This document shows positions 1-64,000 of a stretch of DNA of 64,000 bases, one piece after another. Origin of the DNA: Oceanispirochaeta crateris (lineage in GTDB: Bacteria; Spirochaetota; Spirochaetia; DSM-2461); assembly GCF_008329965.1 (NCBI RefSeq), contig NZ_CP036150.1, forward strand, positions 3,576,439 to 3,640,438, written 5' to 3'. The first letter of the stretch is position 1. The number at the start of each line of letters is the position of its first letter. Position numbers and translations under genes: made by a program. The notes below the pieces were generated by a model. It saw only the letters and a program-made list of their open reading frames with translations, was not told where the DNA came from and did no database searches.

Positions 1-1194
1 ATGAATCCTGATGTTAAAATCAACCTGATCCCTATCGATGAGAATGATATGGCTACTCAGTTGAATACTGCAGCAGCAGCTGGAAACCTTCCGGCTTTAC
101 TTGAAAGTGCAACCGAGAATGCAGTGGCTTTCGGATCACAGGGGCTTCTGGATTCCGCTGCTGTAACAGAGTTGATTAACTCAATTGGTACAGATCAGTT
201 TTATGCCGGGACTCTCAAATTGAATGAAAGTGATATACCCGGAAGTTATTATGCAGCTCCTTATCACGGTTGGGTTCAGGGAATCTGGTATAGGGCCGAC
301 TGGTTTGAAGAAGCCGGACTTAATCCTCCTTCTTCTTGGGAAGACATTCTCAAAGCAGCAGAGTATTTCTATCAGCCTGACAAGAATCAGTATGGTATTC
401 TTGTCGGAACAAAAGCAGAGGCCTATGCAGAACAGTGTTTTACCCAGTTTGCCATGTCCAATGGTGCCGGCCTCTTTGATAAAGACGGAAATCTGATATT
501 CAATTCTCCTGAAATGAAGGAAGCCATTGAATACTATGCCGAACTTGCCAAGTTTAATCCTCCTGGACCTCAAACCTGGAGAGCCCGAGACTATTACCTG
601 CAGGGTAAGATGGCAATGTTCTTCTATTCAACATATATCATGGATGATCTGGCAATTGCCGAAGTGGCTGCCGGTTCTCTATCCAGTGAAAACTTTGAAG
701 ACCTGGCGGGAACAAGCTTTGATCCGGATTTGGTAAAAAATACAAGAATGGCATCAACCATTTCAAATTCAGAAGATGCCGGCTTCGGTGTGGTTGTATC
801 GCTATCTCTACCTGATCAGGGCGATCCGGCTAAAACTGCGGCAGCCAAGAGCTTTATGCGCTATCTTTATACACCCAACGCCTATATCACCTGGCTCCAT
901 ATGGCTCCAGGCGGTATGAATCCTGTTCTTAAAGATATTGCAGTAAACGAACGTTTTCAGAATGATCCAAAAGGAATCTTCAATAATTACGGCAAAGAGA
1001 AAATGGCTGAAATTATCGATGGACTGGATAATATTGAGACTTTCAGCATTGTTGACGGTAACAGAATTTCTGCCGCAAGTTCCATCTATTCCAAGCAAAT
1101 CATACCTCAAATGCTCTACAAGATAACTCAGGAAGGTATGGATGTTGATAAGGCTATGGCCTGGGCAGAAGAAGAAATGGGTAAATTACAGTAG
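1..1194 (+). CDS. Carbohydrate ABC transporter substrate-binding protein (5' truncated by window edge)
   Basis: Extracellular solute-binding protein of family 1 (MalE/UgpB-like), the periplasmic or lipid-anchored receptor that hands a sugar or glycoside to the two permeases downstream. About 397 residues are visible. The reading begins inside the mature domain (amyloid-like hinge text LNTAAAAGNLPALLE, then AAPYHGWVQGIWYRADWFEEAGL and PSSWEDILKAA, typical of this family). No signal peptide is present, so the real start lies before base 1 and the ATG at base 1 is coincidental. The aromatic-rich WYRADWF segment is the usual sugar-binding lobe. A stem-loop follows the stop codon before the first permease. 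Ligand not identifiable from sequence alone. Confidence 0.88.
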   Translation: MNPDVKINLIPIDENDMATQLNTAAAAGNLPALLESATENAVAFGSQGLLDSAAVTELINSIGTDQFYAGTLKLNESDIPGSYYAAPYHGWVQGIWYRADWFEEAGLNPPSSWEDILKAAEYFYQPDKNQYGILVGTKAEAYAEQCFTQFAMSNGAGLFDKDGNLIFNSPEMKEAIEYYAELAKFNPPGPQTWRARDYYLQGKMAMFFYSTYIMDDLAIAEVAAGSLSSENFEDLAGTSFDPDLVKNTRMASTISNSEDAGFGVVVSLSLPDQGDPAKTAAAKSFMRYLYTPNAYITWLHMAPGGMNPVLKDIAVNERFQNDPKGIFNNYGKEKMAEIIDGLDNIETFSIVDGNRISAASSIYSKQIIPQMLYKITQEGMDVDKAMAWAEEEMGKLQ

Positions 1195-1209
1195 TTTCAG
1201 TAACCTGAT

Positions 1210-1229
1210 CCCTCCGGGATTCCGGAGGG
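1210..1229 (+). promoter_or_regulatory. Intercistronic stem-loop between binding protein and permease
   Basis: Perfect 8-bp stem CCCTCCGG / CCGGAGGG with a GATT loop, just after the binding-protein stop codon and not followed by a T-run. A second, imperfect stem (1249-1257 with 1270-1278) follows before the permease start. Such loops between a binding-protein gene and its permease genes commonly protect the upstream mRNA and give excess binding protein; that role is inferred here. Confidence 0.6.
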
Positions 1230-1290
1230 TTACCCACTAAAATCACTAAGAGGGGAGGTTCGCGTTAATCTCTCCTCTCGGAGTTATTCT

Positions 1291-2178
1291 ATGACAAATC
1301 TATTAGCCACTCAAAGGCTGGGGCAGAAAAGCAGAGAGCAGTTATTAGGATGGGGGCTCGTGTTTCCGGCTGTTTTTATCATTCTTTCGTTAATTTTGTA
1401 TCCCATTATTTATAATATATATTTAAGCTTTTTTGATGTGAATCTTCACGAAGGAAATACTTTTACGGGACTGGAAAATCATCGATCGGTTCTAATGGAT
1501 TCTTTTTTCTGGAAATCAGTAATGACGACTGTCATTTATGTTTTTTTTACGACAGTCGGGACGACTCTTTTTGGTTTGATTGTTGCCTTAGTGATGAATC
1601 AGGATTTTCCTTTAAGAGGGCTTGTTAGAAGTTTAGTTCTGTTTCCCTATGTAGCCCCCGTTATTTCTGTTGTTTTTGCCTGGCAGTTTATCTTTGATCC
1701 GGTCAATGGGATTGTAATGGATGTTCTTGTTGAGAGGTTAGGGTTTTTTAGCGAACGTGTAAATCTTATCGGTTCTCCCTCATCCGCTGTTTGGATTGCC
1801 ATTATATTCAGTATCTGGAAGAATTTTCCTTTTTCTTATCTTATGATTCTTTCCCGTTTGCAGGGAATCGATAAAAATCTCTTCGAAGCTGCCGAAGTGG
1901 ACGGAGCCTCTGGCTGGGAAAGATTCCGTTTTATTACGCTCCCTGAAATTTACTTTGTAACTGGATCTATTATTTTATTACGGGTTATTTGGAATTTTAA
2001 TAAATTCGAAGAAATTTACCTTTTGACTACGAATGTTAAAGTCTTGTCTATATATACCTATTTTAAAGCTTTTGTGGGTACTATGGATATGGGACAGGGG
2101 GCAGCGCTAGCTCTGATTCAGTTTCTGCTGCTTATTGGTTTTATTCTTATTTATGTGAAGAAGGTTCTCAAATGGTAA
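1291..2178 (+). CDS. Carbohydrate ABC transporter permease (MalF/UgpA type)
   Basis: Inner-membrane permease of 295 residues, six predicted membrane helices (first at about residues 20-45), binding-protein-dependent transport family. The cytoplasmic EAA loop that docks the ATPase is clear at about residues 202-215 (EAAEVDGASGWERFRFITLP). The start ATG has a GGAG Shine-Dalgarno about 8 nt upstream. It forms a heterodimer with the next gene, which overlaps its stop by 7 nt. No ATPase gene follows, so the system probably uses a shared MsiK/UgpC-type ATPase encoded elsewhere. Substrate unknown. Confidence 0.9.
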   Translation: MTNLLATQRLGQKSREQLLGWGLVFPAVFIILSLILYPIIYNIYLSFFDVNLHEGNTFTGLENHRSVLMDSFFWKSVMTTVIYVFFTTVGTTLFGLIVALVMNQDFPLRGLVRSLVLFPYVAPVISVVFAWQFIFDPVNGIVMDVLVERLGFFSERVNLIGSPSSAVWIAIIFSIWKNFPFSYLMILSRLQGIDKNLFEAAEVDGASGWERFRFITLPEIYFVTGSIILLRVIWNFNKFEEIYLLTTNVKVLSIYTYFKAFVGTMDMGQGAALALIQFLLLIGFILIYVKKVLKW

Positions 2179-3134
2179 CGAAACGAAGCCCCATACGATC
2201 AATAGGTTTTTTTATTCTCATTATTTTCATCGTATCATTTTGTATCTTTCCCTTTTTTCAAATGCTCTCTACTTCTCTTAAATACCAGTGGGATTGGGGA
2301 AATCCCTCACTCATACCAACTCAGATTAATACAGAGGCTTATAAGGAGCTTCTGAATGTGGGCCAGAATCTTAAAAACGTTCCTGAATCTATACTTGAAC
2401 TCCTGGAGAATACTCCGGATATGACTAAGGCTCAAAGGGATACCATTCTCGCAAAGTATAGAAATAGTGGAGATGTGTTCCCCTTTCCAAAGTATTTTTT
2501 AAATTCTCTGGCGCTTTCGGGTGTCGCTGCTCTTCTTTCGGTATTCATTGCTATTCTCGGTGCCTATTCATTTAGCAGGTTGCGTTTTACCGGGCGTTCT
2601 ACTGTGCAGAGGGGAGTTCTTTTTGTATATATGTTTGGCGGAATACTCTTGCTGATCCCTTTGTATAAAGTTTGTGTCAGCCTGGGATTTCTATCCACAA
2701 AGGGAGGGACTTTTGGAGCTTTACTTGTGATCTATATGGTGCAGACCCTGCCAGTCTCTCTGTATATGCTGGGTAACTTTTTCAGGACTATCCCTTTTTC
2801 AATTGAAGAAGCCGCTATGATTGAAGGTTCCAGCAGACTGGGTACAATCTGGCGTATCATAATACCTCTTTCTATCTCAGCAATTATCACCGTCTATATT
2901 TACTCTTTTATGATTGCCTGGAACGAGTATCTATTTGCTTCTGTTTTTCTAAAAGGATATAAAGATCTCTATACCCTACCCATGGGGCTCCGAGCTCTGT
3001 TTGTTTCCAAAAATGCGGTATGGGATAGGATTATGGCCGCTTCAGTACTTACAGCAACTCCTGTTATTGCCTTATTTATGATCATACAGAAAAATCTGAC
3101 CGGAGGACTTTCTGAGGGCGGTGTCAAAGGGTAG
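2172..3134 (+). CDS. Carbohydrate ABC transporter permease (MalG/UgpE type) with periplasmic insertion
   Basis: Second permease half, 320 residues. EAA loop at about residues 210-225 (EEAAMIEGSSRLGTIWRIII). The ATG overlaps the stop of the preceding permease (ATGGTAA), showing translational coupling. The family normally runs from helix 1 through a short periplasmic stretch to the conserved F-x-x-Y-F-x-N-S motif before helix 2. Here that stretch (about residues 50-105) carries an extra charged, predicted helical segment with repeated Glu, Asp and Lys before FPKYFLNS. The rest matches MalG-type proteins. The gene ends 55 nt before the convergent GntR gene. Confidence 0.9.
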   Translation: MVTKRSPIRSIGFFILIIFIVSFCIFPFFQMLSTSLKYQWDWGNPSLIPTQINTEAYKELLNVGQNLKNVPESILELLENTPDMTKAQRDTILAKYRNSGDVFPFPKYFLNSLALSGVAALLSVFIAILGAYSFSRLRFTGRSTVQRGVLFVYMFGGILLLIPLYKVCVSLGFLSTKGGTFGALLVIYMVQTLPVSLYMLGNFFRTIPFSIEEAAMIEGSSRLGTIWRIIIPLSISAIITVYIYSFMIAWNEYLFASVFLKGYKDLYTLPMGLRALFVSKNAVWDRIMAASVLTATPVIALFMIIQKNLTGGLSEGGVKG

Positions 3135-3189
3135 TACTGTGAGAAGACTTAAAGTCAGGGATAGATTTTACAGCTTATATCGCATTCTT

Positions 3190-3918
3190 TTATTCTGAAG
3201 ACTCATCAAGATTCTCAACCTTCATGAGGGTGAGCATAATATGACTTTCCATTGTTTTTTTGGCTAGATCTGAGTTCCGAACGACAATGGCCTCAAGCAT
3301 TTTATGATGGTCGGCGATACTAGTTTCCAGGCTGCCTCTAACATAGCCTGTTTTAGAAAAGCTCCGTATAAGCAGACTGGTAAGATGGGTGTAAAGAGAA
3401 ATGAGTATTTTATTCTCAGTGGCATCGATGATTGATTTATGCAATTCTAAATCAAGCATATTGTAAGCATCAATTTTGTTTTCTTCGGCTTTGAGGTCCA
3501 GCTCTTCAATGAATTTTGCAAATTGTGCTACGAACCCTTTGGGAGGATTTGCAGCAATATCATAGATGGCCTGAGATTCAATGATTCGTCTGGTTTTTGT
3601 AAGATCTATGAGCAGATCCTTTTGCTTTGGAAAGTGAAACACCACAGATCCCATTAGAATCTCCAAAAAATGATCCAAATTATTCTCTTTAACAAAGACG
3701 CCTTTTCCTTGTCTGGTTTCTACCATTCCCCGTGATTCAAGGGTGCGGATTGCTTCTCTGATTGAGCGAGTCCCTACTTGTAGCTTTTCTGACAGTTCCG
3801 CTTGAGAAGGAAGTTTATCCCCAGGAGAAAGATTATTTTCAGCAATAATATTTTCCAAAGCATAAGTAACTTCATCTGAGATCTTTACTTTTTTAAGTGG
3901 TGTAATATCTTTGTACAT
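3190..3918 (-). CDS. GntR-family (FCD/FadR type) transcriptional regulator
   Basis: Repressor of 242 residues. The N-terminal winged HTH (about residues 12-78) has the GntR signature SPGDKLPSQAELSEKLQVG followed by RSIREAIRTLESRGMVE. The C-terminal FCD ligand-binding domain (about 95-235) has the expected metal-site pattern: Asp and His in DLELHKS, His in ADHHKM and a last His in MESHI. It is divergent from the dctP TRAP operon and shares a 165-nt intergenic region holding two palindromes and opposed promoters. It is therefore very likely the local, self-regulating repressor of dctPQM and the lyase genes, released by a carboxylate ligand (inferred). Confidence 0.9.
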   Translation of the reverse strand: MYKDITPLKKVKISDEVTYALENIIAENNLSPGDKLPSQAELSEKLQVGTRSIREAIRTLESRGMVETRQGKGVFVKENNLDHFLEILMGSVVFHFPKQKDLLIDLTKTRRIIESQAIYDIAANPPKGFVAQFAKFIEELDLKAEENKIDAYNMLDLELHKSIIDATENKILISLYTHLTSLLIRSFSKTGYVRGSLETSIADHHKMLEAIVVRNSDLAKKTMESHIMLTLMKVENLDESSE

Positions 3919-3956
3919 ATTTCCTTGTAGACGATTATAGACTGGTTTTAAACATT

Positions 3957-3984
3957 ATTGTATCCCCCTTTAGTCATATGTCAA
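3957..3984 (-). promoter_or_regulatory. Sigma70-type promoter of the GntR gene
   Basis: Read on the minus strand: -35 TTGACA (3984-3979), 16-nt spacer, -10 TACAAT (3962-3957), about 40 nt ahead of the regulator start. The -35 box lies inside the palindrome at 3976-3991, consistent with autorepression. Confidence 0.6.
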
Positions 3985-3991
3985 GACATAT
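3976..3991. promoter_or_regulatory. Palindromic operator 1 in gntR-dctP intergenic region
   Basis: Perfect inverted repeat ATATGTC-AA-GACATAT covering the -35 box of the GntR gene. Size and symmetry fit a dimeric winged-helix repressor. Binding by the adjacent GntR protein is inferred. Confidence 0.6.
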
Positions 3992-4000
3992 AATTATAAG

Positions 4001-4029
4001 TTGACTTATGACATAAGTCATAATACAAT
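4001..4029 (+). promoter_or_regulatory. dctP promoter with embedded operator 2
   Basis: -35 TTGACT (4001-4006), 17-nt spacer, -10 TACAAT (4024-4029). A perfect 19-nt odd-centred palindrome, TGACTTATGACATAAGTCA (4002-4020), overlaps the -35 box and fills most of the spacer. A bound repressor there would exclude RNA polymerase. Confidence 0.68.
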
Positions 4030-4083
4030 CTTCATACCCGATTTGATCGGGAATATATTAATAGACGATTCAAAGGAGTCAAA

Positions 4084-5103
4084 ATGAAAAAACTATTAAC
4101 TTTGGTTTTGCTTTCTGTCTTTTCAATGTCTCTGGTATTTGCCAGTGGTCAGGCAGAAGCTGGTGCTGAAAAAGTCATTGAAATCAGTTTCTCATCTGTC
4201 AGTGTTCCTGGAGATGCACATACTGAAGCAATGAATGTATTTAAAGAAGAGCTGGAAAAAATTTCCGGCGGAAGCATGGTTGTTAACGTATATCACTCTG
4301 GTCAGCTCTTTTCACAGGAAGGAGAACAGGATGCCATTAGACAGGGAACTGTTGATATGGTTTATACCAGTGCTCCATGGCTGGCAGAATTTGTTCCTTA
4401 CCTCTCCATGTTCGGAGCTGTATATACTTTCCAGGGATATGATCACATGACCACAGTCCTCAATGGCGAAATTGGAAAACAGGTCTTTGATGACGTTGTT
4501 GAATCACAGGGAATCCGTCCTTTAGGTGCTTACTACCTGGGAACCAGACAACTCAACCTAGTTGAAAAAGTCGGACCTGTCAGAACACCTGAAGACATGT
4601 CCGGTGTTAAATTAAGAACTCCGGGTAGTCCTTCATGGATTGCTCTTGGTAAAGCGCTGGGTGGAAATCCAACACCCATGTCTTTCGGTGAAGTCTATAT
4701 GGGACTGAAGACCGGAGCAGTTGAAGGTCAGGATAATCCTCTTGGAACAGACAAGAATGCCAAGTTCTATGAAGTAACAAAGTACATCGTTTTAACAAAC
4801 CATGTTGTAGACTCCACCTGGCCCACCATCAACGAACAAAAGTGGCAGTCCTTCAATGATGAACAGAAGGGATGGGTTTTGGAAGCAGTTGATAAAGCAA
4901 GAGCCTACTGTGATGAAGCAAATCTGAAAACAGAAGCTGAAATTCTTGACTTTTTCAGGGGTGAGGGTTTGATTATTGTCGAAGATCCCGATGTTCAGGC
5001 ATTTGCCGAATACGCAAGAAATTCGTATATGACAGAAAGCCAGGATATCTCTAAAGACTGGGATTGGGACCTGTACGACAAGGTTCAGGGAATGGTCAAA
5101 TAA
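4084..5103 (+). CDS. dctP: TRAP transporter substrate-binding protein DctP
   Basis: Periplasmic solute receptor of a TRAP transporter, 339 residues. Signal peptide at residues 1-20 ending FASG. The mature protein shows the DctP fold text: HTEAMNVFKEELEKISGG, then the signature region around residues 175-215 (GVKLRTPGSPSWIALGKALGGNPTPMSFGEVYMGLKTGAVEGQDNP). In this family the Arg after the KL motif clamps the ligand carboxylate, so the substrate is probably an organic acid. SD AAGGAG lies just before the ATG. The lyase genes downstream suggest a keto- or sugar-acid substrate; the exact ligand is unknown. Confidence 0.93.
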   Translation: MKKLLTLVLLSVFSMSLVFASGQAEAGAEKVIEISFSSVSVPGDAHTEAMNVFKEELEKISGGSMVVNVYHSGQLFSQEGEQDAIRQGTVDMVYTSAPWLAEFVPYLSMFGAVYTFQGYDHMTTVLNGEIGKQVFDDVVESQGIRPLGAYYLGTRQLNLVEKVGPVRTPEDMSGVKLRTPGSPSWIALGKALGGNPTPMSFGEVYMGLKTGAVEGQDNPLGTDKNAKFYEVTKYIVLTNHVVDSTWPTINEQKWQSFNDEQKGWVLEAVDKARAYCDEANLKTEAEILDFFRGEGLIIVEDPDVQAFAEYARNSYMTESQDISKDWDWDLYDKVQGMVK

Positions 5104-5116
5104 TAAGGTTTATTTT

Positions 5117-5154
5117 CCCGGTGATGCCTGTAAGGATCTCGCCGGGTTTGTTTT
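5117..5154 (+). promoter_or_regulatory. Attenuator-like stem-loop between dctP and dctQ
   Basis: 8-bp stem CCCGGTGA / TCGCCGGG (5117-5124 with 5139-5146, one G-T pair), followed by TTTGTTTT. It looks like a leaky terminator or RNA-stabilising hairpin that would keep binding-protein expression above that of the membrane subunits. Confidence 0.6.
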
Positions 5155-5166
5155 AAAAGGTACTCA

Positions 5167-5661
5167 ATGAAAACAGGATTAAAAAAAATTGGGAAAATAT
5201 TGGTAGATACAATTGAAGTCTACATTCCCTTTGCCGCCTTTGTGACACTCTTTAGTGTCTTTTTAATAGGAATATTTTTTCGTTATTTTCTTAAACCCCT
5301 CACATGGACATTGGAATTGTCGCTGATGTGCTTCATCTGGACCTCTCTTCTCGGTGGTTTGTATGCGAAACGGGACAATTCTCATGTTGTTTTTACCATG
5401 ATCTATGATGCAGTTAAACCTCTTACACAGATCTGGATGCGCATTTGCGGTCATAGCTTATTGGTTATTTCCTTCCTCATCGGACTGGTTCCTTCTTGGA
5501 AGTATGTCCTTTTTATGGGTTATAAAAAATCGAATGTTCTGAAGATTCCAATGGATGTGGTCTACATGCCTTTTGTTATATTTTTGGCATTTATGATAGG
5601 TCGCTATTCTCTTGATATATATCATGATGTTCGAAAACTGATGAAGGGAGATATTTCATGA
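5167..5661 (+). CDS. dctQ: TRAP transporter small permease subunit DctQ
   Basis: Four-helix membrane protein of 164 residues, the usual DctQ size. Hydrophobic segments lie at about residues 20-42, 54-70, 90-112 and 132-150. The conserved small-permease pattern around residues 34-66 is present: an FFRYFL motif, then a Trp-Leu-Glu-type segment TWTLELSLMCFIWTSLLG, then KRDNSHVVF. DctQ binds the large subunit DctM and is needed for transport. The stop overlaps the start of dctM (ATGA), so the two are translationally coupled. Confidence 0.9.
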   Translation: MKTGLKKIGKILVDTIEVYIPFAAFVTLFSVFLIGIFFRYFLKPLTWTLELSLMCFIWTSLLGGLYAKRDNSHVVFTMIYDAVKPLTQIWMRICGHSLLVISFLIGLVPSWKYVLFMGYKKSNVLKIPMDVVYMPFVIFLAFMIGRYSLDIYHDVRKLMKGDIS

Positions 5662-6953
5662 ATCTGGCTCTACTCGTATTTTTAATTTGTTTTATATTAA
5701 TATTCTTGATCAGAATTCCCATCGCACCGGGTATGTTAATGGCTTCATTATTTTACTTTGCCATTGCCCAAAGCCCTGCTGCGGATATTAGTGTGGCTGC
5801 CAGTCAGTTTCTAACGAATATGAACTCTAAGTTTGTGCTCATTGCCGTGCCTCTGTTTGTGTTTATGGCGGAAGTCATGAATAGCGGAAAAGTGACGGAT
5901 ATGATATTCCGGTTTGCCAATGCGATTGTCGGTCGTAAACGGGGAGCTTTGGGCCATGTTAATGTTGTGGCTTCCATTATCTTTTCGGGTATGACCGGTT
6001 CTGCTCTGGCAGATGCCTCCGGTTTGGGTATGATGGAAATCAAGGCGATGAATGATAATGGATATGAACGGGGATTCAGCAGTGCCATTACGGCAGCTTC
6101 AGCGACAATCGGTCCTATTTTTCCTCCCAGTATTCCGATGATATTCTATTCCATGCTCTCAGGAGCCTCCATTGGAGCCCTGTTTATGGGAGGTATGGTT
6201 CCCGGTATCCTGATCGGGCTGGCTCTCATGGGTTACATTGCTGTTATTGCACGCGTTCGGAATTATCCTAGAGGAGAGAAACTGGCATTCCGGGATACTC
6301 TGGCTATAACGATTAAGGCCTTTCCCGCTTTATTATCGATCCTTGTCCTCCTTGGTGGTATCTACTCAGGTATCGTTACCCCGACAGAAGCCGGGGCTTT
6401 GGCTGCATTGTACGCCATTCTTGTTTCATTCTTCGTTTATAGAGCCATGGGGTTTAAGGATCTGATTCAGGTTGTCATGAATACAATAAAAACGACAGGG
6501 ACTCTTTCTCTGTTGGTTGGAACAGCCTATGCCTTTTCATATATTGTGGCAATTGAACACATTCCAGATGCTGTTGCCGGTTGGCTTTTGACAGTGACAC
6601 AGAATAAATATGTTCTTCTCCTTCTCATCAATATTGTTTTTATTATCCTTGGAATGTTCATTGACACCATGTGCATTACTCTGGTCTTTATACCTATTGT
6701 TCTGCCACTTGTGAATGCCCTCGGTATTGATCTGGTTCATTTTGGAGTTATGATCACACTGAATATGATGATAGGGCTTTCTACACCTCCTTTTGGAATG
6801 TTGTTATTCGTTGTGTCGGGCATATCTAAGACACCCTTGAAAGAGATCATCAAGGAAATCTTGCCTATGCTACTTGTTCTTTTCGGTGTTTTGTTTCTGG
6901 TAACTTACATTCCCCAGATCGTAACATTTTTACCCAATGCACTTGGAATGTAA
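5658..6953 (+). CDS. dctM: TRAP transporter large permease subunit DctM
   Basis: Large permease, 431 residues and about 12 hydrophobic segments, the sodium-coupled transport channel of the TRAP system. Diagnostic family stretches include GMTGSALADASGLGMMEIKAMNDNGYE (about residues 111-138), the IGPIFPPSIPMIFYSMLSGAS segment after it, and TPTEAGALAALYAI near residue 237. C-terminal GMFIDTMCITLVFIPIVLPL and LSTPPFGMLLFVVSG are also typical. It overlaps dctQ by 4 nt and is followed 20 nt later by a lyase gene in the same operon. Confidence 0.93.
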   Translation: MNLALLVFLICFILIFLIRIPIAPGMLMASLFYFAIAQSPAADISVAASQFLTNMNSKFVLIAVPLFVFMAEVMNSGKVTDMIFRFANAIVGRKRGALGHVNVVASIIFSGMTGSALADASGLGMMEIKAMNDNGYERGFSSAITAASATIGPIFPPSIPMIFYSMLSGASIGALFMGGMVPGILIGLALMGYIAVIARVRNYPRGEKLAFRDTLAITIKAFPALLSILVLLGGIYSGIVTPTEAGALAALYAILVSFFVYRAMGFKDLIQVVMNTIKTTGTLSLLVGTAYAFSYIVAIEHIPDAVAGWLLTVTQNKYVLLLLINIVFIILGMFIDTMCITLVFIPIVLPLVNALGIDLVHFGVMITLNMMIGLSTPPFGMLLFVVSGISKTPLKEIIKEILPMLLVLFGVLFLVTYIPQIVTFLPNALGM

Positions 6954-6973
6954 GTAATTTAAAGGAATTTAAC

Positions 6974-7906
6974 ATGAGAAAAGAAATTACCAATGGTGTT
7001 TATCCTACTATGCTAACACCATTTAAAACAGATAAGTCCATCGATTTTGAGGCCTTAAACCGACTTGTTGGATGGTATATCAAAAGAGGGATTGATGGTC
7101 TTTTTGCCGTCTGTCAGTCCAGCGCTATGTTTGAACTGAGTCGTGAAGAAAGAGTAGAGTTGTGTCGTAAGACAATTGAGTTTGCCGGCGACCATTACCC
7201 CGTTATGGCATCGGGTCATGTGTCTGACACCATTGAAGGACAAATTGATGACATGCAGGCCATGGCCTCAGCAGGTCCAGATGCCCTTGTTTTGGTGAGC
7301 AACAGATTAGCTGATCCCTGGGAAGATGATTCGGTCTGGTTAAAAAATCTGGATCTTTTACTGAAGGGCCTGCCTACGGATATCCCTCTTGGTTTTTATG
7401 AATGTCCCTATCCTTATAAAAGAGTCCTTTCAACAGAAGTTGTAAAAGAACTGATCAACATGGAGCGTTTTGAGTTTATTAAAGACACCTGTTGTGATCC
7501 GGATATGATCAAAGAACGTGCCCGCTTGTCTAAGGGGACTAAGGTTAAATTCTTTAATGCCAATGCAGCCACTCTTTTAATGAGTCTAAAAGAGGGTTTT
7601 GCAGGATACAGCGGTATCATGACCAATTTTCATAGCGATCTGTATCACAGGCTCTGTCATGATTGGAAAGAAATGGGAGATGAGGCAGTCGAATTGCAGA
7701 ACTATCTCGGTTTTGCCTCAACCATTGAAAATCAGTTTTACCCAGCCAATGCCCGCTATTCACTGATGAAAGAGGGTGTCTTCACCAACCTCGTCAGCCG
7801 GCGGCAGGATGCAAGGTTGAGACAGATCACAAAGTCTCAGGAAATGGAGATTGATCAGTTTTATACCATTTCAGAACAGATGAGCCAGCGGTTTAAAAGA
7901 GACTGA
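6974..7906 (+). CDS. Dihydrodipicolinate synthase/N-acetylneuraminate lyase family protein
   Basis: Class I (Schiff-base) aldolase/dehydratase of the DapA/NanA family, 310 residues, complete TIM barrel. Visible catalytic elements are the strand-6 lysine in EFIKDTCCD (about residue 167), which forms the Schiff base, and the upstream Tyr-rich GFYECPYPYKR segment (about 139-149). The usual GSTGE motif on strand 2 is replaced by CQSSAMFELS, so the carboxylate-binding loop is atypical and it is unlikely to be true DapA. SD AAGGA lies 8 nt before the ATG. Co-transcription with dctPQM suggests it cleaves or dehydrates the imported acid. Confidence 0.85.
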   Translation: MRKEITNGVYPTMLTPFKTDKSIDFEALNRLVGWYIKRGIDGLFAVCQSSAMFELSREERVELCRKTIEFAGDHYPVMASGHVSDTIEGQIDDMQAMASAGPDALVLVSNRLADPWEDDSVWLKNLDLLLKGLPTDIPLGFYECPYPYKRVLSTEVVKELINMERFEFIKDTCCDPDMIKERARLSKGTKVKFFNANAATLLMSLKEGFAGYSGIMTNFHSDLYHRLCHDWKEMGDEAVELQNYLGFASTIENQFYPANARYSLMKEGVFTNLVSRRQDARLRQITKSQEMEIDQFYTISEQMSQRFKRD

Positions 7907-7936
7907 GTCTTTATAGGACAATGAGGTAAGCTGTAA

Positions 7937-8434
7937 GTGAATCCTATCAAGGACCTATTAGGCATTATTACCGTTCTCAACACCCCCTTCACAAGTGAGG
8001 ATAAGCTGGATGTTCTCTCACTTGTGAGGAATGTTCGTTATGCCCTTGATGCAGGCGTTAAAGGCTTTCTTGTTCCCGCTATGGCCTCTGAAGTAGGGGT
8101 GTTGAGCGAATCTGAGAAGCTGGAAATGGTTAGGACTGTTGTGGATGCTTGTGAAGGGCGGGTTCCTGTGATTGGAGGAACATCTGCTCCCTCGCTGAAA
8201 GCCATGTGCCGCTTGGCTGAGAGCAATCTCAAGCTGGGCTGTCAGGGCATTTTGGCAAACATCCCCTATGAGAACAACGATCAATATAGAGCAAACGTTT
8301 CTGAGCTGGATCGGTTGGGACCGGAGTTTCTAATGCTTCAGGACTGGGATTCCAGCGGTTACGGCCTCCCGTCCGATCATAGGTCTTCCTCTGCTAGGAT
8401 ATCAGATCTTCTATATCTTATTCCGGGCGAGTAA
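7937..8434 (+). pseudogene. 3'-truncated DapA/NanA-family lyase
   Basis: Starts at a GTG (NPIKDLLGIITVLNTPF) 30 nt after the previous lyase, sharing the family N-terminus. It follows the barrel through strand 5 (FLMLQDWDSSGYGLP, about residue 143), then changes to unrelated text and stops at residue 165. Family members are about 290-310 residues. The Schiff-base lysine strand and the whole C-terminal half are missing, and no reading frame downstream to 8718 restores them. It also lacks the usual GSNGE loop (PAMASEVGVLSE here). Most likely a decayed gene after deletion or frameshift; less likely a short functional paralogue. Confidence 0.72.
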
Positions 8435-8718
8435 GCTCTGTATCATTCTCGATCAGTCGCTTCTCTCTAGTTATTAATTTATTACTTTTATGCTATTCTG
8501 GGGATCTAAATAGGATCAGAAAGTGTTCATATAAGAATCATTAGATTTCTCTGATATAAAATATAAATCTTTAATTTTTCAGCATGAAAAGCTAATTTTT
8601 GATTTTAAATACCAAAAATTAAACAATTTACAGTGTAGTAGAATGAATTTCCTTGACAGCTGATCTGAAGCCGTGCAAATTCTATTGAATATGTGATAAT
8701 CAGATTGGCAGGTGTGAT
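8435..8718. other. AT-rich intergenic region upstream of second GntR gene
   Basis: No convincing reading frame. It contains a TTGACA box at 8653-8658 without a clear -10 at normal spacing, and an operator half-site at 8694-8708 (listed separately). It presumably also holds the decayed end of the truncated lyase. Confidence 0.5.
8694..8708. promoter_or_regulatory. Half-site matching the tct-operon operator
   Basis: TGATAATCAGATTGG, ending 10 nt before the regulator ATG. It matches 14 of 15 bases of the perfect version of the arm of the palindrome at 10044-10074. Suggests the GntR protein at 8719 controls its own gene as well as the tct operon (inferred). Confidence 0.5.
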
Positions 8719-9423
8719 ATGGATGATATTTTGATGGCAATGTGCCGCGATGAAGATGATAAAATGGTGCTCACATTGGTCAGTTATATTCGGACTAAAG
8801 GATTGAAGGCTGGTGATAAGTTACCATCGATCAGAAGTTTTGCCTCGGAATTAAATCTTTCCCAAAGTCAAGTTCGTTCGGGGTTTATGAGAGCTTCGGC
8901 TTTAGGGTTGATTAAAATAGTCCCTCGTTCAGGTTGTTATATGGCAAATCTGGGAATTTCTGAACTTATCGGGCCATTCGCTTTGTTATTTGAAGCTTTG
9001 TATATGAATGTACAACTTCCTCTTTTTGACCTTTATGAATTGAAGACTACATTGGAGAGAGGCATCTCTAAACGGGTTGCTAAAATAAGAACGATTGAAG
9101 AACTAGCCCAGTTGAAAGCCATAATTGACTCTATGGATAAAGTCTCAGAGCAAAGTGAAATGGTGCTCCTTGATGAGCAATTTCATAATAAATTGGCAGA
9201 ATGTTCTAGGAATCCTCTATTTTATTCTATAATAAATGTCATTCATTCAATGCTACGGGAATCCCGGATGAAATATTCAGACTTTGTTTCAGAATTTCCT
9301 CAATCAATAAAAGATCATAAGGATTTATATGAAGCTTTAAAGGAGCAAGATGAATTGCTTTCCGGTAAAATAGCCGAAAGGCACAGCAATCGTCGAATTG
9401 AGAGGCTAGCACTGGACTATTGA
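8719..9423 (+). CDS. GntR-family (FCD type) transcriptional regulator
   Basis: Regulator of 234 residues. The N-terminal winged HTH (about residues 12-78) includes GLKAGDKLPSIRSFASELNLSQSQVRSGFMRASALGLI. The C-terminal FCD domain has metal-ligand candidates in LLDEQFHNKLAE, KDHKDLYEAL and AERHSNRR. The HTH ends in a Ser/Ile-rich wing (PRSGCYM) instead of the usual GKGVFV. It sits upstream of and co-oriented with the tctCBA operon, separated by 750 nt that include a strong promoter. A matching half-site lies at 8694-8708, making it the best candidate for the operator at 10044-10074. Confidence 0.86.
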   Translation: MDDILMAMCRDEDDKMVLTLVSYIRTKGLKAGDKLPSIRSFASELNLSQSQVRSGFMRASALGLIKIVPRSGCYMANLGISELIGPFALLFEALYMNVQLPLFDLYELKTTLERGISKRVAKIRTIEELAQLKAIIDSMDKVSEQSEMVLLDEQFHNKLAECSRNPLFYSIINVIHSMLRESRMKYSDFVSEFPQSIKDHKDLYEALKEQDELLSGKIAERHSNRRIERLALDY

Positions 9424-10006
9424 TTGATGATTGTATCTGTTGGGTTCTGGCATTGTTAAATTTTTTTTAATCTTACTTTTGCTAAGAGAAATAAACTACA
9501 CCTAAAGTGGAAGACTCTTTATTTCTATGAAAATAGAACATGAAATATTTTCAACCATTAAGTGTTGTAAAAAGTCAATTTTATACAATCTATTCGCCAT
9601 ATTGCACTTATTATGTCAAAGTATTTTCTAAAATTACCGTGATGAAATATATTTTCAAAGTAATTGCTCATAGAATCAGTATCAATTTAGATACTATTGT
9701 TGATGCTACAAAAAAGGTTTTTCCCATATGAGAAAAGGTGTTTTCTCCGGAACAGTTCCTGTGAAGTTCTAAGACTAATTTAATCTAAAAATCATTCAAA
9801 TCTGCTTGAACTATATGAGAGAAGAATTCATTTGCAAGTGAATATTTTTCAGAGAAGAGCACATTTAAATATTTTGATAGCCAATTTTGAAGATTAGTAA
9901 AAATGATTCAAATACATATAATGTATGAAAATATGCTACATTCTAAGAAAGAATTTGGATTCTGATTAGCAATTATATACGGATTTTGGTAATAAATAAT
10001 TTTTTA
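9424..10006. other. Long AT-rich non-coding leader
   Basis: Very AT-rich, no credible gene. The 63-codon frame at 9540-9731 has no Shine-Dalgarno and a composition like its surroundings. A partial copy of the operator arm (CTGATTAGCAAT, 9962-9973) lies upstream of the tct promoter. Nothing else recognised. Confidence 0.5.
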
Positions 10007-10034
10007 TTGACAAATAGAATTTGAGTGCTATAAT
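10007..10034 (+). promoter_or_regulatory. Consensus sigma70 promoter of the tct operon
   Basis: -35 TTGACA (10007-10012) and -10 TATAAT (10029-10034), both perfect consensus hexamers, with a 16-nt spacer. Expected start of transcription is near 10041, giving a leader of about 135 nt. A promoter this strong would need repression, which the palindrome at 10044-10074 could supply. Confidence 0.78.
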
Positions 10035-10043
10035 TTACAAATC

Positions 10044-10074
10044 CCAATCTGATAATCAGTGATTAGCAGATTGG
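10044..10074. promoter_or_regulatory. 31-nt operator palindrome at +1 of the tct operon
   Basis: Left arm CCAATCTGATAATCA (10044-10058), centre G, right arm TGATTAGCAGATTGG (10060-10074); 14 of 15 arm positions pair. The left arm plus centre also contains an 11-nt odd palindrome, CTGATAATCAG. It sits directly downstream of the predicted start site, a classic repressor roadblock position. Confidence 0.7.
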
Positions 10075-10175
10075 ATTCCTTATGTATATAAGGGAAATTG
10101 CAAAAAGGATGGTATACGAATTTTTAGTCAAATCTACAGTGGATTTACTAAGTATGTAGCCATTAGGAGGTTGTT

Positions 10176-11159
10176 TTGAAAGTGAAAAGAATGATTGTGA
10201 TGATTGCTTGTGTTCTGTTGTCTTCAACTGCTTTGTTTGCCAATGGTACCCCTGAGGAATATCCAAATAAGGATGTTGAATTTATAGTAAGCTCAGGAGC
10301 TGGTGGTGGTACAGATGCTATCTCTCGAAAAATTTCCCAGCTTGCTGAAAAAGAATTGGGAACTGCTATCTATTTTGTTAACAAGCCTGGTGCCGATGAT
10401 GCTGTTGGACCAAATTTGCTAATGGGAGCCAAACCTGATGGTTATACAATTGGTAACTTTAACTATGGTTCAATCATCAATGCACCTTTTACCGGCCTTA
10501 TCAAAGGTTATGATCTAGCAAAAGTTCAGATATTTGCTTTAATTACCCAGGAGCCTGATGCGCTTATGGTTACAAAAAACTCTCCTTATACAACTTTTGA
10601 TGAGTTTATTGAGGCAGCGAAAGCAAATCCTGGAAAAATTAAAGTTGCCGATCAGGGAATTGGTAGCCGAGTAAACTTACTTGCTCTTAAGATTCAGGAC
10701 TTCTATGGTGTGCAGTTCAACATGATTTCTTACCAAGGCTCCGCTCCTCAGCGAGAAGCAATACTTAACGGAGAAGTTGATGCAGCAATCACCAGTCTTG
10801 GGGACTTCGCACCCTTACTTAACTCCGGTGATGCAATCGGTGTAGTAGAATTTAGCTCAACTCAAAATGGTGGTTTTCCAACAGTTCCTAACAGCGTGGA
10901 ACTCGGCTTGGACGACAGCTTACTCTCAGGATCTTTCTTGACTCTTGCAGCTCCTGTAGAAACGCCTGCTGAAATTATCGAAAAACTTACTAAGGCTTTT
11001 GGTTCAGCAGCAACTAGCACAGAGTTTTCTGAATGGACTAAAACTGTTGGTGTAACTCCAGATTTTAAAAGTGGACCAGAATTGAAAGCTTTCATTGACG
11101 GAAAGATTGAAGGTGAAACTAAAGCTCTACAGGCTCTTAAGGACGCTGGTGTTCTGTAG
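10176..11159 (+). CDS. tctC: Tripartite tricarboxylate transporter substrate-binding protein (TctC/Bug family)
   Basis: Periplasmic receptor of a TTT transporter, 327 residues. The start is a TTG with a perfect TAGGAGG 5 nt upstream (10164-10170); a GTG two codons later is the alternative. Signal peptide to about residue 23 (ends LFANG). The Bug-family text follows: YPNKDVEFIVSSGAGGGTD at about residue 28, KPDGYTIGNFNYGS near 87, and the strand-turn YQGSAPQREAILNGEVDAA near 185. Ligands of the family are carboxylates held by two water-mediated loops; the exact acid is not predictable. First gene of the operon. Confidence 0.92.
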   Translation: MKVKRMIVMIACVLLSSTALFANGTPEEYPNKDVEFIVSSGAGGGTDAISRKISQLAEKELGTAIYFVNKPGADDAVGPNLLMGAKPDGYTIGNFNYGSIINAPFTGLIKGYDLAKVQIFALITQEPDALMVTKNSPYTTFDEFIEAAKANPGKIKVADQGIGSRVNLLALKIQDFYGVQFNMISYQGSAPQREAILNGEVDAAITSLGDFAPLLNSGDAIGVVEFSSTQNGGFPTVPNSVELGLDDSLLSGSFLTLAAPVETPAEIIEKLTKAFGSAATSTEFSEWTKTVGVTPDFKSGPELKAFIDGKIEGETKALQALKDAGVL

Positions 11160-11208
11160 GAGTATAACACCTTCTACTTCAGAGGTTCTGTTGTGAATTA
11201 TTAAAACT

Positions 11209-11238
11209 ACTTTCGCATGCATACTGCCATGCGAAAGT
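11209..11238 (+). promoter_or_regulatory. Intercistronic stem-loop between tctC and tctB
   Basis: Perfect 11-bp stem ACTTTCGCATG / CATGCGAAAGT with an 8-nt loop, followed by AATTCTATTTTG. A partial terminator or 3'-end stabiliser that would separate high tctC expression from the membrane subunits. Confidence 0.65.
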
Positions 11239-11303
11239 AATTCTATTTTGTTGAATATAGATCCTCACATACTTAACTGGAGATGTGCTTTGGAGTTTTT
11301 AAA

Positions 11304-11786
11304 ATGAATAATATAAAAAGATATCTACAATCAAAGGTAATCATTCCTTTATGTGTACAGGTAGTTCTCACCATCTATGTGGTCAGTGCTTTACAACTTG
11401 CACCTCCTATTGTAAATAGGATGCTTTCTGAATCTTCTTTTCCCTTTGTTATCTTTCTTATTGCTACACCTGCTGCCATCAAATTACTGTTTGATGGAGT
11501 TAAGGAGGTAAAAACAGAGATTTCTGAAGGTAAGGAAATAGTTTATGTCCGAAAGAGTATTAAGCCATTATTGATTGTTCTAATAATGGCCGTGTTTATT
11601 CTGTTATTTGAGCTGCTTGGTTTTAGTATTCTTGCTCCTCTATATGTGTTTTTCTTTATGCTGGTTTATGACGATAGGCCTGAAAAAATAGTTAAGAAAA
11701 TTTCTTATTCTCTTCTTGTTGCTATCGTGGTTTATGTAATGTATGTATTCGCATTTGATATTAGATTTCCTGAGATTTGGAGGTAA
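11304..11786 (+). CDS. tctB: Tripartite tricarboxylate transporter small subunit (TctB family)
   Basis: Small membrane subunit of 160 residues with four hydrophobic segments. The ATG at 11304 is preferred over an in-frame ATG at 11283 because TGGAG lies 9 nt before it. TctB proteins are poorly conserved. The assignment rests on size, topology (helices near residues 10-30, 42-60, 88-110 and 120-148), a charged central loop, and position between tctC and tctA. The gene ends three bases before the tctA ATG, and GGAGG inside its last codons serves as the tctA ribosome-binding site. Confidence 0.8.
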   Translation: MNNIKRYLQSKVIIPLCVQVVLTIYVVSALQLAPPIVNRMLSESSFPFVIFLIATPAAIKLLFDGVKEVKTEISEGKEIVYVRKSIKPLLIVLIMAVFILLFELLGFSILAPLYVFFFMLVYDDRPEKIVKKISYSLLVAIVVYVMYVFAFDIRFPEIWR

Positions 11787-11789
11787 GTT

Positions 11790-13334
11790 ATGGATCAGAT
11801 ACTACAGATTCTCAGCGGAACCTTAGTTGTTCTTCAACCGTTGGCCCTTTTGTATCTTTTTGTGGGCTTTTTTATTGGTATAATCTTTGGTGCATTACCG
11901 GGACTTACTTCGATGCTTGCCATCGTTTTGCTTCTTCCAATGACATATACAATGCCTATGACATATGCATTGATTATGTGTATGGGTGTCTATATGTCAG
12001 GAATCTATTCAGGAAGTATTACTGCAATAACCATCAGTATTCCAGGGGCACCATCGGCACTCATGACGTGTATGGAAGGTCATCCTTTGATGAAGAAGGG
12101 ACAGGGTGCAAAAGCTATCGGACACGCCACTATCGGTTCGGCAATAGGTGGGTCTATTGGCGCTCTCCTGCTTATCTTTGTTTCTCCTTTGGCCCTTAAG
12201 CTTGCATTGAAAATCAGGACCCCTGGTAAATTTTCCCTTATTTTATTTGCCCTTATAGTGATTGTTATAGTCGAAAAGAAAAGAACCAAGGCTATAATTT
12301 CAATGGCATTTGGTATCATTCTTTCTACAGTTGGAATGGACCCTCTTAAATCAGTATCCCGGTTCACATTTGGTAATCCTAATCTTATAGAAGGGATTGA
12401 TTTGACCACATTGATAATTGGAGCTTTTGCTATAAGTGAATTGTTTGCCCAGGCCACTGTAAATAATACAGAATACTCCAAGATGACAAGTGCTGCTAAC
12501 AGCATAAAGTTTAAACGGAAAGATTTTTTTCCTCCTTTAAAAGAGATGAAGGAGATAGGATTCCTTACATATATTAAAAGTGCTTTTACTGGATATCTAA
12601 TCGGTGTATTACCAGGAGCAGGTGCCTCTATGGCTGGATTCGTCTCCTATGTAGAAGCCAAAAGAACCTCCAAACATCCTGAAAGATTCGGTAAAGGTGC
12701 TATTGATGGGCTCGTCGCATCAGAAACTGCAAATAATGCGATGTGTGGTGGCGCTTTAGTTCCCATGCTCGCTTTGGGTATTCCTGGAGATGGTACGACG
12801 GCAATTATTCTTGGTGTTCTCATGGTATATGGTGTCGTTCCTGGTCCTAATCTTTTAGTCAAGCAAATGGCTGTCATTGCACCAATGTATATGGCACTCC
12901 TTATCAGTGCCGGGATACTTTTACCGCTATCTCTTTTTCTGTTTGGTCCCTATTATCTTAAAATTGTGAGGATTAATCGTCTTGTCCTGTACAGTGGGAT
13001 AGCTTTGATCGCAATCTTGGGCGTCTTTGCTGCTACTTATTCTGTTTTTCAAATGGGTGTTGCCTTGGTTATTGGAGTGGTTATGTATTACTTCAAGAAA
13101 CAGAAATATCCAAATGTGCCCTTCATATTAGCAGTCATTTTAGGTCCTCTATGCGAACAATATTTGAGAACTTCTCTCACTTTGAGCAGTGGCAACCCAA
13201 TGGTATTTATTACTAATTTTGATAGTTTGTTTTTCATTTTGCTCACGATTGCTTTCGTTATCCTTTTACCAAGAGCCAATAGACGGTCTGAAGCTTTGGA
13301 AAAAGAAAGAAATCGAGAAAATTGTAAATGTTAA
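11790..13334 (+). CDS. tctA: Tripartite tricarboxylate transporter large permease (TctA family)
   Basis: Main permease, 514 residues and about 12 transmembrane segments. TctA signatures are clear: GALPGLTSMLAIVLLLPMTY (about residues 33-52), the SGSITAITISIPGAPSALMT stretch (about 74-93), GVLPGAGASMAGFVSYVEAKR (about 270-290) and ETANNAMCGGALVPMLALGIPGDGTTAIILG (about 311-341). Transport is driven by an ion gradient together with the TctC receptor. The last codons overlap the start of the downstream aldolase by 7 nt, so the catabolic genes are coupled to the transporter. Confidence 0.94.
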   Translation: MDQILQILSGTLVVLQPLALLYLFVGFFIGIIFGALPGLTSMLAIVLLLPMTYTMPMTYALIMCMGVYMSGIYSGSITAITISIPGAPSALMTCMEGHPLMKKGQGAKAIGHATIGSAIGGSIGALLLIFVSPLALKLALKIRTPGKFSLILFALIVIVIVEKKRTKAIISMAFGIILSTVGMDPLKSVSRFTFGNPNLIEGIDLTTLIIGAFAISELFAQATVNNTEYSKMTSAANSIKFKRKDFFPPLKEMKEIGFLTYIKSAFTGYLIGVLPGAGASMAGFVSYVEAKRTSKHPERFGKGAIDGLVASETANNAMCGGALVPMLALGIPGDGTTAIILGVLMVYGVVPGPNLLVKQMAVIAPMYMALLISAGILLPLSLFLFGPYYLKIVRINRLVLYSGIALIAILGVFAATYSVFQMGVALVIGVVMYYFKKQKYPNVPFILAVILGPLCEQYLRTSLTLSSGNPMVFITNFDSLFFILLTIAFVILLPRANRRSEALEKERNRENCKC

Positions 13335-14107
13335 AAAAAAATCAGAATGATGTAAAAACAAAATTGCAAAACGGCAAGAAAGTTCTGGGAGCTTGGGCTC
13401 AGGCTGGGAGTAATATCACTGCAGAAGTGATGGCTGATTCAGGAATGGATTTCATTATCATCGATATGGAGCATTCTCCCATTGATCTTCCTGTCCTTGT
13501 TACTCAGTTTCAGGCTATGAACGGATATCCTGCAGTACCCTTTGTGCGGGCTCCCTGGAATGACTTTGTACAGATTAAAAGGATACTGGATGCAGGTGCT
13601 TTTGGTATCATCATTCCTAACGTTGAGACCGTTGAGGAGGCTAAGAAAGCCATATCTGCTGTGAAGTATCCTATGGCAGGAATCCGTGGAGTAGCTGGCA
13701 GTACCAGGGCTGCTCATTATGGAAATGATTCTCTTTCTTATTTTGTAAAAGCAAACGAAGAGGTAATGCTCATTTTGATGATTGAGTCTCCCAGGGGAAT
13801 TGAAAATCTGGATGAGATCCTCAAGCTTGAAGGCTTTGACGGAATCATGGTCGGTCCTGTCGACCTTGCCACAACAATGGGATATTTAGGAAATCCAGAA
13901 GTTCCTGAAGCTAAACAAGCACTTGAATCCATTGAGAAGAAGGTTATTGCATCTGGAAAATATCTCATGGCCCTTAGTTCTGATTGGGAAGGAGCTAAAA
14001 ACAAGTTTGCAAAAGGAGCCCATCTTGTGACTTGTATGTCTGACACTCTTTCTCTAGGTGTGTTGGCGCGTAAAAATGTAGATCGGTTTTCTGAAATATA
14101 TTCATAA
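13328..14107 (+). CDS. HpcH/HpaI-family aldolase (class II) 1
   Basis: Metal-dependent pyruvate-type aldolase of 259 residues (2-keto-3-deoxy-sugar-acid / 2,4-dihydroxyhept-2-ene-1,7-dioate aldolase family). Key features: DMEHSPID near residues 48-55 with the catalytic His; PFVRAPWND with the substrate-binding Arg; the metal-binding Glu in MIESPRGIENLDEI (about residue 153); and the closing GPVDLATTMGY motif with the metal-binding Asp. It would cleave a 2-keto-3-deoxy acid to pyruvate plus an aldehyde. The ATG overlaps the end of tctA. A paralogue follows 185 nt later; the two differ enough to suggest different substrates. Confidence 0.87.
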   Translation: MLKKNQNDVKTKLQNGKKVLGAWAQAGSNITAEVMADSGMDFIIIDMEHSPIDLPVLVTQFQAMNGYPAVPFVRAPWNDFVQIKRILDAGAFGIIIPNVETVEEAKKAISAVKYPMAGIRGVAGSTRAAHYGNDSLSYFVKANEEVMLILMIESPRGIENLDEILKLEGFDGIMVGPVDLATTMGYLGNPEVPEAKQALESIEKKVIASGKYLMALSSDWEGAKNKFAKGAHLVTCMSDTLSLGVLARKNVDRFSEIYS

Positions 14108-14292
14108 GACCAATTTAATTTATCAGGTTTGGATTATTACACAAAAGATATGATCAATTTGAATCTTGTATCATTGTGGGGTTTTGAAAAAATAGTAGGT
14201 CATCAGATATTTGAGAATGTATTTGAAAAACTAGACATAAAAATACATTGGTTTAAAGTGAATTGTTATATCCCATTATATAAGGATAAGAA
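14108..14292. other. Intergenic gap between the two aldolase genes
   Basis: AT-rich, 185 nt, no recognisable reading frame, promoter or terminator. The downstream gene has only a weak ribosome-binding site (AAGGATAAG). Confidence 0.45.
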
Positions 14293-15057
14293 ATGAAATT
14301 GACAGCGGTAGAACGGTTAAAAGCAGGTGAAAGGATCATAGGAACTATGGTCAGAATGGTGAGAAATACATCAATTGCTAGTCTTGCAAAGTTTGGTGGT
14401 CTTGATTTTATCATGTTAGATATGGAACACGGATCGTATACGATTGAAAATGCAGAAGATATTGCAAAGGTTGCAAGAGCTTCCAATGTGGGTATTTTTG
14501 CTAGAGTCCCAGAACTTGCCAGAAGCTACGTTTCCCGTCTAATGGATGCAGGTGTGGAAGGTATAATGGTGCCAATGGTAAATAATGCGGACGAAGCTCA
14601 AAAGTTAGTGGACTGGTCCCGCTATGCTCCCCTTGGGAAGAGAGGGTTGGGAACAAATGGTGGTTTGACTGAATATCAGGGAATTGGAACTGATGCTATG
14701 ACGTTTATGGCTTCCCAGAATAAAAAAACCCTAGCTATTGCACAAATAGAGACTGCCCAGGCCATCGAAAACATTGAAGACATAGCCGCAGTTGAGGGTA
14801 TTGATGTCCTTTTAATAGGACCTAATGATTTATCAATCTCACTGGGTGTTCCTGGGAAGTTGTTTGATCCGCTTGTACAGGATGCCATTCTTAAGGTCGC
14901 TGAATGCGCTGCCCGTAATAACAAGGTATTTTCCATGCATGCAGGTGACGCCTTATTGGATATCTATAAAGATCGTATGCAGATGATCATGAATTCTATA
15001 GACATAGATGTTATTGGTCAGGGTTTTTCTGCAATTTCCAAAAAATATAGGAAATAG
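14293..15057 (+). CDS. HpcH/HpaI-family aldolase (class II) 2
   Basis: Second class II aldolase, 254 residues. Motifs: LDMEHGSYT (about residues 41-49, catalytic His), GIFARVPE (substrate Arg), AGVEGIMVPMV, metal-ligand Glu in IAQIETAQAIENIEDI (about 155) and GPNDLSISLG (metal-ligand Asp). It has the long RGLGTNGGLTEYQGIG loop typical of 2-dehydro-3-deoxyglucarate- or rhamnonate-type aldolases. It sits 9 nt before the dehydrogenase gene. With the first aldolase it gives the operon two candidate carbon-carbon cleavage steps; which intermediate each uses cannot be told from sequence. Confidence 0.87.
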   Translation: MKLTAVERLKAGERIIGTMVRMVRNTSIASLAKFGGLDFIMLDMEHGSYTIENAEDIAKVARASNVGIFARVPELARSYVSRLMDAGVEGIMVPMVNNADEAQKLVDWSRYAPLGKRGLGTNGGLTEYQGIGTDAMTFMASQNKKTLAIAQIETAQAIENIEDIAAVEGIDVLLIGPNDLSISLGVPGKLFDPLVQDAILKVAECAARNNKVFSMHAGDALLDIYKDRMQMIMNSIDIDVIGQGFSAISKKYRK

Positions 15058-15065
15058 TATACAAG

Positions 15066-16031
15066 ATGAAAACAGTTCTGATTCCTCATGATATTGCAGA
15101 AGAAGGAAAAGATTTTCTCAGAGAAAGAGGATATTTGGTCAAGTTAGGTCGGGGATCTGATAAATCATCACTTTTGCTAGATGTTCCTGATGCAGATGCA
15201 ATTCTTTTTCGAAACGAAGCATATGATGCAGAAGTATTACAGGCTGCAAAAAAACTGAAAGTCATGAGCCGCCATGGCGTTGGTGTTGATAAGGTAGACT
15301 TGAAAGCAGCAGAAGAACTAGGTATATGGGTCACCAATGGACCAACTTCTAATTCAAATACAGTTGCTGAGATGGCTCTTGGAACCATTATCGCTTTGGG
15401 GAGAAACTTGGTCGCTAGTAACCGGGCCACCCATTCTCTAGATTTCGAGTTTCGAAACAGGACAATCGGCATCGACCTGCAAGGGAAAACATTAGCATTG
15501 ATCGGTTTGGGAAAGATAGGTCTGCTTCTAGCACAGAAAGCTCACTATGGGCTTGGTATGAAAGTAGTTGCCTTTGATTTTAGAAAAGATGCAAAGTCGT
15601 TTCCTTCCTATGTCAGACGATTAGAATCATTTGATGATGCCTTCAGAGAAGGTGACTTTGTTTCGATTCATTATCCTTCAAATGGTAATAACGACCGCAC
15701 CATTACTCTCAAACAGTTCAAGCTGATGAAGAAAAGTGCTTACTTCATAAATCTGGCTAGAGGGGAGCTTTTGGTGGAAAAAGATCTGGTAGAAGCGTTG
15801 TCTTCTTCTCTGATAGCAGGCGCTGCTTTGGATGTGTATGACCATGAACCACCTCATGAGAATAATCCGCTGCTGGCTTTAGAAAATGTTCTGCTGACTC
15901 CCCACAATGCATCACTTACAACTGATTGTATGGTGCGAATGGCTTTGCATGCTGCCCAGGGAATTGATGAAGTCCTTTCTGGGAAGGAACCGACTTGGCC
16001 GGTAAATCACCCCGGTAATCCACGAAAGTAA
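15066..16031 (+). CDS. D-isomer-specific 2-hydroxyacid dehydrogenase
   Basis: NAD(P)-dependent dehydrogenase of 321 residues, phosphoglycerate-dehydrogenase-like but without an ACT domain. Rossmann motif GLGKIG near residue 147. The catalytic triad is visible: Arg in NLARGELL (about 233), Glu in DVYDHEPP (about 262) and His in LLTPHNASLT (about 281). The N-terminal region MSRHGVGVDKVDLKAAEELGI is standard. It probably interconverts a 2-hydroxy acid and its 2-keto form at the start or end of the sugar-acid route. It is tightly spaced after the second aldolase; a 216-nt gap with dyads follows. Confidence 0.88.
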   Translation: MKTVLIPHDIAEEGKDFLRERGYLVKLGRGSDKSSLLLDVPDADAILFRNEAYDAEVLQAAKKLKVMSRHGVGVDKVDLKAAEELGIWVTNGPTSNSNTVAEMALGTIIALGRNLVASNRATHSLDFEFRNRTIGIDLQGKTLALIGLGKIGLLLAQKAHYGLGMKVVAFDFRKDAKSFPSYVRRLESFDDAFREGDFVSIHYPSNGNNDRTITLKQFKLMKKSAYFINLARGELLVEKDLVEALSSSLIAGAALDVYDHEPPHENNPLLALENVLLTPHNASLTTDCMVRMALHAAQGIDEVLSGKEPTWPVNHPGNPRK

Positions 16032-16113
16032 AGGATGAATTTTGAATACAGATTAAATTCTAGAACTGAGACCAATAATACATCATATGTGAGCCTATTT
16101 TAAAGTTAGATGG

Positions 16114-16125
16114 CTGACATGTCAG
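16114..16125. promoter_or_regulatory. 12-nt palindrome upstream of the first garR-like gene
   Basis: CTGACATGTCAG, perfect and even-centred, about 120 nt before the GTG start at 16248. Possible regulator site; no similar sequence noticed at the tct promoter. Confidence 0.35.
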
Positions 16126-16179
16126 TACACATTCGTTGTGAAGCTACTGTCGTAGTTTGCTGACTATAGAGAACTTAAA

Positions 16180-16218
16180 AATCTGTTATGTATAGATGTT
16201 AAAATCTAAAAACAGATT
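16180..16218. repeat. Nested inverted repeat upstream of garR-like gene
   Basis: Outer arms AATCTGTT (16180-16187) and AACAGATT (16211-16218) enclose an inner pair TAGAT (16193-16197) / ATCTA (16204-16208). The 3' side runs into an AT-rich tract (ATAAATATTTATTTTTTT) just before the ribosome-binding site GGAGG. Could be a weak internal terminator, RNA leader structure or operator. Confidence 0.4.
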
Positions 16219-16247
16219 ATAAATATTTATTTTTTTGGAGGATTGAA

Positions 16248-17132
16248 GTGAAAATTGGATTTATAGGACTGGGAATCATGGGCAAACCCATGGTAAAAAA
16301 CCTGCTGAAAGCAGGTCACGAAATTGTAGCTTTTGATTTGAATTCAGAAAGCCTTAAAGAAGTGACAGCCGCTGGTGCAGTTGCTGGTACTTCTGCTGCC
16401 GATGTGGCCTCTAAGACACCCTTGGTCATTACCATGCTTCCCAATTCACCACATGTAAAGACTGTTGTTATGGGAAAGGAGGGAGTTCTTGAGGGAGCTA
16501 AGGAAGGTATGATACTCATTGATATGAGTTCCATCGCTCCTTTGGCCAGTCAGGAAATCAATAAGGCTTGTTCCGAAAAGAAAGTTAAGATGCTTGATGC
16601 TCCTGTTTCTGGTGGCGAACCAAAAGCTGTTGACGGAACACTGGCTATTATGGTTGGCGGAGATAAGGCTCTTTTTGAAGAAGTAAAAGACTTGCTCCTC
16701 GTCATGGGTGCAACTGCTGTTCATTGTGGAAGCATCGGTGCTGGAAATACTACTAAACTTGCCAACCAAATTATTGTTGCCCTCAATATTGCTGCAGTTT
16801 CTGAAGCTTTTACCTTAGTTAAAAAGGCTGGAGTTGATCCCCAATTAGTATTCGACGCTATTAAGGGTGGTCTAGCAGGCTCCACAGTTTTGAATGCTAA
16901 AGCTCCTATGATGATGGATAGCAATTTCAAACCTGGTTTCAAGATCGATCTCCATATTAAGGATTTAGCCAATGCTATGGATACAGGACATGGAACAGGA
17001 TCTCCTCTCCCACTTACTGCTTCTGTTCGTGAAATGATGGAGACTCTTCATGCAGATGGGAATGGCGGAGACGACCACAGTGCTCTTGCAAAGTATTATG
17101 CAAAAGTAAGTGGAATGAAAATAGGTAAATAG
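16248..17132 (+). CDS. garR: 2-hydroxy-3-oxopropionate (tartronate semialdehyde) reductase-like, paralogue 1
   Basis: Beta-hydroxyacid dehydrogenase of 294 residues. N-terminal Rossmann signature GFIGLGIMGKPMVKNLLKAG. Substrate-binding motif DAPVSGGEPKA (about residues 118-128). Catalytic Lys in GAGNTTKLANQI (about 170), and a KDL-type C-terminal helix. Reduces tartronate semialdehyde (or a related 3-oxo acid) to D-glycerate. The start is GTG with GGAGG 6 nt upstream. It closely resembles the second copy at 36800. Its place behind two class II aldolases mirrors galactarate/glucarate routes, where aldolase products are pyruvate and tartronate semialdehyde. Confidence 0.88.
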   Translation: MKIGFIGLGIMGKPMVKNLLKAGHEIVAFDLNSESLKEVTAAGAVAGTSAADVASKTPLVITMLPNSPHVKTVVMGKEGVLEGAKEGMILIDMSSIAPLASQEINKACSEKKVKMLDAPVSGGEPKAVDGTLAIMVGGDKALFEEVKDLLLVMGATAVHCGSIGAGNTTKLANQIIVALNIAAVSEAFTLVKKAGVDPQLVFDAIKGGLAGSTVLNAKAPMMMDSNFKPGFKIDLHIKDLANAMDTGHGTGSPLPLTASVREMMETLHADGNGGDDHSALAKYYAKVSGMKIGK

Positions 17133-17141
17133 GAAAAATTA

Positions 17142-18047
17142 ATGGATACTGCTTTTATAAAGGGAATCATCCCCCCAATTGTTACACCGATAACTAAGGA
17201 TGAGAAAATTGATGAGAATGCTCTCCGAAATCTAGTTGATTTCCTAATTGAAGGGGGATGTTCTGGAATTCTAGCCTTTGGTTCAAATGGTGAATTCTAT
17301 ATGATGGAAGAAAATGAGATGGAAGAGGGTCTTAAAATTATTATAGACCAAACGTCCGGTCGTGTACCTGTTTATATGGGTATTGGTTCCATAAGAACTA
17401 GTAAGTGCATTCGCATTGCCCGTATGGGAGTTCGTTGCGGGGCTAGAAGTATCTCTATCCTACAGCCAATGTTTATTAAACCTACAGATGATGAACTAAA
17501 GACGCACATCCGATCAATTGCTGAAAGTGTACCGGACGTTCCTGTGTTGCTTTATAACAATCCGGGTAGGACAGGGTATGCAATGAGTCAGGACCTTGTT
17601 GAGGACCTTGCTCATACAGTCCCCAATCTGGTGGGAATGAAGGATAGTAGCGGCGATTTAACACAAACTATAGAGTTCATAAGGCGAAATGCTGATGTAA
17701 ATTTCAAGGTTATGTGTGGTAAGGATACTTTGATCTATTCCGGTTTAGGTGTCGGTGCTGTGGGAGCTGTCTGCTCCACTGCAAATTATGCTCCTAAGTT
17801 GGTTACTTCTATATATGAAAAATATGTTTCTGGAGATATCAAGGGTTCTCTTGAGGCTCAATTTGCATTAAATCCGATTAGGTTGATAATTGATAAATCA
17901 AGCTTCCCAGTTGCTACAAAGGATTATGCAAACCTAGTAGGTACCAAGGTCGGAGTTCCTTTTCTCCCGAATAAACCATCACCTCCAGAGCAGATGGAAT
18001 GTCTGAAGCAGGAGCTGGTTAAAGGTGGATTTTCTGTTGTTGATTAG
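17142..18047 (+). CDS. Dihydrodipicolinate synthase family protein (complete)
   Basis: Schiff-base lyase of 301 residues with the full family set: FGSNGEFYMM (carboxylate-binding loop, about residues 47-56), YNNPGRTGY (catalytic Tyr and substrate Arg, about 139-147) and GMKDSSGDL (Schiff-base Lys, about 168). It is nearer to canonical DapA/KDG-aldolase-type members than the lyase at 6974. Last gene of the tct operon, 9 nt after garR and followed by a terminator. It is probably catabolic, not lysine biosynthesis. Candidate activities are 2-keto-3-deoxy-acid aldolase or 5-keto-4-deoxyglucarate dehydratase. Confidence 0.86.
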   Translation: MDTAFIKGIIPPIVTPITKDEKIDENALRNLVDFLIEGGCSGILAFGSNGEFYMMEENEMEEGLKIIIDQTSGRVPVYMGIGSIRTSKCIRIARMGVRCGARSISILQPMFIKPTDDELKTHIRSIAESVPDVPVLLYNNPGRTGYAMSQDLVEDLAHTVPNLVGMKDSSGDLTQTIEFIRRNADVNFKVMCGKDTLIYSGLGVGAVGAVCSTANYAPKLVTSIYEKYVSGDIKGSLEAQFALNPIRLIIDKSSFPVATKDYANLVGTKVGVPFLPNKPSPPEQMECLKQELVKGGFSVVD

Positions 18048-18072
18048 AAATCCTTTTGTAATATAAAAAATA

Positions 18073-18114
18073 AAAGGGGCTGTCTTAGAAGTCATAGATT
18101 GCCTCTTTATTTTT
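18073..18114 (+). terminator. Rho-independent terminator after the tct operon
   Basis: 8-bp stem AAAGGGGC (18073-18080) / GCCTCTTT (18101-18108) with one G-T pair and a 20-nt loop, followed by ATTTTTG. Confidence 0.55.
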
Positions 18115-18270
18115 GTACTAAGTCTTAGCTTTTGCCAAACATAATTCTTGTCATATATTTATTTTATATCTAAAAATCTAATTTCTCTGCTCTGCTTCAG
18201 ACATTATCATTTTGAGTTAGTCGTCGATTAAATTACTTTAATAGAACAGTATTATTCTATTGTGTAACCC

Positions 18271-18301
18271 TTGAGACGTTCTTCATTTTTCAGGGTATAA
18301 T
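18271..18301 (+). promoter_or_regulatory. Possible promoter of the M20 hydrolase gene
   Basis: TTGAGA (18271-18276) and perfect TATAAT (18296-18301), but with a 19-nt spacer, longer than usual. The -10 lies 27 nt before the ATG. Confidence 0.4.
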
Positions 18302-18327
18302 AGCAGATAATTCAATAGGATATAAAA

Positions 18328-19506
18328 ATGAATCTTACAAATAATCAGAAAAATGAAATAATATCCTTCTGTGCCGAATTGGTTAGAAATGCGGGTGATT
18401 CGGGAAGAGAAGGGGATACTGCACAGTGTGTTTTTCAAAAAATGAAAGACCTTGGATATGATGAGGTTCAAGTTGATGAATACGGCTCTGTTCTTGGAAT
18501 TTTAAACGGTTCGTTGCCCGGACCGACACTCCTTTTTGATGGTCATATGGATGTGGTTCCCGTGAGGGATCAAGGCTCATGGGAACATGAACCCTATGGT
18601 GCGGAACTTTCAGAAGGCCGCATGTGGGGACGGGGTACCACAGATATGAAGGGTGCTCTTGCTGCCATGATTTGTGCAGCCTCCTACCTGAACCGGGCAG
18701 AAATCCATGGAAGAATTCTTGTCTCAGCCTCCGTTGCCGAAGAACTGCTCATCGGGACGGCTTTAGATCTTATTTTAAACAAATTCTCCGTTGATGCCGT
18801 TGTTATCCCTGAACCGACAAGCCTGAATCTGGGCTATGCCGAGAAAGGCCGGGCGAGTATAGAGATGATTTGCCAGGGAACTGTGGCTCATAGCAGCCGT
18901 CCCGATTTAGGTGATAATGCAGTGTACCGAATGATGGAAGCTGTAAAAAGAATCCGAGCCCTTTCAAAGAGAACTCATCCCGTCCTGGGGAATGAAGTGA
19001 TTGAGCTGGTAGAAATCTCATCCCTGCCTAGTCCTGGAAATGGATCCATCCCGGGGACATGTCGAGCTTTATGGGAATGCCGCTTACTGCCTGGAGAAAC
19101 AAAGGAGGGATTTCTTGAGCGTTGGAAGGTCGCTCTTGAAGCTGTGGGTAGGACTGAAATCAGAATTGCCGATTACAAATTGAGTTCTTATACGGGACAA
19201 ACCATGAAAATGGATGATTTTCTCCCTGGCTGGATGACACAAAATGTAAATAAGGGATTTACTGCCCTGGTGTCTGAATCCATAAGAGAGGGTGGAAGAA
19301 CCCTAGAATACTATGCTGCGCCTTATGGTTGTAATGCCCTGGTCAGTGCAGCCAAAAAAAATATTCCCACGGTCATTCTCGGCCCCGGGGATATTGCTCT
19401 TGCGCATAAACCAAACGAAAATATCTTGATCGAGGACCTATTGGCGGCCGCGGATATTTACCAAAGGATTTGTGTCAAAATGTCTGCAATCCAATATCTA
19501 GCTTAA
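18328..19506 (+). CDS. M20-family metallohydrolase (ArgE/DapE/YgeY-like)
   Basis: Zinc-dependent amidohydrolase/deacylase of 392 residues. Metal-binding and catalytic motifs: LLFDGHMDVVP (His and Asp, about residues 69-80), GRGTTDMKGALAAM (bridging Asp, about 109), VAEELLIGTA (catalytic Glu pair, about 139) and LGPGDIALAHKPNE (His, about 370). The central dimerisation lid (about 175-295) contains TVAHSSRPDLGDNAVYRMM. It most resembles YgeY/ArgE-type members that remove an acyl or carbamoyl group from an amino acid. It is convergent with the amino-acid ABC importer, separated by 23 nt. Confidence 0.87.
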   Translation: MNLTNNQKNEIISFCAELVRNAGDSGREGDTAQCVFQKMKDLGYDEVQVDEYGSVLGILNGSLPGPTLLFDGHMDVVPVRDQGSWEHEPYGAELSEGRMWGRGTTDMKGALAAMICAASYLNRAEIHGRILVSASVAEELLIGTALDLILNKFSVDAVVIPEPTSLNLGYAEKGRASIEMICQGTVAHSSRPDLGDNAVYRMMEAVKRIRALSKRTHPVLGNEVIELVEISSLPSPGNGSIPGTCRALWECRLLPGETKEGFLERWKVALEAVGRTEIRIADYKLSSYTGQTMKMDDFLPGWMTQNVNKGFTALVSESIREGGRTLEYYAAPYGCNALVSAAKKNIPTVILGPGDIALAHKPNENILIEDLLAAADIYQRICVKMSAIQYLA

Positions 19507-19529
19507 GAATACTGAATTGCATTGCATCT

Positions 19530-20264
19530 TTAATGAATAATGCGCTTCAGGAATGTTTTTGTCCGTTCGTGCTTGGGAGCGGTGAATATGACATCGGGGG
19601 TACCTTGTTCAACGATCAGTCCTTCATCCATAAAAATTACCCGGTCGGCAACATCCCGGGCAAACTGCATTTCATGAGTCACTACAATCATGGTCATGCC
19701 GTCATCAGCAAGATCCTTCATAACATCAAGAACTTCACCAACCAATTCCGGGTCCAAGGCTGATGTTGGTTCGTCAAATAAAAGTATTTCCGGCTTCATG
19801 GCTAAGGAGCGGGCTATAGCCACTCTTTGCTGCTGTCCTCCGGAAAGCTTATTCGGGTAGACATCTCTTTTATCGGAGAGGCCGACTCTTTTGAGTAAAT
19901 CTTCTGCTAAGGGGATGGCCTCTTTCTTAGACATCTTTTTGATGTGTACAGGCCCTTCTATTATATTTTCAAGAACAGTCATATGGGGGAAGAGGTTAAA
20001 ACGCTGAAAAACCATACCAATATCCATTCTCAGTCTGGTAAGCTTTGTTTGTGAGGTGATTTCATTATTCTTAAAGAATACCTGCCCATATTCGATGCTT
20101 TCTAACCTATTGATGCATCGGAGTACAGTACTTTTTCCTGAGCCACTGGGTCCCAGGATGACAATCTTCTCACCTTTTTTCAGACTAAAATCGATACCCT
20201 TTAATACTTCAAGATCACCGAAGCGTTTATGTATATTGACGAGTGTAAGTATGTTCTCTGACAT
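19530..20264 (-). CDS. Polar amino-acid ABC transporter ATP-binding protein (GlnQ/HisP type)
   Basis: Cytoplasmic ATPase of 244 residues. Walker [10 protein letters not shown] (about residues 36-44), Q-loop near [14 protein letters not shown], signature [16 protein letters not shown] (about 139-154), Walker [15 protein letters not shown] and the H-loop in [15 protein letters not shown]. The FPHMTV and LLKRVGL elements are characteristic of polar amino-acid importers. It starts immediately after the stop of the permease gene (0-nt gap). Last gene of a binding protein-permease-ATPase operon on the minus strand. Confidence 0.94.
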
Positions 20265-20921
20265 TTATTTCTCTGTTTCCAATTTTTTTTCTACATATTT
20301 CGAAAGCACCATAAGCGCGGAGCACATTATCAAATAGAGGAGGGCTACCACTGTATAGACTTCAAAACTCCTAAAAGTTGAGTAGATAATCTGGTTACCC
20401 GCCCGCATCAATTCAGTAATCGTCACCAGAGAGGCTATGGATGAATTTTTGAGGGTGATGATGAACTGATTGAGGAGTGATGGTACAATAATCCTGATGA
20501 CCTGGGGAGCTATGATGCGAATCATCGCTTTAGGATAGCTCATACCCAGACTCTCGGCTGCTTCCATCTGTCCTGTATCTATGGCGATAATGCCTGAACG
20601 GATAATCTCAGAAATATAGGCCGCTGTATTGAGCCCTATCCCGAGTATACCCGCTGTCATGCTCGACATTTCAATTCCTAATTGAGGTAAACCAAAATAA
20701 AGAATGAAGAGTTGAACAAGCAGGGGGGTTCCACGTACGACCCATATATAGGCCATGCTAAATGCCCGGAACAGCTTTATGGACGAAAGCCGAAATAGTG
20801 CAAGCACGATTCCAATCAACATTCCAATCAGCAGGGATGCTAAAGATATTTCTAGAGTCACTAAGCATCCATTTAGCAAATTGGGTATTTTATTTATTAC
20901 GACCGAATAGTCAAGATTCAT
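20265..20921 (-). CDS. Polar amino-acid ABC transporter permease (GlnP/HisM type)
   Basis: Membrane permease of 218 residues, about five helices, complete for the HEQRo (His/Glu/Gln/Arg/opine) subfamily. Signature LNTAAYISEIIRSGIIAIDTGQMEAAESLGMSYPKAMIRIIAPQ at about residues 98-140 includes the EAA loop. A single permease gene implies a homodimeric channel. It lies between the ATPase and the binding-protein gene, with about 40 nt to the latter and no hairpin between them, unlike the sugar and carboxylate transporters in this window. Confidence 0.93.
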   Translation of the reverse strand: MNLDYSVVINKIPNLLNGCLVTLEISLASLLIGMLIGIVLALFRLSSIKLFRAFSMAYIWVVRGTPLLVQLFILYFGLPQLGIEMSSMTAGILGIGLNTAAYISEIIRSGIIAIDTGQMEAAESLGMSYPKAMIRIIAPQVIRIIVPSLLNQFIITLKNSSIASLVTITELMRAGNQIIYSTFRSFEVYTVVALLYLIMCSALMVLSKYVEKKLETEK

Positions 20922-20961
20922 GTTTTTTAGGTCCTTTTACTGTTCCGGGTATCAATTATAT

Positions 20962-21759
20962 TTAATTTCCAATAATCCAACGGTCGTAAATCTCGTCCAT
21001 GGTTCCATCTGCAGAGAATTCTTCCAGGTTTTTATTGATAAAAGCCAAAAGTTCTGCATCTCCTTCCTTGACGGCAATTCCCAATTTAGCGGATGTAAAG
21101 GGTTCTCCAACGATCTTGAGTCCATCAATAGTCTTATTGAATTCAAGCTGGTTGAGCAGGTCATTGACTGCCGCGTCGATACGTCCAGTCTGTAGGTCCA
21201 GCATGTAATCGACTGTTTCGTTATAGCTTACAATCTCGAAGTCAGCACCTTCATCCAATAAATCCTGAAGTACGGCTTCTGATGTTGCGCCCATTTTGGC
21301 TCCGACTCTCAATCCTGTGAGATCGTCTGTAGATTTTATGGTCTCATTGTCTGAGGGAACGACCAGTACCATTCCAGTTTCCATATAGGGTGTTGCAAAA
21401 TCGACAACTTCTTCACGAGCTGGTTTGATGTACATCGCTGCACAAACAACATCGGCTTTACCTGCTTGCAGAGATGGAATCAGGGAGGTGAAATCCATAT
21501 CTACCACTTCAAGTTCCACACCGAGTTTATCAGCCATAAGGCGCATAAGATCGATGTCATAACCAACCATTTCATTGGTTTCTTCATCTAAAAATTCAAA
21601 TGGAATGTAGTTTCCTGTGGCAAGTACAAGCTTACCGCTTTCCTGAATCTCTTCAAGTCTGCTTAGTTCTGACATTTCTTCTGTGCCACCATTGGCAAAT
21701 ACACTTGCTGTAGACAGGATCATAGCCAGCAGGATTAGTAAAATATTCTTTCGTAACAT
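20962..21759 (-). CDS. Amino-acid ABC transporter substrate-binding protein
   Basis: Family 3 periplasmic binding protein, 265 residues. Signal peptide to about residue 22 ending FANG. Mature text is the canonical SBP_bac_3 fold: GKLVLATGNYIPFEFLDEETNEMVGYDIDLMRLMADKLGVE (about residues 42-82), FTSLIPSLQAGKADVVCAAMYIKPAREEVVDFATPY (about 90-125) and LTGLRVGAKMGATSE. The Arg in KPAREE normally binds the alpha-carboxylate and the FEF aromatic stretch the side chain. First gene of its operon. The exact amino acid is not assignable. Confidence 0.92.
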   Translation of the reverse strand: MLRKNILLILLAMILSTASVFANGGTEEMSELSRLEEIQESGKLVLATGNYIPFEFLDEETNEMVGYDIDLMRLMADKLGVELEVVDMDFTSLIPSLQAGKADVVCAAMYIKPAREEVVDFATPYMETGMVLVVPSDNETIKSTDDLTGLRVGAKMGATSEAVLQDLLDEGADFEIVSYNETVDYMLDLQTGRIDAAVNDLLNQLEFNKTIDGLKIVGEPFTSAKLGIAVKEGDAELLAFINKNLEEFSADGTMDEIYDRWIIGN

Positions 21760-22012
21760 TCAGATTCTCCTTCGTAATATAGAACATGTTACAAAAGGAG
21801 AGTGCAAAAAACGTGCCAAGTAGGTTTGGAGGGGTCCTGATGGTTTTACTCTTTGAGTTTTATACAAATGAGTAAGAACTATAAGACATATATTGCCAAA
21901 ATGTAGGAATTGGACCATACAAGTGAATCCCTGGTGGAATATGAATGCCGAAATACAGTAATTCCAGTTGGTCATGATAAGAAGCTATTTGTATAACGCT
22001 CCCATAAATCAG
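21760..22012. other. Region upstream of the amino-acid ABC operon
   Basis: Promoter region expected for the minus-strand operon; no hexamers of good spacing picked out. It holds a 71-codon minus-strand frame (21760-21975) without family resemblance or ribosome-binding site, not called as a gene. Confidence 0.35.
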
Positions 22013-22107
22013 TACAGCCTCTTTAACGAGGCTGTAAATAAATTTGTATTAAGCTCCAACTCTTTGTATAAAAATTGTATAAAAGAGAGGAATTTTTATT
22101 TACAGCC
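22013..22107 (-). repeat. Nested inverted-repeat array, probable putP 3' terminator region
   Basis: Three superposed dyads: hairpin TACAGCCTC / GAGGCTGTA (22013-22021, 22028-22036); long inverted repeat GGCTGTAAATAAA (22030-22042) with TTTATTTACAGCC (22095-22107); and, inside it, CTCTTTGTATA (22060-22070) with TATAAAAGAG (22078-22087). It lies between the putP stop and the next minus-strand promoter, so it may end putP transcription. The symmetric end-to-end design also resembles a small non-autonomous element. Confidence 0.5.
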
Positions 22108-22135
22108 CCGAATGTCTGTTACAGCTTAAGCGTTC

Positions 22136-23599
22136 TTACAATGCCTTTACTGCTGCATTGGCATCATCGAATTTTTTTAAGGTCTCTTCCGATGGTTTTT
22201 TAGTTAAAAGGCTTACAACTACAATAGCTGCGAATGCCAGGATAAACCCGGGGAGAAGTTCATAAAAATATTCACCTTCGATGGATATGTAGTTTTTAAC
22301 AACAAAAATTGTTACAGAACCTACGATCATTCCTGCCAGAGCCCCTTTTCCTGTCATGGCTCTCCAGCTAAGGGCCAGTATTACAAGGGGGCCGAAGGCT
22401 GCTCCGAATCCACCCCAGGCATACCCCACCATGTTGAGAATATTCCCAGAATCTCTAGATGAAATAATAAAAGCCAACACCGCAAATCCAACAACACCAA
22501 GACGGCTTATGAGTGCCTTACTTTTTTCATCTTTTTTCTGAATAAAGGGGACATCTTCGGTGAGGGAAGATGTGAGCACAAGAAGCTGAGAGTCGGCGGT
22601 AGACATCACCGCAGCCAGGACGGCTGCCAGTACCAGTCCTCCAAAAATCGGATGAAAAAGGGCAGACGTCAAGGCCAGGAAGACTCTTTCACTGTTCCCG
22701 TCGGGACCACCGACACCTTCCAGGGGATGTATTGCATTGTAACCAATTCCGATCAGACCGATTGAAATGGCCATAATGAGGGACACTACCATCCAGCTAA
22801 TACCAATTCTCCGGGCGCTTTTCACGGACTGAATATCCTTGATTCCGATAAATCTTGTAAGGATGTGGGGCTGACCAAAGTATCCGAATCCCCAGGCCAT
22901 CAATGAAATGGCTGTGATCCACCCGGTGGAAAATTTAAATGCATCAGGATTGATTGAACTAATTTCAACACCCGAACCGTTGATAGCAAAAAAGCCGAGA
23001 AGCGCACAGAATATGAGGGCGGCCAGCATCAAAAGACCCTGGATTAGATCTGTCCAGCATACAGCCATATAGCCTCCCAGAAAGGTATATGATACGACAA
23101 CCAGAGTTGTGATAATAAGACCCATCTGCTCAGTTGCACCGAAGGTATGTGCAAAAAGAAGAGTTCCTCCCTTTAACCCCGAAGCAACATAGAGTGTAAA
23201 GAAAAAGAGAATCACAAGAGTTGAAACAATTTTTAAAATCCCGGATTTATCATCAAATCGATTGGATATGAAGCTAGGCAGGGTGAGTGCTTCCATATTT
23301 TCTGACATAGCTCTCAGACGTCCAGCTACAATAAGCCAATTAAAATAAGCACCAATAGCGAGTCCAAGAGATATCCATACACCCTCAATAAGGCCGCTGG
23401 CAAATACGGCTCCAGGAAGTCCCAAAAGAAGCCAGCTTGACATATCTGAAGCACCCGCAGAAATGGCAGATGTAAAAGGGCCAATGGTTCTTCCGCCAAT
23501 CAGATAATCTTCATTACTGCCAGTCCTTTTCATGTAGTAGTATCCGATGCCCAGCATCAGAATAAGATAGAGTGCAAACTGCACATAAAGAATCGTCAT
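22136..23599 (-). CDS. putP: Sodium/proline symporter-type transporter (PutP, SSS family)
   Basis: Solute:sodium symporter of 487 residues with about 12-13 hydrophobic segments. PutP hallmarks: GSNEDYLIGGRTIGPFTSAISAGASDMSSWLLLGLPGAVFASG (about residues 27-70, with the sodium-site Asp and Ser residues), GAYFNWLIVAGRLR (about 82-95) and the conserved CWTDLIQGLLMLAAL segment (about 186-200). GFGYFGQPHILTRFIGI near residue 240 is also diagnostic. It has its own promoter (23654-23682). Proline is the most likely substrate; a related amino acid cannot be excluded. Confidence 0.9.
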   Translation of the reverse strand: MTILYVQFALYLILMLGIGYYYMKRTGSNEDYLIGGRTIGPFTSAISAGASDMSSWLLLGLPGAVFASGLIEGVWISLGLAIGAYFNWLIVAGRLRAMSENMEALTLPSFISNRFDDKSGILKIVSTLVILFFFTLYVASGLKGGTLLFAHTFGATEQMGLIITTLVVVSYTFLGGYMAVCWTDLIQGLLMLAALIFCALLGFFAINGSGVEISSINPDAFKFSTGWITAISLMAWGFGYFGQPHILTRFIGIKDIQSVKSARRIGISWMVVSLIMAISIGLIGIGYNAIHPLEGVGGPDGNSERVFLALTSALFHPIFGGLVLAAVLAAVMSTADSQLLVLTSSLTEDVPFIQKKDEKSKALISRLGVVGFAVLAFIISSRDSGNILNMVGYAWGGFGAAFGPLVILALSWRAMTGKGALAGMIVGSVTIFVVKNYISIEGEYFYELLPGFILAFAAIVVVSLLTKKPSEETLKKFDDANAAVKAL

Positions 23600-24213
23600 G
23601 TGTTACTCCTGGAAAATAAGATGGGTTAATAAATTTATAGTTATTTATAGCTAATCATAGGAATAGTGCAATAATATGTCAATTACTTTGTATATTTATA
23701 CAAGTCCCTGAGTCAGGAGCGGTATCCAAAAGTGAGGGGCGCAAACCCATCCCGTCACCGATTTATCTGTATGAAAATATAGAATGAATGCTTAGAAGGG
23801 CTGTAGGCACAAGGGGATCTCCTATGCATTCATTTGGCTTGTCTTTACAGTTCAGTTCCATCCGAAATCTGACCAACTGAATATGTCTAAAAGGAGAGTC
23901 AAATAGACAATCCGAGTTTGTTCTCATTTTTTGGAGTGTATATTGTGGGTTGGGAGAATACTCCTCTCTATCGTTTCTTTATTTCCCGATGTTGAAATCT
24001 TTATGTTTGAATCTATAATTGTTGTAGTCATTCTTGAACCTATTAGAAGGAGCACACCAGCTTAAGTCCTTTAAAGAGTGGCTGAAACCACTAGGTTTGA
24101 AGCCGGACAGTCTCTTAAAATTGATTTGACTGCTGCAGATGAGGAGGTTCACCTTTCCTTATAGCCTTCCATAATGCATAGAAACTCTCCATCCACAGAT
24201 ATTTTTGGTTTGA
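23600..24213. other. 614-nt gap: putP promoter region plus possible element relic
   Basis: No intact gene. The putP promoter occupies 23654-23682. At 23690-23760 is GC-richer sequence unlike its surroundings, with the odd palindrome CCTGAGTCAGG, the text GAGGGGCGCAAACCCAT, and on the minus strand CACTTTTGGATACCGCTCC, which recalls insertion-sequence ends. AATGAATGC and GCATTCATT arms bracket about 34 nt near 23783-23834. Between about 23900 and 24180 the minus strand has protein-like text broken by stops. Probably a decayed mobile element; family not identified. Confidence 0.4.
23654..23682 (-). promoter_or_regulatory. Sigma70-type promoter of putP
   Basis: Read on the minus strand: -35 TTGACA (23682-23677), 17-nt spacer, -10 TATGAT (23659-23654), about 55 nt before the putP start. 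Confidence 0.65.
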
Positions 24214-26112
24214 TCAGAGGACCTCTTTGGTTTTGAATTCAGAGGCATTTTGAGATATTTCTAAGATTTCAGAATAATTTTCTTTGCTAATGTTTTCAAT
24301 TCGCGTCAGGCTTTCTCCCAGCTCTTCAATTTTCTTTTCAATGGATGAGACCGATTCGGCTGTTGCAGTCCCGGCTGTTTTCTGCTTGTGAACTGCCTCG
24401 GAGATGGAATCCTTAAGCTCCAGTATTTCAGCAGCAAAGCTTTTCACCTGATTAGACACTTCCTGAATTGTTTCAAGGCTTTTTAATATAAGTAAGCTCC
24501 CTTCATTCAGTTCTTTGGCAGAACTGCCTATCTGAGAAAAGACCTGTGCAACATTTTTGATATTCTGTCTTACATCATGAAATCCTGTGTCTGTTTGCCC
24601 TGCTGCTTTTGAGGCTTCTTCTATGGTTCCGGTGATACTTTGTATATTCTTTTGGACAATCAGGGATTGATCCGCTGAAAGTTCGGCCAGCTTCCGTATC
24701 TCCTCAGCTACCACTGAAAACCCTTTTCCAGCCTCTCCTGCATGGGCTGCTTCTATGGCTGCATTCATTGAAAGAAGATTGGTCTGGCTAGAAATATTGG
24801 AAATGAGCTCATTGGCTTCAAGGAGTTTGCCAGATTCTGAAAGGATCTCACTAATAAGGGATGAGACCGTTGATAATGATTCTATTCCCTGTTCTGAAGA
24901 TTGTTCCATGGCACTTATCGTTTCTTCAGATCGCACTGTTAGCTGATTAATGGATGAAATTCCTGCTGCCATCTCTTCTATTGCCGAAGTAGAGCTGTTC
25001 ATGGCCGTCATTTGGTTGTTGAGTGATATATCCAGTTCGGAAATATTCTCATTCATGCTCAGTACTGAATCTTCTGATAGCATTCTGTATTCTTCCTGCT
25101 GACTGTACAGCTCCCTCATTGTCGAGAACGAATTGTTCATTTCTTTCATATCCCGGAGGTTCTGTGCAATTTCATTTTCGAGATTCTCGCTCTTCAGATT
25201 TATGGTGCGGATTCTCTGCTTTAACTGATTCATAAAGAAAGAAATCCTATCAATTATCTGGTTAAAACTGTTCGCTAGGATATGAGTCTGATCCAGAAAT
25301 AATGCCTTTTGATTTGACTTAAATCCAATACTAAAATCCATACCCTTTGTTTTATCCATAAAAGTCGCCAATAGGCTGATGGGGTGAAGCGATCTGGTGA
25401 TGCGTATAAATATGAATGTTATTAATACTAAGAACGCACCGAGAAAGAGGATTATAAACTTATTTCTAACATCAATGAATATGGTTTCCAATTTAGTACT
25501 TATCACAGCCAGAGAGCTGTCAACATCGTCTATGTAGGCTCCGGTTCCAATCCACAGATTTGTGTTGTTGACCATTTTTGATGTACCCAGTTTTGGAAAC
25601 ATGGTCTGTGGGTCTTCTCCCGGTTTCGACCAATAAAATTTGAGAAACATTTCTCCAGCAGAGGCATTCTTATCCAGCTCTCTGATTATATATTGCGATC
25701 CGTCGGGGGACTGTAAATCCCAGAGGTTTTTTCCTTCATTTGAAGGAGTCTGACCATGGATGAAATTTATACCGGATCCTTTTTCATAGGCATAGAAGTA
25801 TCCATCACCATCAAAGCGGACAGGGTCCATGATCTTAACAGACAAATCTTTTTTTTCTTCCTCTGTTAAAGAGTCAACATCATTTAATGCAGAGAGAATC
25901 CCTGCAGCTGTTTCAGTGACACTGCCTAGTTCTTTCTCGTAGCCTTCGAGGATTAAATCATGACAAATTGATTCGATCGAAGATGTAATCTGATCTGTAA
26001 TACTATGAATCATAAAGAATGAGAATACAGAAAAGAAAAGAAACAAAAGGGCTAGGGGGATCGTTATCTTATAATTAATTCCGAGATATTTTTTCATTTG
26101 ATTGTTATCCAT
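24214..26112 (-). CDS. Methyl-accepting chemotaxis protein with periplasmic Cache domain
   Basis: Transmembrane chemoreceptor of 632 residues. First membrane helix at about residues 17-36. The periplasmic single Cache domain (about 45-205) has the sCache_2 text [18 protein letters not shown] and [10 protein letters not shown], a domain that often binds small carboxylates. Second helix about 218-238. The cytoplasmic signalling hairpin (about 340-630) has the conserved tip [37 protein letters not shown]. No C-terminal CheR/CheB tether pentapeptide. It lies tandem with a second receptor of different sensor type; 160 nt separates them. No chemotaxis pathway genes are nearby. Confidence 0.92.
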
Positions 26113-26272
26113 TTAATTTTAATAATTTACAGAAATATACTTTATATTAAATCTATGATTGTAACTATGGGGAAATAATCATTGTTTGTAAAATCAGATT
26201 CTGAATTCCTGGTTTTACACCAAGCAACTTTTTTTAGGAGGGCAGCATTAGCTATAGGTCTTTTTCCTTGTA

Positions 26273-28066
26273 CTAAATTGTAAACTTATCCACCTCGCCT
26301 CCTAAGGTCTCTATGGCTTCCTTTGTGCTCCGGCTGATATCATTGACGCTATTCACGGCAATAGCAATCTGTTCAGAACCTGATGACATCTCATTCATAC
26401 TGTTTGCGATCTCCTGAGTTATGGAGTTGAGGGTCTTGCTTTCATGGATGACCTGTTGGCTGCTCTTGAGCATTTCACCTGAACCAGATTTCACTTGGCT
26501 TGTTATCTCATTCAGTAGCCCGATAGCCTCAAAAATCTCTCTACTGCCGCTGCTTTGTTCATCCATAGCATTTTGGATTTCCTGTCCTAGTTGAGTCACG
26601 ATCTTTATTTTTGAATCCATATCTTCAAATTGAATTAAAACTGCCTCGGTAGAAGTAGATATTCTATCCATGGCTTCTTTGATTTTTTTCAGAGAAATGG
26701 AAATAGTTTTTGATTGACTGCCGGAGGATTCAGCCAGTTTCCGAATTTCATCTGCAACAACAGCAAATCCTTTCCCTGAATCCCCTGCATGGGCGGCTTC
26801 GATCGCAGCATTCATGGATAGGAGATTCGTCTGGCTGGCGATACTTTGTATCATTGAGCTTATTTCCAGTAGGCCTTCAGACTCTTTTGTCACTGCCCGG
26901 ATATCGGCAGAAATGACTGTTAGATTAGTTCTCCCAGAGGAAGATGCTTTGGTGAGTTCTTCCATATTCTCTGTATTTCTTATCAGGTTTTGCGTGACCG
27001 ACTGAATATTTGATAACATTTCCTCAATAGCAGAGGATGATTGGCTTACATTGGAAGCTTGTTGCTCAATATGAGAATCAAGCTGTTGAATATTTCGAGT
27101 AATCTGTTCCATGGCTGAGCTTGATTCTTCTACACTGGCAGACTGATTGATTGTCTGATTTTTGATACTCTTAATATTGGCGCTTATCTGATTTATGGAG
27201 GCAGCGGTCTCTGTCATATTCGATGATAAATCCAATCCAAGAGATGTGAGCGTCCCTGTTTGTTCTTTTATGGATTGAACCAGAAGGCGGGTGTTGTCAG
27301 AAAGTGAATCAAATTCCCGGGAGAGATCGCCGAACTCATCGGTTCTTTTCCGCAGTTTTTCAGCCATGGAGCTTGTAAAGTCACCTTGGGCCATTTCTTT
27401 TGCATGTTTGACAATGTTCTTTATCGGTACTACGACACTTCTCGTTATGATGAATGCAATTACCAATCCAGCCAGTAATGAAATCAAGAAGGCTATGATT
27501 AATAAATTGAGAGAGGTTGTTACATTTGTGTTTGCTTTTTTCAGGGCAGTTTCCATATTCCTTGCCATGACATCATTCAATTTCTGTATTTCTTCATTGA
27601 TATTTTCTGCGTAGGGATCAAACTTTTCCATGTAAATGTTTCCAGCATTGGTCCCTTTGTTTATATAGGTTTCCGCCATTAGTTTGCCAATGGAATAGTA
27701 GTCATCAAAATTTATTCTGATTATTCTTATTTCTTCCTGAATCTCCGGCATTAAAATCATAAGTTCATTGAGTTGTTCTTCGAATAGGGCTGCGTATTTT
27801 TCAGCTTCATCAAAACCGTCATCAAAACCAGGGGCTCCGCGGGTTGCACTGATGTCTGTAAGCCATTGCTGTACTTGAATAACACTGATCTTGAGTTCTT
27901 TGGAAATCTCTGTACTTTTGTACGTTTTGGCGTAGATTTCGTTAGTCAGGGTTTTCGATTCCCTCAGTAAAAGAATTACTGGAACGAGTCCCGCAAGAAA
28001 TACCATTTCTACTGCGAGGAATCCTATGATGAGTGTTGACTTTGTTTTTCTATTTTTAAAAATCAT
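26273..28066 (-). CDS. Methyl-accepting chemotaxis protein with four-helix-bundle sensor
   Basis: Chemoreceptor of 597 residues. First membrane helix about residues 9-30. The helical periplasmic region (about 31-185) contains [30 protein letters not shown], suggesting a 4HB_MCP or related helical-bimodular sensor. Second helix about 187-210, HAMP about 211-263 ([20 protein letters not shown]). The signalling hairpin with tip [35 protein letters not shown] is near residue 420. It shares the signalling module with the adjacent receptor at 24214 but has a different ligand domain. Ligand unknown. Confidence 0.92.
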
Positions 28067-28349
28067 ATTCTGTCCTCAGGATGATGGAGTATCGTTTTAT
28101 AGTTTCAGAGTCGCTATCATGCCATCAAAAAGCTCAAATAATCCACATTTTTGTAAAAAAAATATAGTTTTAATAATATTTGTTAATCGAAAAAATTATC
28201 GTGATTGATGATATTATTTCTGTGTGCTGCTTGCTGTCTTTAGTGGGCGGGAAAGGAACAGGGGAAATAATGGAGTTTTTTTAAAATTCTAACTTCTGAT
28301 GAGATTCATTATCAGAACTATTGGTTAGATAAAGTTCATAATTATAGAG
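28067..28349. other. Intergenic region between chemoreceptor and NTPase genes
   Basis: AT-rich, 283 nt: promoter region of the chemoreceptor on the minus strand and the 3' end of the metal-transport operon. No gene, clear hairpin terminator or recognisable sigma28 box found. Confidence 0.4.
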
Positions 28350-28892
28350 TTAATATCTGTTTGCCAGAATCCTCATCATGAGTGCCTCTTCATGGTGAGG
28401 ATTCCTATCTTTATCAATCATCAGGACTTCTGAATCTATCCATCGTTCTAAAGCCTGACTGATCAGTTCCGGACGTACCACTACTATGCTGCAGTCATCT
28501 TTCTGTAAGTCTATTCTGGACAACCCCGCTGTCCAGCCTTGCTCTCTTTCAAACTCAAGTATCCCTGCTTCATCGAGTATAAATAGGTTGCACTTTGGTG
28601 TTTTCATGATCTGCGAATTGCCCCATGTTATGGCAGAAGGGTCAAAAATCCACTGTCTTGTGCTAAGTTCTCTGTTTCCTTGATTAGTCATGACCTGAAA
28701 CGACTTGTTAAACTCTGCAAGCCGGCGGGTTTCACTTGAGAACAGGTCCAGGGCTCTAAGCTCGTCTTTCCTGCTCGTCAGGGTGATGATGCCCGCGACG
28801 GTCATCTCTCTTGTCCTGGCTTTCTTGTATAAGCTGCGACAGAACGTGGTCTTTCCGGCTTCTCTGTCTCCTGTGAGGATAAATCTTTTCAT
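28350..28892 (-). CDS. P-loop NTPase (THEP1/nucleoside-triphosphatase-like)
   Basis: Small cytoplasmic NTPase of about 180 residues. P-loop TGDREAGKTTFC at about residues 5-16. The Walker B-like segment LFILDEAGILEFE (about 105-117) matches the LxxxDExGxxE pattern of NTPase_1 (THEP1). The ATG at 28892 is chosen because it overlaps the stop of the upstream ABC ATPase gene (ATGA); an in-frame upstream ATG would give nine extra residues. Last gene of the DUF134-FecBCD-like operon, which suggests a role linked to the imported metal or cofactor. Actual substrate unknown. Confidence 0.72.
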   Translation of the reverse strand: MKRFILTGDREAGKTTFCRSLYKKARTREMTVAGIITLTSRKDELRALDLFSSETRRLAEFNKSFQVMTNQGNRELSTRQWIFDPSAITWGNSQIMKTPKCNLFILDEAGILEFEREQGWTAGLSRIDLQKDDCSIVVVRPELISQALERWIDSEVLMIDKDRNPHHEEALMMRILANRY

Positions 28893-29683
28893 TCTGGTCT
28901 TTGTGGGGATTGGCCCCAAATCAGAACGGTTCGTTTGTCAATGGTTCTGATTTTTACAGGAACATTGTAGAGGCTTGTCAGGTTCTTCTCATTTAAAATC
29001 TTTTCAGAAGGTCCCGAATGAATCACCGAACCATTCTTAAGAAGGATGGCATGATCTGCCAGTCTAAGTACGAGTTCCGGGTCATGGGACGTAAAAAATA
29101 GGCTTATTCCTTTTTCTTTTAAGGTCCTTAGTATTTTGAGTATTTTCTCTCTGTTTTGAAGGTCGAGGTGGGATGCCGGTTCATCCAGGAGTAGGAGTTC
29201 GGGCTGCTGTGTCAAAGCTCTGGCCAATAGAACCAACTGCTTTTCTCCTCCGCTTAAGCGTGATACTTTTCTATCAACAAGGTGGTCAATACCCGCCTCA
29301 CTTAGGGCGTCTCTGGCGATTGCTTCATCCTTAGCTCCCGGTGTCCCCAGGGGGGGGAGATAGGGAACCCGACCCAATAGAATGTATTCAAGAACTGAAT
29401 AATCAAATTGAACGACTTCGTCTTGAGGAACCAGGGCCATAAATTGTCCTCTATTTTTGGAATTCCAACGCATAATTGGATGATTCTGAAGCAGAACCTC
29501 ACCACTTTGAGGAGAACGCCAACCGAGAGCGAGGTCCATAATGGTTGTCTTTCCAGCTCCGTTGGGGCCCAACAAAGCTGTGGCCCTGCCTTCGGGGACC
29601 TGCATGTTCAATGAGGGAAAAAGAGGTGGGTTTTTAGAATGCCAATGAAATCTGACATTCCTGAATTCTATGATCTTTTTCAT
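28889..29683 (-). CDS. FecE/FepC-type ABC transporter ATP-binding protein
   Basis: ATPase of 264 residues for a metal-chelate, haem or cobalamin-class importer. Walker A GPNGAGKTT (about residues 39-47), signature RLSGGEKQLVLLARAL (about 142-157), Walker B LLLLDEPASHLDL (about 162-174), H-loop in FFTSHDPELVLRLADH. The LGRVPYLPPLGTPGAKDEAIARDAL stretch is typical of FecE-type domains. The stop overlaps the NTPase start, and the start is 10 nt after the permease stop. Substrate (iron chelate, corrinoid, molybdate or other) not decided by the sequence. Confidence 0.9.
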   Translation of the reverse strand: MKKIIEFRNVRFHWHSKNPPLFPSLNMQVPEGRATALLGPNGAGKTTIMDLALGWRSPQSGEVLLQNHPIMRWNSKNRGQFMALVPQDEVVQFDYSVLEYILLGRVPYLPPLGTPGAKDEAIARDALSEAGIDHLVDRKVSRLSGGEKQLVLLARALTQQPELLLLDEPASHLDLQNREKILKILRTLKEKGISLFFTSHDPELVLRLADHAILLKNGSVIHSGPSEKILNEKNLTSLYNVPVKIRTIDKRTVLIWGQSPQRPE

Positions 29684-29693
29684 GTAAGCCCTC

Positions 29694-30692
29694 TCATAAA
29701 TGTCTCCTGAGAGGTGAAAAAACCATGAGGAGAGTGAAGATCAGGGCTCCCGCTAGTGAGGTCAGAATTCCCAAGGGAATCTCTCCCGTGCTGATGGTCC
29801 TGGCTGTATCATCGCTGATTAGGGCGAAAATACCGCCAGTAATAAGAGCTGTCGGAACGGATTTTGCCGTGTCGCTGCCGGCGACTCTTCTGGCTATATG
29901 AGGAATGATCAAACCGATCCAACCAATGATTCCACAGTACGAGACTACTGCCGCCGTTGCCAGTACAGCCATAAAGAGGAAAATGTTTTTTTCCAGGATC
30001 GGAGATATACCCAGAGAGTGAGCTGTTCTGTCTCCCATGGAAAGAAGATTCAGCCGCCATCTTAATATGAAAATTAGAATAAGGACCGGGACAGTAAAGG
30101 GAATCAAATATTTTAATTCAGTCCAACCAATCCCCGAGAGTCCACCCATCATCCAGAAGGTTATCTCCTGTAGTTGGCTTCTGGGGTCTGCCAGATATTT
30201 TAAAATACCCAGGCCCGATGAGAACACCGCTGATACTATAATTCCTGATAAAATGAGGCGAATGATCCATCCGCCAAAGCGGATGGCTTTGGCCAGAGAC
30301 CAAGCCAATCCCAAAGCCAGCAAAGAGAATAGAGCTGCCGAGAAGGGAAGGGCCAGAGGACTTTTTACATTGAGGACAATCATTAGTCCTGCCCCAAAGG
30401 CCGCCCCTTGAGACACGCCCAGAATCCCCGGTTCCACAAGAGGGTTGCCAAGAATTGTTTGAAAGACCAAGCCTGTCAATGCCAGTGTGCTGCCGAGAAT
30501 TACAGCTGCTATAATGCGGGGAAGCCTCAGGTTTAGGATAATATTCCAGGCAATAGGATTCCTGATAGCCTCATCCAATCCTATGAACCCCGGCTTTGGA
30601 TAGCGTCCCAGAAGCAGCGATCCGAAGACCAGAACCACCAGGAGCAGTATGAGGAGGATATTTTTTACCCATACAGGCTTTTTTTCCCCCAC
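29694..30692 (-). CDS. FecCD-family ABC transporter permease
   Basis: Membrane permease of 332 residues, about ten helices, FecCD/BtuC family. Diagnostic segments: LRLPRIIAAVILGSTLALTGLVFQTILGNPLVEPGILGVSQGAAFGAG (about residues 52-99), the ILSGIIVSAVFSSGLGILKYLADP region (about 147-170), FWMMGGLSG and LIIPHIARRVAGSD (about 275-290, ATPase-docking loop). A single permease gene implies a homodimer, as in BtuC or FhuB-half systems. It lies between the binding protein and the ATPase in one operon. Confidence 0.92.
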   Translation of the reverse strand: MGEKKPVWVKNILLILLLVVLVFGSLLLGRYPKPGFIGLDEAIRNPIAWNIILNLRLPRIIAAVILGSTLALTGLVFQTILGNPLVEPGILGVSQGAAFGAGLMIVLNVKSPLALPFSAALFSLLALGLAWSLAKAIRFGGWIIRLILSGIIVSAVFSSGLGILKYLADPRSQLQEITFWMMGGLSGIGWTELKYLIPFTVPVLILIFILRWRLNLLSMGDRTAHSLGISPILEKNIFLFMAVLATAAVVSYCGIIGWIGLIIPHIARRVAGSDTAKSVPTALITGGIFALISDDTARTISTGEIPLGILTSLAGALIFTLLMVFSPLRRHL

Positions 30693-30696
30693 GGTT

Positions 30697-31896
30697 CTAT
30701 TCTAGCCCTTCTACTATAGGATAAATTTTGTTGCTGTAATCTTCTTCTGAGATATCGTAGAAATCGGCAAAGAATTGTTGAGCCTTAAGATTCATGTCTG
30801 TTTCGGGAAAAATCTCATTATGAGACACAAACGCCATCCATTGCAGTCCCAGGAGCCAGCGGGGATCCGGCTGGTCCCAGCTATGAAAATCCATGGGGAA
30901 AGGATGGATCTCCCCTCCCTGATTCACGCTCAGTTCCATCCAGTAGGGATTCTCTTTCATGATATTGAGAACTTCGGAGACAGGCGTCCTATAGGAGATG
31001 AGAAAAATCTGATCAGGATTCCAGGCGGCTATCTGTTCAAATCCAACTGTTGTCCATCGTGTTCCCATATCTGCATCGGTCCAAACAGGATCTGATCCTG
31101 TCATTTCGAGCATCTTTGTCTGGATAAATGTAAGAGGGGGAACCTGAAATGCTCCGGTCCCATCCTTTTCTGAATAGTAGAGGATCAGGCTTTTCTTCCT
31201 ATCTTCACTCTTTAACCCTTCTAGAGGATTCACAACGTTCATTGTGTATTCAGAGAATAGATTCTGCAGATCCATTGCCCTTTGGGGATTGCCAAAGATC
31301 TGGCCTAAAATTGCAAGATCCCTCTCCCAGGCTTCTGGGGATTCCAGGTCCATATAGATGACAGGTAAGCCAACTTTCTGGAACTCTTTGTCATATTTGC
31401 TGAACAGAAAATCTTTCATGATTACCAGATCCGGCGACGCAGACAGAATCTCTTCTATGTTGATTGTCCGTGGAAAAATAATTTTTTCATCGTATGAGGG
31501 ATCGACGATGGGAAGAAAATTCCCTCGACCCTGATTTCCATCGGCCATACCTACAACACGTTCTCTGGCTTCAGGAAAGAGGAATAAGGCATCATTTACA
31601 AGGAAAGCCGATGATCCTGCCTGAACAATCCTTTCGGGAACTCCCGGCAGAACGACTGTTCTTCCTAGGGAGTCCTGAATTGTTATAGAGGTCTCAATCG
31701 TTTCGTTCTTGGAGGGTATGGAGCTGTCCTGGGCTCCTCCTGCCCACATCAATGAAAGATTCATTAGCATGAGTGTTATTATAAATTTTGTAGTTTTCAT
31801 GGGTATAGAATAGTTCAGCAGTGAAGGCTTGTAAATATCAGATAAAAATGGACTGACAACCTCGGCCAAGCTCAGAGATGGTGGAAGAAGGGCCAT
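30697..31896 (-). CDS. FecB/BtuF-type ABC transporter substrate-binding protein
   Basis: Periplasmic receptor with two Rossmann-like lobes joined by a long helix (Peripla_BP_2 family). Motifs: VLPGVPERIVQAGSSA, EEILSASPDLVIMKDFLFSKYDKEFQKVGLPVIYMDLE and FEQIAAWNPDQIFLIS. The start is ambiguous. An ATG at 31896 follows the upstream stop (TAGGAAAAATG) and is translationally coupled, but puts 32 residues before the signal peptide. An ATG at 31800 begins directly with the hydrophobic signal (MKTTKFIITLMLMNLSLMWAGG) but has no Shine-Dalgarno. There is no classic lipobox Cys. Ligand unknown; a Trp/Asp/His-rich C-terminal lobe (FHSWDQPDPRWLL) is notable. Confidence 0.85.
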   Translation of the reverse strand: MALLPPSLSLAEVVSPFLSDIYKPSLLNYSIPMKTTKFIITLMLMNLSLMWAGGAQDSSIPSKNETIETSITIQDSLGRTVVLPGVPERIVQAGSSAFLVNDALFLFPEARERVVGMADGNQGRGNFLPIVDPSYDEKIIFPRTINIEEILSASPDLVIMKDFLFSKYDKEFQKVGLPVIYMDLESPEAWERDLAILGQIFGNPQRAMDLQNLFSEYTMNVVNPLEGLKSEDRKKSLILYYSEKDGTGAFQVPPLTFIQTKMLEMTGSDPVWTDADMGTRWTTVGFEQIAAWNPDQIFLISYRTPVSEVLNIMKENPYWMELSVNQGGEIHPFPMDFHSWDQPDPRWLLGLQWMAFVSHNEIFPETDMNLKAQQFFADFYDISEEDYSNKIYPIVEGLE

Positions 31897-31901
31897 TTTT
31901 C

Positions 31902-32345
31902 CTAGGCGTCAGACTCTTCGCAACATCGGCAGTCATGCTGGCAGGATGGTTGAGCCTTGATCACCTGGTTCCCATTGCAGCGTGGGCATGAAATGGCCTC
32001 CCCCGGTTCTACCTGGAAGGGCCTGTGACATGTTTTGCAGCAATACACGTTGGAAGCAAATAAGATTCTCCCTCCCGCTATTTCAAGAGGACCGCCATCG
32101 GTGAGGAAGTCGGCCGCTTTTTTTCGAGCCCGATTCAGAAGCCTGGTGAATGTGGGACGGGATATATTCATAATCCTGCTGGCATCTTTGTGGTCGTAGT
32201 TCAATTTGTCTGCCAACCTCAATGCTTCATATTCATCCAGATGCAGTTCAATAGGTTTTTTCTGACTGGTGGGAGAATCTTCGGCATTAAAGCGAAAAAA
32301 CCTTGGTGGAGAATTTACAGATCTGACAATTTCATTTCTACCCAT
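31902..32345 (-). CDS. DUF134 family DNA-binding protein with Cys-rich C-terminus
   Basis: About 147 residues. The DUF134 core carries a sigma-like HTH: LDEYEALRLADKLNYDHKDASRIMNISRPTFTRLLNRARKKAADFLTDG (about residues 37-85). It is followed by a zinc-ribbon-like part (CCKTCHRPF then CPRCNG, about 103-129) and a Cys/His-rich tail (CQHDCRCCEESDA). Ten cysteines lie in the last third, an apparent metal- or redox-sensing extension. The ATG at 32345 is preferred to a TTG 12 codons earlier. First gene of the FecBCD-like operon and divergent from the CoA-disulfide reductase, so it is the likely regulator of one or both (inferred). Confidence 0.82.
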   Translation of the reverse strand: MGRNEIVRSVNSPPRFFRFNAEDSPTSQKKPIELHLDEYEALRLADKLNYDHKDASRIMNISRPTFTRLLNRARKKAADFLTDGGPLEIAGGRILFASNVYCCKTCHRPFQVEPGEAISCPRCNGNQVIKAQPSCQHDCRCCEESDA

Positions 32346-32380
32346 AGTCCATATCTTATTTTTATTCTTGATTTTACACA

Positions 32381-32442
32381 ATAGTTCACAAAAACTCTCT
32401 TTACAGGCTTAGCACAGACTTGTTAATATGAACCATAGTTCA
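32381..32442. promoter_or_regulatory. Repeated ATAGTTCA boxes between DUF134 gene and CoA-disulfide reductase
   Basis: ATAGTTCA occurs at 32381-32388 and 32435-32442. The second copy is half of an inverted repeat TGAAC-CATA-GTTCA (32429-32442), placed just before the ribosome-binding site of the + strand gene. Two like-oriented sites 54 bp apart flanking divergent starts suggest a shared operator. Confidence 0.5.
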
Positions 32443-32457
32443 ATATGAGGAGAGAGT

Positions 32458-34152
32458 ATGGCCCAGAAATACGTCGTTATCGGTGGTTCAGCAGCCGGTC
32501 CAAAAGTAGCTTCTAAGATTAGAAGGCTTGATGAACAAGCTGAAATTATAATGATCCAGAAAGGAAAATATCTCAGCATGGCTTCCTGTGGATATCCCTA
32601 CTTCGTCGGGGGGGTATTTGATGATCCAGGAGCCTTGATTGCCACACCCACTGGGGTCGCCAGGGATCCCCAGTTCTTTTCAAAGGTCAAAAATATAACG
32701 GCTCTGATTGAAACAGAAGCCATGAGCATCGACAGAACCGGAAAAAAGTTGCTTGTAAAAAACATTCCCACAGGTAAAGAAGAAGAAATCTCATATGACA
32801 AGCTTGTCATTGCAACAGGAGCTTCTCCGGTTGTTCCTCCCATCCCAGGGATAGATCTGGATGGGATTCATACACTCCAGAGTATGGAAGATGCGGTCAC
32901 ACTCAAAGACCTGGTTGTCAGCAAGAAGGCTAAAAAGGCTGTCATAGTCGGTGGTGGTCTCATAGGCATCGAAACCTGTGAGGCCTTTCAATTGGCCGGA
33001 ATTGATACAACCGTCATTGAAATGCAGGACCAGATTCTTCCATTTCTGGATTGGGAAATGGCTAAACTTGTCGAGAATCACATGTGTTCCAAGGGTGTCA
33101 GTGTGATTACCGGAAAAGGAGTCACCAAATTTTTAGGTGAGAATGGAAAGTTGAAAGGGGTTGAGATCTCCTCAGGAGAAGTTATTTCCTGTGACAATGC
33201 TGTTATTTCTATTGGTGTTAAACCCAACAGCAGTCTGGCTTTAAATGCCGGTTTGAAAGTAGGCGACTCCAAGGGTATTCAGGTAAATCGTTTTATGCAG
33301 ACTTCAGATCCTTTCATCTATGCAGCAGGGGACTGTACGGAAGTAACCAACCTCATTACTCACAATAAACAGCATTTTCCCATGGGTGATGCTGCCAACT
33401 TACAGGGACGTGTGGTTGCACAGAATGTAGTGAGAGGAAATTCTGAGGAGTATAACGGGGTCATTGGAACAGGAATCTGTAAAGTCTTTGATTTTACGGC
33501 AGGGAGTACCGGCTTGTCTCAGAAGATAGCGGAGAGAGAAGGTTTTCAAAATATCATCACAGCTGTTCATGCGGCTCCGGATAAGCCCGGATTCATGGGT
33601 GCCTCTCCACTTATTATTAAACTGATTGCCGCTAAATCAACCGGAAGATTTTTAGGAATGCAGGCTGTAGGCACAGGAGATGTGTCAAAAAGAGTTGCTA
33701 TGGCGGCTATGGCTCTCCATGGAAGGTTATGCATCTCTGAAATGGTCAATCTGGATTTACCCTACGCGCCTCCATTTTCACCGGCTATTGATAACTTTAT
33801 TGCAGCCGTTCATCTTCTGGAAAATAAATGGCAGCATCAGATGAATGGGATCTCGCCGGTAGAATTGAAGGCAAAGATTGACAGTGGCAAGGCGCCTTTC
33901 ATTTTGGACCTAAGAGGCCCTGATGAGTTTGAACAGATGGAGCTTGGTATTGGTGAAGTCCTAATTCCTCTGGGAGCCCTACGTTCCAATTTGTCCAAAC
34001 TTCCTCAGAACAAGGATGCTGAGATTGTGACATATTGTAAGATCTCCTTACGGGGGTATGAAGCCTCCTGTATCTTACGGGCTCATGGATATACCAATGT
34101 CTCTGTCTTGGAGGGAGGCATTGCGGCTTGGCCTTATCCTCGTAAAAAATGA
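32458..34152 (+). CDS. CoA-disulfide reductase / NADH oxidase with C-terminal rhodanese domain
   Basis: FAD- and NAD(P)H-dependent flavoprotein of 564 residues. N-terminal FAD site VIGGSAAGPKVASKIRR. The single redox Cys44 in SMASCGYPYFVGG is the hallmark of CoA-disulfide reductases and NADH oxidases. NAD site KAVIVGGGLIGIETCEAF (about residues 160-178). FAD-binding YAAGDCTEV near 285. The dimerisation domain runs to about 455. A rhodanese domain (about 465-564) carries the active-site Cys527 in VTYCKISLRGYEA. Fusions of this kind reduce CoA persulfide or polysulfide as well as CoA disulfide. Good SD GAGGAG before the ATG. Followed by a strong terminator. Confidence 0.92.
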   Translation: MAQKYVVIGGSAAGPKVASKIRRLDEQAEIIMIQKGKYLSMASCGYPYFVGGVFDDPGALIATPTGVARDPQFFSKVKNITALIETEAMSIDRTGKKLLVKNIPTGKEEEISYDKLVIATGASPVVPPIPGIDLDGIHTLQSMEDAVTLKDLVVSKKAKKAVIVGGGLIGIETCEAFQLAGIDTTVIEMQDQILPFLDWEMAKLVENHMCSKGVSVITGKGVTKFLGENGKLKGVEISSGEVISCDNAVISIGVKPNSSLALNAGLKVGDSKGIQVNRFMQTSDPFIYAAGDCTEVTNLITHNKQHFPMGDAANLQGRVVAQNVVRGNSEEYNGVIGTGICKVFDFTAGSTGLSQKIAEREGFQNIITAVHAAPDKPGFMGASPLIIKLIAAKSTGRFLGMQAVGTGDVSKRVAMAAMALHGRLCISEMVNLDLPYAPPFSPAIDNFIAAVHLLENKWQHQMNGISPVELKAKIDSGKAPFILDLRGPDEFEQMELGIGEVLIPLGALRSNLSKLPQNKDAEIVTYCKISLRGYEASCILRAHGYTNVSVLEGGIAAWPYPRKK

Positions 34153-34185
34153 GGTAAAACAGTTATAAAATAAATGATATAAGTG

Positions 34186-34218
34186 AAGCCGGTCCGGGAA
34201 CAATGGGCCGGCTTTTTT
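34186..34218 (+). terminator. Strong Rho-independent terminator
   Basis: GC-rich 10-bp stem AAGCCGGTCC / GGGCCGGCTT with a 9-nt loop and a T6 tail, 34 nt after the CoA-disulfide reductase stop. Confidence 0.85.
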
Positions 34219-34233
34219 AATGATGACAGTTTT

Positions 34234-34253
34234 TCTCTGTGTTTACACAGAGA
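34234..34253. promoter_or_regulatory. Palindrome upstream of the CdaR-type regulator gene
   Basis: Perfect inverted repeat TCTCTGTG-TTTA-CACAGAGA, 50 nt before the ATG. It may overlap a weak promoter (TTTACA at 34242, GATAAT at 34263, 15-nt spacer). Candidate autoregulatory site. Confidence 0.45.
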
Positions 34254-34303
34254 TCACGCCATGATAATTTGACTCTGTTATTTGCATATTATAAGGAGGA
34301 ATT

Positions 34304-35449
34304 ATGGCAATATTGACTCCTGAGTTTGCTCAGCAGTTTATTCAGAAAACCGTAAAGAATCTCCCATACAATGTAAATATTATGAATCATGAAGGCGTTA
34401 TCATCGCCAGTAAAGATAGCAGCCGAATCGGCGATTTTCATGAGGTGGCTCATGGTCTACTTTCCGGTCAAATACAGAATGGAGTGGTTACAGAAGAGGA
34501 TCATTTCATAGGCACAAAACCAGGGATCAATATGTTTATAGATCACCAGGGCAAACATATCGGTGTTATTTGCGTCTCAGGAGATCCTGACAATGTTAAA
34601 AATTTTGCTGGTTTTGTGAAGACAACAATGGAAACCATGCTCGCCTATGATTTAAAGATGTCCATGACACAGAGGTCATTAGGAGATGCTGAAAAATTCC
34701 TTCATTATATCCTTTTTGAAGAAGAATTTAATGTGGAAGATGCGAAGAGACTTCATGAACGTTATAGCAATGTGAGTCCGCAATTAGCCGTTGTCATTAT
34801 TGTCCGCTATTCTTCCAGAATAGACAGAGACAAAATTATGAGAAGTCTGGCTTTTGAAAATGAAGCCAACAGGAAGGGCATTGCCATCAAGGGTAGGAAT
34901 GACGATCTAATCATATTGAAAAACCTGGATAATCGGGTAAATGAGGGCATTCGGGACTATAAGGATCAGATCTTCAAATTTATTTGGGATTTGGAAGAAA
35001 AGCTCTCCGTCGTTCTGGAAGATCATGATCTTCAATATTACGTAGGAAGTCTACAAACCCGATTGGATATGTTTCGGACCTCTTATCATCATGCTCAGCA
35101 TATTGCTTTTTATCCTCATCAGAGACAGAAAAATAGGGCCGTTTTTTTTCTGGATCACATCCAGGACTACATCCGTAATTCAATGACTATGAAATTTTAT
35201 AATGATATTTTCTCAGTATTCCTCACACTCTTCCAAGGGGATGAGAAGCTGGTCATGGTGGAGACCATTAAGGCGCTGGCTGCCAATAACTACAACATTG
35301 TAAGTACCAGTAAGGATCTTCATGTTCATAGGAATACCATAACCTTCAGGTTGAATAAATTGAAGAACTCCTTGAATATCGATCCTCTGCTTATTGGATC
35401 CGATAGGGAGTTCCTAAATGAGCTGGCATATTACCTGGACAAAAGATAA
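34304..35449 (+). CDS. cdaR: CdaR-type sugar-diacid regulator
   Basis: Transcription factor of 381 residues. The N-terminal diacid-recognition domain (about residues 5-135) has the signature FIQKTVKNLPYNVNIMNHEGVIIASKDSSRIGDFHEVA, as in E. coli CdaR, which senses glycerate or sugar diacids. The middle GGDEF-like region lacks catalytic motifs. The C-terminal PucR/HTH_30 domain (about 325-380) reads TIKALAANNYNIVSTSKDLHVHRNTITFRLNKL. SD AAGGAGG lies directly upstream. The next genes, an AEC permease and a GarR reductase, fit a D-glycerate or glucarate-type regulon. Confidence 0.88.
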   Translation: MAILTPEFAQQFIQKTVKNLPYNVNIMNHEGVIIASKDSSRIGDFHEVAHGLLSGQIQNGVVTEEDHFIGTKPGINMFIDHQGKHIGVICVSGDPDNVKNFAGFVKTTMETMLAYDLKMSMTQRSLGDAEKFLHYILFEEEFNVEDAKRLHERYSNVSPQLAVVIIVRYSSRIDRDKIMRSLAFENEANRKGIAIKGRNDDLIILKNLDNRVNEGIRDYKDQIFKFIWDLEEKLSVVLEDHDLQYYVGSLQTRLDMFRTSYHHAQHIAFYPHQRQKNRAVFFLDHIQDYIRNSMTMKFYNDIFSVFLTLFQGDEKLVMVETIKALAANNYNIVSTSKDLHVHRNTITFRLNKLKNSLNIDPLLIGSDREFLNELAYYLDKR

Positions 35450-35593
35450 AAATATTCACAGTCCAATTGGGCTTGAAAGAGTTGCATAAAGGGATCTTGT
35501 AACAAAAAAAGTCATACATATTGCTATTAATGAAAAATCTCTGAAAAATGGATGCTAATGCTCTTGGCCTCAGAAGGCAAAAGGATAAATTAA

Positions 35594-36604
35594 ATGACCC
35601 AGTATTTCCTTCCTGTGCTGTACTCGCTGATTCAGATCTTTCTATTAGGGAGCATCGGTTTCATACTGCGCCGGCATGCCCACTGGAATAAGGATGTTTT
35701 TTCTTCCATCAGTCTATTACTTGTAAAAGTGACTCTTCCAGCCATGTTTATTACCCGTATGTCCTCTTTAAATCGGTCTGATTTGATTTCCGGGGCTTTT
35801 TTTCCCTTGTATACTTTTATTGTTATAGGTTTGTCTTTTCTCCTAAGTTTATTTTTTGCCAGAGTCTTCCGTATCCCGAAGTCTTCCAGAAAAGTTTATC
35901 TGGCTCTCAGTAGTTTTGGGAATGCAGGTTATATCCCGTTGGCTCTGGTTGATATTCTAATGGTAACAATTCCGGGGTTTAAAGAATATTTTGGTTCTTC
36001 TTTACCTTATCTTTACATAGGCTCCTTTTTACTGACCTATAGTCCGCTCTTATGGAGCCTTGGAAATTCTCTGGTTACCGGATCTACCGAGAAAATACGG
36101 TTCAAACAGTTTCTAACACCTCCGGTTCTGGGAATCCTCATCGGCTTTACCTTGTGTCTCTTGGGTTCCGGGCCGCTTATCAACAATTATTCACTTCCTT
36201 TTCATTACATACATGGAGGTTTAAAGACTCTAGGCTCGGTGACCTCTCCTTTGATTTTACTGGTGTTGGGAGCCATGGTGGGAGACTTGGAATTTTCAAA
36301 GTCATTTTCTAAGGAAGATCTCAAATTTGCCTTGACCCCCATGTTCGTACGATATCTGGCCTTGCCTGTTAGCTTCCTTCTCCTGCTGAAACATGTTCCA
36401 TTCATATCGAATCTGGCTCCAGCCATCTTGCTTATTCTCTTCATGGAAGCCCTCATTCCTCCTCCTGCCAATTTTTCTATAATGACAAAAACGGCGGGAA
36501 GAAATGAAGAAGAAACGGCTTTGTCCATTCTTGCTACCTATGGGGCCTACCTTTTTATGTTTCCCCTGTATTTGATGATTTTTTTAAAGATTATCCAGTT
36601 TTGA
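35594..36604 (+). CDS. AEC (auxin efflux carrier) family transporter
   Basis: Membrane transporter of 336 residues, about ten helices in two inverted halves. Text typical of the family: QIFLLGSIGFILRRHAHW at the N-terminus, LLLVKVTLPAMFITRM (about residues 40-56) and LSSFGNAGYIPLALVD (about 103-118), where the conserved GNxGYxPLAL turn lies. The C-terminal half has MEALIPPPANFSIMTKTAG. Bacterial AEC proteins usually carry malate, malonate or related acids. Between cdaR and garR it may import or export the acid whose metabolism they serve. A weak SD (AAAGGATAAATTAA) precedes the ATG. Confidence 0.83.
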   Translation: MTQYFLPVLYSLIQIFLLGSIGFILRRHAHWNKDVFSSISLLLVKVTLPAMFITRMSSLNRSDLISGAFFPLYTFIVIGLSFLLSLFFARVFRIPKSSRKVYLALSSFGNAGYIPLALVDILMVTIPGFKEYFGSSLPYLYIGSFLLTYSPLLWSLGNSLVTGSTEKIRFKQFLTPPVLGILIGFTLCLLGSGPLINNYSLPFHYIHGGLKTLGSVTSPLILLVLGAMVGDLEFSKSFSKEDLKFALTPMFVRYLALPVSFLLLLKHVPFISNLAPAILLILFMEALIPPPANFSIMTKTAGRNEEETALSILATYGAYLFMFPLYLMIFLKIIQF

Positions 36605-36799
36605 TTCCTTTCTAACGGAGTCCTGATTCTATTATGCACTATGTGCAGGATGCACAAAAGTAGGATTCCTTTTGATACTATCCGAACATATCTTTCAGCC
36701 TTTCTGTATGGTTCAATGAATACAGAGTACTGGTAGGGGAGGTCCTTTGTGTCTTCCCTCTCCATATCAGTGTCTAAACGACAGGAAGGAGTAAGTAGT
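36605..36799. promoter_or_regulatory. Intergenic region with TGCAC dyad upstream of second garR
   Basis: Inverted repeat TGCAC-TAT-GTGCA at 36635-36647, followed by a third TGCAC in TGCACAAAA (36651-36659). Could be a binding site for the nearby CdaR-type regulator. No clear promoter hexamers picked. Confidence 0.4.
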
Positions 36800-37690
36800 A
36801 TGAAAATTGGATTCATTGGGCTTGGAATTATGGGGAGACCCATGGCGAAAAACCTGCTTAAAGCGGGTCATAAACTCATTGTTTTAGATATGAATAAAAC
36901 CGCGGTTGAAGAGTTAGTTGCAGCAGGTGCTGGTTCTGCCCACACAGCCGCAGAAATTGCCTCTCAAACAGACTTGATTATCACCATGCTTCCTAATTCT
37001 CCCCATGTAAAAACAGTGGCTTTGGGAGAACATGGTTTGATTGAATCTGCTGCTCCGGGCAAGGTCCTCATCGATATGAGTTCTATTTCCCCCGGAGCAT
37101 CTCAGGAAGTTGCAGCCGGATTGGCTGCGAAGGGGATGGATATGCTGGATGCCCCTGTTTCTGGTGGAGAACCCAAGGCAATCGATGGAACCATTGCTGT
37201 CATGGTGGGTGGTAAAAAAGAGGTCTTTGACAAGTTCAAAGAGATCCTGGATGTTATGGCGGGTTCTGTTGTTTATGTTGGAAAAATTGGTGCAGGCAAC
37301 ACGACGAAACTGTGTAATCAGGTTGTTGTCGCCCTCAACATAGCAGCCGTTTCGGAAGCTATGATCCTGGCCAAGAAGGCCGGAGTAGATCCCGAACTCG
37401 TCTATCAGGCCATCAGAGGCGGTTTGGCTGGAAGCACTGTCATGGATGCAAAAGCACCGATGATGATGGATCGAAATTTTAAGCCCGGATTCAGGATAGA
37501 TCTGCACATCAAGGATATGGCCAATGCACTGGAAACTTCCAGAGCCGTCGGGGCTCCTCTTCCTCTGGCCGCTCAGGCCATGGAGATCATGCAGGCCATA
37601 AAACAGGATGGCTGCGGCGTAGAAGATCATGCCAGCATTGTGAAGTTCTATGAAAAAATATCCAATGCAGAAGTCACAAGAAAAGTATGA
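36800..37690 (+). CDS. garR: 2-hydroxy-3-oxopropionate (tartronate semialdehyde) reductase, paralogue 2
   Basis: Beta-hydroxyacid dehydrogenase of 296 residues, closely similar along its length to the copy at 16248. Rossmann motif GFIGLGIMGRPMAKNLLKAG; DAPVSGGEPKAIDGTIAVMVGG (about residues 118-140); catalytic Lys in GAGNTTKLCNQVVVALN (about 170). The ATG at 36800 is chosen over an in-frame ATG 51 nt earlier because AGGAAGGAG lies 8 nt before it and the Rossmann strand starts at once. Cytoplasmic enzyme making D-glycerate. Its neighbours CdaR and AEC support a glycerate/sugar-diacid role. A hairpin follows. Confidence 0.92.
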   Translation: MKIGFIGLGIMGRPMAKNLLKAGHKLIVLDMNKTAVEELVAAGAGSAHTAAEIASQTDLIITMLPNSPHVKTVALGEHGLIESAAPGKVLIDMSSISPGASQEVAAGLAAKGMDMLDAPVSGGEPKAIDGTIAVMVGGKKEVFDKFKEILDVMAGSVVYVGKIGAGNTTKLCNQVVVALNIAAVSEAMILAKKAGVDPELVYQAIRGGLAGSTVMDAKAPMMMDRNFKPGFRIDLHIKDMANALETSRAVGAPLPLAAQAMEIMQAIKQDGCGVEDHASIVKFYEKISNAEVTRKV

Positions 37691-37720
37691 TGTCTTAGGT
37701 CTTCTTCTCTGAAAATAAGG

Positions 37721-37757
37721 TCCCGGAGTTCTTGTGATCCTTCTCCGGGAGTTTTAA
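37721..37757 (+). terminator. Terminator after second garR
   Basis: Perfect 8-bp stem TCCCGGAG / CTCCGGGA (37721-37728, 37743-37750) with a 14-nt loop, followed by GTTTTAAATT. Confidence 0.6.
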
Positions 37758-37867
37758 ATTGAATAGATTTATATAAGCATTTGGAATACTAGCTTTTTTC
37801 TCTCTACAATTTGAGGATCTAAGGTCGCTGAATTGTTGATCAATTCTGTTGATTTTTAGGCATTACA

Positions 37868-38659
37868 TTGACCAGTAACGCCAGGATAGCTGATAATGAG
37901 GAAATGTTTAAACGTAAAAAGAAGGACAGGCTGACGTCAAAAGAAGTAGATGCAGCTCTGGTTCGGCTTCGCAAAACATATGATGACTACATCATCAGCT
38001 ATATGACTTCTATTGATGAAAAATCAGCCTTTGAAGACCGGTATATAGAAGCTCTGCATGCCCGGGTGGATCTGACTCGTTTTATAAGAGACGAGATTGG
38101 ATACCTGCAAGGACTCATTCGGGAAGGGGAAGCGCAAAAAGCCCGTTCCCAGAGACCCGTAGTAGCCGTGGAACGTCCTGTCAAAGGCTTTGCCGACAGG
38201 ATTTTGGAAGAACTGGAAAAGAAAATAGAATCTTATCCCGAAATCGTTCTCCATGACGATGCCTCCATTGAGGTCAAAAAGCTATATGGAGCTCTGAAAG
38301 TTCTGGACCATGAGTATTGGACTACTATTTCATCCTTTATTAGAAAAGTTCACTCCTCTACAGTCAGTTATAACCTTGAAAATAGGCTTTATAGGATGAC
38401 CACCGTAGGTGGAGATGCCGTTCCGCCTGATTTAGACAGATATCTTTTTTTACTCAACCAGAAAGGGAAGTACACGAAAGAGCTCTTTAGGGAATCACAG
38501 GAATGCATTAAAAGAGCTTCTTTTTTCCTCCACGAGTTGCATCAAATCCTCTTAGAATGTCAGGATCGCGGATTAATGGACGAAAGTGTTGAAATTGCCT
38601 ATAATTATGTTGAAAATATAATAAATGATTTTAGACTGAAAGATTTAAAAAGGAGATAA
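37868..38659 (+). CDS. Conserved hypothetical helical protein upstream of thioredoxin
   Basis: 263 residues, no family recognised. Very charged and mostly predicted helical: Lys/Arg-rich start (MFKRKKKDRLTSKEVDAAL), a heptad-like first third (RLRKTYDDYIISYMTSIDEKSAFEDRYIEALHA), and a second helical half after a Val/Pro hinge (PVVAVERPVKG, about residues 96-107). No signal peptide or membrane helix, so it is probably cytoplasmic. The start is uncertain: TTG at 37868 with TTAGG upstream, or ATG at 37904. It ends 4 nt before trxA, so the two are almost certainly co-transcribed. Function unknown. Confidence 0.7.
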   Translation: MTSNARIADNEEMFKRKKKDRLTSKEVDAALVRLRKTYDDYIISYMTSIDEKSAFEDRYIEALHARVDLTRFIRDEIGYLQGLIREGEAQKARSQRPVVAVERPVKGFADRILEELEKKIESYPEIVLHDDASIEVKKLYGALKVLDHEYWTTISSFIRKVHSSTVSYNLENRLYRMTTVGGDAVPPDLDRYLFLLNQKGKYTKELFRESQECIKRASFFLHELHQILLECQDRGLMDESVEIAYNYVENIINDFRLKDLKRR

Positions 38660-38663
38660 TTAT

Positions 38664-38984
38664 ATGTCAGAAGTAATTATTACTGATGAGACATTCGAGC
38701 AGGAAGTATTGAAATCAGAAATTCCGGTTCTTATCGATTTCTGGGCAGAATGGTGTGTTCCCTGTAAGATGCTTAGCCCCCTTGTGGCTGAGATTGCCGA
38801 AGAATATGCGGGTAAACTCAAGGTTTGTAAAGCCAATGTAGATGATGCCCCCGAATTCTCAGGACGGTATAATATACAAAGCATTCCCACCCTGATGGTC
38901 TTTAATAAGGGTGAAATTGTTAAGCAAAATGTTGGTGTTATACCCCGGGATACTATCGAAGAAATGTTCAAAAGCCTTCTCTGA
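38664..38984 (+). CDS. trxA: Thioredoxin
   Basis: Cytoplasmic thioredoxin of 106 residues, standard length. Active site WCVPCK (Cys31 and Cys34), with Val in place of the usual Gly of WCGPC, which can alter redox potential. Buried Asp25 in LIDFWAEW, the cis-Pro in QSIPTLMVF and the C-terminal NVGVIPRDTIEEMF are all present. SD AAGGAG sits at the end of the preceding gene, so translation is coupled to the hypothetical protein upstream. The 3' end is 12 nt from the convergent lipoprotein gene. Confidence 0.95.
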   Translation: MSEVIITDETFEQEVLKSEIPVLIDFWAEWCVPCKMLSPLVAEIAEEYAGKLKVCKANVDDAPEFSGRYNIQSIPTLMVFNKGEIVKQNVGVIPRDTIEEMFKSLL

Positions 38985-38996
38985 GTCTCTCTTTCA

Positions 38997-40052
38997 TTAC
39001 GACGAAGGGACAAACTCTTCGTCTGTATTGACCCCTCCAAAACTTTTTGAGCTGGTTGGTACTGTGTGCCAGTCAGCATTACTGTTTGAGTCAAATGAAG
39101 TACTGTTTCTGCATAAGGACCTGGTTGCGGTCGTATAGTGGGAGGGAATGGCTTCTTTTGGGGAGATGGATTCATTGCTAAACTCCCAGGCTCCCGATTC
39201 ATAGAGGTCGGCAGCTGCGTCAAAGGTTCGGCTGGTCCAGCCTAAATAATCATTTTCCGGGTCGGGGTCCCGATCCGAGTACACAACACCATCTAGAAGC
39301 ACACCATCCGGGGCGTTGTATAGCGTCAGGATGCCGTTCGCACCCGAAAGGCCCGAATCTTCAGGGAACCAGAGGTCCCAGGCTTCATCAGAACTGAGCT
39401 TTCCTCCCGAAGCAGTCATATCCATATTTTCGGAGATCTCCTGAGTCAGAAATTCACGACGGCAGTGGATTATCACATAATCCCCTTCATTTAATTCCAA
39501 ATCCGGAAAAACATAGCGGTATTCGTAAAATCTTCGAGTTCCGTAGTACAGGCACATACCGGCGGTATTCCCCTCTGAACGGGCATAGAGTTCGATGCAG
39601 TCGGGGTTGCTGTCAGAGCCTTCAGGATTAAATTCGTTGATCAGAAGGTCGGGAACACGGGGATTCCATCCCCAGAAGAGAAGGACAAATCGGCAGCTGT
39701 TGCCTCCGAGATCTTCCACGCTTATGGATGCCTTATATTGTCTGCCCGGTATGAGGGACTTTTGGGGGACTAAGGTCAGTGTCTTTTCATCTTTGACGGT
39801 CAGCAAAGCCGGGTCTCCCGAATCCAGTGTAATCGTTTCATTTTGGGCCTTCACCGGCTCATCGAAGAGGATCGAGACCTGAGGACTGTCAGTGGGATAA
39901 ATTTCAAGAAGTCGGGGAGGGGAAAGGTCCGGTTCCAGTAGAAATTCTTCTTTACATTGAAGAGAACAGGCCGAGCACCCAATGGAGAAGAGCAGGGTTA
40001 AAAGTCCATAGGTCCTGCATGTTTTCCTTTTTTCCATCTTGCGGTGTTTCAT
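38997..40052 (-). CDS. Secreted/lipoprotein-like protein with Ig-like and lamin-tail domains
   Basis: About 351 residues from the ATG at 40052 (a TTG 12 codons earlier is possible). N-terminal signal with Cys-rich end (LLTLLFSIGCSACSLQC), suggesting lipid anchoring. A Big_5/Ig-like region follows (about residues 35-120: PPRLLEIYPTDSPQVSILFDEPV and LIPGRQYKASISVEDLGGN). Then a lamin-tail-type domain (LLINEFNPEGSDSNPDCIELYA, GDYVIIHCR, LTLYNAPDGVLLDGVVY). The C-terminus is TSSKSFGGVNTDEEFVPSS. Such proteins are exported and often accompany extracellular nucleases or adhesins; no catalytic domain is visible here. It is divergent from the VWA protein. Confidence 0.72.
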   Translation of the reverse strand: MKHRKMEKRKTCRTYGLLTLLFSIGCSACSLQCKEEFLLEPDLSPPRLLEIYPTDSPQVSILFDEPVKAQNETITLDSGDPALLTVKDEKTLTLVPQKSLIPGRQYKASISVEDLGGNSCRFVLLFWGWNPRVPDLLINEFNPEGSDSNPDCIELYARSEGNTAGMCLYYGTRRFYEYRYVFPDLELNEGDYVIIHCRREFLTQEISENMDMTASGGKLSSDEAWDLWFPEDSGLSGANGILTLYNAPDGVLLDGVVYSDRDPDPENDYLGWTSRTFDAAADLYESGAWEFSNESISPKEAIPSHYTTATRSLCRNSTSFDSNSNADWHTVPTSSKSFGGVNTDEEFVPSS

Positions 40053-40131
40053 GAAACCATAACGGGCAGGAATGATGCCCTGATTCAAAAAATCTCGTCA
40101 TGAAGGAGCAGAAAAAGCCGATAAATATAAC

Positions 40132-41256
40132 ATGAGAAAAGGTATAGCTGTTTTTACATTCTTGTTCACTGCTGCCCTGGCCGTCCTGTCTTCTCAGGAA
40201 TTGACCATTGAGCCGGGTGATGTTTATATCGATATGGTGGCAGGTGAAGGATTTCACCTTTGGGTCAGGCAAAAACCGGGCATGAATTCTATACTCCTGA
40301 CAGAATCTACGGCGGATCCGGAAAAACTGAGAGATTCCTTTGCTCTTAGGGCCTATGAGTATAACGATATTAATGGGGACGAACCTAGGATGCTGAATGG
40401 CGAGCTGCTCCCCAAGGATAGAAATATGTTCTATCTCATCGATTCCAGCCCTGAATATAATGAACTCATAGAGGACATGGCTTTTCATATCTATGTCCCT
40501 CTTCAGCTGACTTATGGGTACGCATGGAGCCGTGAAGGCCAATTAGATATCCGTCAGGGGACCTGGCTCAACATCCGTGCCTTTTCCAAGGCTTATGCTG
40601 ATTATTCAGGTGTTTATAGTGATAATCCTTTTATCCTTTCAACAAGGATCAAAGAGCTCCCCCCTGCGGTGATTCCCGAAGTGGCGGATAAAGAGCTGGA
40701 AGACATCATGGAAGAAGCTGCCCTTATGACAGGGGGGGAATTTATCCGTGCCGATGACGGTGATGATGCCGTCGATAAAATCGGCCGTATCATTACCTCC
40801 GTGGAAAGCGGTAGCATCGATATTGTTCTTGTGGTGGATTCCACGGTCAGCATGAAAAATGACATCAATTTTATTCAGAAGAAACTTGTCCCTCTGGTGA
40901 AGACTCATATTGAGGGGTTTGAATCCTTCCGGATCGGAATTGTTCTATACCGGGATTACAAAGAAGCCTATTTGACAAAAGAAATACCCTTTCAAACAGA
41001 TATGGATAAGGTGCAGTGGCATCTTGATCGGATCACTGTTTCCGGGGGACGAGATATTCCAGAAGCGGTTTATGAGGGAATCTTCAGCGGCATTTCCAAT
41101 TATGAATGGACCGCAGATCACCGTATCATCATCCAGGTGGGTGATGCTCCTCCTCATGAGGAGCCTGTAGGAGAAATTACCAAGGAAATGGTGTACCTGG
41201 AAGCGGCTGATCTCGGGATCTCCATTTACCCCATTCTTCTTCCTTCGGAGTATTAA
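40132..41256 (+). CDS. Exported von Willebrand factor A domain protein
   Basis: 374 residues. Signal peptide at 1-20 (GIAVFTFLFTAALAVLSSQ). The N-terminal part (about 21-215) is of unknown fold, Tyr- and Asp-rich. The VWA domain (about 230-374) has the MIDAS start VLVVDSTVSMKND (Asp-x-Thr-x-Ser, a Thr variant of DxSxS), then GIVLYRDYKE, a conserved RDIPEAVYEGI loop supplying the third MIDAS position, and IIIQVGDAPPHEEP. Likely a periplasmic metal-dependent protein-protein adhesion module. Its C-terminus ends inside the VWA fold with no anchor. It ends at a bidirectional terminator. Confidence 0.82.
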   Translation: MRKGIAVFTFLFTAALAVLSSQELTIEPGDVYIDMVAGEGFHLWVRQKPGMNSILLTESTADPEKLRDSFALRAYEYNDINGDEPRMLNGELLPKDRNMFYLIDSSPEYNELIEDMAFHIYVPLQLTYGYAWSREGQLDIRQGTWLNIRAFSKAYADYSGVYSDNPFILSTRIKELPPAVIPEVADKELEDIMEEAALMTGGEFIRADDGDDAVDKIGRIITSVESGSIDIVLVVDSTVSMKNDINFIQKKLVPLVKTHIEGFESFRIGIVLYRDYKEAYLTKEIPFQTDMDKVQWHLDRITVSGGRDIPEAVYEGIFSGISNYEWTADHRIIIQVGDAPPHEEPVGEITKEMVYLEAADLGISIYPILLPSEY

Positions 41257-41289
41257 AAAAAACGGTTTTCCATGGAAAACCGTTTTTTT
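41256..41289. terminator. Bidirectional terminator
   Basis: Near-perfect palindrome centred on CATG, with stem ACGGTTTTC / GAAAACCGT flanked by A6 and T7 runs. It ends both the VWA gene (+) and the convergent lipoprotein gene (-). Confidence 0.88.
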
Positions 41290-41291
41290 AT

Positions 41292-41747
41292 TTATCGTGC
41301 AGGACGGGAATCATTGCCTTCTGGTACCTTTCTGGCGGGATACTTGTCCGGATCAACTTCTTCCATCGGTTTGCCTTCAAGTTCTGCTAGTACTTTTTCT
41401 GCCAGGACCCTATAGCGAGGTGGAAAAAGGATGACGTAACTGCTGGTTTCATATTGATCCAGGACTTTCTTCAAACCCTGAATTGCCAGATCTTCGGCAC
41501 CCATTTTTTTATGAAGTATGGCTCTCTCATATTCCGCAGCGATCACTCTTGCATGGCTTTCGGGATACCGGATCAAGAATACTTCGTAATAAAACAGGGC
41601 TGTCGCCGTCTTGTTATTATCCACAGCTTCCTGAGCCTGTTTGAAAAACATCTCTTCAGACCATGTCGGGTCGACTCCCCGGGGAACCGACTGACAGGAG
41701 AGCAGTACTGATATCAGTATTATTGTATAAATGATTTTTTTTCGCAT
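41292..41747 (-). CDS. TPR-like small lipoprotein
   Basis: Lipoprotein of about 151 residues. The ATG at 41747 (MRKKIIYTIILISVLLSCQ) is preferred because GAGGG lies 6 nt upstream; two earlier in-frame ATGs exist. The lipobox SVLLSC puts the anchor Cys near residue 18. The mature part is helical with TPR-like repeats (FFKQAQEAVDNNKTATALFYYEVFLIRYPESHA and AEYERAILHKKMGAEDLAIQGLKKVLDQYE), as in BamD/YfiO-type outer-membrane assembly lipoproteins. It is too short to be BamD. Function unknown. Confidence 0.78.
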   Translation of the reverse strand: MRKKIIYTIILISVLLSCQSVPRGVDPTWSEEMFFKQAQEAVDNNKTATALFYYEVFLIRYPESHARVIAAEYERAILHKKMGAEDLAIQGLKKVLDQYETSSYVILFPPRYRVLAEKVLAELEGKPMEEVDPDKYPARKVPEGNDSRPAR

Positions 41748-41825
41748 TATTTCCCTCATTATGATGAGGATCATAATACTCTACAGAGACTGGCTTTTCA
41801 AGTCAGACCAGCACAGACGGCTCAT

Positions 41826-42161
41826 TCAGGATAGAATGTAAACTTCATCCTTGATGGGGAGGGTCTTTTTGAGTTCTTTCAAAAAAGTTTTTGTATCCCC
41901 CATGGGTTCATACAGGTCACAGTCTTCGGTACTCCTGCGCGCCACAGTAAAATACTTGTAGAATTTTTCCTCACCCAACTTCTTTTTCCATTTCCCCGCA
42001 TCGCAGCGGACCCTAAGCTGGTATTGATCATTGTTGCCGGTACTGGAGCGGATGAGTTTACAGTGTATGCAGTTGGCGCAGTATATCTTATCGGCATAGG
42101 TTTCCTGAATGGGGGGTTCCGGTGCTTGATGTGCCTGTGTGATAGTTGTTTCTTTGTACAT
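41826..42161 (-). CDS. Conserved hypothetical protein with CxxCxxC cluster
   Basis: 111 residues, cytoplasmic. Start ATG at 42161 with a perfect AGGAGGTG 8 nt upstream; an extended frame to 42188 has no such site. Core features: YCANCIHCKLIRS (about residues 25-37) with three cysteines, a fourth Cys in RVRCDAGKWKKKLGEEKFYKYFTVARR, and a fifth in TEDCDLYEP. The spacing suggests one zinc- or iron-sulfur-binding site. The C-terminal helix is Lys-rich (FLKELKKTLPIKDEVYILS). No characterised family recognised. Monocistronic. Confidence 0.72.
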   Translation of the reverse strand: MYKETTITQAHQAPEPPIQETYADKIYCANCIHCKLIRSSTGNNDQYQLRVRCDAGKWKKKLGEEKFYKYFTVARRSTEDCDLYEPMGDTKTFLKELKKTLPIKDEVYILS

Positions 42162-42294
42162 TGATTGTACACCTCCTGTAGTGCTCAACGTGGGTTACAC
42201 GCTGCTCCTTATGATTGTCGGCTCAAAGGTGCATAAGTTTTAGAAAGATCTGAAATGACTGTTCATTCATCAGCCAATCCGATATTATCATCTC

Positions 42295-42999
42295 ATGATC
42301 GCAACAGTCATTAATGCCCTAGCCGTTCTCTTCGGCTCACTCCTCGGCCTTGTTCTCAAGGGCAGAATTCATGATAAGTATGAGCAGACAGTCTTTACTG
42401 CTCTGGGCATCTTTACCTTCGTTTTGGGAATGACAATGGCACAAGAGCCATGCAATGCCCTTTACATGGTCTTTTCTCTCGTTTTGGGGGGGCTTCTCGG
42501 TACCTGGATTGGTGTTGAAGACATGGTTTTGCGTTTTGGTGAATGGATGAAGTCCAAGCTTCCAAGTTCAATGGGAAAAGGACAGTTCGCTCTTGGGTTT
42601 TTAGATGCTAGTGTCCTGTTTTGTGTGGGGGCCATGACCATTGTGGGCTCTTTCAAAGCAGGAATTGATAAAGACTATCAGCTGCTGCTGCTCAAATCGG
42701 TTATGGATGGATCTGTTGCCGTTTTGCTGTCTGCTGTCATGGGAGTCGGTGTTGCTTTTTCCGCTGTTTCAGTTTTGGTTGTCCAGGGAGCTTTGACAAT
42801 CCTCTCCACTTATGTGGCACCCTATGTTGAGCAGCCCATGATCGATGCTGTTTCGGCTGTGGGAGGATTGCTTGTCATTATGATTGGGATTAATCTTCTC
42901 CATTTGAAGAAGATTAAAACCGCCAACTTCATGCCTGCTTTATTCCTGGTAATCCTGTTTCAGTTGGCAGATCCCTGGTTAGTCCGCTTTACGGGCTGA
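42295..42999 (+). CDS. DUF554 family membrane protein
   Basis: 234 residues with seven or so hydrophobic segments, matching DUF554 (YdfK/YqgA-like) in length and text. N-terminal ATVINALAVLFGSLLGLVLKG; TALGIFTFVLGMTMA (about residues 35-49); FLDASVLFCVGAMTIVGSFKAGIDKDYQLLLLKSVMDGSVAVLLSA (about 103-148). The conserved Phe-Cys-Val-Gly-Ala-Met and Lys-Ser-Val-Met-Asp-Gly motifs lie in the membrane core. A role in transport is suspected for the family but unproven. The 3' end overlaps the convergent glycogen phosphorylase gene by 21 nt. Confidence 0.88.
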   Translation: MIATVINALAVLFGSLLGLVLKGRIHDKYEQTVFTALGIFTFVLGMTMAQEPCNALYMVFSLVLGGLLGTWIGVEDMVLRFGEWMKSKLPSSMGKGQFALGFLDASVLFCVGAMTIVGSFKAGIDKDYQLLLLKSVMDGSVAVLLSAVMGVGVAFSAVSVLVVQGALTILSTYVAPYVEQPMIDAVSAVGGLLVIMIGINLLHLKKIKTANFMPALFLVILFQLADPWLVRFTG

Positions 43000-45351
43000 G
43001 AGTTTCCATATATCCGAGGCATATTCGCCTATGGTTCTATCTGATGAAAAAATCCCCGAAGACGCAATATTCATAAGGCTTTTCTGCAACCAGTTCTGTT
43101 TGTCCGAGTAGAGCCTTTCTCCTTTGCTTATGGCTGCCGTGTGGGCCTCCAGTTCTGGCAGTACAAGATAGGGATCTTCTTTAAATAGATGTTCCAGAAG
43201 GTCTCTGAATTCGTCTGGATTACCCAGAAGTCCGTTTTCTATTTCCTGAAAAAGAGCCTTTATTTCCTGATTTCCTTCTATGAAAGTTTTAGGGTTGTAT
43301 TCCTTTCTGTAATGAACGACCTCTTCGGAACTCATTCCAAAGGGGATATTATTTTCCTTGCCGGATGCTTTGAAAATCTCAATATTGGCTCCGTCCATGG
43401 TGCCTAGAGTCAGCGCTCCATTCATCATAAACTTCATATTTCCTGTTCCGGAAGCTTCCTTGCCGGCCGTTGATATCTGCTGGGACAGTTCTGACGCAGG
43501 GAATATTTTCTCCCCCATGGTCACATTGTACCCTGGAAGGAACAGGAGCTGTAATTTGTCCCGGCATAGGGGATCATTGTTAATGACTGAAGAACAGCGG
43601 CAAGCCAGATGAATGATCTCCTTGGCCATGTAATATCCTGGGGCAGCCTTGCCTCCCATAAGGAAGAGGTGGGGTATTTCCTGAATATCAGGATTATTTT
43701 TGAGAGCTCTGTATTTTTGCAGGATAGAGAGTATGTTGAGGAGCTGTCTTTTATATTCATGGATGCGTTTTACTTGAAAATCAAAAAGGTAATGAGGGGG
43801 GCAGTTTAAGCCCTTCTCCATGTGAATCCACCGGTTGAAGAGTTCCTTGTTCCCCTGTTTTATGCGGCCCAATCTTTCCAGGACAGATGAATCATCTTTA
43901 TATTGATTGAGACCGCTGAGAAGATGCGGTTTCCTTTGCCACTCATTGCCTATGAGATCATTGATGAGGTTCGTGAGGGCCGGATTGCACTGCATCAGCC
44001 AACGGCGGTGGGTTATTCCATTTGTCTTGTTGTTAAAGCGTTGGGGGAAACGGATATACCAGTCTTTTAGAACCGTTTCGGTCAGGAGTCTGGAATGGAG
44101 GGCGGCCACTCCATTCACCGAAAAACTTCCATAAACAGCCAGGGCCGCCATATGAACATACTCATTCTGTATGATAGAAGGAGTTCCGGATTCTTCTTCC
44201 AAACGCCTTTGGATCTCCTCTATTATCAGCATAATGCGGGGTAGGAGCTCTCTCAAAGAACTGACAGGCCATTTCTCAAGAGCTTCTTCCAGGACGGTAT
44301 GGTTGGTGTAGGCAAAAACCCTTGTGCAGATGTTCCACGCTTCCTCCCAGGACAATCCTTCCTGATCCAGAAAGAGTCTCATCAGTTCCGGGATAGCCAG
44401 TACTGGGTGGGTGTCATTCAGCTGTATCACATATTTATCAGGAAAGGCAGTCCAATGGGGATCATGAGTTTCTCTGAATTCTGCCATCATGTCCTGCAGG
44501 GAGGCTGACACGAAAAAATACTGTTGTTTGAGGCGGAGTTTTTTTCCCGATTCTGCTTCATCACCCGGGTAGAGAACAGCAGTGAGAGACTCTGCTGTAT
44601 TGATCTGCTTCCAGGCTTTTCCATGATCTCCACGATTAAAGAGATCCAGATCAAACCCCTCGGGGGCCTCGGATTTCCAGAGTCTCAGGGGCTGGACACG
44701 ATTGTTGTATGTGGAAGAAACAGGATAGTCCACCGAGATGGCAAGAATTTCAAATTCTGGAATAAGTTTAAATTTCAATTCTCCAGATTCATTACAGCTG
44801 ATGTCCACAGATCCTCCAAAGGGAATCCGGTAACATTTACTTCTATTCTCCTGTCCCCAGAGGTCTTCATGTCGCCAGTTATCAGGCTGTTCCTTCTGTC
44901 TTTCATCCTGCAGGCTTTGCTTGAACAAGCCAAAGCGGTAGCAAATACCATATCCCGTGGCAGGGAGATCCAGATGGACAAGAGAGTCAAGAAAACAGGA
45001 TGCCAGGCGACCTAGCCCACCGTTTCCCAGGCCCGGGTCACATTCTTCTTCAAGGACGTCGGTCAGGTTCAGATTATGCCGGGAGGCCAGTTCCTTTACC
45101 CTGTCCAGGATTCCCAAAGCCAATAGATTCTGGTGGAGCAATCTACCTGTCAGAAATTCAGCAGAAAGATAGCACAGTCTTCTATTGTCCTCTTTGCGAT
45201 CCAGGGAGGAGGTTTCTTCCTTCCTCAGGGTCATTTCCTGGTTCATATAGGATGTCAGTCTGAGAATAAAATCTTTCCCAGAGAGAATTCCGTTTTCTTC
45301 ATTCAGGAGTCTTTCAAGCTGGCCCGAATTGATTTCTTCTCTCATCATCAT
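42979..45351 (-). CDS. glgP: Glycogen/starch (alpha-glucan) phosphorylase
   Basis: PLP-dependent phosphorylase of 790 residues, near family length (about 800). It releases glucose-1-phosphate from alpha-1,4-glucans. N-terminal glycogen-binding landmarks include YLSAEFLTGRLLHQNLLALG and EECDPGLGNGGLGRLASCFLDSL. Catalytic text: QLNDTHPVLAIPELMRLF, NKTNGITHRRWLMQCNPAL and FDFQVKRIHEYKRQLLNIL. The PLP-lysine motif is EASGTGNMKFMMNGALTLGTMDGANIEI (about residues 640-667). It starts 6 nt after the homoserine dehydrogenase stop, so the two share a transcript. Confidence 0.96.
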   Translation of the reverse strand: MMMREEINSGQLERLLNEENGILSGKDFILRLTSYMNQEMTLRKEETSSLDRKEDNRRLCYLSAEFLTGRLLHQNLLALGILDRVKELASRHNLNLTDVLEEECDPGLGNGGLGRLASCFLDSLVHLDLPATGYGICYRFGLFKQSLQDERQKEQPDNWRHEDLWGQENRSKCYRIPFGGSVDISCNESGELKFKLIPEFEILAISVDYPVSSTYNNRVQPLRLWKSEAPEGFDLDLFNRGDHGKAWKQINTAESLTAVLYPGDEAESGKKLRLKQQYFFVSASLQDMMAEFRETHDPHWTAFPDKYVIQLNDTHPVLAIPELMRLFLDQEGLSWEEAWNICTRVFAYTNHTVLEEALEKWPVSSLRELLPRIMLIIEEIQRRLEEESGTPSIIQNEYVHMAALAVYGSFSVNGVAALHSRLLTETVLKDWYIRFPQRFNNKTNGITHRRWLMQCNPALTNLINDLIGNEWQRKPHLLSGLNQYKDDSSVLERLGRIKQGNKELFNRWIHMEKGLNCPPHYLFDFQVKRIHEYKRQLLNILSILQKYRALKNNPDIQEIPHLFLMGGKAAPGYYMAKEIIHLACRCSSVINNDPLCRDKLQLLFLPGYNVTMGEKIFPASELSQQISTAGKEASGTGNMKFMMNGALTLGTMDGANIEIFKASGKENNIPFGMSSEEVVHYRKEYNPKTFIEGNQEIKALFQEIENGLLGNPDEFRDLLEHLFKEDPYLVLPELEAHTAAISKGERLYSDKQNWLQKSLMNIASSGIFSSDRTIGEYASDIWKLSARKAD

Positions 45352-45357
45352 GGCTCC

Positions 45358-46677
45358 TTAGAGGAATGATTCTGGATGCTCTTCTATAATACGTATGAAT
45401 ATGGGAGCACTGACGGTCTCTTCCAGATTTTCGATTTCTTTTAAGGCCTGGGTCACTGCTCCGGCTCTGGCTTCATGAGTTGTCATAACCAGAGGAATGT
45501 TATCTTTGGCTTCTTCTTTCTGAAGGAGTGACGTGATGCTGATTCCATTGCTGCTTAGGATTGAACTGATACGAGCCACAGTTCCGGGTCTGTCCTTGAC
45601 CATGAATCTCAGGTAATAGCGGCTTATCAGGTCTTCTGGAGCCAGCTGCCTGGCTTTCTGGGTCCTATCTGGCCACAAATTGAGCGTTTCGAACGCTTTG
45701 GATGTGATTCCCAGAGCAGTGGCAATGATATCAGAGACAACTGCGGAGGCCGTGGGAGAGCTACCGGCACCCCGTCCCATATACATGGTATGGCCTACGG
45801 CATGGCCGTAAATACTGACCGCATTAAAGGCTCCGGAAATTCTGGCCAGTGGATGAACAGTATGAACAAATGCCGGAGCAACACTCAAGGCAAGACCCTT
45901 GTCTGTTTTCTGTCCTATGGCTAACAGCTTCATGATGTATCCCAGTTCTTTTCCCGACTCAATATCATAAAGATCCAGGGTGTCGATTCCTGTTACGGGG
46001 ATGGAATCCAGGTCTACCCTTTCTCCAAAGGCGAGGGACCCGAGAATGGTGAGCTTATGAACCGAGTCCATACCGGTAACATCCAGTGTGGGGTCGGCTT
46101 CGGCAAGTCCTGCTTCCTGTGCCGATTTGAGGGCTTGCTGGTAGCTCTCTCCTTTTTCGGTCATTTCTGTAAGGATATGGTTACAGGTTCCATTGACAAT
46201 GCCGTACATCGCTTCGATTTTATTTGCCAACAGACCGTCTGTGATTACTTTTACGATAGGAATTCCGCCGCCGCAGCTGGCCTCGAAGCCTATGGTCACA
46301 TTCTTTTTCCGTGCCAGAGCAAATAGCTCCGGTCCATAATGAGCCATAAGGGCTTTGTTGGCGGTCACAACATGTTTCCCTGCTTCCAGGGCTGCTATGA
46401 TTATCCTCTTGGCATCGGTGAGTCCACCAATGAGTTCCACTACTACAAAAACATCAGGATCTGAAAGAACTTTGTCGTAATCCTGTTCATAGAGGTCTTC
46501 TGGAATTCCAATGGACCTGGCATTGGTGTAGTTTCTGCTTGTCACATATTTCAGGTACAGGGAGATGCCCGTACGTTCCTGCAGGAATGTTTTGTCTTGT
46601 GTCAGGATTCTGGCTGTTCCGCCTCCGACTATTCCACATCCAACAAGTGCTACACCGTATTGACCTTTTTCTTCCAT
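45358..46677 (-). CDS. hom: Homoserine dehydrogenase with ACT domain
   Basis: NAD(P)-dependent enzyme of 439 residues that reduces aspartate semialdehyde to homoserine in threonine and methionine synthesis. Rossmann motif ALVGCGIVGGGTARIL at the N-terminus. Catalytic region: VVTANKALMAHYG (Lys near residue 108), GIVNGTCNHILTEM (about 162-175) and GLAEADPTLDVTGMDSVHKLTILG (catalytic Lys about 210). The C-terminal ACT domain (about 355-430: YYLRFMVKDRPGTVARISSILSSNGISITSLLQ) implies feedback control by threonine. No T-box or other riboswitch was recognised in its 5' region. Confidence 0.95.
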   Translation of the reverse strand: MEEKGQYGVALVGCGIVGGGTARILTQDKTFLQERTGISLYLKYVTSRNYTNARSIGIPEDLYEQDYDKVLSDPDVFVVVELIGGLTDAKRIIIAALEAGKHVVTANKALMAHYGPELFALARKKNVTIGFEASCGGGIPIVKVITDGLLANKIEAMYGIVNGTCNHILTEMTEKGESYQQALKSAQEAGLAEADPTLDVTGMDSVHKLTILGSLAFGERVDLDSIPVTGIDTLDLYDIESGKELGYIMKLLAIGQKTDKGLALSVAPAFVHTVHPLARISGAFNAVSIYGHAVGHTMYMGRGAGSSPTASAVVSDIIATALGITSKAFETLNLWPDRTQKARQLAPEDLISRYYLRFMVKDRPGTVARISSILSSNGISITSLLQKEEAKDNIPLVMTTHEARAGAVTQALKEIENLEETVSAPIFIRIIEEHPESFL

Positions 46678-46874
46678 ATATATTAACTCCTGAAATTGTA
46701 AAGTAAAAACTCTTATGCAGGATTATCAAATATGAGAGGGTTTTATTCAAGAGTTGAGTGTCTCTGTATAAAAGCATATAAAAAAAGGCAGGGATAATTC
46801 AGGAAACCTGGTGGATAATGAATTGAAATGAATTACAATATAAGAAATAAATATTAAGACATGATAATTGAGAA
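46678..46874. other. Divergent promoter region between hom and lipoprotein cluster
   Basis: AT-rich, holds the promoters of hom (minus) and the LpoB-like gene (plus); no pair of hexamers with good spacing could be chosen with confidence. Confidence 0.4.
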
Positions 46875-46903
46875 GGAACTCCTCTGAACTACTGAGGAGT
46901 TCC
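46875..46903 (+). promoter_or_regulatory. 5'-leader stem-loop before LpoB-like gene
   Basis: Perfect 10-bp stem GGAACTCCTC / GAGGAGTTCC with a 9-nt loop, 26 nt before the ATG and without a T-run. It sits just ahead of the ribosome-binding site AGAGGAG (46914-46920), whose sequence resembles the 3' arm. This leaves room for alternative pairing with the 5' arm. Confidence 0.5.
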
Positions 46904-46928
46904 AGCGAATGAGAGAGGAGATTTTTTT

Positions 46929-47525
46929 ATGATGAAACGCTTACTTCCCCTGGGCATCATACTGCTTGTATTATCCGGTTGTGCCTCCACCAAGGTCAGC
47001 AGGATTTCTTCCGATGAAGTCATTGATTTGAGTGGACGCTGGAATGATACAGATTCCAGACTAACCGCCGAGGAAATTGTAGCCGATGTCCTTTCGCGCC
47101 CTTGGTTAGATGATTTTTTGGCTTCAAACGGTGAAAAACCAGTTCTTATCGTTGGGACTGTCAGTAACAAGAGCTCTGAACATATCGAAGTTCTGACTTT
47201 CATCAAAGACATAGAAAAAGAGCTGATAAACAGCGGCCGTATCCGTTTTGTGGCCAACAAAGAAGAACGACAGGAAGTCAGAGAAGAGCGGGAAGACCAG
47301 CAGTCCAATGCTACTGAAGCGACCGCAAAGGCTTTGGCTTCAGAAACAGGTGCTGACTTTATGCTTCAGGGTGTCATCACATCCATCACAGACGCTGTGG
47401 ATGGAGAAAAAGTCATCAAGTATCAGGTCGCCATGGAATTGATCCATCTCGAAAATAATGAAAAAGTATGGATTGGATCCAATGAAGTAAAGAAGTTTAT
47501 TAAACAGTCAAAGTCAAATTGGTAG
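46929..47525 (+). CDS. LpoB-like lipoprotein (penicillin-binding-protein activator family)
   Basis: Lipoprotein of 198 residues, lipobox LVLSGC with anchor Cys near residue 18. The mature domain matches the LpoB/COG3417 fold: EEIVADVLSRPWLDDFLASNGEKPVLIVGTVSNKSSEHI (about residues 55-93), a DIEKELINSGRIRFVANKEERQEVREE stretch, and ASETGADFMLQGVITSITD (about 137-155). In E. coli LpoB reaches through the envelope to activate PBP1B; the spirochaete function may differ. The next gene starts 8 nt after its stop, forming a three-gene lipoprotein operon. Confidence 0.85.
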   Translation: MMKRLLPLGIILLVLSGCASTKVSRISSDEVIDLSGRWNDTDSRLTAEEIVADVLSRPWLDDFLASNGEKPVLIVGTVSNKSSEHIEVLTFIKDIEKELINSGRIRFVANKEERQEVREEREDQQSNATEATAKALASETGADFMLQGVITSITDAVDGEKVIKYQVAMELIHLENNEKVWIGSNEVKKFIKQSKSNW

Positions 47526-47532
47526 ACAGGGA

Positions 47533-48930
47533 ATGCCCTCATTTCAAAATAAATTACAATATCTGATCCTTTTCCCGATCATGTTGACCATGGCTTCCTG
47601 TGCCAGTACTAAGACCTATCAATATCAGTATGTGGAGGCGAATGAGCAGTTGGCAAAAAGAGATTTTGCCGCTGCCAGTTTGATTATTGAAGGGTATCGG
47701 GACGAGGCATATAAGGAAAAGGACCGGGTCCTTTACAACCTTGATGTCGGGATGCTTTATCATTATGCCGGTGAGTATGAAAAGAGTAATGCCGCCTTAA
47801 GTGAGGCGGAAAGGGGCATTGAGGAACTCTATACAAAGAGCATCTCTAAAATGCTGACTTCGGGTATTTTAAACGATAATGCCTTGGACTATGGGGGTGA
47901 GGACTATGAAGATATTTATCTGAATGTCTTTAAAGGACTGAATTACATTGCTCTGGGTGATCCTGAATCCGCTCTGGTGGAAATCCGGAGGATTCATATT
48001 AAGTTGAACATACTGGAAGACAAATACCGAAAACTAATAGAGGAATACAATCAGTCTGATGAGGCGGAGGGTGAAATCACTCCCATTGAAACACGATTCT
48101 ATAATGATGCCCTGGCCCGTTATCTGGGACTGCTTTTGTATCGTTATGAGAACAGCCTGGACAGTGCCCGCATAGAGAGAGACAACATTGAGCAGGCTTT
48201 TAAAAACCAAAAACAATTGTATGATTTTCCTCTGAACGAACTGCCAGAACTCACAATGGACCGGGATATGGCTCATCTGAGTGTCATTGCTTTTTCTGGT
48301 ATGGCTCCCAGAAAACTGGCCGAGACCTTCTACCTTACCACTCTTCCGGGAGTTGTGATGATTACTTCTGCCAGTCAGAGCGAAGAATATGTGAAATCCA
48401 ATGTCGGTTTTAATTTTCTGAGTATGCCCGGGATCGATGGGGGATTTCATTTTAAATTTGAATATCCTCGGATGGATCTTATGGGTAGCAGAGCCAATCG
48501 GATCGTCCTGGTTTTAGATGGAATTCCTGTGAAAGAAATTCCACTCTTCGAAAAGATGGAGAGTATCTCAAAAGAAATCTTTCGTATAAAACAGCCTTTG
48601 GTTATCGGGAAATCCATATTGAGAACCGTGACCAAAGGAATCTTGAAAGAATCGGCTAAGAATCAAATGAATGAAGCAGGCCCCATGGCGGGGCTTCTGA
48701 TGGGTATTGCGCTGGATGTTGCCGTAGATGCGACAGAAAATGCTGACTTGAGGACTTCTCAGTATTTTCCGGCTTATGCTCATACTTTAGATATAAAGAT
48801 CCCCGCGGGAGAACATACTGTTGCGGTGGAATACTATCATGACAGCACCCTTCTTTTCCGAGACAACCGGGGTGTCATGGATCTGCAGGCTGAAGAATTG
48901 AATCTTGTAGAATCCTTCGTATTAGAATAA
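47533..48930 (+). CDS. COG3014-like lipoprotein
   Basis: 465 residues. Signal peptide with lipobox MLTMASC (anchor Cys near residue 23). The N-terminal half is TPR-like: QYVEANEQLAKRDFAAASLIIEG, VLYNLDVGMLYHYAGEYEKSNAALSEAE and VFKGLNYIALGDPESALVEIRRIHIKLN. The C-terminal half is a beta-rich region containing KSILRTVTKGILKES and AGPMAGLLMGIALDVAVDATENADLRTSQYFPAYAH, characteristic of COG3014. These proteins occur with LpoB-like and LPP20-like partners in several bacteria. The start ATG has CAGGGA upstream. Role in the envelope is inferred. Confidence 0.8.
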   Translation: MPSFQNKLQYLILFPIMLTMASCASTKTYQYQYVEANEQLAKRDFAAASLIIEGYRDEAYKEKDRVLYNLDVGMLYHYAGEYEKSNAALSEAERGIEELYTKSISKMLTSGILNDNALDYGGEDYEDIYLNVFKGLNYIALGDPESALVEIRRIHIKLNILEDKYRKLIEEYNQSDEAEGEITPIETRFYNDALARYLGLLLYRYENSLDSARIERDNIEQAFKNQKQLYDFPLNELPELTMDRDMAHLSVIAFSGMAPRKLAETFYLTTLPGVVMITSASQSEEYVKSNVGFNFLSMPGIDGGFHFKFEYPRMDLMGSRANRIVLVLDGIPVKEIPLFEKMESISKEIFRIKQPLVIGKSILRTVTKGILKESAKNQMNEAGPMAGLLMGIALDVAVDATENADLRTSQYFPAYAHTLDIKIPAGEHTVAVEYYHDSTLLFRDNRGVMDLQAEELNLVESFVLE

Positions 48931-48942
48931 AGGGAGCATAAA

Positions 48943-49980
48943 ATGAAATTCAAAAAAATCATCACGGCTATCATTCTTACAGGACTGCTGATTTCCTGTG
49001 CAACAGGTGGTTCGGGCAGTGGTGGACGAAAAATTCCTGATTGGGTCAATGACAAACACAGCGTCTATCCTGATGATAAATATTTGGTGGAAATCGGCGA
49101 GGGGACTTCTCTAAAGAGTGCCAAACAGAATGGTCAGACTTCATTGGCCAGAATCTTTAGAACGACAATTAAGGTCGATAGTACTGTCAGTACCCGTTAC
49201 AAGGATCTTTCCGATGGGAAGACCATCCTTGAATCCCAGATGGAAACAACCTCTGATGAGTCTATCACACAGCTTTCAGATGAGACCCTTATCAATGTTC
49301 ATTTTGGAGAATCTTGGACCAGTTCAGAAGGGCGTGTGTATGTTGTCGCCTATATTGACCGGATGGAAACCGCAAACATCTACCGACAGAGAATTGATCA
49401 GGATGCCACCAGGGCTAATCTGTTTATCAGCCAATCTGAAGGTCAGGAGGACCTCCTGAGACGCTACGGTTTTCTGGATGCTGCCATTGTCATGGACCGG
49501 TCAATTCAGGCTTTGAGGGAACAGTTGGAGATCATTTATCAGCCCTTTGCCAGGGCCGTCTTGCTCCCCTATAGCCCTGAAGAGCTTCGTTCCCTGCATG
49601 CAGATACGGCAGAAAATATGGTCTTCATGATTCGAGTGGATGGGGATGAAAACGGTAAAGTCGGAGATGTGGTTGCTCAGGTCCTAAACAATCGCGGATT
49701 TTCTGTTTCAGCAGAAACTGCCAGGCTCTCTGTGACAGGACGTATCGCTATGGAAGAAGTTCTGCTGAATAATGATTACAAGAATCTCAGATGGAATCTC
49801 TTTATGGAAATGCGCAATGAGAAAGGGGATATGGTTGTCACAATGGATGAACAGCAACGTGAAACAGCCATCTCTTTGCAAGAGGCAGAAGCACGGGCTT
49901 ACAGATCTATGGAAAAGGTTCTGAATGAAAAGTTTATCGGTGCTTTAGAATCCTATTTTGACAGTTACGCCGGTAGTTGA
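48943..49980 (+). CDS. LPP20-family lipoprotein
   Basis: 345 residues, lipobox TGLLISC (anchor Cys near residue 19). The LPP20 domain (about 30-150) begins KIPDWVNDKHSVYPDDKYLVEIGEGTSLKSAKQNGQTSLARIF, the typical P-x-W-x(n)-G-x-G-S-x-x-A-x-x-A-x-x-A-L pattern. A second alpha/beta domain follows (about 205-330, with GDVVAQVLNNRGFSVSAETARLSVTGRI), possibly a repeat of the same fold. Last gene of the operon, 12 nt after the COG3014-like gene and closed by a bidirectional terminator. Some LPP20 proteins act in flagellar basal structures or envelope integrity; function here is unknown. Confidence 0.82.
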   Translation: MKFKKIITAIILTGLLISCATGGSGSGGRKIPDWVNDKHSVYPDDKYLVEIGEGTSLKSAKQNGQTSLARIFRTTIKVDSTVSTRYKDLSDGKTILESQMETTSDESITQLSDETLINVHFGESWTSSEGRVYVVAYIDRMETANIYRQRIDQDATRANLFISQSEGQEDLLRRYGFLDAAIVMDRSIQALREQLEIIYQPFARAVLLPYSPEELRSLHADTAENMVFMIRVDGDENGKVGDVVAQVLNNRGFSVSAETARLSVTGRIAMEEVLLNNDYKNLRWNLFMEMRNEKGDMVVTMDEQQRETAISLQEAEARAYRSMEKVLNEKFIGALESYFDSYAGS

Positions 49981-50000
49981 TTAGATCTTCATCATCCCCC

Positions 50001-50032
50001 AAAAAAACCCCTTAAGATTAAGGGGTTTTTTT
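50001..50032. terminator. Bidirectional terminator
   Basis: Stem CCCCTTAA / TTAAGGGG with a two-base centre, flanked by A7 and T7 runs. Ends the LPP20 gene (+) and the LysM gene (-). Confidence 0.88.
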
Positions 50033-50041
50033 GGAAATTGT

Positions 50042-51472
50042 TTATTCTACAGGAGGTATGATTAATACCTGTCCTGGATATATTAGATCCGGATTAGGGA
50101 TCGATTTCTGATTCCGCTGCCAAATCTTTGGCCAGAGGAATGGATCATCGTAGATCTCTTTGTATTCAGATATCCTCCAGAGACAGTCGGTCTTCACTTT
50201 TCTATAGACGACAGTATAGGTCTTCCCAACGGCATTCGCCTTATAGGCACTGATGTAGGCTTCGGCCTGAGAAAGAAGCTCTTTGGATTTTCCAAAGTTA
50301 CCAGCATTTCTTTCGGTAATGGCTTCCTGCCAGAGAACTTTTGCCTTCTCCAACAGTGTGGATACACCCTCTTCAGGAGGCATCATCTCTTCTTCTTCCT
50401 CTTCGATGACCTGAGTCAGGTCATATTCTACGAGTTCAGAATCTTCGGTTTCATAATCGTCGGCTTTTGCATCCATCAGGGGATTTTGATTCAGATAATC
50501 CGTTCCGGACCAGGGAGATGCTTCTTTTATTTCTCCTGTTTCTGTCTGGATCTTCAGTGTGGAGGCTTCTTCAAGCTCCATTTGAACCTGCATCAATCTG
50601 GCATCATTTTCAGCCTGCTGTTTTCTGACTCTCGTTAGATACAAGGTATTCTTGGCTCTGAATTTTGCTTCTTTCAAGGTGGCTTCACTGCCTTTTAGAT
50701 CGAACTGACGAAATTGGATCATACCCTGTGAAAGCTGATAGCCAGCCTGATTAAATTCAGCATCCGCCCACAAATAGGCTTCTTCAGCTTCGGCTTCATT
50801 CAAGTAGGTTTCGGTATCCCTTTCAAGTATCTCAATCCATCGGATGTTCTCATCAAGAATCTTATACAGATTGTTGGCTTTTGTTTTTGAAAGAGCCATT
50901 GCTTTTTTGGCTTCCATGAGATTTTCGGCATCAATTTCCTTTTTTGTCAGGGCAAACTGATCCAAAACCTGATTGTATGGGTCGGGACTGTATTTATCAG
51001 CCTTGATGTCCAACAGTTTTGTTTTCATGCTTTCCAGGGAGGCATAGGCTTCAGCCTTGAGGCCGTCACGTCCCATGTTAAAGGCTTTCTCAGCCTTTTC
51101 CTTCACTCCTGCCAATAAGAGGCGGGCTGCATCCGGATCACTTTCTGATAGATTTACAGCTTCTTTAAGATCTGAGTACCCGCTTGCCATGAGGTCCGGC
51201 GCAAAACGTGACGCTTCGACCATTTCAGCCCGTTCCAGTGCCTGACGTGCCAGAGCCAGTTCCTCACGGGAAACTGGTTGAACTTCCGGAGTTTCCGGTT
51301 TCACTTCTACCACAGGGGTCAGGGTTTGTCCGCTTTCTACAACGGGTTCTTCCATAACCTCTTCAGGGACGGCTTCTTCAACCGGTTCCTCTACTGGTTC
51401 CGGGGCTGTTTTACATGACATTACGATAAACAGAGAAAGAAATAATAAAGTAAACAGGATTTTCTTGTTCAT
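50042..51472 (-). CDS. LysM-domain lipoprotein with long helical region
   Basis: 476 residues. Lipobox FIVMSC (anchor Cys near residue 20), then a Glu/Pro/Val-rich linker (about 22-65). A long Ala/Glu/Lys-rich helical region follows (about 68-290: ELALARQALERAEMVEASRFAPDLM, AEAEEAYLWADAEFNQAGYQL). After an acidic linker (QVIEEEEEEMMPPEE) and another helical repeat comes the C-terminal LysM domain (about 420-476: YTVVYRKVKTDCLWRISEYKEIYDDPFLWPKIWQRN, ending DLIYPGQVLIIPP). It probably bridges the outer membrane and peptidoglycan. Transcribed separately from the rhamnose operon. Confidence 0.88.
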   Translation of the reverse strand: MNKKILFTLLFLSLFIVMSCKTAPEPVEEPVEEAVPEEVMEEPVVESGQTLTPVVEVKPETPEVQPVSREELALARQALERAEMVEASRFAPDLMASGYSDLKEAVNLSESDPDAARLLLAGVKEKAEKAFNMGRDGLKAEAYASLESMKTKLLDIKADKYSPDPYNQVLDQFALTKKEIDAENLMEAKKAMALSKTKANNLYKILDENIRWIEILERDTETYLNEAEAEEAYLWADAEFNQAGYQLSQGMIQFRQFDLKGSEATLKEAKFRAKNTLYLTRVRKQQAENDARLMQVQMELEEASTLKIQTETGEIKEASPWSGTDYLNQNPLMDAKADDYETEDSELVEYDLTQVIEEEEEEMMPPEEGVSTLLEKAKVLWQEAITERNAGNFGKSKELLSQAEAYISAYKANAVGKTYTVVYRKVKTDCLWRISEYKEIYDDPFLWPKIWQRNQKSIPNPDLIYPGQVLIIPPVE

Positions 51473-51523
51473 GCGTTCTCTCCTCTACATAAATTAAGTT
51501 TAGCACGGAGAAATTGCGGAGTC

Positions 51524-51559
51524 AAAGGGAAGCCCTCTTTTCAGACTGAACTTCCCTTT
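51524..51559 (-). terminator. Stem-loop downstream of the rhamnose operon
   Basis: Perfect 9-bp arms AAAGGGAAG (51524-51532) and CTTCCCTTT (51551-51559) with an 18-nt loop. The T-rich tail is on the + side, so it is weak as a canonical minus-strand terminator, but its position fits the operon end. Confidence 0.45.
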
Positions 51560-51630
51560 ATTTTTATTGTTTTACCCAATGAATGGCTTGTTCGTAAGGT
51601 TTGTATCACAGTCTGGGTCTGGTTCTTTTT

Positions 51631-51945
51631 TCAATCTAAGTGAAACACTTCCTTCAAAGGAATGGTAACAGGAGAATTGTCCAGGTTTGTTTCCATAATA
51701 TCCGCCATATATGACCACCATTTCTGGACGATAGGATCAGAGCCCAGGTCTTGAGAACCTGACTCTCCTGCAATCTTCTGTACGCCGAAAAGAGTGTTGG
51801 TTTCTTCATCAAGATAGATAGAGTAATCCGAAACTCCTGTGCTTTTAATCAAAGTTTTCAATTCAGGCCATAGTGCATCATGTCTTTTCTTATATTCGTC
51901 TGCATATCCTGGTTTCAGTTTCATTTTAAAAGCAAAACGCTTCAT
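51631..51945 (-). CDS. rhaM: L-rhamnose mutarotase
   Basis: Small ferredoxin-fold enzyme of 104 residues, exact family length. Text: RFAFKMKLKPGYADEYKKRHDALWPELKTLIKSTGVSDYSIYLDEETNTLFGVQ. The conserved His in KRHDALWPE and the WWSYMADIMETN segment near the C-terminus are both present. It interconverts alpha and beta anomers of L-rhamnose. Last gene of the transporter operon, 22 nt after the second permease, and the strongest clue that the operon carries rhamnose. In Rhizobium the equivalent gene (rhaU) occupies the same position. Confidence 0.92.
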   Translation of the reverse strand: MKRFAFKMKLKPGYADEYKKRHDALWPELKTLIKSTGVSDYSIYLDEETNTLFGVQKIAGESGSQDLGSDPIVQKWWSYMADIMETNLDNSPVTIPLKEVFHLD

Positions 51946-51966
51946 TTCAATCTCCTTTTAACGGGT

Positions 51967-53001
51967 TTATCCCTGTTGTTTTCTCAGTTTCCTTTTGGCT
52001 TTTACTGTGTTTAGCATTTCAGGAATTAGAACCGCTGCGATGAGTAAAAAACCCGTTGTGATGATCATGGATTTTGCAGAAAAATTGAGAAGTCCCATAC
52101 CAAACTTCAGGTAACCCAGGAGAAAAACGGCTATGATGACTCCAAAAATATTGCCCTTGCCTCCGATGATGGAGACGCCGCCGAGGACCACAAGAGTGAT
52201 GGCCTCCATATCCCAGCCTACAGCGATATTCGGGCGTGTACTACCAATTCTGGAGGTCAGTAGTACGGCGGCAATTCCGGCAAATAGTCCATTGAGCACC
52301 AGGTTGGTAAATCGGATGCGGTTCACCGAGACTCCGGAAAATCTGGCAGCCGTACTGCTGTTTCCAATGGCGTATACCTTTCTGCCATAAGCTGTTTTAT
52401 GAAGAAGAAAACCCATTATTACAGCCAGGACCAAAAAGAGTACCAGTTCGAAGGGTATGAGACTGTCTCCCACATAGCCCTGACCAAAATATCCAAAACT
52501 CTCCGGATATTTTGTGAAGGCCTTATCTTCAAGGAAAGCCTGGGATATCCCTCTGAAAAGAGACTGGCTACCTAATGTGACGGCAATGGCAGGAATCTTA
52601 AGTCCCGTCACCAGGAGACCGTTAAAGACTCCGGCGACTATTCCGATACTCAAGCCGATGATTACAATTTCCGGTGTCCCTGCACCCATGGAAGAGGCCA
52701 GGCCCATGCCGAATGAAGAGAGGGCTAATGTCGATGCAATGGAAATATCAATGTCACCGCACATAATGGCAAAGATCATGGGTAGAGCCATAATCGCTTT
52801 TTCCATGAAGTTGAAGGTGGTATTCATCATGTTGAAATAATCGAGGAAGTAGGGGCTGGCATTGGAAAAGAAGATAATGACTCCCAGGAAAAGCAAAATA
52901 AGGATAAACTCCCATTTGGTGACCATTTCAATCAATATTTCTCTAATATTCGTTTCATTGATGAGCCGGTCCTGGCTTACATGTTGTAATCTCTCATTCA
53001 T
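51967..53001 (-). CDS. rhaQ: Rhamnose-type ABC transporter permease (RhaQ-like)
   Basis: BPD_transp_2 (RbsC-like) permease, 344 residues with about ten helices. Family text: FMEKAIMALPMIFAIMCGDIDISIASTLALSSFGMG (about residues 65-100), AVTLGSQSLFRGISQAFLEDKAFTKYPESFGYFGQG and ARFSGVSVNRIRFTNLVLNGLFAGIAAVLLTSRIGS (about 220-255), and the docking segment LVVLGGVSIIGGKGNIFG. The N-terminus is an extended charged tail before the first helix. The ATG overlaps the stop of the preceding permease by one base (TAATG), showing tight coupling. Confidence 0.88.
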   Translation of the reverse strand: MNERLQHVSQDRLINETNIREILIEMVTKWEFILILLFLGVIIFFSNASPYFLDYFNMMNTTFNFMEKAIMALPMIFAIMCGDIDISIASTLALSSFGMGLASSMGAGTPEIVIIGLSIGIVAGVFNGLLVTGLKIPAIAVTLGSQSLFRGISQAFLEDKAFTKYPESFGYFGQGYVGDSLIPFELVLFLVLAVIMGFLLHKTAYGRKVYAIGNSSTAARFSGVSVNRIRFTNLVLNGLFAGIAAVLLTSRIGSTRPNIAVGWDMEAITLVVLGGVSIIGGKGNIFGVIIAVFLLGYLKFGMGLLNFSAKSMIITTGFLLIAAVLIPEMLNTVKAKRKLRKQQG

Positions 53002-53987
53002 TACTGCCTTCTCCTGTTGAGTAGTTGTTTTTCATTTCTCTGTTCCATCAGAACGTTGGCGACAATGGCCGTCAGGACAACAAATCCCTGAATGGCCATC
53101 TGGTAGAAGGGGGACAAGTTGACAACCGGAAGGGCATTATTGATGATACCCAGAAAGAGGGACCCCATGATGACTCCTGTCAGGGCTCCTGCGCCTCCGG
53201 CCATACTCACTCCGCCTAACACACAGGCTGCCACTGTCTGCAGTTCAAAACCCGCTGCAGTTTCATTCACAGCCGCGGCATAACGGGCTGTCCACATGAC
53301 ACCGGCAAGACCGCAGAGGGCTCCCAGTATTGTAAACACCATAAAATTCACTTTCTTTTCGCTGACTCCCACAAAATGGGCCGCCGTCTTGTTTCCGCCA
53401 ATCGCATAGATTTCCCGTCCATGCCTGGTATAGCGAATAAAATAGAACATGATTATGCATATTAGAATGGCCCATGCTGTCAAGTTCGGGATAAGAAAAA
53501 ATCTCCCCTTGGGAATGTTCATAAATGATTCTGTCATTTCGTGGGCTGTGACCCATTGGCCTTTACTCATAACGAAAGTCAGGCCCCTAAAAATACTCAT
53601 GGTTCCCAATGTGGTAATGACAGGAGGTATTTTTCCGAAGGCGACACAGACCCCATTGAAAGCCCCAAGAGCCGTCCCGATCAGTATCCCCGACAAGAGG
53701 ACCAAATAAACCGGTATTCCCGGATAGTATTGATTCATCATAGAGGCGGCCATTCCTGAGAAGGCGATTGTTGATCCTACGGAGAGATCGATTCCTCCTG
53801 TCAGGATGACCAGCAATTGGCCTGAGGCCACCATGATCAAAATCGCCGTGTCATTGACAATCCTTTCAACATTGCTCAGTTCTAGAAATTTGGGAGCTCT
53901 GATTGTCACAATTATCAAAAGAATGAATATAAGGAACCCTAAATTCAACTCTCTGTTTTGTAATATTTTCTCAATTCTATTTTTCAT
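53001..53987 (-). CDS. rhaP: Rhamnose-type ABC transporter permease (RhaP-like)
   Basis: RbsC-family permease of 328 residues. Signatures: AILIMVASGQLLVILTGGIDLSVGSTIAFSGMAASMM (about residues 47-84), PPVITTLGTMSIFRGLTFVMSKGQWVTAHEM, GGNKTAAHFVGVSEKKVNFMVFTILGALCGLAGVMWTARYAA and VAACVLGGVSMAGGAGALTG. It forms a heterodimeric channel with the next gene. The ATG overlaps the stop codon of the ATPase gene (ATGA), so the ATPase and both permeases are translated as a coupled set. Family members of this pair also include the autoinducer-2 LsrCD permeases. Confidence 0.88.
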   Translation of the reverse strand: MKNRIEKILQNRELNLGFLIFILLIIVTIRAPKFLELSNVERIVNDTAILIMVASGQLLVILTGGIDLSVGSTIAFSGMAASMMNQYYPGIPVYLVLLSGILIGTALGAFNGVCVAFGKIPPVITTLGTMSIFRGLTFVMSKGQWVTAHEMTESFMNIPKGRFFLIPNLTAWAILICIIMFYFIRYTRHGREIYAIGGNKTAAHFVGVSEKKVNFMVFTILGALCGLAGVMWTARYAAAVNETAAGFELQTVAACVLGGVSMAGGAGALTGVIMGSLFLGIINNALPVVNLSPFYQMAIQGFVVLTAIVANVLMEQRNEKQLLNRRRQ

Positions 53988-55486
53988 AAGGTCCCTTCTT
54001 CGTGGCCGGTTGCTGCCAAAATCATATTGTCACTGTTTGCTTCTTCCCTGCTGAACACTCTTGAAACACGGCCTTCGTGCATGACAACCGTTCTGTCGGC
54101 CATGCCAAGGATCTCAGGCATTTCGGAGGATACGAGGATAACCGCCAGACCCGATGATGCCATTTCAGACACAAACTCATGAACTGCGGCTTTTGTGGCG
54201 ACATCGATCCCTTTGGTTGGTTCGTCCAGGATGAGAATCTCCGGATTTGTTGCCAACCATTTTGCCAAAACCACTTTCTGCTGGTTACCACCGGAGAGAG
54301 TATTGGCATTCACTTTCCAGTTCGCTGCCTTAATTTCCATTTTATTCCCGAATTCTTCGGTCACAGTCTTTTCAGAATCCTTTCTGAGGATTCCAAATTT
54401 ACTCAGACGGTCTATCTGGGGAAGAGTTATATTGTGGGATAAGCTCATTTCGAGGATGGCTCCCTGTTGCTGCCTGTCTTCTGGTACATAGGCAATTCCA
54501 TGACTCATGGCAACTCTCGGAGAAGAAATATGTATCTCTTTTCCATTGAGTAAGATGGTTCCTTCCGACTTTTTATCGATTCCGAAGACTGTACGCATGA
54601 CTTCTGAACGTCCGGCACCGACAAGACCGAAAAATCCAAGGATCTCTCCTTTATGGAGCGTAAAGGAAACGTCTTTGAAGTATCCCGGGAGTGAGAGATT
54701 CTTGATTTCCAGAATCTTTTCTCCAATATTCGCTTCTTTTTTCGGGAACATCTGATTCAATGAACGGCCCACCATCATTTTGACAATGTCATCCACAGTC
54801 GATTCTTTTACTTTCCCTTCACCGATATACTGGCCATCTCTGAAGACAGTGAAATAGTCGCAGATGGCAAAAATTTCATCAAATTTATGTGATATGAAGA
54901 CAATGGCTTTTCCCTGTTCTTTCAGTTGTCTGATGATTTTATATAGCTCATCGACTTCCTTGAGAGAGAGGGCGGATGTGGGTTCGTCCATGATCACAAG
55001 TTGAGCATCAACTGACAGGGCTTTGGCAATTTCCACCATATGCCTTTGAGCCGTACCCAGGTTCTTTATCAAGGTATCAGGGTTTATATCCAGTTCCATG
55101 CGCCCCAGGAGTTCACTTGTGTGCTCTCTCATGGCCTTCCAGTCCAGGATTCCTGATTTTTTCCTCATATGGTGACCCATAAATATGTTTTCTGTCACTG
55201 TTAGCTCTGAAAACATGGAGGCTTCCTGATGTATGGCAACGACGCCAGCGGCCTGGGCATCGTGGGAGGTTTTAAATTGCACCTCCCCGTTTTCCATTAG
55301 TATCTTTCCCTTTGTAGGCTGGTAAACCCCTGTCATGATTTTAACCAGAGTGGATTTTCCCGCGCCGTTTTCGCCAATGAGGGCGTGGACCTCTCCTGTG
55401 CGGATTGTGAAATCCACTTTGTCCAGAGCCTTGATCCCCGGGAAATATTTTGCGATATCTTTTAGCTGTAATATAGTTTTACTCAA
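53984..55486 (-). CDS. rhaT: Rhamnose-type ABC transporter ATP-binding protein (two ATPase domains)
   Basis: RbsA-type ATPase, about 500 residues with two nucleotide-binding domains. The start is taken as TTG at 55486 because AAGGAG lies 9 nt before it; a TTG ten codons earlier has no such site. Domain 1: Walker A GENGAGKST, signature-like LGTAQRHMVEIAKALS, Walker B QLVIMDEPTSAL, H-loop FISHKFDEIFAICD. Domain 2: degenerate Walker A GLVGAGRSEV, signature SGGNQQKVVLAKWLA, Walker B ILILDEPTKGIDV and SSEMPEILGMADRTVVMHEG. Only one fully active site is typical. It energises the RhaPQ channel. Confidence 0.9.
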   Translation of the reverse strand: MSKTILQLKDIAKYFPGIKALDKVDFTIRTGEVHALIGENGAGKSTLVKIMTGVYQPTKGKILMENGEVQFKTSHDAQAAGVVAIHQEASMFSELTVTENIFMGHHMRKKSGILDWKAMREHTSELLGRMELDINPDTLIKNLGTAQRHMVEIAKALSVDAQLVIMDEPTSALSLKEVDELYKIIRQLKEQGKAIVFISHKFDEIFAICDYFTVFRDGQYIGEGKVKESTVDDIVKMMVGRSLNQMFPKKEANIGEKILEIKNLSLPGYFKDVSFTLHKGEILGFFGLVGAGRSEVMRTVFGIDKKSEGTILLNGKEIHISSPRVAMSHGIAYVPEDRQQQGAILEMSLSHNITLPQIDRLSKFGILRKDSEKTVTEEFGNKMEIKAANWKVNANTLSGGNQQKVVLAKWLATNPEILILDEPTKGIDVATKAAVHEFVSEMASSGLAVILVSSEMPEILGMADRTVVMHEGRVSRVFSREEANSDNMILAATGHEEGTL

Positions 55487-55584
55487 AACGTAACTCTCCT
55501 TAAGGGGTCTTCCCAACAGACCAGAATGTGCTCGGAAGAACTCTTAAATCAGATGACCTGAACGGATTTTTTTGTTTTTGGAAT

Positions 55585-55611
55585 CCCCGGAAAGGATAAG
55601 CCTTCCCGGGG
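55585..55611 (-). promoter_or_regulatory. Intercistronic stem-loop between rhaS and rhaT
   Basis: Eleven-bp stem CCCCGGAAAGG (55585-55595) / CCTTCCCGGGG (55601-55611), one G-T pair, 5-nt loop, about 25 nt after the binding-protein stop. On the minus strand it is followed by an A-rich tract, not T-rich. An RNA-stabilising or attenuating loop is inferred. Confidence 0.62.
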
Positions 55612-55637
55612 TATTGAATCTTTATGAAAGGTTTTGC

Positions 55638-56654
55638 TTAGAAAATAGAAGCAAAGTCTGCAATATTTTCTTTGTTGAAAACGAAAGGTTCACCCATGAT
55701 TGAGTTTCCATTTTCGCCAATTGTGATTGTTCCCATTTTTCCAGCGTCAATTTTATCACCGGTTTTTCCTTCTACTTCACCGGAGATCAATCTAGCAAGA
55801 ATGTATGTAGCAGAGTAGCCAAGGTCTACTGGATTCCAGAGGGCCATCTGTCCACAGGTTCCATTTTCGATGTAATGCTGCATTTCAGAAGGAAGACCAA
55901 GACCTGTCAGCTGAACTTTTCCTTTCAGACCTTCATCTTCGATTGCTTTGGCAGAAGCCAGGATCCCGATTGTTGTAGGAGAAATGATTCCTGCGAGATC
56001 GGGGTATTTTTTGAAGAGGCCAACGGCTTCTCTATAGCTCTTGTCTGCGGCATCGTCACCGTAAACTACTTCTACAATTTCCATATCTTTGTAGGCGGGA
56101 TCTTTCATGGCTTCATACATATAATCAATCCATTCATTCTGGTTGGTCGCCTGACTAGTGGCGGATACAATACCGATCTTGCCTTTATAATCTGTCAATT
56201 CAGCAATCAGTCTGACCTGCTGTGCTCCGATAAGAGCAGACTCAGAAGGTGCCAAGGCCACTTCTCTTCCGCCGACATTGATATTTGAGTCGAAGGAAAT
56301 AACCCGAATACCGGCTTTCATAGCTTTTTTGGTAACAGGAATAAGAGCGTCAGGGTCATTGGCTGAAATAGCAATACCGTCAACTCTCTGTGCGATCAAT
56401 GTTTCAATTATTTCTATTTGACCTTCTGCTGTAGAGGCACTGGGTCCCATGTAAATGGACTCAATTCCACCCAATTCTTCGGCAGCCTGTACTCCTCCAT
56501 CGGCTACGGCTTCAAAGAAACCGTTTCCAAGACTCTTTACCAGAAGAACGATTTTCAGATCTTTAGATGTTTCTGCTTCATTTTGTCCTGCAGCAAAAAC
56601 CGTTGTGCTCAAAAGAGCAAGAATCAAAACGATAAGAATAGATTTGTTTCTCAT
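55638..56654 (-). CDS. rhaS: Rhamnose-type ABC transporter substrate-binding protein
   Basis: Periplasmic binding protein of 338 residues (Peripla_BP_4, RbsB/RhaS/LsrB-like). Signal peptide to about residue 22 (ends FAAG). Mature text includes KIVLLVKSLGNGFFEAVADGGVQAAEEL, AEGQIEIIETLIAQRVDGIAISANDPDALIPVTKKAMKAGIRVISFDSNI (about residues 75-125), AADKSYREAVGLFKKYPDLAGIISPTTIGI and CGQMALWNPVDLGYSATY. Binding-protein names follow Rhizobium, where order rhaS-T-P-Q-U equals the order here. SD AAGGAG is upstream. AI-2 (LsrB) binding is the main alternative, but the mutarotase favours rhamnose. Confidence 0.88.
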   Translation of the reverse strand: MRNKSILIVLILALLSTTVFAAGQNEAETSKDLKIVLLVKSLGNGFFEAVADGGVQAAEELGGIESIYMGPSASTAEGQIEIIETLIAQRVDGIAISANDPDALIPVTKKAMKAGIRVISFDSNINVGGREVALAPSESALIGAQQVRLIAELTDYKGKIGIVSATSQATNQNEWIDYMYEAMKDPAYKDMEIVEVVYGDDAADKSYREAVGLFKKYPDLAGIISPTTIGILASAKAIEDEGLKGKVQLTGLGLPSEMQHYIENGTCGQMALWNPVDLGYSATYILARLISGEVEGKTGDKIDAGKMGTITIGENGNSIMGEPFVFNKENIADFASIF

Positions 56655-56724
56655 TGGAAAACTCCTTTTATAATGTTAACTCTCAATAGTGTAGCATCTG
56701 TTTTTAAATGTCAGTTAGGCCGAA

Positions 56725-56756
56725 ATTCTACAAAAAAGTACGGTATTCTACAAAAA
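56725..56756 (-). promoter_or_regulatory. Paired direct repeats upstream of the rhamnose operon
   Basis: ATTCTACAAAAA occurs at 56725-56736 and again at 56745-56756 (minus strand TTTTTGTAGAAT), exactly 20 bp apart. They lie just upstream of a possible -35 (CTGACA, minus strand). Two same-strand sites about two helical turns apart is the usual layout for an AraC-family activator. Confidence 0.58.
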
Positions 56757-56780
56757 TAAGGTAAAAAAAAACAATAATTT

Positions 56781-57767
56781 CTACCAGAGCTGGTGCACTT
56801 CTTTCTTAATCATATCATCATAAATCCCCCGAATTCCCAGCATCTGTTTCTCTGTCAGAGGGGGAAGAGAGGAGGCTGCTGCGTTGTCTTCCATTTGTTT
56901 TTGGGTTGAAGCTCCTGGAATCACACAGCTAACCTGGGGATGCATCAGAATCCATCTTAGAGCAATCTGAGCCAGAGGAACTGTGTCGCCGAAAAGGGAT
57001 TTGAGTTTGTCTACTGCATCCAGGCCCAGTTCATAGGGTACTCCGGAGAAGGTCTCTCCCTTGTCAAAGGCCTGTCCCTTGCGGTTAAAGTTCCTATGAT
57101 CCCCGGCGCTGAAGCTTGAGTGGCGGTTGAATTTGCCGCTTAGCAGTCCGCTTGCCAGGGGGACCCGGACGATGATGCCCACATTTCTCTTGGCTGCCAG
57201 ATCAAAAAACCAATCCAGAGGACGCATGCGAAACATGTTGAAGATTATCTGAACCGTTGCCACATTGGGGTATTCCAGAGCCTTGGAAGCCTCTTCTATC
57301 TTCTCCACACTGACACCCAGGTTGAGAATCTTTCCCTGATCTTTCAACCTGTCAAAGGTTTCAAATATTTCGGGACGATAATACACTTGCTGGGGCGGGC
57401 AGTGGAGCTGGATAAGGTCCAGAGTCTCAAGATTCAGTCGTTTGAGGGAGTCTTCCACATAGCTCGTGAGCGCCTTGGGCGTATAGCCTTCATTTATATG
57501 GGGGGATATTTGCCGCCCGCACTTGCTGGCTACATATATTCTGTTTTTCTGCCTTTTAAGAAAGGTCCCAATGGACTTCTCACTCTTTCCATCATTGTAG
57601 ACATCGGCCGTATCAATAAAATTGATTTTGTTTTCTGTTGAAGCCTCTAGAATCTCCTGGGCTGAATCTTCATTGTAATCATCCCCCCAGCGTCCTCCCA
57701 GTTGCCAGGTTCCCAAACCGATTTCACTTATTTTGAATCCGGTCTTCCCTAATATTCTTGTATTCAT
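56781..57767 (-). CDS. Aldo/keto reductase
   Basis: NADPH-dependent oxidoreductase of 328 residues with a TIM barrel. N-terminus LGKTGFKISEIGLGTWQLGGRWG. Catalytic tetrad: Asp and Tyr in FIDTADVYNDGKSE (about residues 50-63), Lys in VASKCGRQ (about 81), His in LIQLHCPP (about 119). The NADPH-binding segment CVIPGASTQKQMEDNAAAS is near 285. It belongs to the YajO/IolS-like subgroup that often reduces sugar aldehydes. It is transcribed toward the rhamnose operon but separated by 126 nt containing that operon's promoter, so it is independent. Confidence 0.9.
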   Translation of the reverse strand: MNTRILGKTGFKISEIGLGTWQLGGRWGDDYNEDSAQEILEASTENKINFIDTADVYNDGKSEKSIGTFLKRQKNRIYVASKCGRQISPHINEGYTPKALTSYVEDSLKRLNLETLDLIQLHCPPQQVYYRPEIFETFDRLKDQGKILNLGVSVEKIEEASKALEYPNVATVQIIFNMFRMRPLDWFFDLAAKRNVGIIVRVPLASGLLSGKFNRHSSFSAGDHRNFNRKGQAFDKGETFSGVPYELGLDAVDKLKSLFGDTVPLAQIALRWILMHPQVSCVIPGASTQKQMEDNAAASSLPPLTEKQMLGIRGIYDDMIKKEVHQLW

Positions 57768-57957
57768 GCCTTATCTCTCCTGCTTTTTTCGGGTCATTCA
57801 CAAGAGACCCTCTGATGTTTTTGATTCTAAACAATGGTTCGCAAAAACTCAAATTAGGAAAGGGGCCTCATCGAGATTCTAAATAATCTGGATCTTTACG
57901 GACTTGATGCAGTAGAATACTTATATACCGCCTATTCATGATCTAAGGAGATATTGC
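57768..57957. promoter_or_regulatory. Divergent intergenic region with repeated GATTCTAAA boxes
   Basis: GATTCTAAACAAT at 57823-57835 and GATTCTAAATAAT at 57875-57887, same strand, 52 bp (about five helical turns) apart, between divergent aldo/keto reductase and amidohydrolase genes. A possible shared regulator site; no clear promoter hexamers. Confidence 0.4.
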
Positions 57958-59313
57958 ATGTTTGACCTAGTCATATCCAAAGGAACCATTGTGACTTCCA
58001 GTTCTGTAACCGTCGGAGATGTGGGTATTACAGACGGAAAGATAGCCGCTCTTGGGCAGGACCTTGAGGGGAAACATAGCATTGATGCCCGAGGTAAGCT
58101 GGTTACTCCTGGCGCAGTTGATACTCATGTCCATCTTGAGATGCCCATAGGAAATTATGTCTCCTCCGATGATTTTTATTCTGGAACCCGGGCCGCAGCC
58201 TTTGGTGGAACCACCAGCATCATTGATTTTGTTGAATCAAGGGCCGATCAAACTTTTTTGGAAGCATTAAGAGAGCGTCAGGCTCAGGCTTCTGCTCGTT
58301 CTGTCATTGACTACGGGCTGCATATGACCATTGGACCGGACGATATGAATAAGCTGGATCAGGTTCCGGGAATCATGGAAGAGGGATGCGGCAGCTTTAA
58401 GCTCTATATGGCCTATGGACTGCGCCTCATGGATGATCAGCTGTATAAGGCGTTCCGCACCGTAAGCCGTGCAGGAGGTTTGCCTGTGGTTCATGCAGAA
58501 AACTGGGATATCATCTGTGCCATGATTGAAGAAAACCTGGCAGAAGGCCGTACCAGTCCCCATTGGCACCCCCGGAGCCGCCCCGAAGAATTTGAGGCTG
58601 AGGCCGCGGGACGGGTGATTCAGATTGCCCATCAGGCTGGTTCGAGAGTGCATATTTTTCATGTGTCCTGCCCACAGGTCGTGGAGGAAATTTCCAGTGC
58701 CAGAGCCAAAGGCCGGGCTGTGACAGCAGAAACCTGTCCTCAGTACCTTCTGCTCACTCAGGATCTTTATGATCGAGAAGGAGTTGAAGGGGCTCTTCCC
58801 GTCTGTTCTCCTCCTCTTAGGAGTGATCTTTCAAGGCGTGAACTCTGGCAGGCTCTCGGCAGCGGTCTTTTTGATACCATTTCGACGGATCATTGCCCCT
58901 TCTGCCGGGAAGAGAAGGGTGCCGACCTCTCTGCATTCAATAAAATCCCCGGGGGAGTCCCCTCCATGGAGATTAGATTCTCTGCTCTGTATTCCGAAGG
59001 TGTGCTGAAAGAACTCATCACCCTCAGTGAATGGATTGATCTTTGTTGCACAATGCCGGCATCTCTATTCGGTTTGAAAAACAAGGGGGAGATTGCCCTT
59101 GGGAAAGATGCCGATCTTGTTGTCTTTGACCCCGACGTGGAGTGGACGGTGTCCCCTGGAGAATTGCAGGAAACCGCGGGATGGACACCTTATGATGGCA
59201 TGGTTCTAAAAGGGAGGCCTTCTGTGACAATCAGTCGGGGGGATATCCTCGTTGAAGAGGGCGTTTTCAAGGCTGAAAAAGGGCGGGGCCGGTTTTTAAA
59301 AACAGCCCCCTGA
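57958..59313 (+). CDS. Dihydropyrimidinase/D-hydantoinase-type cyclic amidohydrolase
   Basis: Dinuclear zinc amidohydrolase of 451 residues. Metal ligands are visible in order: HxH in AVDTHVHLEMP (about residues 57-67), carbamylated Lys in SFKLYMAYG (about 150), His in PVVHAENWD (about 182), His in VHIFHVSCP (about 238) and Asp in ISTDHCPF (about 312). The C-terminal beta-sandwich region has GEIALGKDADLVVFDPD. It opens cyclic amides such as dihydropyrimidines or hydantoins. Length and the IDARGKLVTPG start match the hydantoinase branch, not dihydroorotase. SD AAGGAG is before the ATG. No transport or carbamoylase gene adjoins it, so the substrate is open. Confidence 0.9.
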   Translation: MFDLVISKGTIVTSSSVTVGDVGITDGKIAALGQDLEGKHSIDARGKLVTPGAVDTHVHLEMPIGNYVSSDDFYSGTRAAAFGGTTSIIDFVESRADQTFLEALRERQAQASARSVIDYGLHMTIGPDDMNKLDQVPGIMEEGCGSFKLYMAYGLRLMDDQLYKAFRTVSRAGGLPVVHAENWDIICAMIEENLAEGRTSPHWHPRSRPEEFEAEAAGRVIQIAHQAGSRVHIFHVSCPQVVEEISSARAKGRAVTAETCPQYLLLTQDLYDREGVEGALPVCSPPLRSDLSRRELWQALGSGLFDTISTDHCPFCREEKGADLSAFNKIPGGVPSMEIRFSALYSEGVLKELITLSEWIDLCCTMPASLFGLKNKGEIALGKDADLVVFDPDVEWTVSPGELQETAGWTPYDGMVLKGRPSVTISRGDILVEEGVFKAEKGRGRFLKTAP

Positions 59314-59347
59314 CCCTTTTTTCTTTTCTGTGGAGGACTCTTTCCTG

Positions 59348-59364
59348 CGCCTAGGTTCTAGGCG
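59348..59364. other. Stem-loop between convergent genes
   Basis: Perfect 7-bp stem CGCCTAG / CTAGGCG with a GTT loop between the amidohydrolase and the response regulator. No adjacent T-run on either side, so only a possible terminator. Confidence 0.4.
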
Positions 59365-59381
59365 GTTAGGGGGAATCTCTC

Positions 59382-60779
59382 TTAAGTCCTACAGGATTTA
59401 ATGTATTCCGTAGGGCTGACCCCTTCTTCCTGACGGAAAATGGCCGAGAAGTGGCGACTGCTCCTGTAACCCACTTCGGAGGTGATCTCCTTAACATTCA
59501 GATTTGAATCTTTCATGAGCTCCTTGGCTTTCTCAATCCTTATATTGGTAATGTACTTTGTAAAGGCGATGCCTGTATGCTTTCTAAAAAGGCTGCTCAA
59601 ATAATTGGGGGTCACCTCCAGGTTGTAGGCTATCTGAGCAATGCCTATCTCTTCATGAAAGTGTTCTGCAATGATTCGTTTTGCCTGATCTACCAGAACG
59701 GAACGCGAGCTGTTTGAATCGGTTCGGCTCTGATGTCCGATGTTTTTGAGTATGGCGACAATTGAATCGCCCCTGGCTTTGGGAAACATGGATTTCAGGT
59801 TCATTTTGATTTCTTCATAGGATTCAGCTTGTTTTGATTCTTCCAAGAGAATCTGGAGATCTTCAGCCTCTCTTTTGTCCGGTTTAAGGACGATCCACTC
59901 TTCCAGTTTTTGACAGAATCCCTCTAATTCTGGGGGTAGATCTTCACGTATTTTCAGAAAAGATCCTGGAGGTGAAACGAAGCGCTGCCATCCTTGTGAC
60001 TCAACAGACTTCCAGTTTTCGGCAAAACGATTAAACTCATCCTCTTCCGGAATTCCGATAATATGATAATTCTGTTCTTCCGATAGAAGAGTCTGCATGA
60101 GAGTGGATATTTTTGCATCAAAATTTATTGGGCTGGTGCTGAACAGGCACAAAAAGAGACAGCCTGTTTCCAGGGTCACAATAGCCGAAATAAGGCCTCC
60201 GCATTCGGTTGTGTTGAAAAAATCCCGGAGATTGCGGGACACTCTATTTCTGATTTCAAGAGATTCCTGTTCTTTGTGGGAGTTGTCCAGGTATATTAAA
60301 AGGCCGGACCAGAACCCCTTACCCTGCAGTTTCGATTCATAATCGTAGGCGGAGCTGCCCGAAATTATATGATTCAGACTGTGTTCCAGAAGGCGTTGCT
60401 CCTCTGATTTCTCTTTGACAATGAGGGACTGTATCCTGTGCAGAACCTTTTCAAGTTCCTGGGCAGAGGGCGGCTTCAATAGGTAATCATCTGCACCCAG
60501 CTGCAAGGCCTTCCGGGCGTATTCAAAGTCTGCATGCCCTGTGAGTATGACCCAGTGGGCTTTTTCTTCCTTAAGCTCTTCCATGGCATCCAGACCTGAG
60601 AGTCCGGGCATTCTGATGTCAGCCAGGACTAGATCTACAGGATGGCTTCGGAACTGCTGGATGAGATCTCTGCCATTAGCGGCCTCATAGATATCCGTTA
60701 CAGTCAGGGATGCTTCTTTGATCATATCCCTGAGGGTGAAGCGGATGAGCTCTTCATCGTCGGCTATCAATACTCTCAT
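59382..60779 (-). CDS. AraC-type response regulator (YesN-like)
   Basis: Two-component response regulator of 465 residues. Receiver domain at about 1-120: acidic pocket IADDEEL, phosphoacceptor Asp in VDLVLADIRMPGLSG (about residue 54), Thr in WVILTGHADFEYA and Lys in YLLKPPSAQEL. A middle region of about 220 residues is typical of YesN proteins. The C-terminal AraC DNA-binding domain (about 365-460) reads EIGIAQIAYNLEVTPNYLSSLFRKHTGIAFTKYITNIRIEKAKELM. The ATG overlaps the stop of the kinase gene upstream, so they form a cognate pair. It is a candidate activator for the direct-repeat site before the rhamnose operon. Confidence 0.92.
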   Translation of the reverse strand: MRVLIADDEELIRFTLRDMIKEASLTVTDIYEAANGRDLIQQFRSHPVDLVLADIRMPGLSGLDAMEELKEEKAHWVILTGHADFEYARKALQLGADDYLLKPPSAQELEKVLHRIQSLIVKEKSEEQRLLEHSLNHIISGSSAYDYESKLQGKGFWSGLLIYLDNSHKEQESLEIRNRVSRNLRDFFNTTECGGLISAIVTLETGCLFLCLFSTSPINFDAKISTLMQTLLSEEQNYHIIGIPEEDEFNRFAENWKSVESQGWQRFVSPPGSFLKIREDLPPELEGFCQKLEEWIVLKPDKREAEDLQILLEESKQAESYEEIKMNLKSMFPKARGDSIVAILKNIGHQSRTDSNSSRSVLVDQAKRIIAEHFHEEIGIAQIAYNLEVTPNYLSSLFRKHTGIAFTKYITNIRIEKAKELMKDSNLNVKEITSEVGYRSSRHFSAIFRQEEGVSPTEYIKSCRT

Positions 60780-62713
60780 AGGAGTACCTCCTGATATGCA
60801 GGGAGCGTCATAACCGTGGTTGTTCCCTCGCCGGGTTTGCTTTGGGTTAAAATCTCCGATCCGGGGAAAGCCATTTTTAATCGTTCAATCACATTTCTCA
60901 TACCTACACTTTCTCCCTTTTTTTTCAAATTCATATCAAAACCGCAGCCATTGTCTGCGATGGTTATGATCAGGCAATTCTGGCCTGAAGCTTCTATTTT
61001 CTCTGCCGTGACGGTGAGAGTCCCTCCCTCTTCCTGAGGTTCTAGCCCGTGAATCACAGAATTTTCCACCAGAGGCTGCAACAGTAATCGGGGAATGGGT
61101 ATACCCTTCAAATCTTCAGGAAGGGTCAGTTTATATGTGAGTCTTTCGGAAAACCTAATTTTCTGAAGTTCACAGTAGTGACCCAGGAATTCAAATTCTT
61201 TCTCCATGGATGTCCAGTGAGTCTGGTCTGTCACGTAACGGAGCATCTCCCGCAGAGACAGGATGGCTTCTTCCAGTCTTTTCGTTTCACCCATCCGGTT
61301 CAGGCCGATAAAACCATTCAGAATGTTGTAGATAAAATGGGGCTGAACTTGCGATTGAAGTGCCCAGTATTGGGCTTCTCGTTTTTCAAGGACCTCTCTG
61401 TACTTCATCTGGTTGTCCAGTGTAAGAGAGACATATTCGGAGAAGTTGATCATCCTTGTGATGCCAAGATCGGAAAATCTAGTTTTTTCACTCATCAGTA
61501 AAGCCAGGATAAACCCCCGGCACTCTCCCCTGTGTATGAGAGGAAGAGCCAGCATGTCCTGAGGGTAGGGGGCTTTCAGAATCAGGAATTTCCTGAGTGA
61601 TGTCATTTCTTCGAAGGGAGAAACAACAGGTTCGCCCTTTTTCAGCTTGACACCCAGTCGGGAACTTGCTTCCAGCCGGGGTATCAGGCTGACCTCTGTT
61701 CCTCTGAAGGATTCCATGGCAAACTGATTTTTCAGCGGATCAAACAGGTAGATGGCGGCCACTTCTGCATTAGTATCCTTGATGATTGTTTCTGTGATCA
61801 TGTCGGTGAGATTTTCCAAACTTGTACCGTCTTCCAGAGAAATTCCCATGTCCCTGGTTAGGTTGAGTATGCTGTTCATATTATTTTTCAGGTCGGAGGA
61901 CAGCGAGTTAATACGGCTGAGCAGGGTAGACAGCTCATCATTGTCTTTCACCGGATAAGTCGTACTGAAGTCTCCCATGGAAATATTTTTGAAGGCTGTA
62001 CCGGCAAGAGAAATCTTCTGGATGATCTGTCTGGATATAATCAGGGCATAGCTCAGGGCCATGCCTCCTGTCAGCAGGCTGGTCAGGATAAACAGGATGT
62101 GCAATTCCCTTTCCTGACGCCGGCTCTGCTCCTTGAAGGAGGTGAAGAAATGGTTCATAAAACTTTCGAAGGTATTGGTAAAATAGAAGGATGTGTCTCT
62201 GAACTCATCGAAGAAGGGAATCAGAGTTTCATCTCTTTGCATCAGAACATAAAGGCCCTTTTCTCCTGCATCCAAATCTTGTAGACGGCTCAGAATCTCA
62301 GACATATAATAGAGTTTATCCAGGGCTTTCTGGTTTAATGTCAACGCCGTTTCATACAGATCCTGTAGCTCATCGTCCTGCATGATCGTCAGGTCTCTGT
62401 CATCGATAAAAACAAGAAAACTATGCTGATACTGCTCAACGGCAACCAGCCAGGTTTTGTAGGCTGCAATGGATCTGGGTGCATAGGTCAATGATCGGAT
62501 TTGGCTGTACATACGGGGGGCAAAGAGGTCAAAGATAATATCCTTCATCAGGCCCATTACATTCCTGGAATGAGTTTGAAGTTTTTGCCCTTGCAGGATT
62601 GTTTCGTTTAGACTTTGGAGGCGTCTCCAGTTCCAGAGGGAGAGGCCTGTGATTGTTGCCAGGGAAAAAAACATAAGAGACGTAAGAATCAGCAGTTTCT
62701 TCCGGATGTTCAT
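60776..62713 (-). CDS. YesM/LytS-type sensor histidine kinase
   Basis: Membrane kinase of 645 residues. First membrane helix about residues 7-27. Periplasmic helical sensor of about 175 residues (28-203), rich in Gln and Leu. Second helix about 204-226 (LHILFILTSLLTGGMALSYALI). HAMP about 227-280, with GTAFKNISMGDFSTTYPVKDNDELSTLLSRIN. GAF-like domain about 300-440. His_kinase motif LQSQVQPHFIYNILNGFIGL (phospho-His near residue 465; the usual FLYNTL is FIYNIL). ATPase part LLLQPLVENSVIHGLEP and ITIADNGCGFD. Partner of the response regulator it overlaps by 4 nt. Upstream lies the ABC-kinase fusion, 39 nt away. Confidence 0.92.
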   Translation of the reverse strand: MNIRKKLLILTSLMFFSLATITGLSLWNWRRLQSLNETILQGQKLQTHSRNVMGLMKDIIFDLFAPRMYSQIRSLTYAPRSIAAYKTWLVAVEQYQHSFLVFIDDRDLTIMQDDELQDLYETALTLNQKALDKLYYMSEILSRLQDLDAGEKGLYVLMQRDETLIPFFDEFRDTSFYFTNTFESFMNHFFTSFKEQSRRQERELHILFILTSLLTGGMALSYALIISRQIIQKISLAGTAFKNISMGDFSTTYPVKDNDELSTLLSRINSLSSDLKNNMNSILNLTRDMGISLEDGTSLENLTDMITETIIKDTNAEVAAIYLFDPLKNQFAMESFRGTEVSLIPRLEASSRLGVKLKKGEPVVSPFEEMTSLRKFLILKAPYPQDMLALPLIHRGECRGFILALLMSEKTRFSDLGITRMINFSEYVSLTLDNQMKYREVLEKREAQYWALQSQVQPHFIYNILNGFIGLNRMGETKRLEEAILSLREMLRYVTDQTHWTSMEKEFEFLGHYCELQKIRFSERLTYKLTLPEDLKGIPIPRLLLQPLVENSVIHGLEPQEEGGTLTVTAEKIEASGQNCLIITIADNGCGFDMNLKKKGESVGMRNVIERLKMAFPGSEILTQSKPGEGTTTVMTLPAYQEVLL

Positions 62714-62752
62714 TTATTGTTAAAGAATATCACAACTGTGATTCTTAGGCTA

Positions 62753-64000
62753 TCATCCCGCTGGCTGATCTGTTTTCTCTTTCAGCAATGGCAGGATCAT
62801 TGTGACCTCGCACCCCGATACTTGCCTTCTGTTCTTTATTTCAATAGACCCTCCATAGCTTTCCAAAATTCCAAATACTATTGAAAGTCCCAGTCCCATA
62901 TTTTCTTCTTTTTCCTGTTTTGTCGTATAAAAGGGCAAAAGAATATCTTTGATATCCCTTTCTCCCAGTCCTATCCCGGAATCCAGCAGACGAATCCTCA
63001 CAAATTTATTATCTTTGTTGTCCATGACCAAGTGGATCTCACCTCCATCGGGCATGGCATCAAAAGCATTTTTTAAAATATTTAGAAACACCTGCTTTAT
63101 TTTTACTCTGTTGGCCAAAATCACTGGATTTTCGGTTTTGATTTCAACCGCTATGGAGATTCCCCGCTGGAGAGCATTGGGTTTTATAAGGAGTAGCATT
63201 TGTTCTACAAGGGCCTGAAGGTTGAGCTTCTCGTCCTGATAGCGGTTCTTTTCTGAAAAAGTAATCAGATTGCTGACAATCTGTTCTATCGAGTCCAGCT
63301 CATCTTCCATATAGCCCAGAAATGTCTTAGATTCCTCATTTGAGATTCGATTTTTCAGTACATCCAGATAATTGTTAATGATTTCAAGAGGATTATTAAT
63401 TTCATGGGCTACTCCGGCCGCCAATAAACCTATGGACGCCAGTTTTTCGGAAAAATGGATTTTTTCCCTCATCTTTTCCTGTTCGCTTATGTCATCAACG
63501 ATGATGATGCTTCCCAAATAGTAGTTTCCGTCCAAAATGGGGTAAATCACCACATTGCAACAGATCTTATTTCCGGCAATTGTGATGTGTTTCTGATAGA
63601 GGTTTTCCCATTTTTTGGTTTCCAGTATTTTATATATTTCATCAGAGAAGCCCCTGTCTTCTTCGGCGAATACTTCAGAAAAGGGGGCTTCCAGAAGGAC
63701 CTCCCTCTTTTTATGAAAGAAAGTTTCTCCATAATGATTCAGGAGTTTTACATGACCTTCCCCGTTGACAACTAGAAGTGCCAGAGGGAGAAATTCAAGG
63801 ATGGCTTCATTGTATTTCAATAGATGATAAAAATCCTTATCCAGCTTTGTCAGGGATTTATTGCGAACAATCTGGGTATATGCCAACTTGATTAGATTGA
63901 TTTTATCAATGTTTTTGACTGATTCGGTAATTAGAACCGATCCATTCCTGAGGATCGTCACCCTGTCTGCAAATTCATATACATCATCGATTCTATGGGT
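62753..64000 (-). CDS. ABC-ATPase / PAS / histidine kinase fusion protein (5' end outside window)
   Basis: The frame is open without a stop to base 64000, so the gene starts beyond the window; 415 residues are visible. Residues 1-41 from the edge (THRIDDVYEFADRVTILRNG, then SVLITESVKNIDKINLIKLA) are the H-loop and C-terminal end of an RbsA/MglA-type domain-1 ABC ATPase. A linker and PAS domain follow (about 62-180: LEFLPLALLVVNGEGHVKLLN). HisKA: KLASIGLLAAGVAHEINNPL. HATPase: N-box NILKNAFDAMPDGG, G1 LLDSGIGLG, G2 NMGLGLSIVFGILESYGG. The protein is soluble as far as seen and kinase-competent. It heads an apparent operon with the YesM/YesN pair. The GTG at 63961 could start a shorter protein, but the ABC-like residues run on upstream of it. 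Confidence 0.85.
   Translation of the reverse strand, partial: THRIDDVYEFADRVTILRNGSVLITESVKNIDKINLIKLAYTQIVRNKSLTKLDKDFYHLLKYNEAILEFLPLALLVVNGEGHVKLLNHYGETFFHKKREVLLEAPFSEVFAEEDRGFSDEIYKILETKKWENLYQKHITIAGNKICCNVVIYPILDGNYYLGSIIIVDDISEQEKMREKIHFSEKLASIGLLAAGVAHEINNPLEIINNYLDVLKNRISNEESKTFLGYMEDELDSIEQIVSNLITFSEKNRYQDEKLNLQALVEQMLLLIKPNALQRGISIAVEIKTENPVILANRVKIKQVFLNILKNAFDAMPDGGEIHLVMDNKDNKFVRIRLLDSGIGLGERDIKDILLPFYTTKQEKEENMGLGLSIVFGILESYGGSIEIKNRRQVSGCEVTMILPLLKEKTDQPAG

Follow-up and report, generated by a model that had tools for sequence, protein, structure and literature searches.

For the FadR subfamily of GntR regulators, an operator consensus of TKGT-N3-ACMA with a GT-N3-AC core has been described, with exceptions that include NanR and BioR, and in 13 groups of the subfamily an extra box lies 7–12 nt from the palindrome centre (PMC4494728). 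The table of analysed proteins in this survey of GntR operators lists no spirochaetes (PMC4494728). In this work, we have analysed a 64-kb stretch of DNA from the spirochaete Oceanispirochaeta crateris, called the window below, in which a regulator gene of this subfamily stands before a tctCBA operon. Unlike the consensus, the unit of the putative operator found here, CTGATNATCAG, has GA-N3-TC in the place of GT-N3-AC. The window features given below in the form start..end are on the + strand.

The tct promoter and its palindrome

The tct promoter consists of TTGACA as the -35 (10007..10012) and, 16 nt further on, TATAAT as the -10 (10029..10034), which is of the extended type with TGC directly 5' to it. 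It scores 12/12 in the promoter scan, with TG ahead of the -10, and is the only one of 9 promoter-like sites to do so; since shuffles give 9.8 such sites, the scan by itself proves little. In the alignment of 11 tctC upstream regions, TTGACA is invariant (11/11), part of the -10 and the operator are conserved, as is GGAGGT in most, and there is little fixed beyond TTGACA, the operator and the ribosome-binding site. In this alignment L125 is represented by L147, and L132, L117, L115 and L038 are left out because in them gntR is followed by a gene other than tctC. A preliminary description, made from the letters of this DNA, had placed a consensus TTGACA-16-TATAAT promoter at the tct start, and it is borne out at that very place.

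Downstream of the promoter, a 31-nt palindrome centred on G10059 spans 10044..10074, and the palindrome scan, shuffles, alignment and symmetry mark it as a putative operator. It has the 15+1+15 form that had been described there, with arms complementary at 14 of 15 positions and A10052/G10066 as the only failing pair, and is the only such palindrome with at least 13/15 in the window. Among 60 dinucleotide shuffles, none contains a palindrome of at least 14/15, and those of at least 13/15 have a mean of 0.1 per shuffle. In addition, the 31-mer has one match in the window and none in 100 shuffles.

In the whole genome (4.01 Mb), the half-site TGATNANCAGATTGG is found three times with 0 mismatches, i.e., in both arms and at 8694–8708. 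With 1 mismatch there are 21 further copies, against 2 in all for the reversed-pattern control. Of the 21, 20 overlap a long ORF (>100 codons, either strand), so that the excess probably stems from codon usage, and we have set it aside as an indication of real sites. The copy at 8694–8708, before gntR, had been described as an echo of the arm; it is indeed an exact half-site, though of one arm only, its partner arm being not recognisable here. A further partial echo proposed at 9962–9973 (CTGATTAGCAAT) did not hold up and was dropped: it differs from the unit at 2 positions, is placed upstream of the -35, and is without counterpart in the 10 other aligned upstream regions.

The most fitting reading of the 31-mer is a pair of 11-bp units that overlap and are offset by one helical turn. 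Unit 1 (CTGATAATCAG, 10049..10059) is a perfect 11-bp palindrome; unit 2 (GTGATTAGCAG, 10059..10069) has G10059 in common with it, and the two centres are 10 bp apart. We take the 11-mer as the primary unit because lone units are conserved before gntR in the window, in g37 and in the congener G002. Of the second unit, most g37 loci and the gntR of the window have a decayed copy or none.

For 15 distinct composite sites, dyad symmetry is seen in 13–15 of 15 at ±1 to ±6, ±9, ±10 and ±13 and in 10–12 of 15 at ±8, ±11 and ±12, and it fails at ±7 (5/15), the position that fails in the window too. In the outer arms (±9 to ±14), 72 of 90 pairs are symmetric, compared with a shuffle mean of 64.3, and 4 of 5,000 shuffles are as high. 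This coordinated change supports a symmetric complex, in a test that is only indicative because the sequences are related and whose shuffle was devised after sight of them. Of the motif guessed beforehand, the unit CTGATAATCAG is conserved at gntR and tct as expected, and the dyad is kept to ±13 bp, not to ±15 bp.

Just after the operator, the leader contains a hairpin with an 8-bp stem (10076..10095), and the same place is occupied by a hairpin of different sequence in 8 other loci. That is, in 9/9 long-leader loci (the window, L124, L147, L126, L114, L127, L128, L129 and L130) a hairpin of 6–8 bp lies 1–4 nt after the conserved CAGnTT arm, and its sequence differs between lineages. For five representative lineages, the combined p against shuffles is 1.4e-4, in a test devised after sight of the sequences and with modest single z-scores (-0.7 to -3.6). 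By inspection of the alignment, the hairpin is absent in L131 and L116, which have short leaders. Rfam gave no match over 8400–10400 at E<=1.

The gntR gene and the recurrence of its putative sites

The gene gntR (8719..9423) encodes an FCD-type (FadR-subfamily) GntR regulator of 234 aa, as identified by Pfam, ortholog alignment and AlphaFold/Foldseek. The protein matches PF00392 at 30.7 bits (cut-off 27) and PF07729 at 70.9 bits (cut-off 24.3), and its best NCBIfam match is NanR, under the cut-off of that family. SQxR, D152, H156, H200 and H222 are invariant in the alignment of 15/15 orthologs; we take SQxR to belong to the recognition helix and the other four residues to be the FCD metal ligands. 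The AlphaFold model, built on the 15-sequence alignment, has a pLDDT of 83.7 and a pTM of 0.63. Foldseek relates it with probability 1.00 to 6az6, NanR, VanR and FadR at a TM of about 0.5 and an rmsd of 12–16 Å, presumably because the two domains are placed differently. Overall, sequence and fold both point to FCD-type regulators as the best relatives of solved structure.

Before the gene, TTGACA (8653..8658), read from the sequence, is the -35 of a gntR promoter with a poor -10, and it stands at the corresponding place in L124, L125, L126, L114, L127, L128, L129 and L130. A single operator unit, GTGATAATCAG, follows at 8693..8703, its position relative to the start codon being -26; it is conserved, as the eight close orthologs each have a unit at -26 or -28. 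We propose the window's unit as an autoregulatory site. Just upstream of gntR, at 7937–8434, there is also a DHDPS-family ORF of 165 aa, which covers profile positions 2–108 of 289 and looks truncated.

The first ortholog search, in 61 genomes, gave one clear relative, in G002 (37%). A two-sequence alignment was then searched against genome_contigs (84,980 species genomes) and matched two contigs, from a Sphaerochaeta MAG (79%) and a Spirochaetales MAG (72%), and the regulator search at E<=1e-20 matched 9 of 392 genomes of the phylum and 13 of 139 Sphaerochaeta-family genomes. The ortholog set has 15 loci including the window, at 35–100% identity and from three spirochaete families, among which L127–L130, L126/L114 and L132/L115 are too closely related to count as independent. 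The set excludes the distant matches from G241, G207, G265, G197 and G509, and L118–L121, from four of these five genomes, contain no exact unit.

Conservation in orthologous upstream regions had been named beforehand as the refuting test of the proposed operator, and the operator has passed it strongly: CTGATNATCAG-type sites flank gntR in 15/15 loci. A unit within 1 mismatch of CTGATNATCAG adjoins gntR in all of them and is exact in 14/15; the remaining locus, L125, is at a contig end, and the separate tctC contig of its genome has an exact one. In the same loci, exact units number 15 in 7,399 nt of gntR flank vs 1 in 285,589 nt elsewhere, and those at <=1 mismatch number 30 vs 27, with flank sizes that were set after the sites had been seen (downstream flank of 700 nt in the window and 200 nt in the others).

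We further searched the 139 Sphaerochaeta-family genomes for the composite pattern TCTRATNATCAGTGATTANCAGA at <=3 mismatches, and 20 of them matched. At <=2 mismatches the site is confined to 8/139; these are exactly the g81 genomes that have a close ortholog (E<=1e-90), and none of the remaining 131 matches. All 14 sites at this level are at the gntR–tctC locus (that of G508 on its tctC contig). Single units and no composite match are found in the four g37 genomes, where the ortholog is more distant. In the 392 genomes of the phylum, a pattern with N at the centre matched 11 at <=2 mismatches, and its reversed control 3. Only G000 and G402 match with 0–1 mismatch and G154 does so with 2, and all three carry a gntR ortholog; the lone 2-mismatch matches in eight genomes without an ortholog (E<=1e-20) are taken as background in view of the control. 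In G154, gntR and tctC are divergent with the site between them, and in L116 one site is common to both divergent genes.

Within the window's genome there are 15 exact copies of CTGATNATCAG, of which 14 are inside ORFs of at least 100 codons and the exception is unit 1 of the tct operator, so the regulon here is probably one operon plus gntR. The distant TctC loci L122 (G000:C1:3778000-3796000), L123 and L133 have 2, 3 and 5 units at <=1 mismatch, none of them tied to a tctC promoter and only that at L133:1224 exact. The window's genome encodes a second TctC, 45% identical, at G000:C1:3786545-3787519 (in L122), and its 18-kb surroundings contain no exact operator unit.

Of five congeners, G002 alone has a relative of the regulator that can be recognised, at the 37% given above, and the closest GntR (79%) and TctC (89%) are in the Sphaerochaeta MAG of a different family. 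The simplest reading of these sequence relationships would be a transfer of the cassette together with its operator between spirochaete families, which suggests that regulator and operator travel with it.

The operon and its proposed switch

The genes are in the order gntR, tctC, tctB, tctA, HpaI/GarL-like aldolase, second aldolase, hydroxyacid dehydrogenase, tartronate-semialdehyde reductase and DHDPS-family protein. By family match, we have assigned a tctC-type solute-binding protein (10176..11159), whose TTG start is aligned with the ATG of the orthologs, tctB (11283..11786), tctA (11790..13334) and an HpcH/HpaI aldolase that is GarL/HpaI-like and below curated cut-offs (13328..14107). The tartronate-semialdehyde reductase (2-hydroxy-3-oxopropionate reductase, 16248..17132) reaches 470 bits with a cut-off of 397. 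Citrate was dropped as the default reading of this tct operon, as the neighbours of the matched TctC, TctB and TctA families are sugar-acid enzymes and a GntR regulator; the TctCBA operon probably serves sugar diacids, not citrate, and the likely ligands would be aldarates or their keto-deoxy products.

Beside the regulator of G002 are a galactarate dehydratase (780 bits, cut-off 731), an L-talarate/galactarate dehydratase (581, cut-off 500), a tartronate-semialdehyde reductase (503, cut-off 397) and a glucarate dehydratase that comes close to its cut-off (808.5 vs 828.7). The galactarate dehydratase family TIGR03248 is over its cut-off in 5 of 11 genomes searched, and in the window's genome it stays under it (best 294.6 bits vs 730.85). 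The cassette of L131 and L116 consists of gntR, tctCBA, an aldolase and one further protein without NCBIfam match, which by eye is taken to be a transaldolase. 

Two neighbouring clusters were also observed. In L038 (G002:C242), a galactarate/glucarate catabolic cluster with TctCBA-like genes at 1483–10556 adjoins the GntR ortholog and makes a galactarate link for a TctCBA transporter. In the window, 3190–3918 and 4084–6953 make up a second, separate carboxylate uptake cluster next door, in which another GntR-type regulator lies divergently to a TRAP transporter and DHDPS-family genes come after the latter.

Overall, we consider it very likely that the adjacent FCD-type GntR protein has the palindrome as its operator and would repress one local operon of tctCBA and sugar-acid genes, the latter probably for aldarate breakdown, as well as its own gene. 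Behind this reading are the site, its conservation and position, its co-occurrence with the regulator and its uniqueness in the genome, and from it we infer binding, the sign of regulation, the ligand and the number of dimers. That distant relatives have this site at corresponding places makes the switch look real. As for an autoregulated local repressor, sites at the own gene and at the neighbouring operon are conserved in the orthologs. A GntR repressor circuit over tct and gntR had been proposed before; its two sites stand, and its DNA binding and repression are predicted.

In this switch, CTGATNATCAG would be the 11-bp unit read by a dimer. The strong tct promoter has two such units with one common base, one helical turn apart, just downstream of the -10, and protein bound there would prevent RNA polymerase from reaching the promoter or from escaping it. 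For the weaker gntR promoter, the protein would have one unit left in this genome, and two in the majority of Sphaerochaeta relatives. When the substrate is present, a carboxylate ligand would free the protein, probably via the FCD metal site.

The same protein may act on the site as an activator, or as both, as some FadR-subfamily members are activators. However, the operator core, which begins 11–16 nt downstream of the tct -10 in the tctC upstream alignment and lies close to the gntR start, is at positions typical of repression, and the tct promoter is already at consensus, which makes activation quite improbable. Another protein may be considered as well, since at least 9 further GntR-type matches occur in the genome, all distant paralogs at 20–26% identity. 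Against this, the site and this gntR are found together in 8/8 genomes, the site is absent from 131 others, and it flanks this gntR in every ortholog locus; the chance that a different regulator binds it seems minimal.

It would be just as surprising if the palindrome formed a hairpin in the 5'-terminal part of the tct RNA, acting in stability or pausing with no protein site. The segment 10040–10110 does fold well (z -3.95), and the symmetric two-sided changes at ±11 and ±14 suit RNA as well as a DNA dyad, but the bases themselves are conserved beyond pairing. Moreover, the lone 11-mer, with which no useful hairpin is possible, is conserved before gntR and in the g37 and G002 loci, and the L116 site is common to divergent genes. 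For the repressor switch itself, a more elaborate form may be imagined, in which two FCD-type dimers sit on one-base-overlapping tandem palindromes exactly one turn apart, symmetrically and with a GA-N3-TC code, and the leader hairpin of every long-leader locus is an RNA-level part; in this complete form it is rather unlikely.

Comparison with known systems

We have searched the literature on CTGATAATCAG, CTGATTATCAG, CTGATNATCAG, CTGATWATCAG, TGATNATCA and TGATWATCA, and among the papers listed, none is on a GntR operator by its title and the start of its abstract, in a library with few subscription papers. With FadR, LldR, GlcC, DgoR and PdhR, as presented in the survey, the regulator here has in common the winged helix plus FCD, a carboxylate-related operon and autoregulation (PMC4494728), the last as proposed above. 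Its operator is like those of the subfamily consensus in being a palindrome of ~11 bp with K-G at positions 2–3 and C-M at 9–10, and differs in having A for the T of GT (PMC4494728). Since most FadR-subfamily proteins are reported to bind GT-N3-AC and the unit here is GA-N3-TC, the family rule does not lead one to expect that this protein binds it (PMC4494728). The extra-box operators of the survey also have a main palindrome and a weaker neighbour about one turn away, whereas here the neighbour is close to a complete unit and forms, together with the main one, a symmetric dyad of 27 bp (PMC4494728).

E. coli NanR on (GGTATA)3 is likewise of the FCD type, and its close-packed repeats are described as holding several dimers (PMC8012715). 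NanR, however, reads direct repeats where the units here are palindromes, and has a 32-residue N-terminal extension that the protein here is without, its winged helix starting near residue 12–22 (PMC8012715). In TctD/BctDE on the citrate tctCBA, a regulator gene is also beside tctCBA, but these are described as activating in response to citrate, and here there are a one-component GntR and sugar-acid enzymes (PMC5812351). For the TctCBA transporter of the cassette, sugar diacids rather than citrate are the probable substrates. The cassette also offers a testable candidate regulator–operator pair for spirochaetes, with a code departing from the subfamily rule. Within the literature searched, the pair is a new one of an ordinary type, and the core of its operator is unusual.
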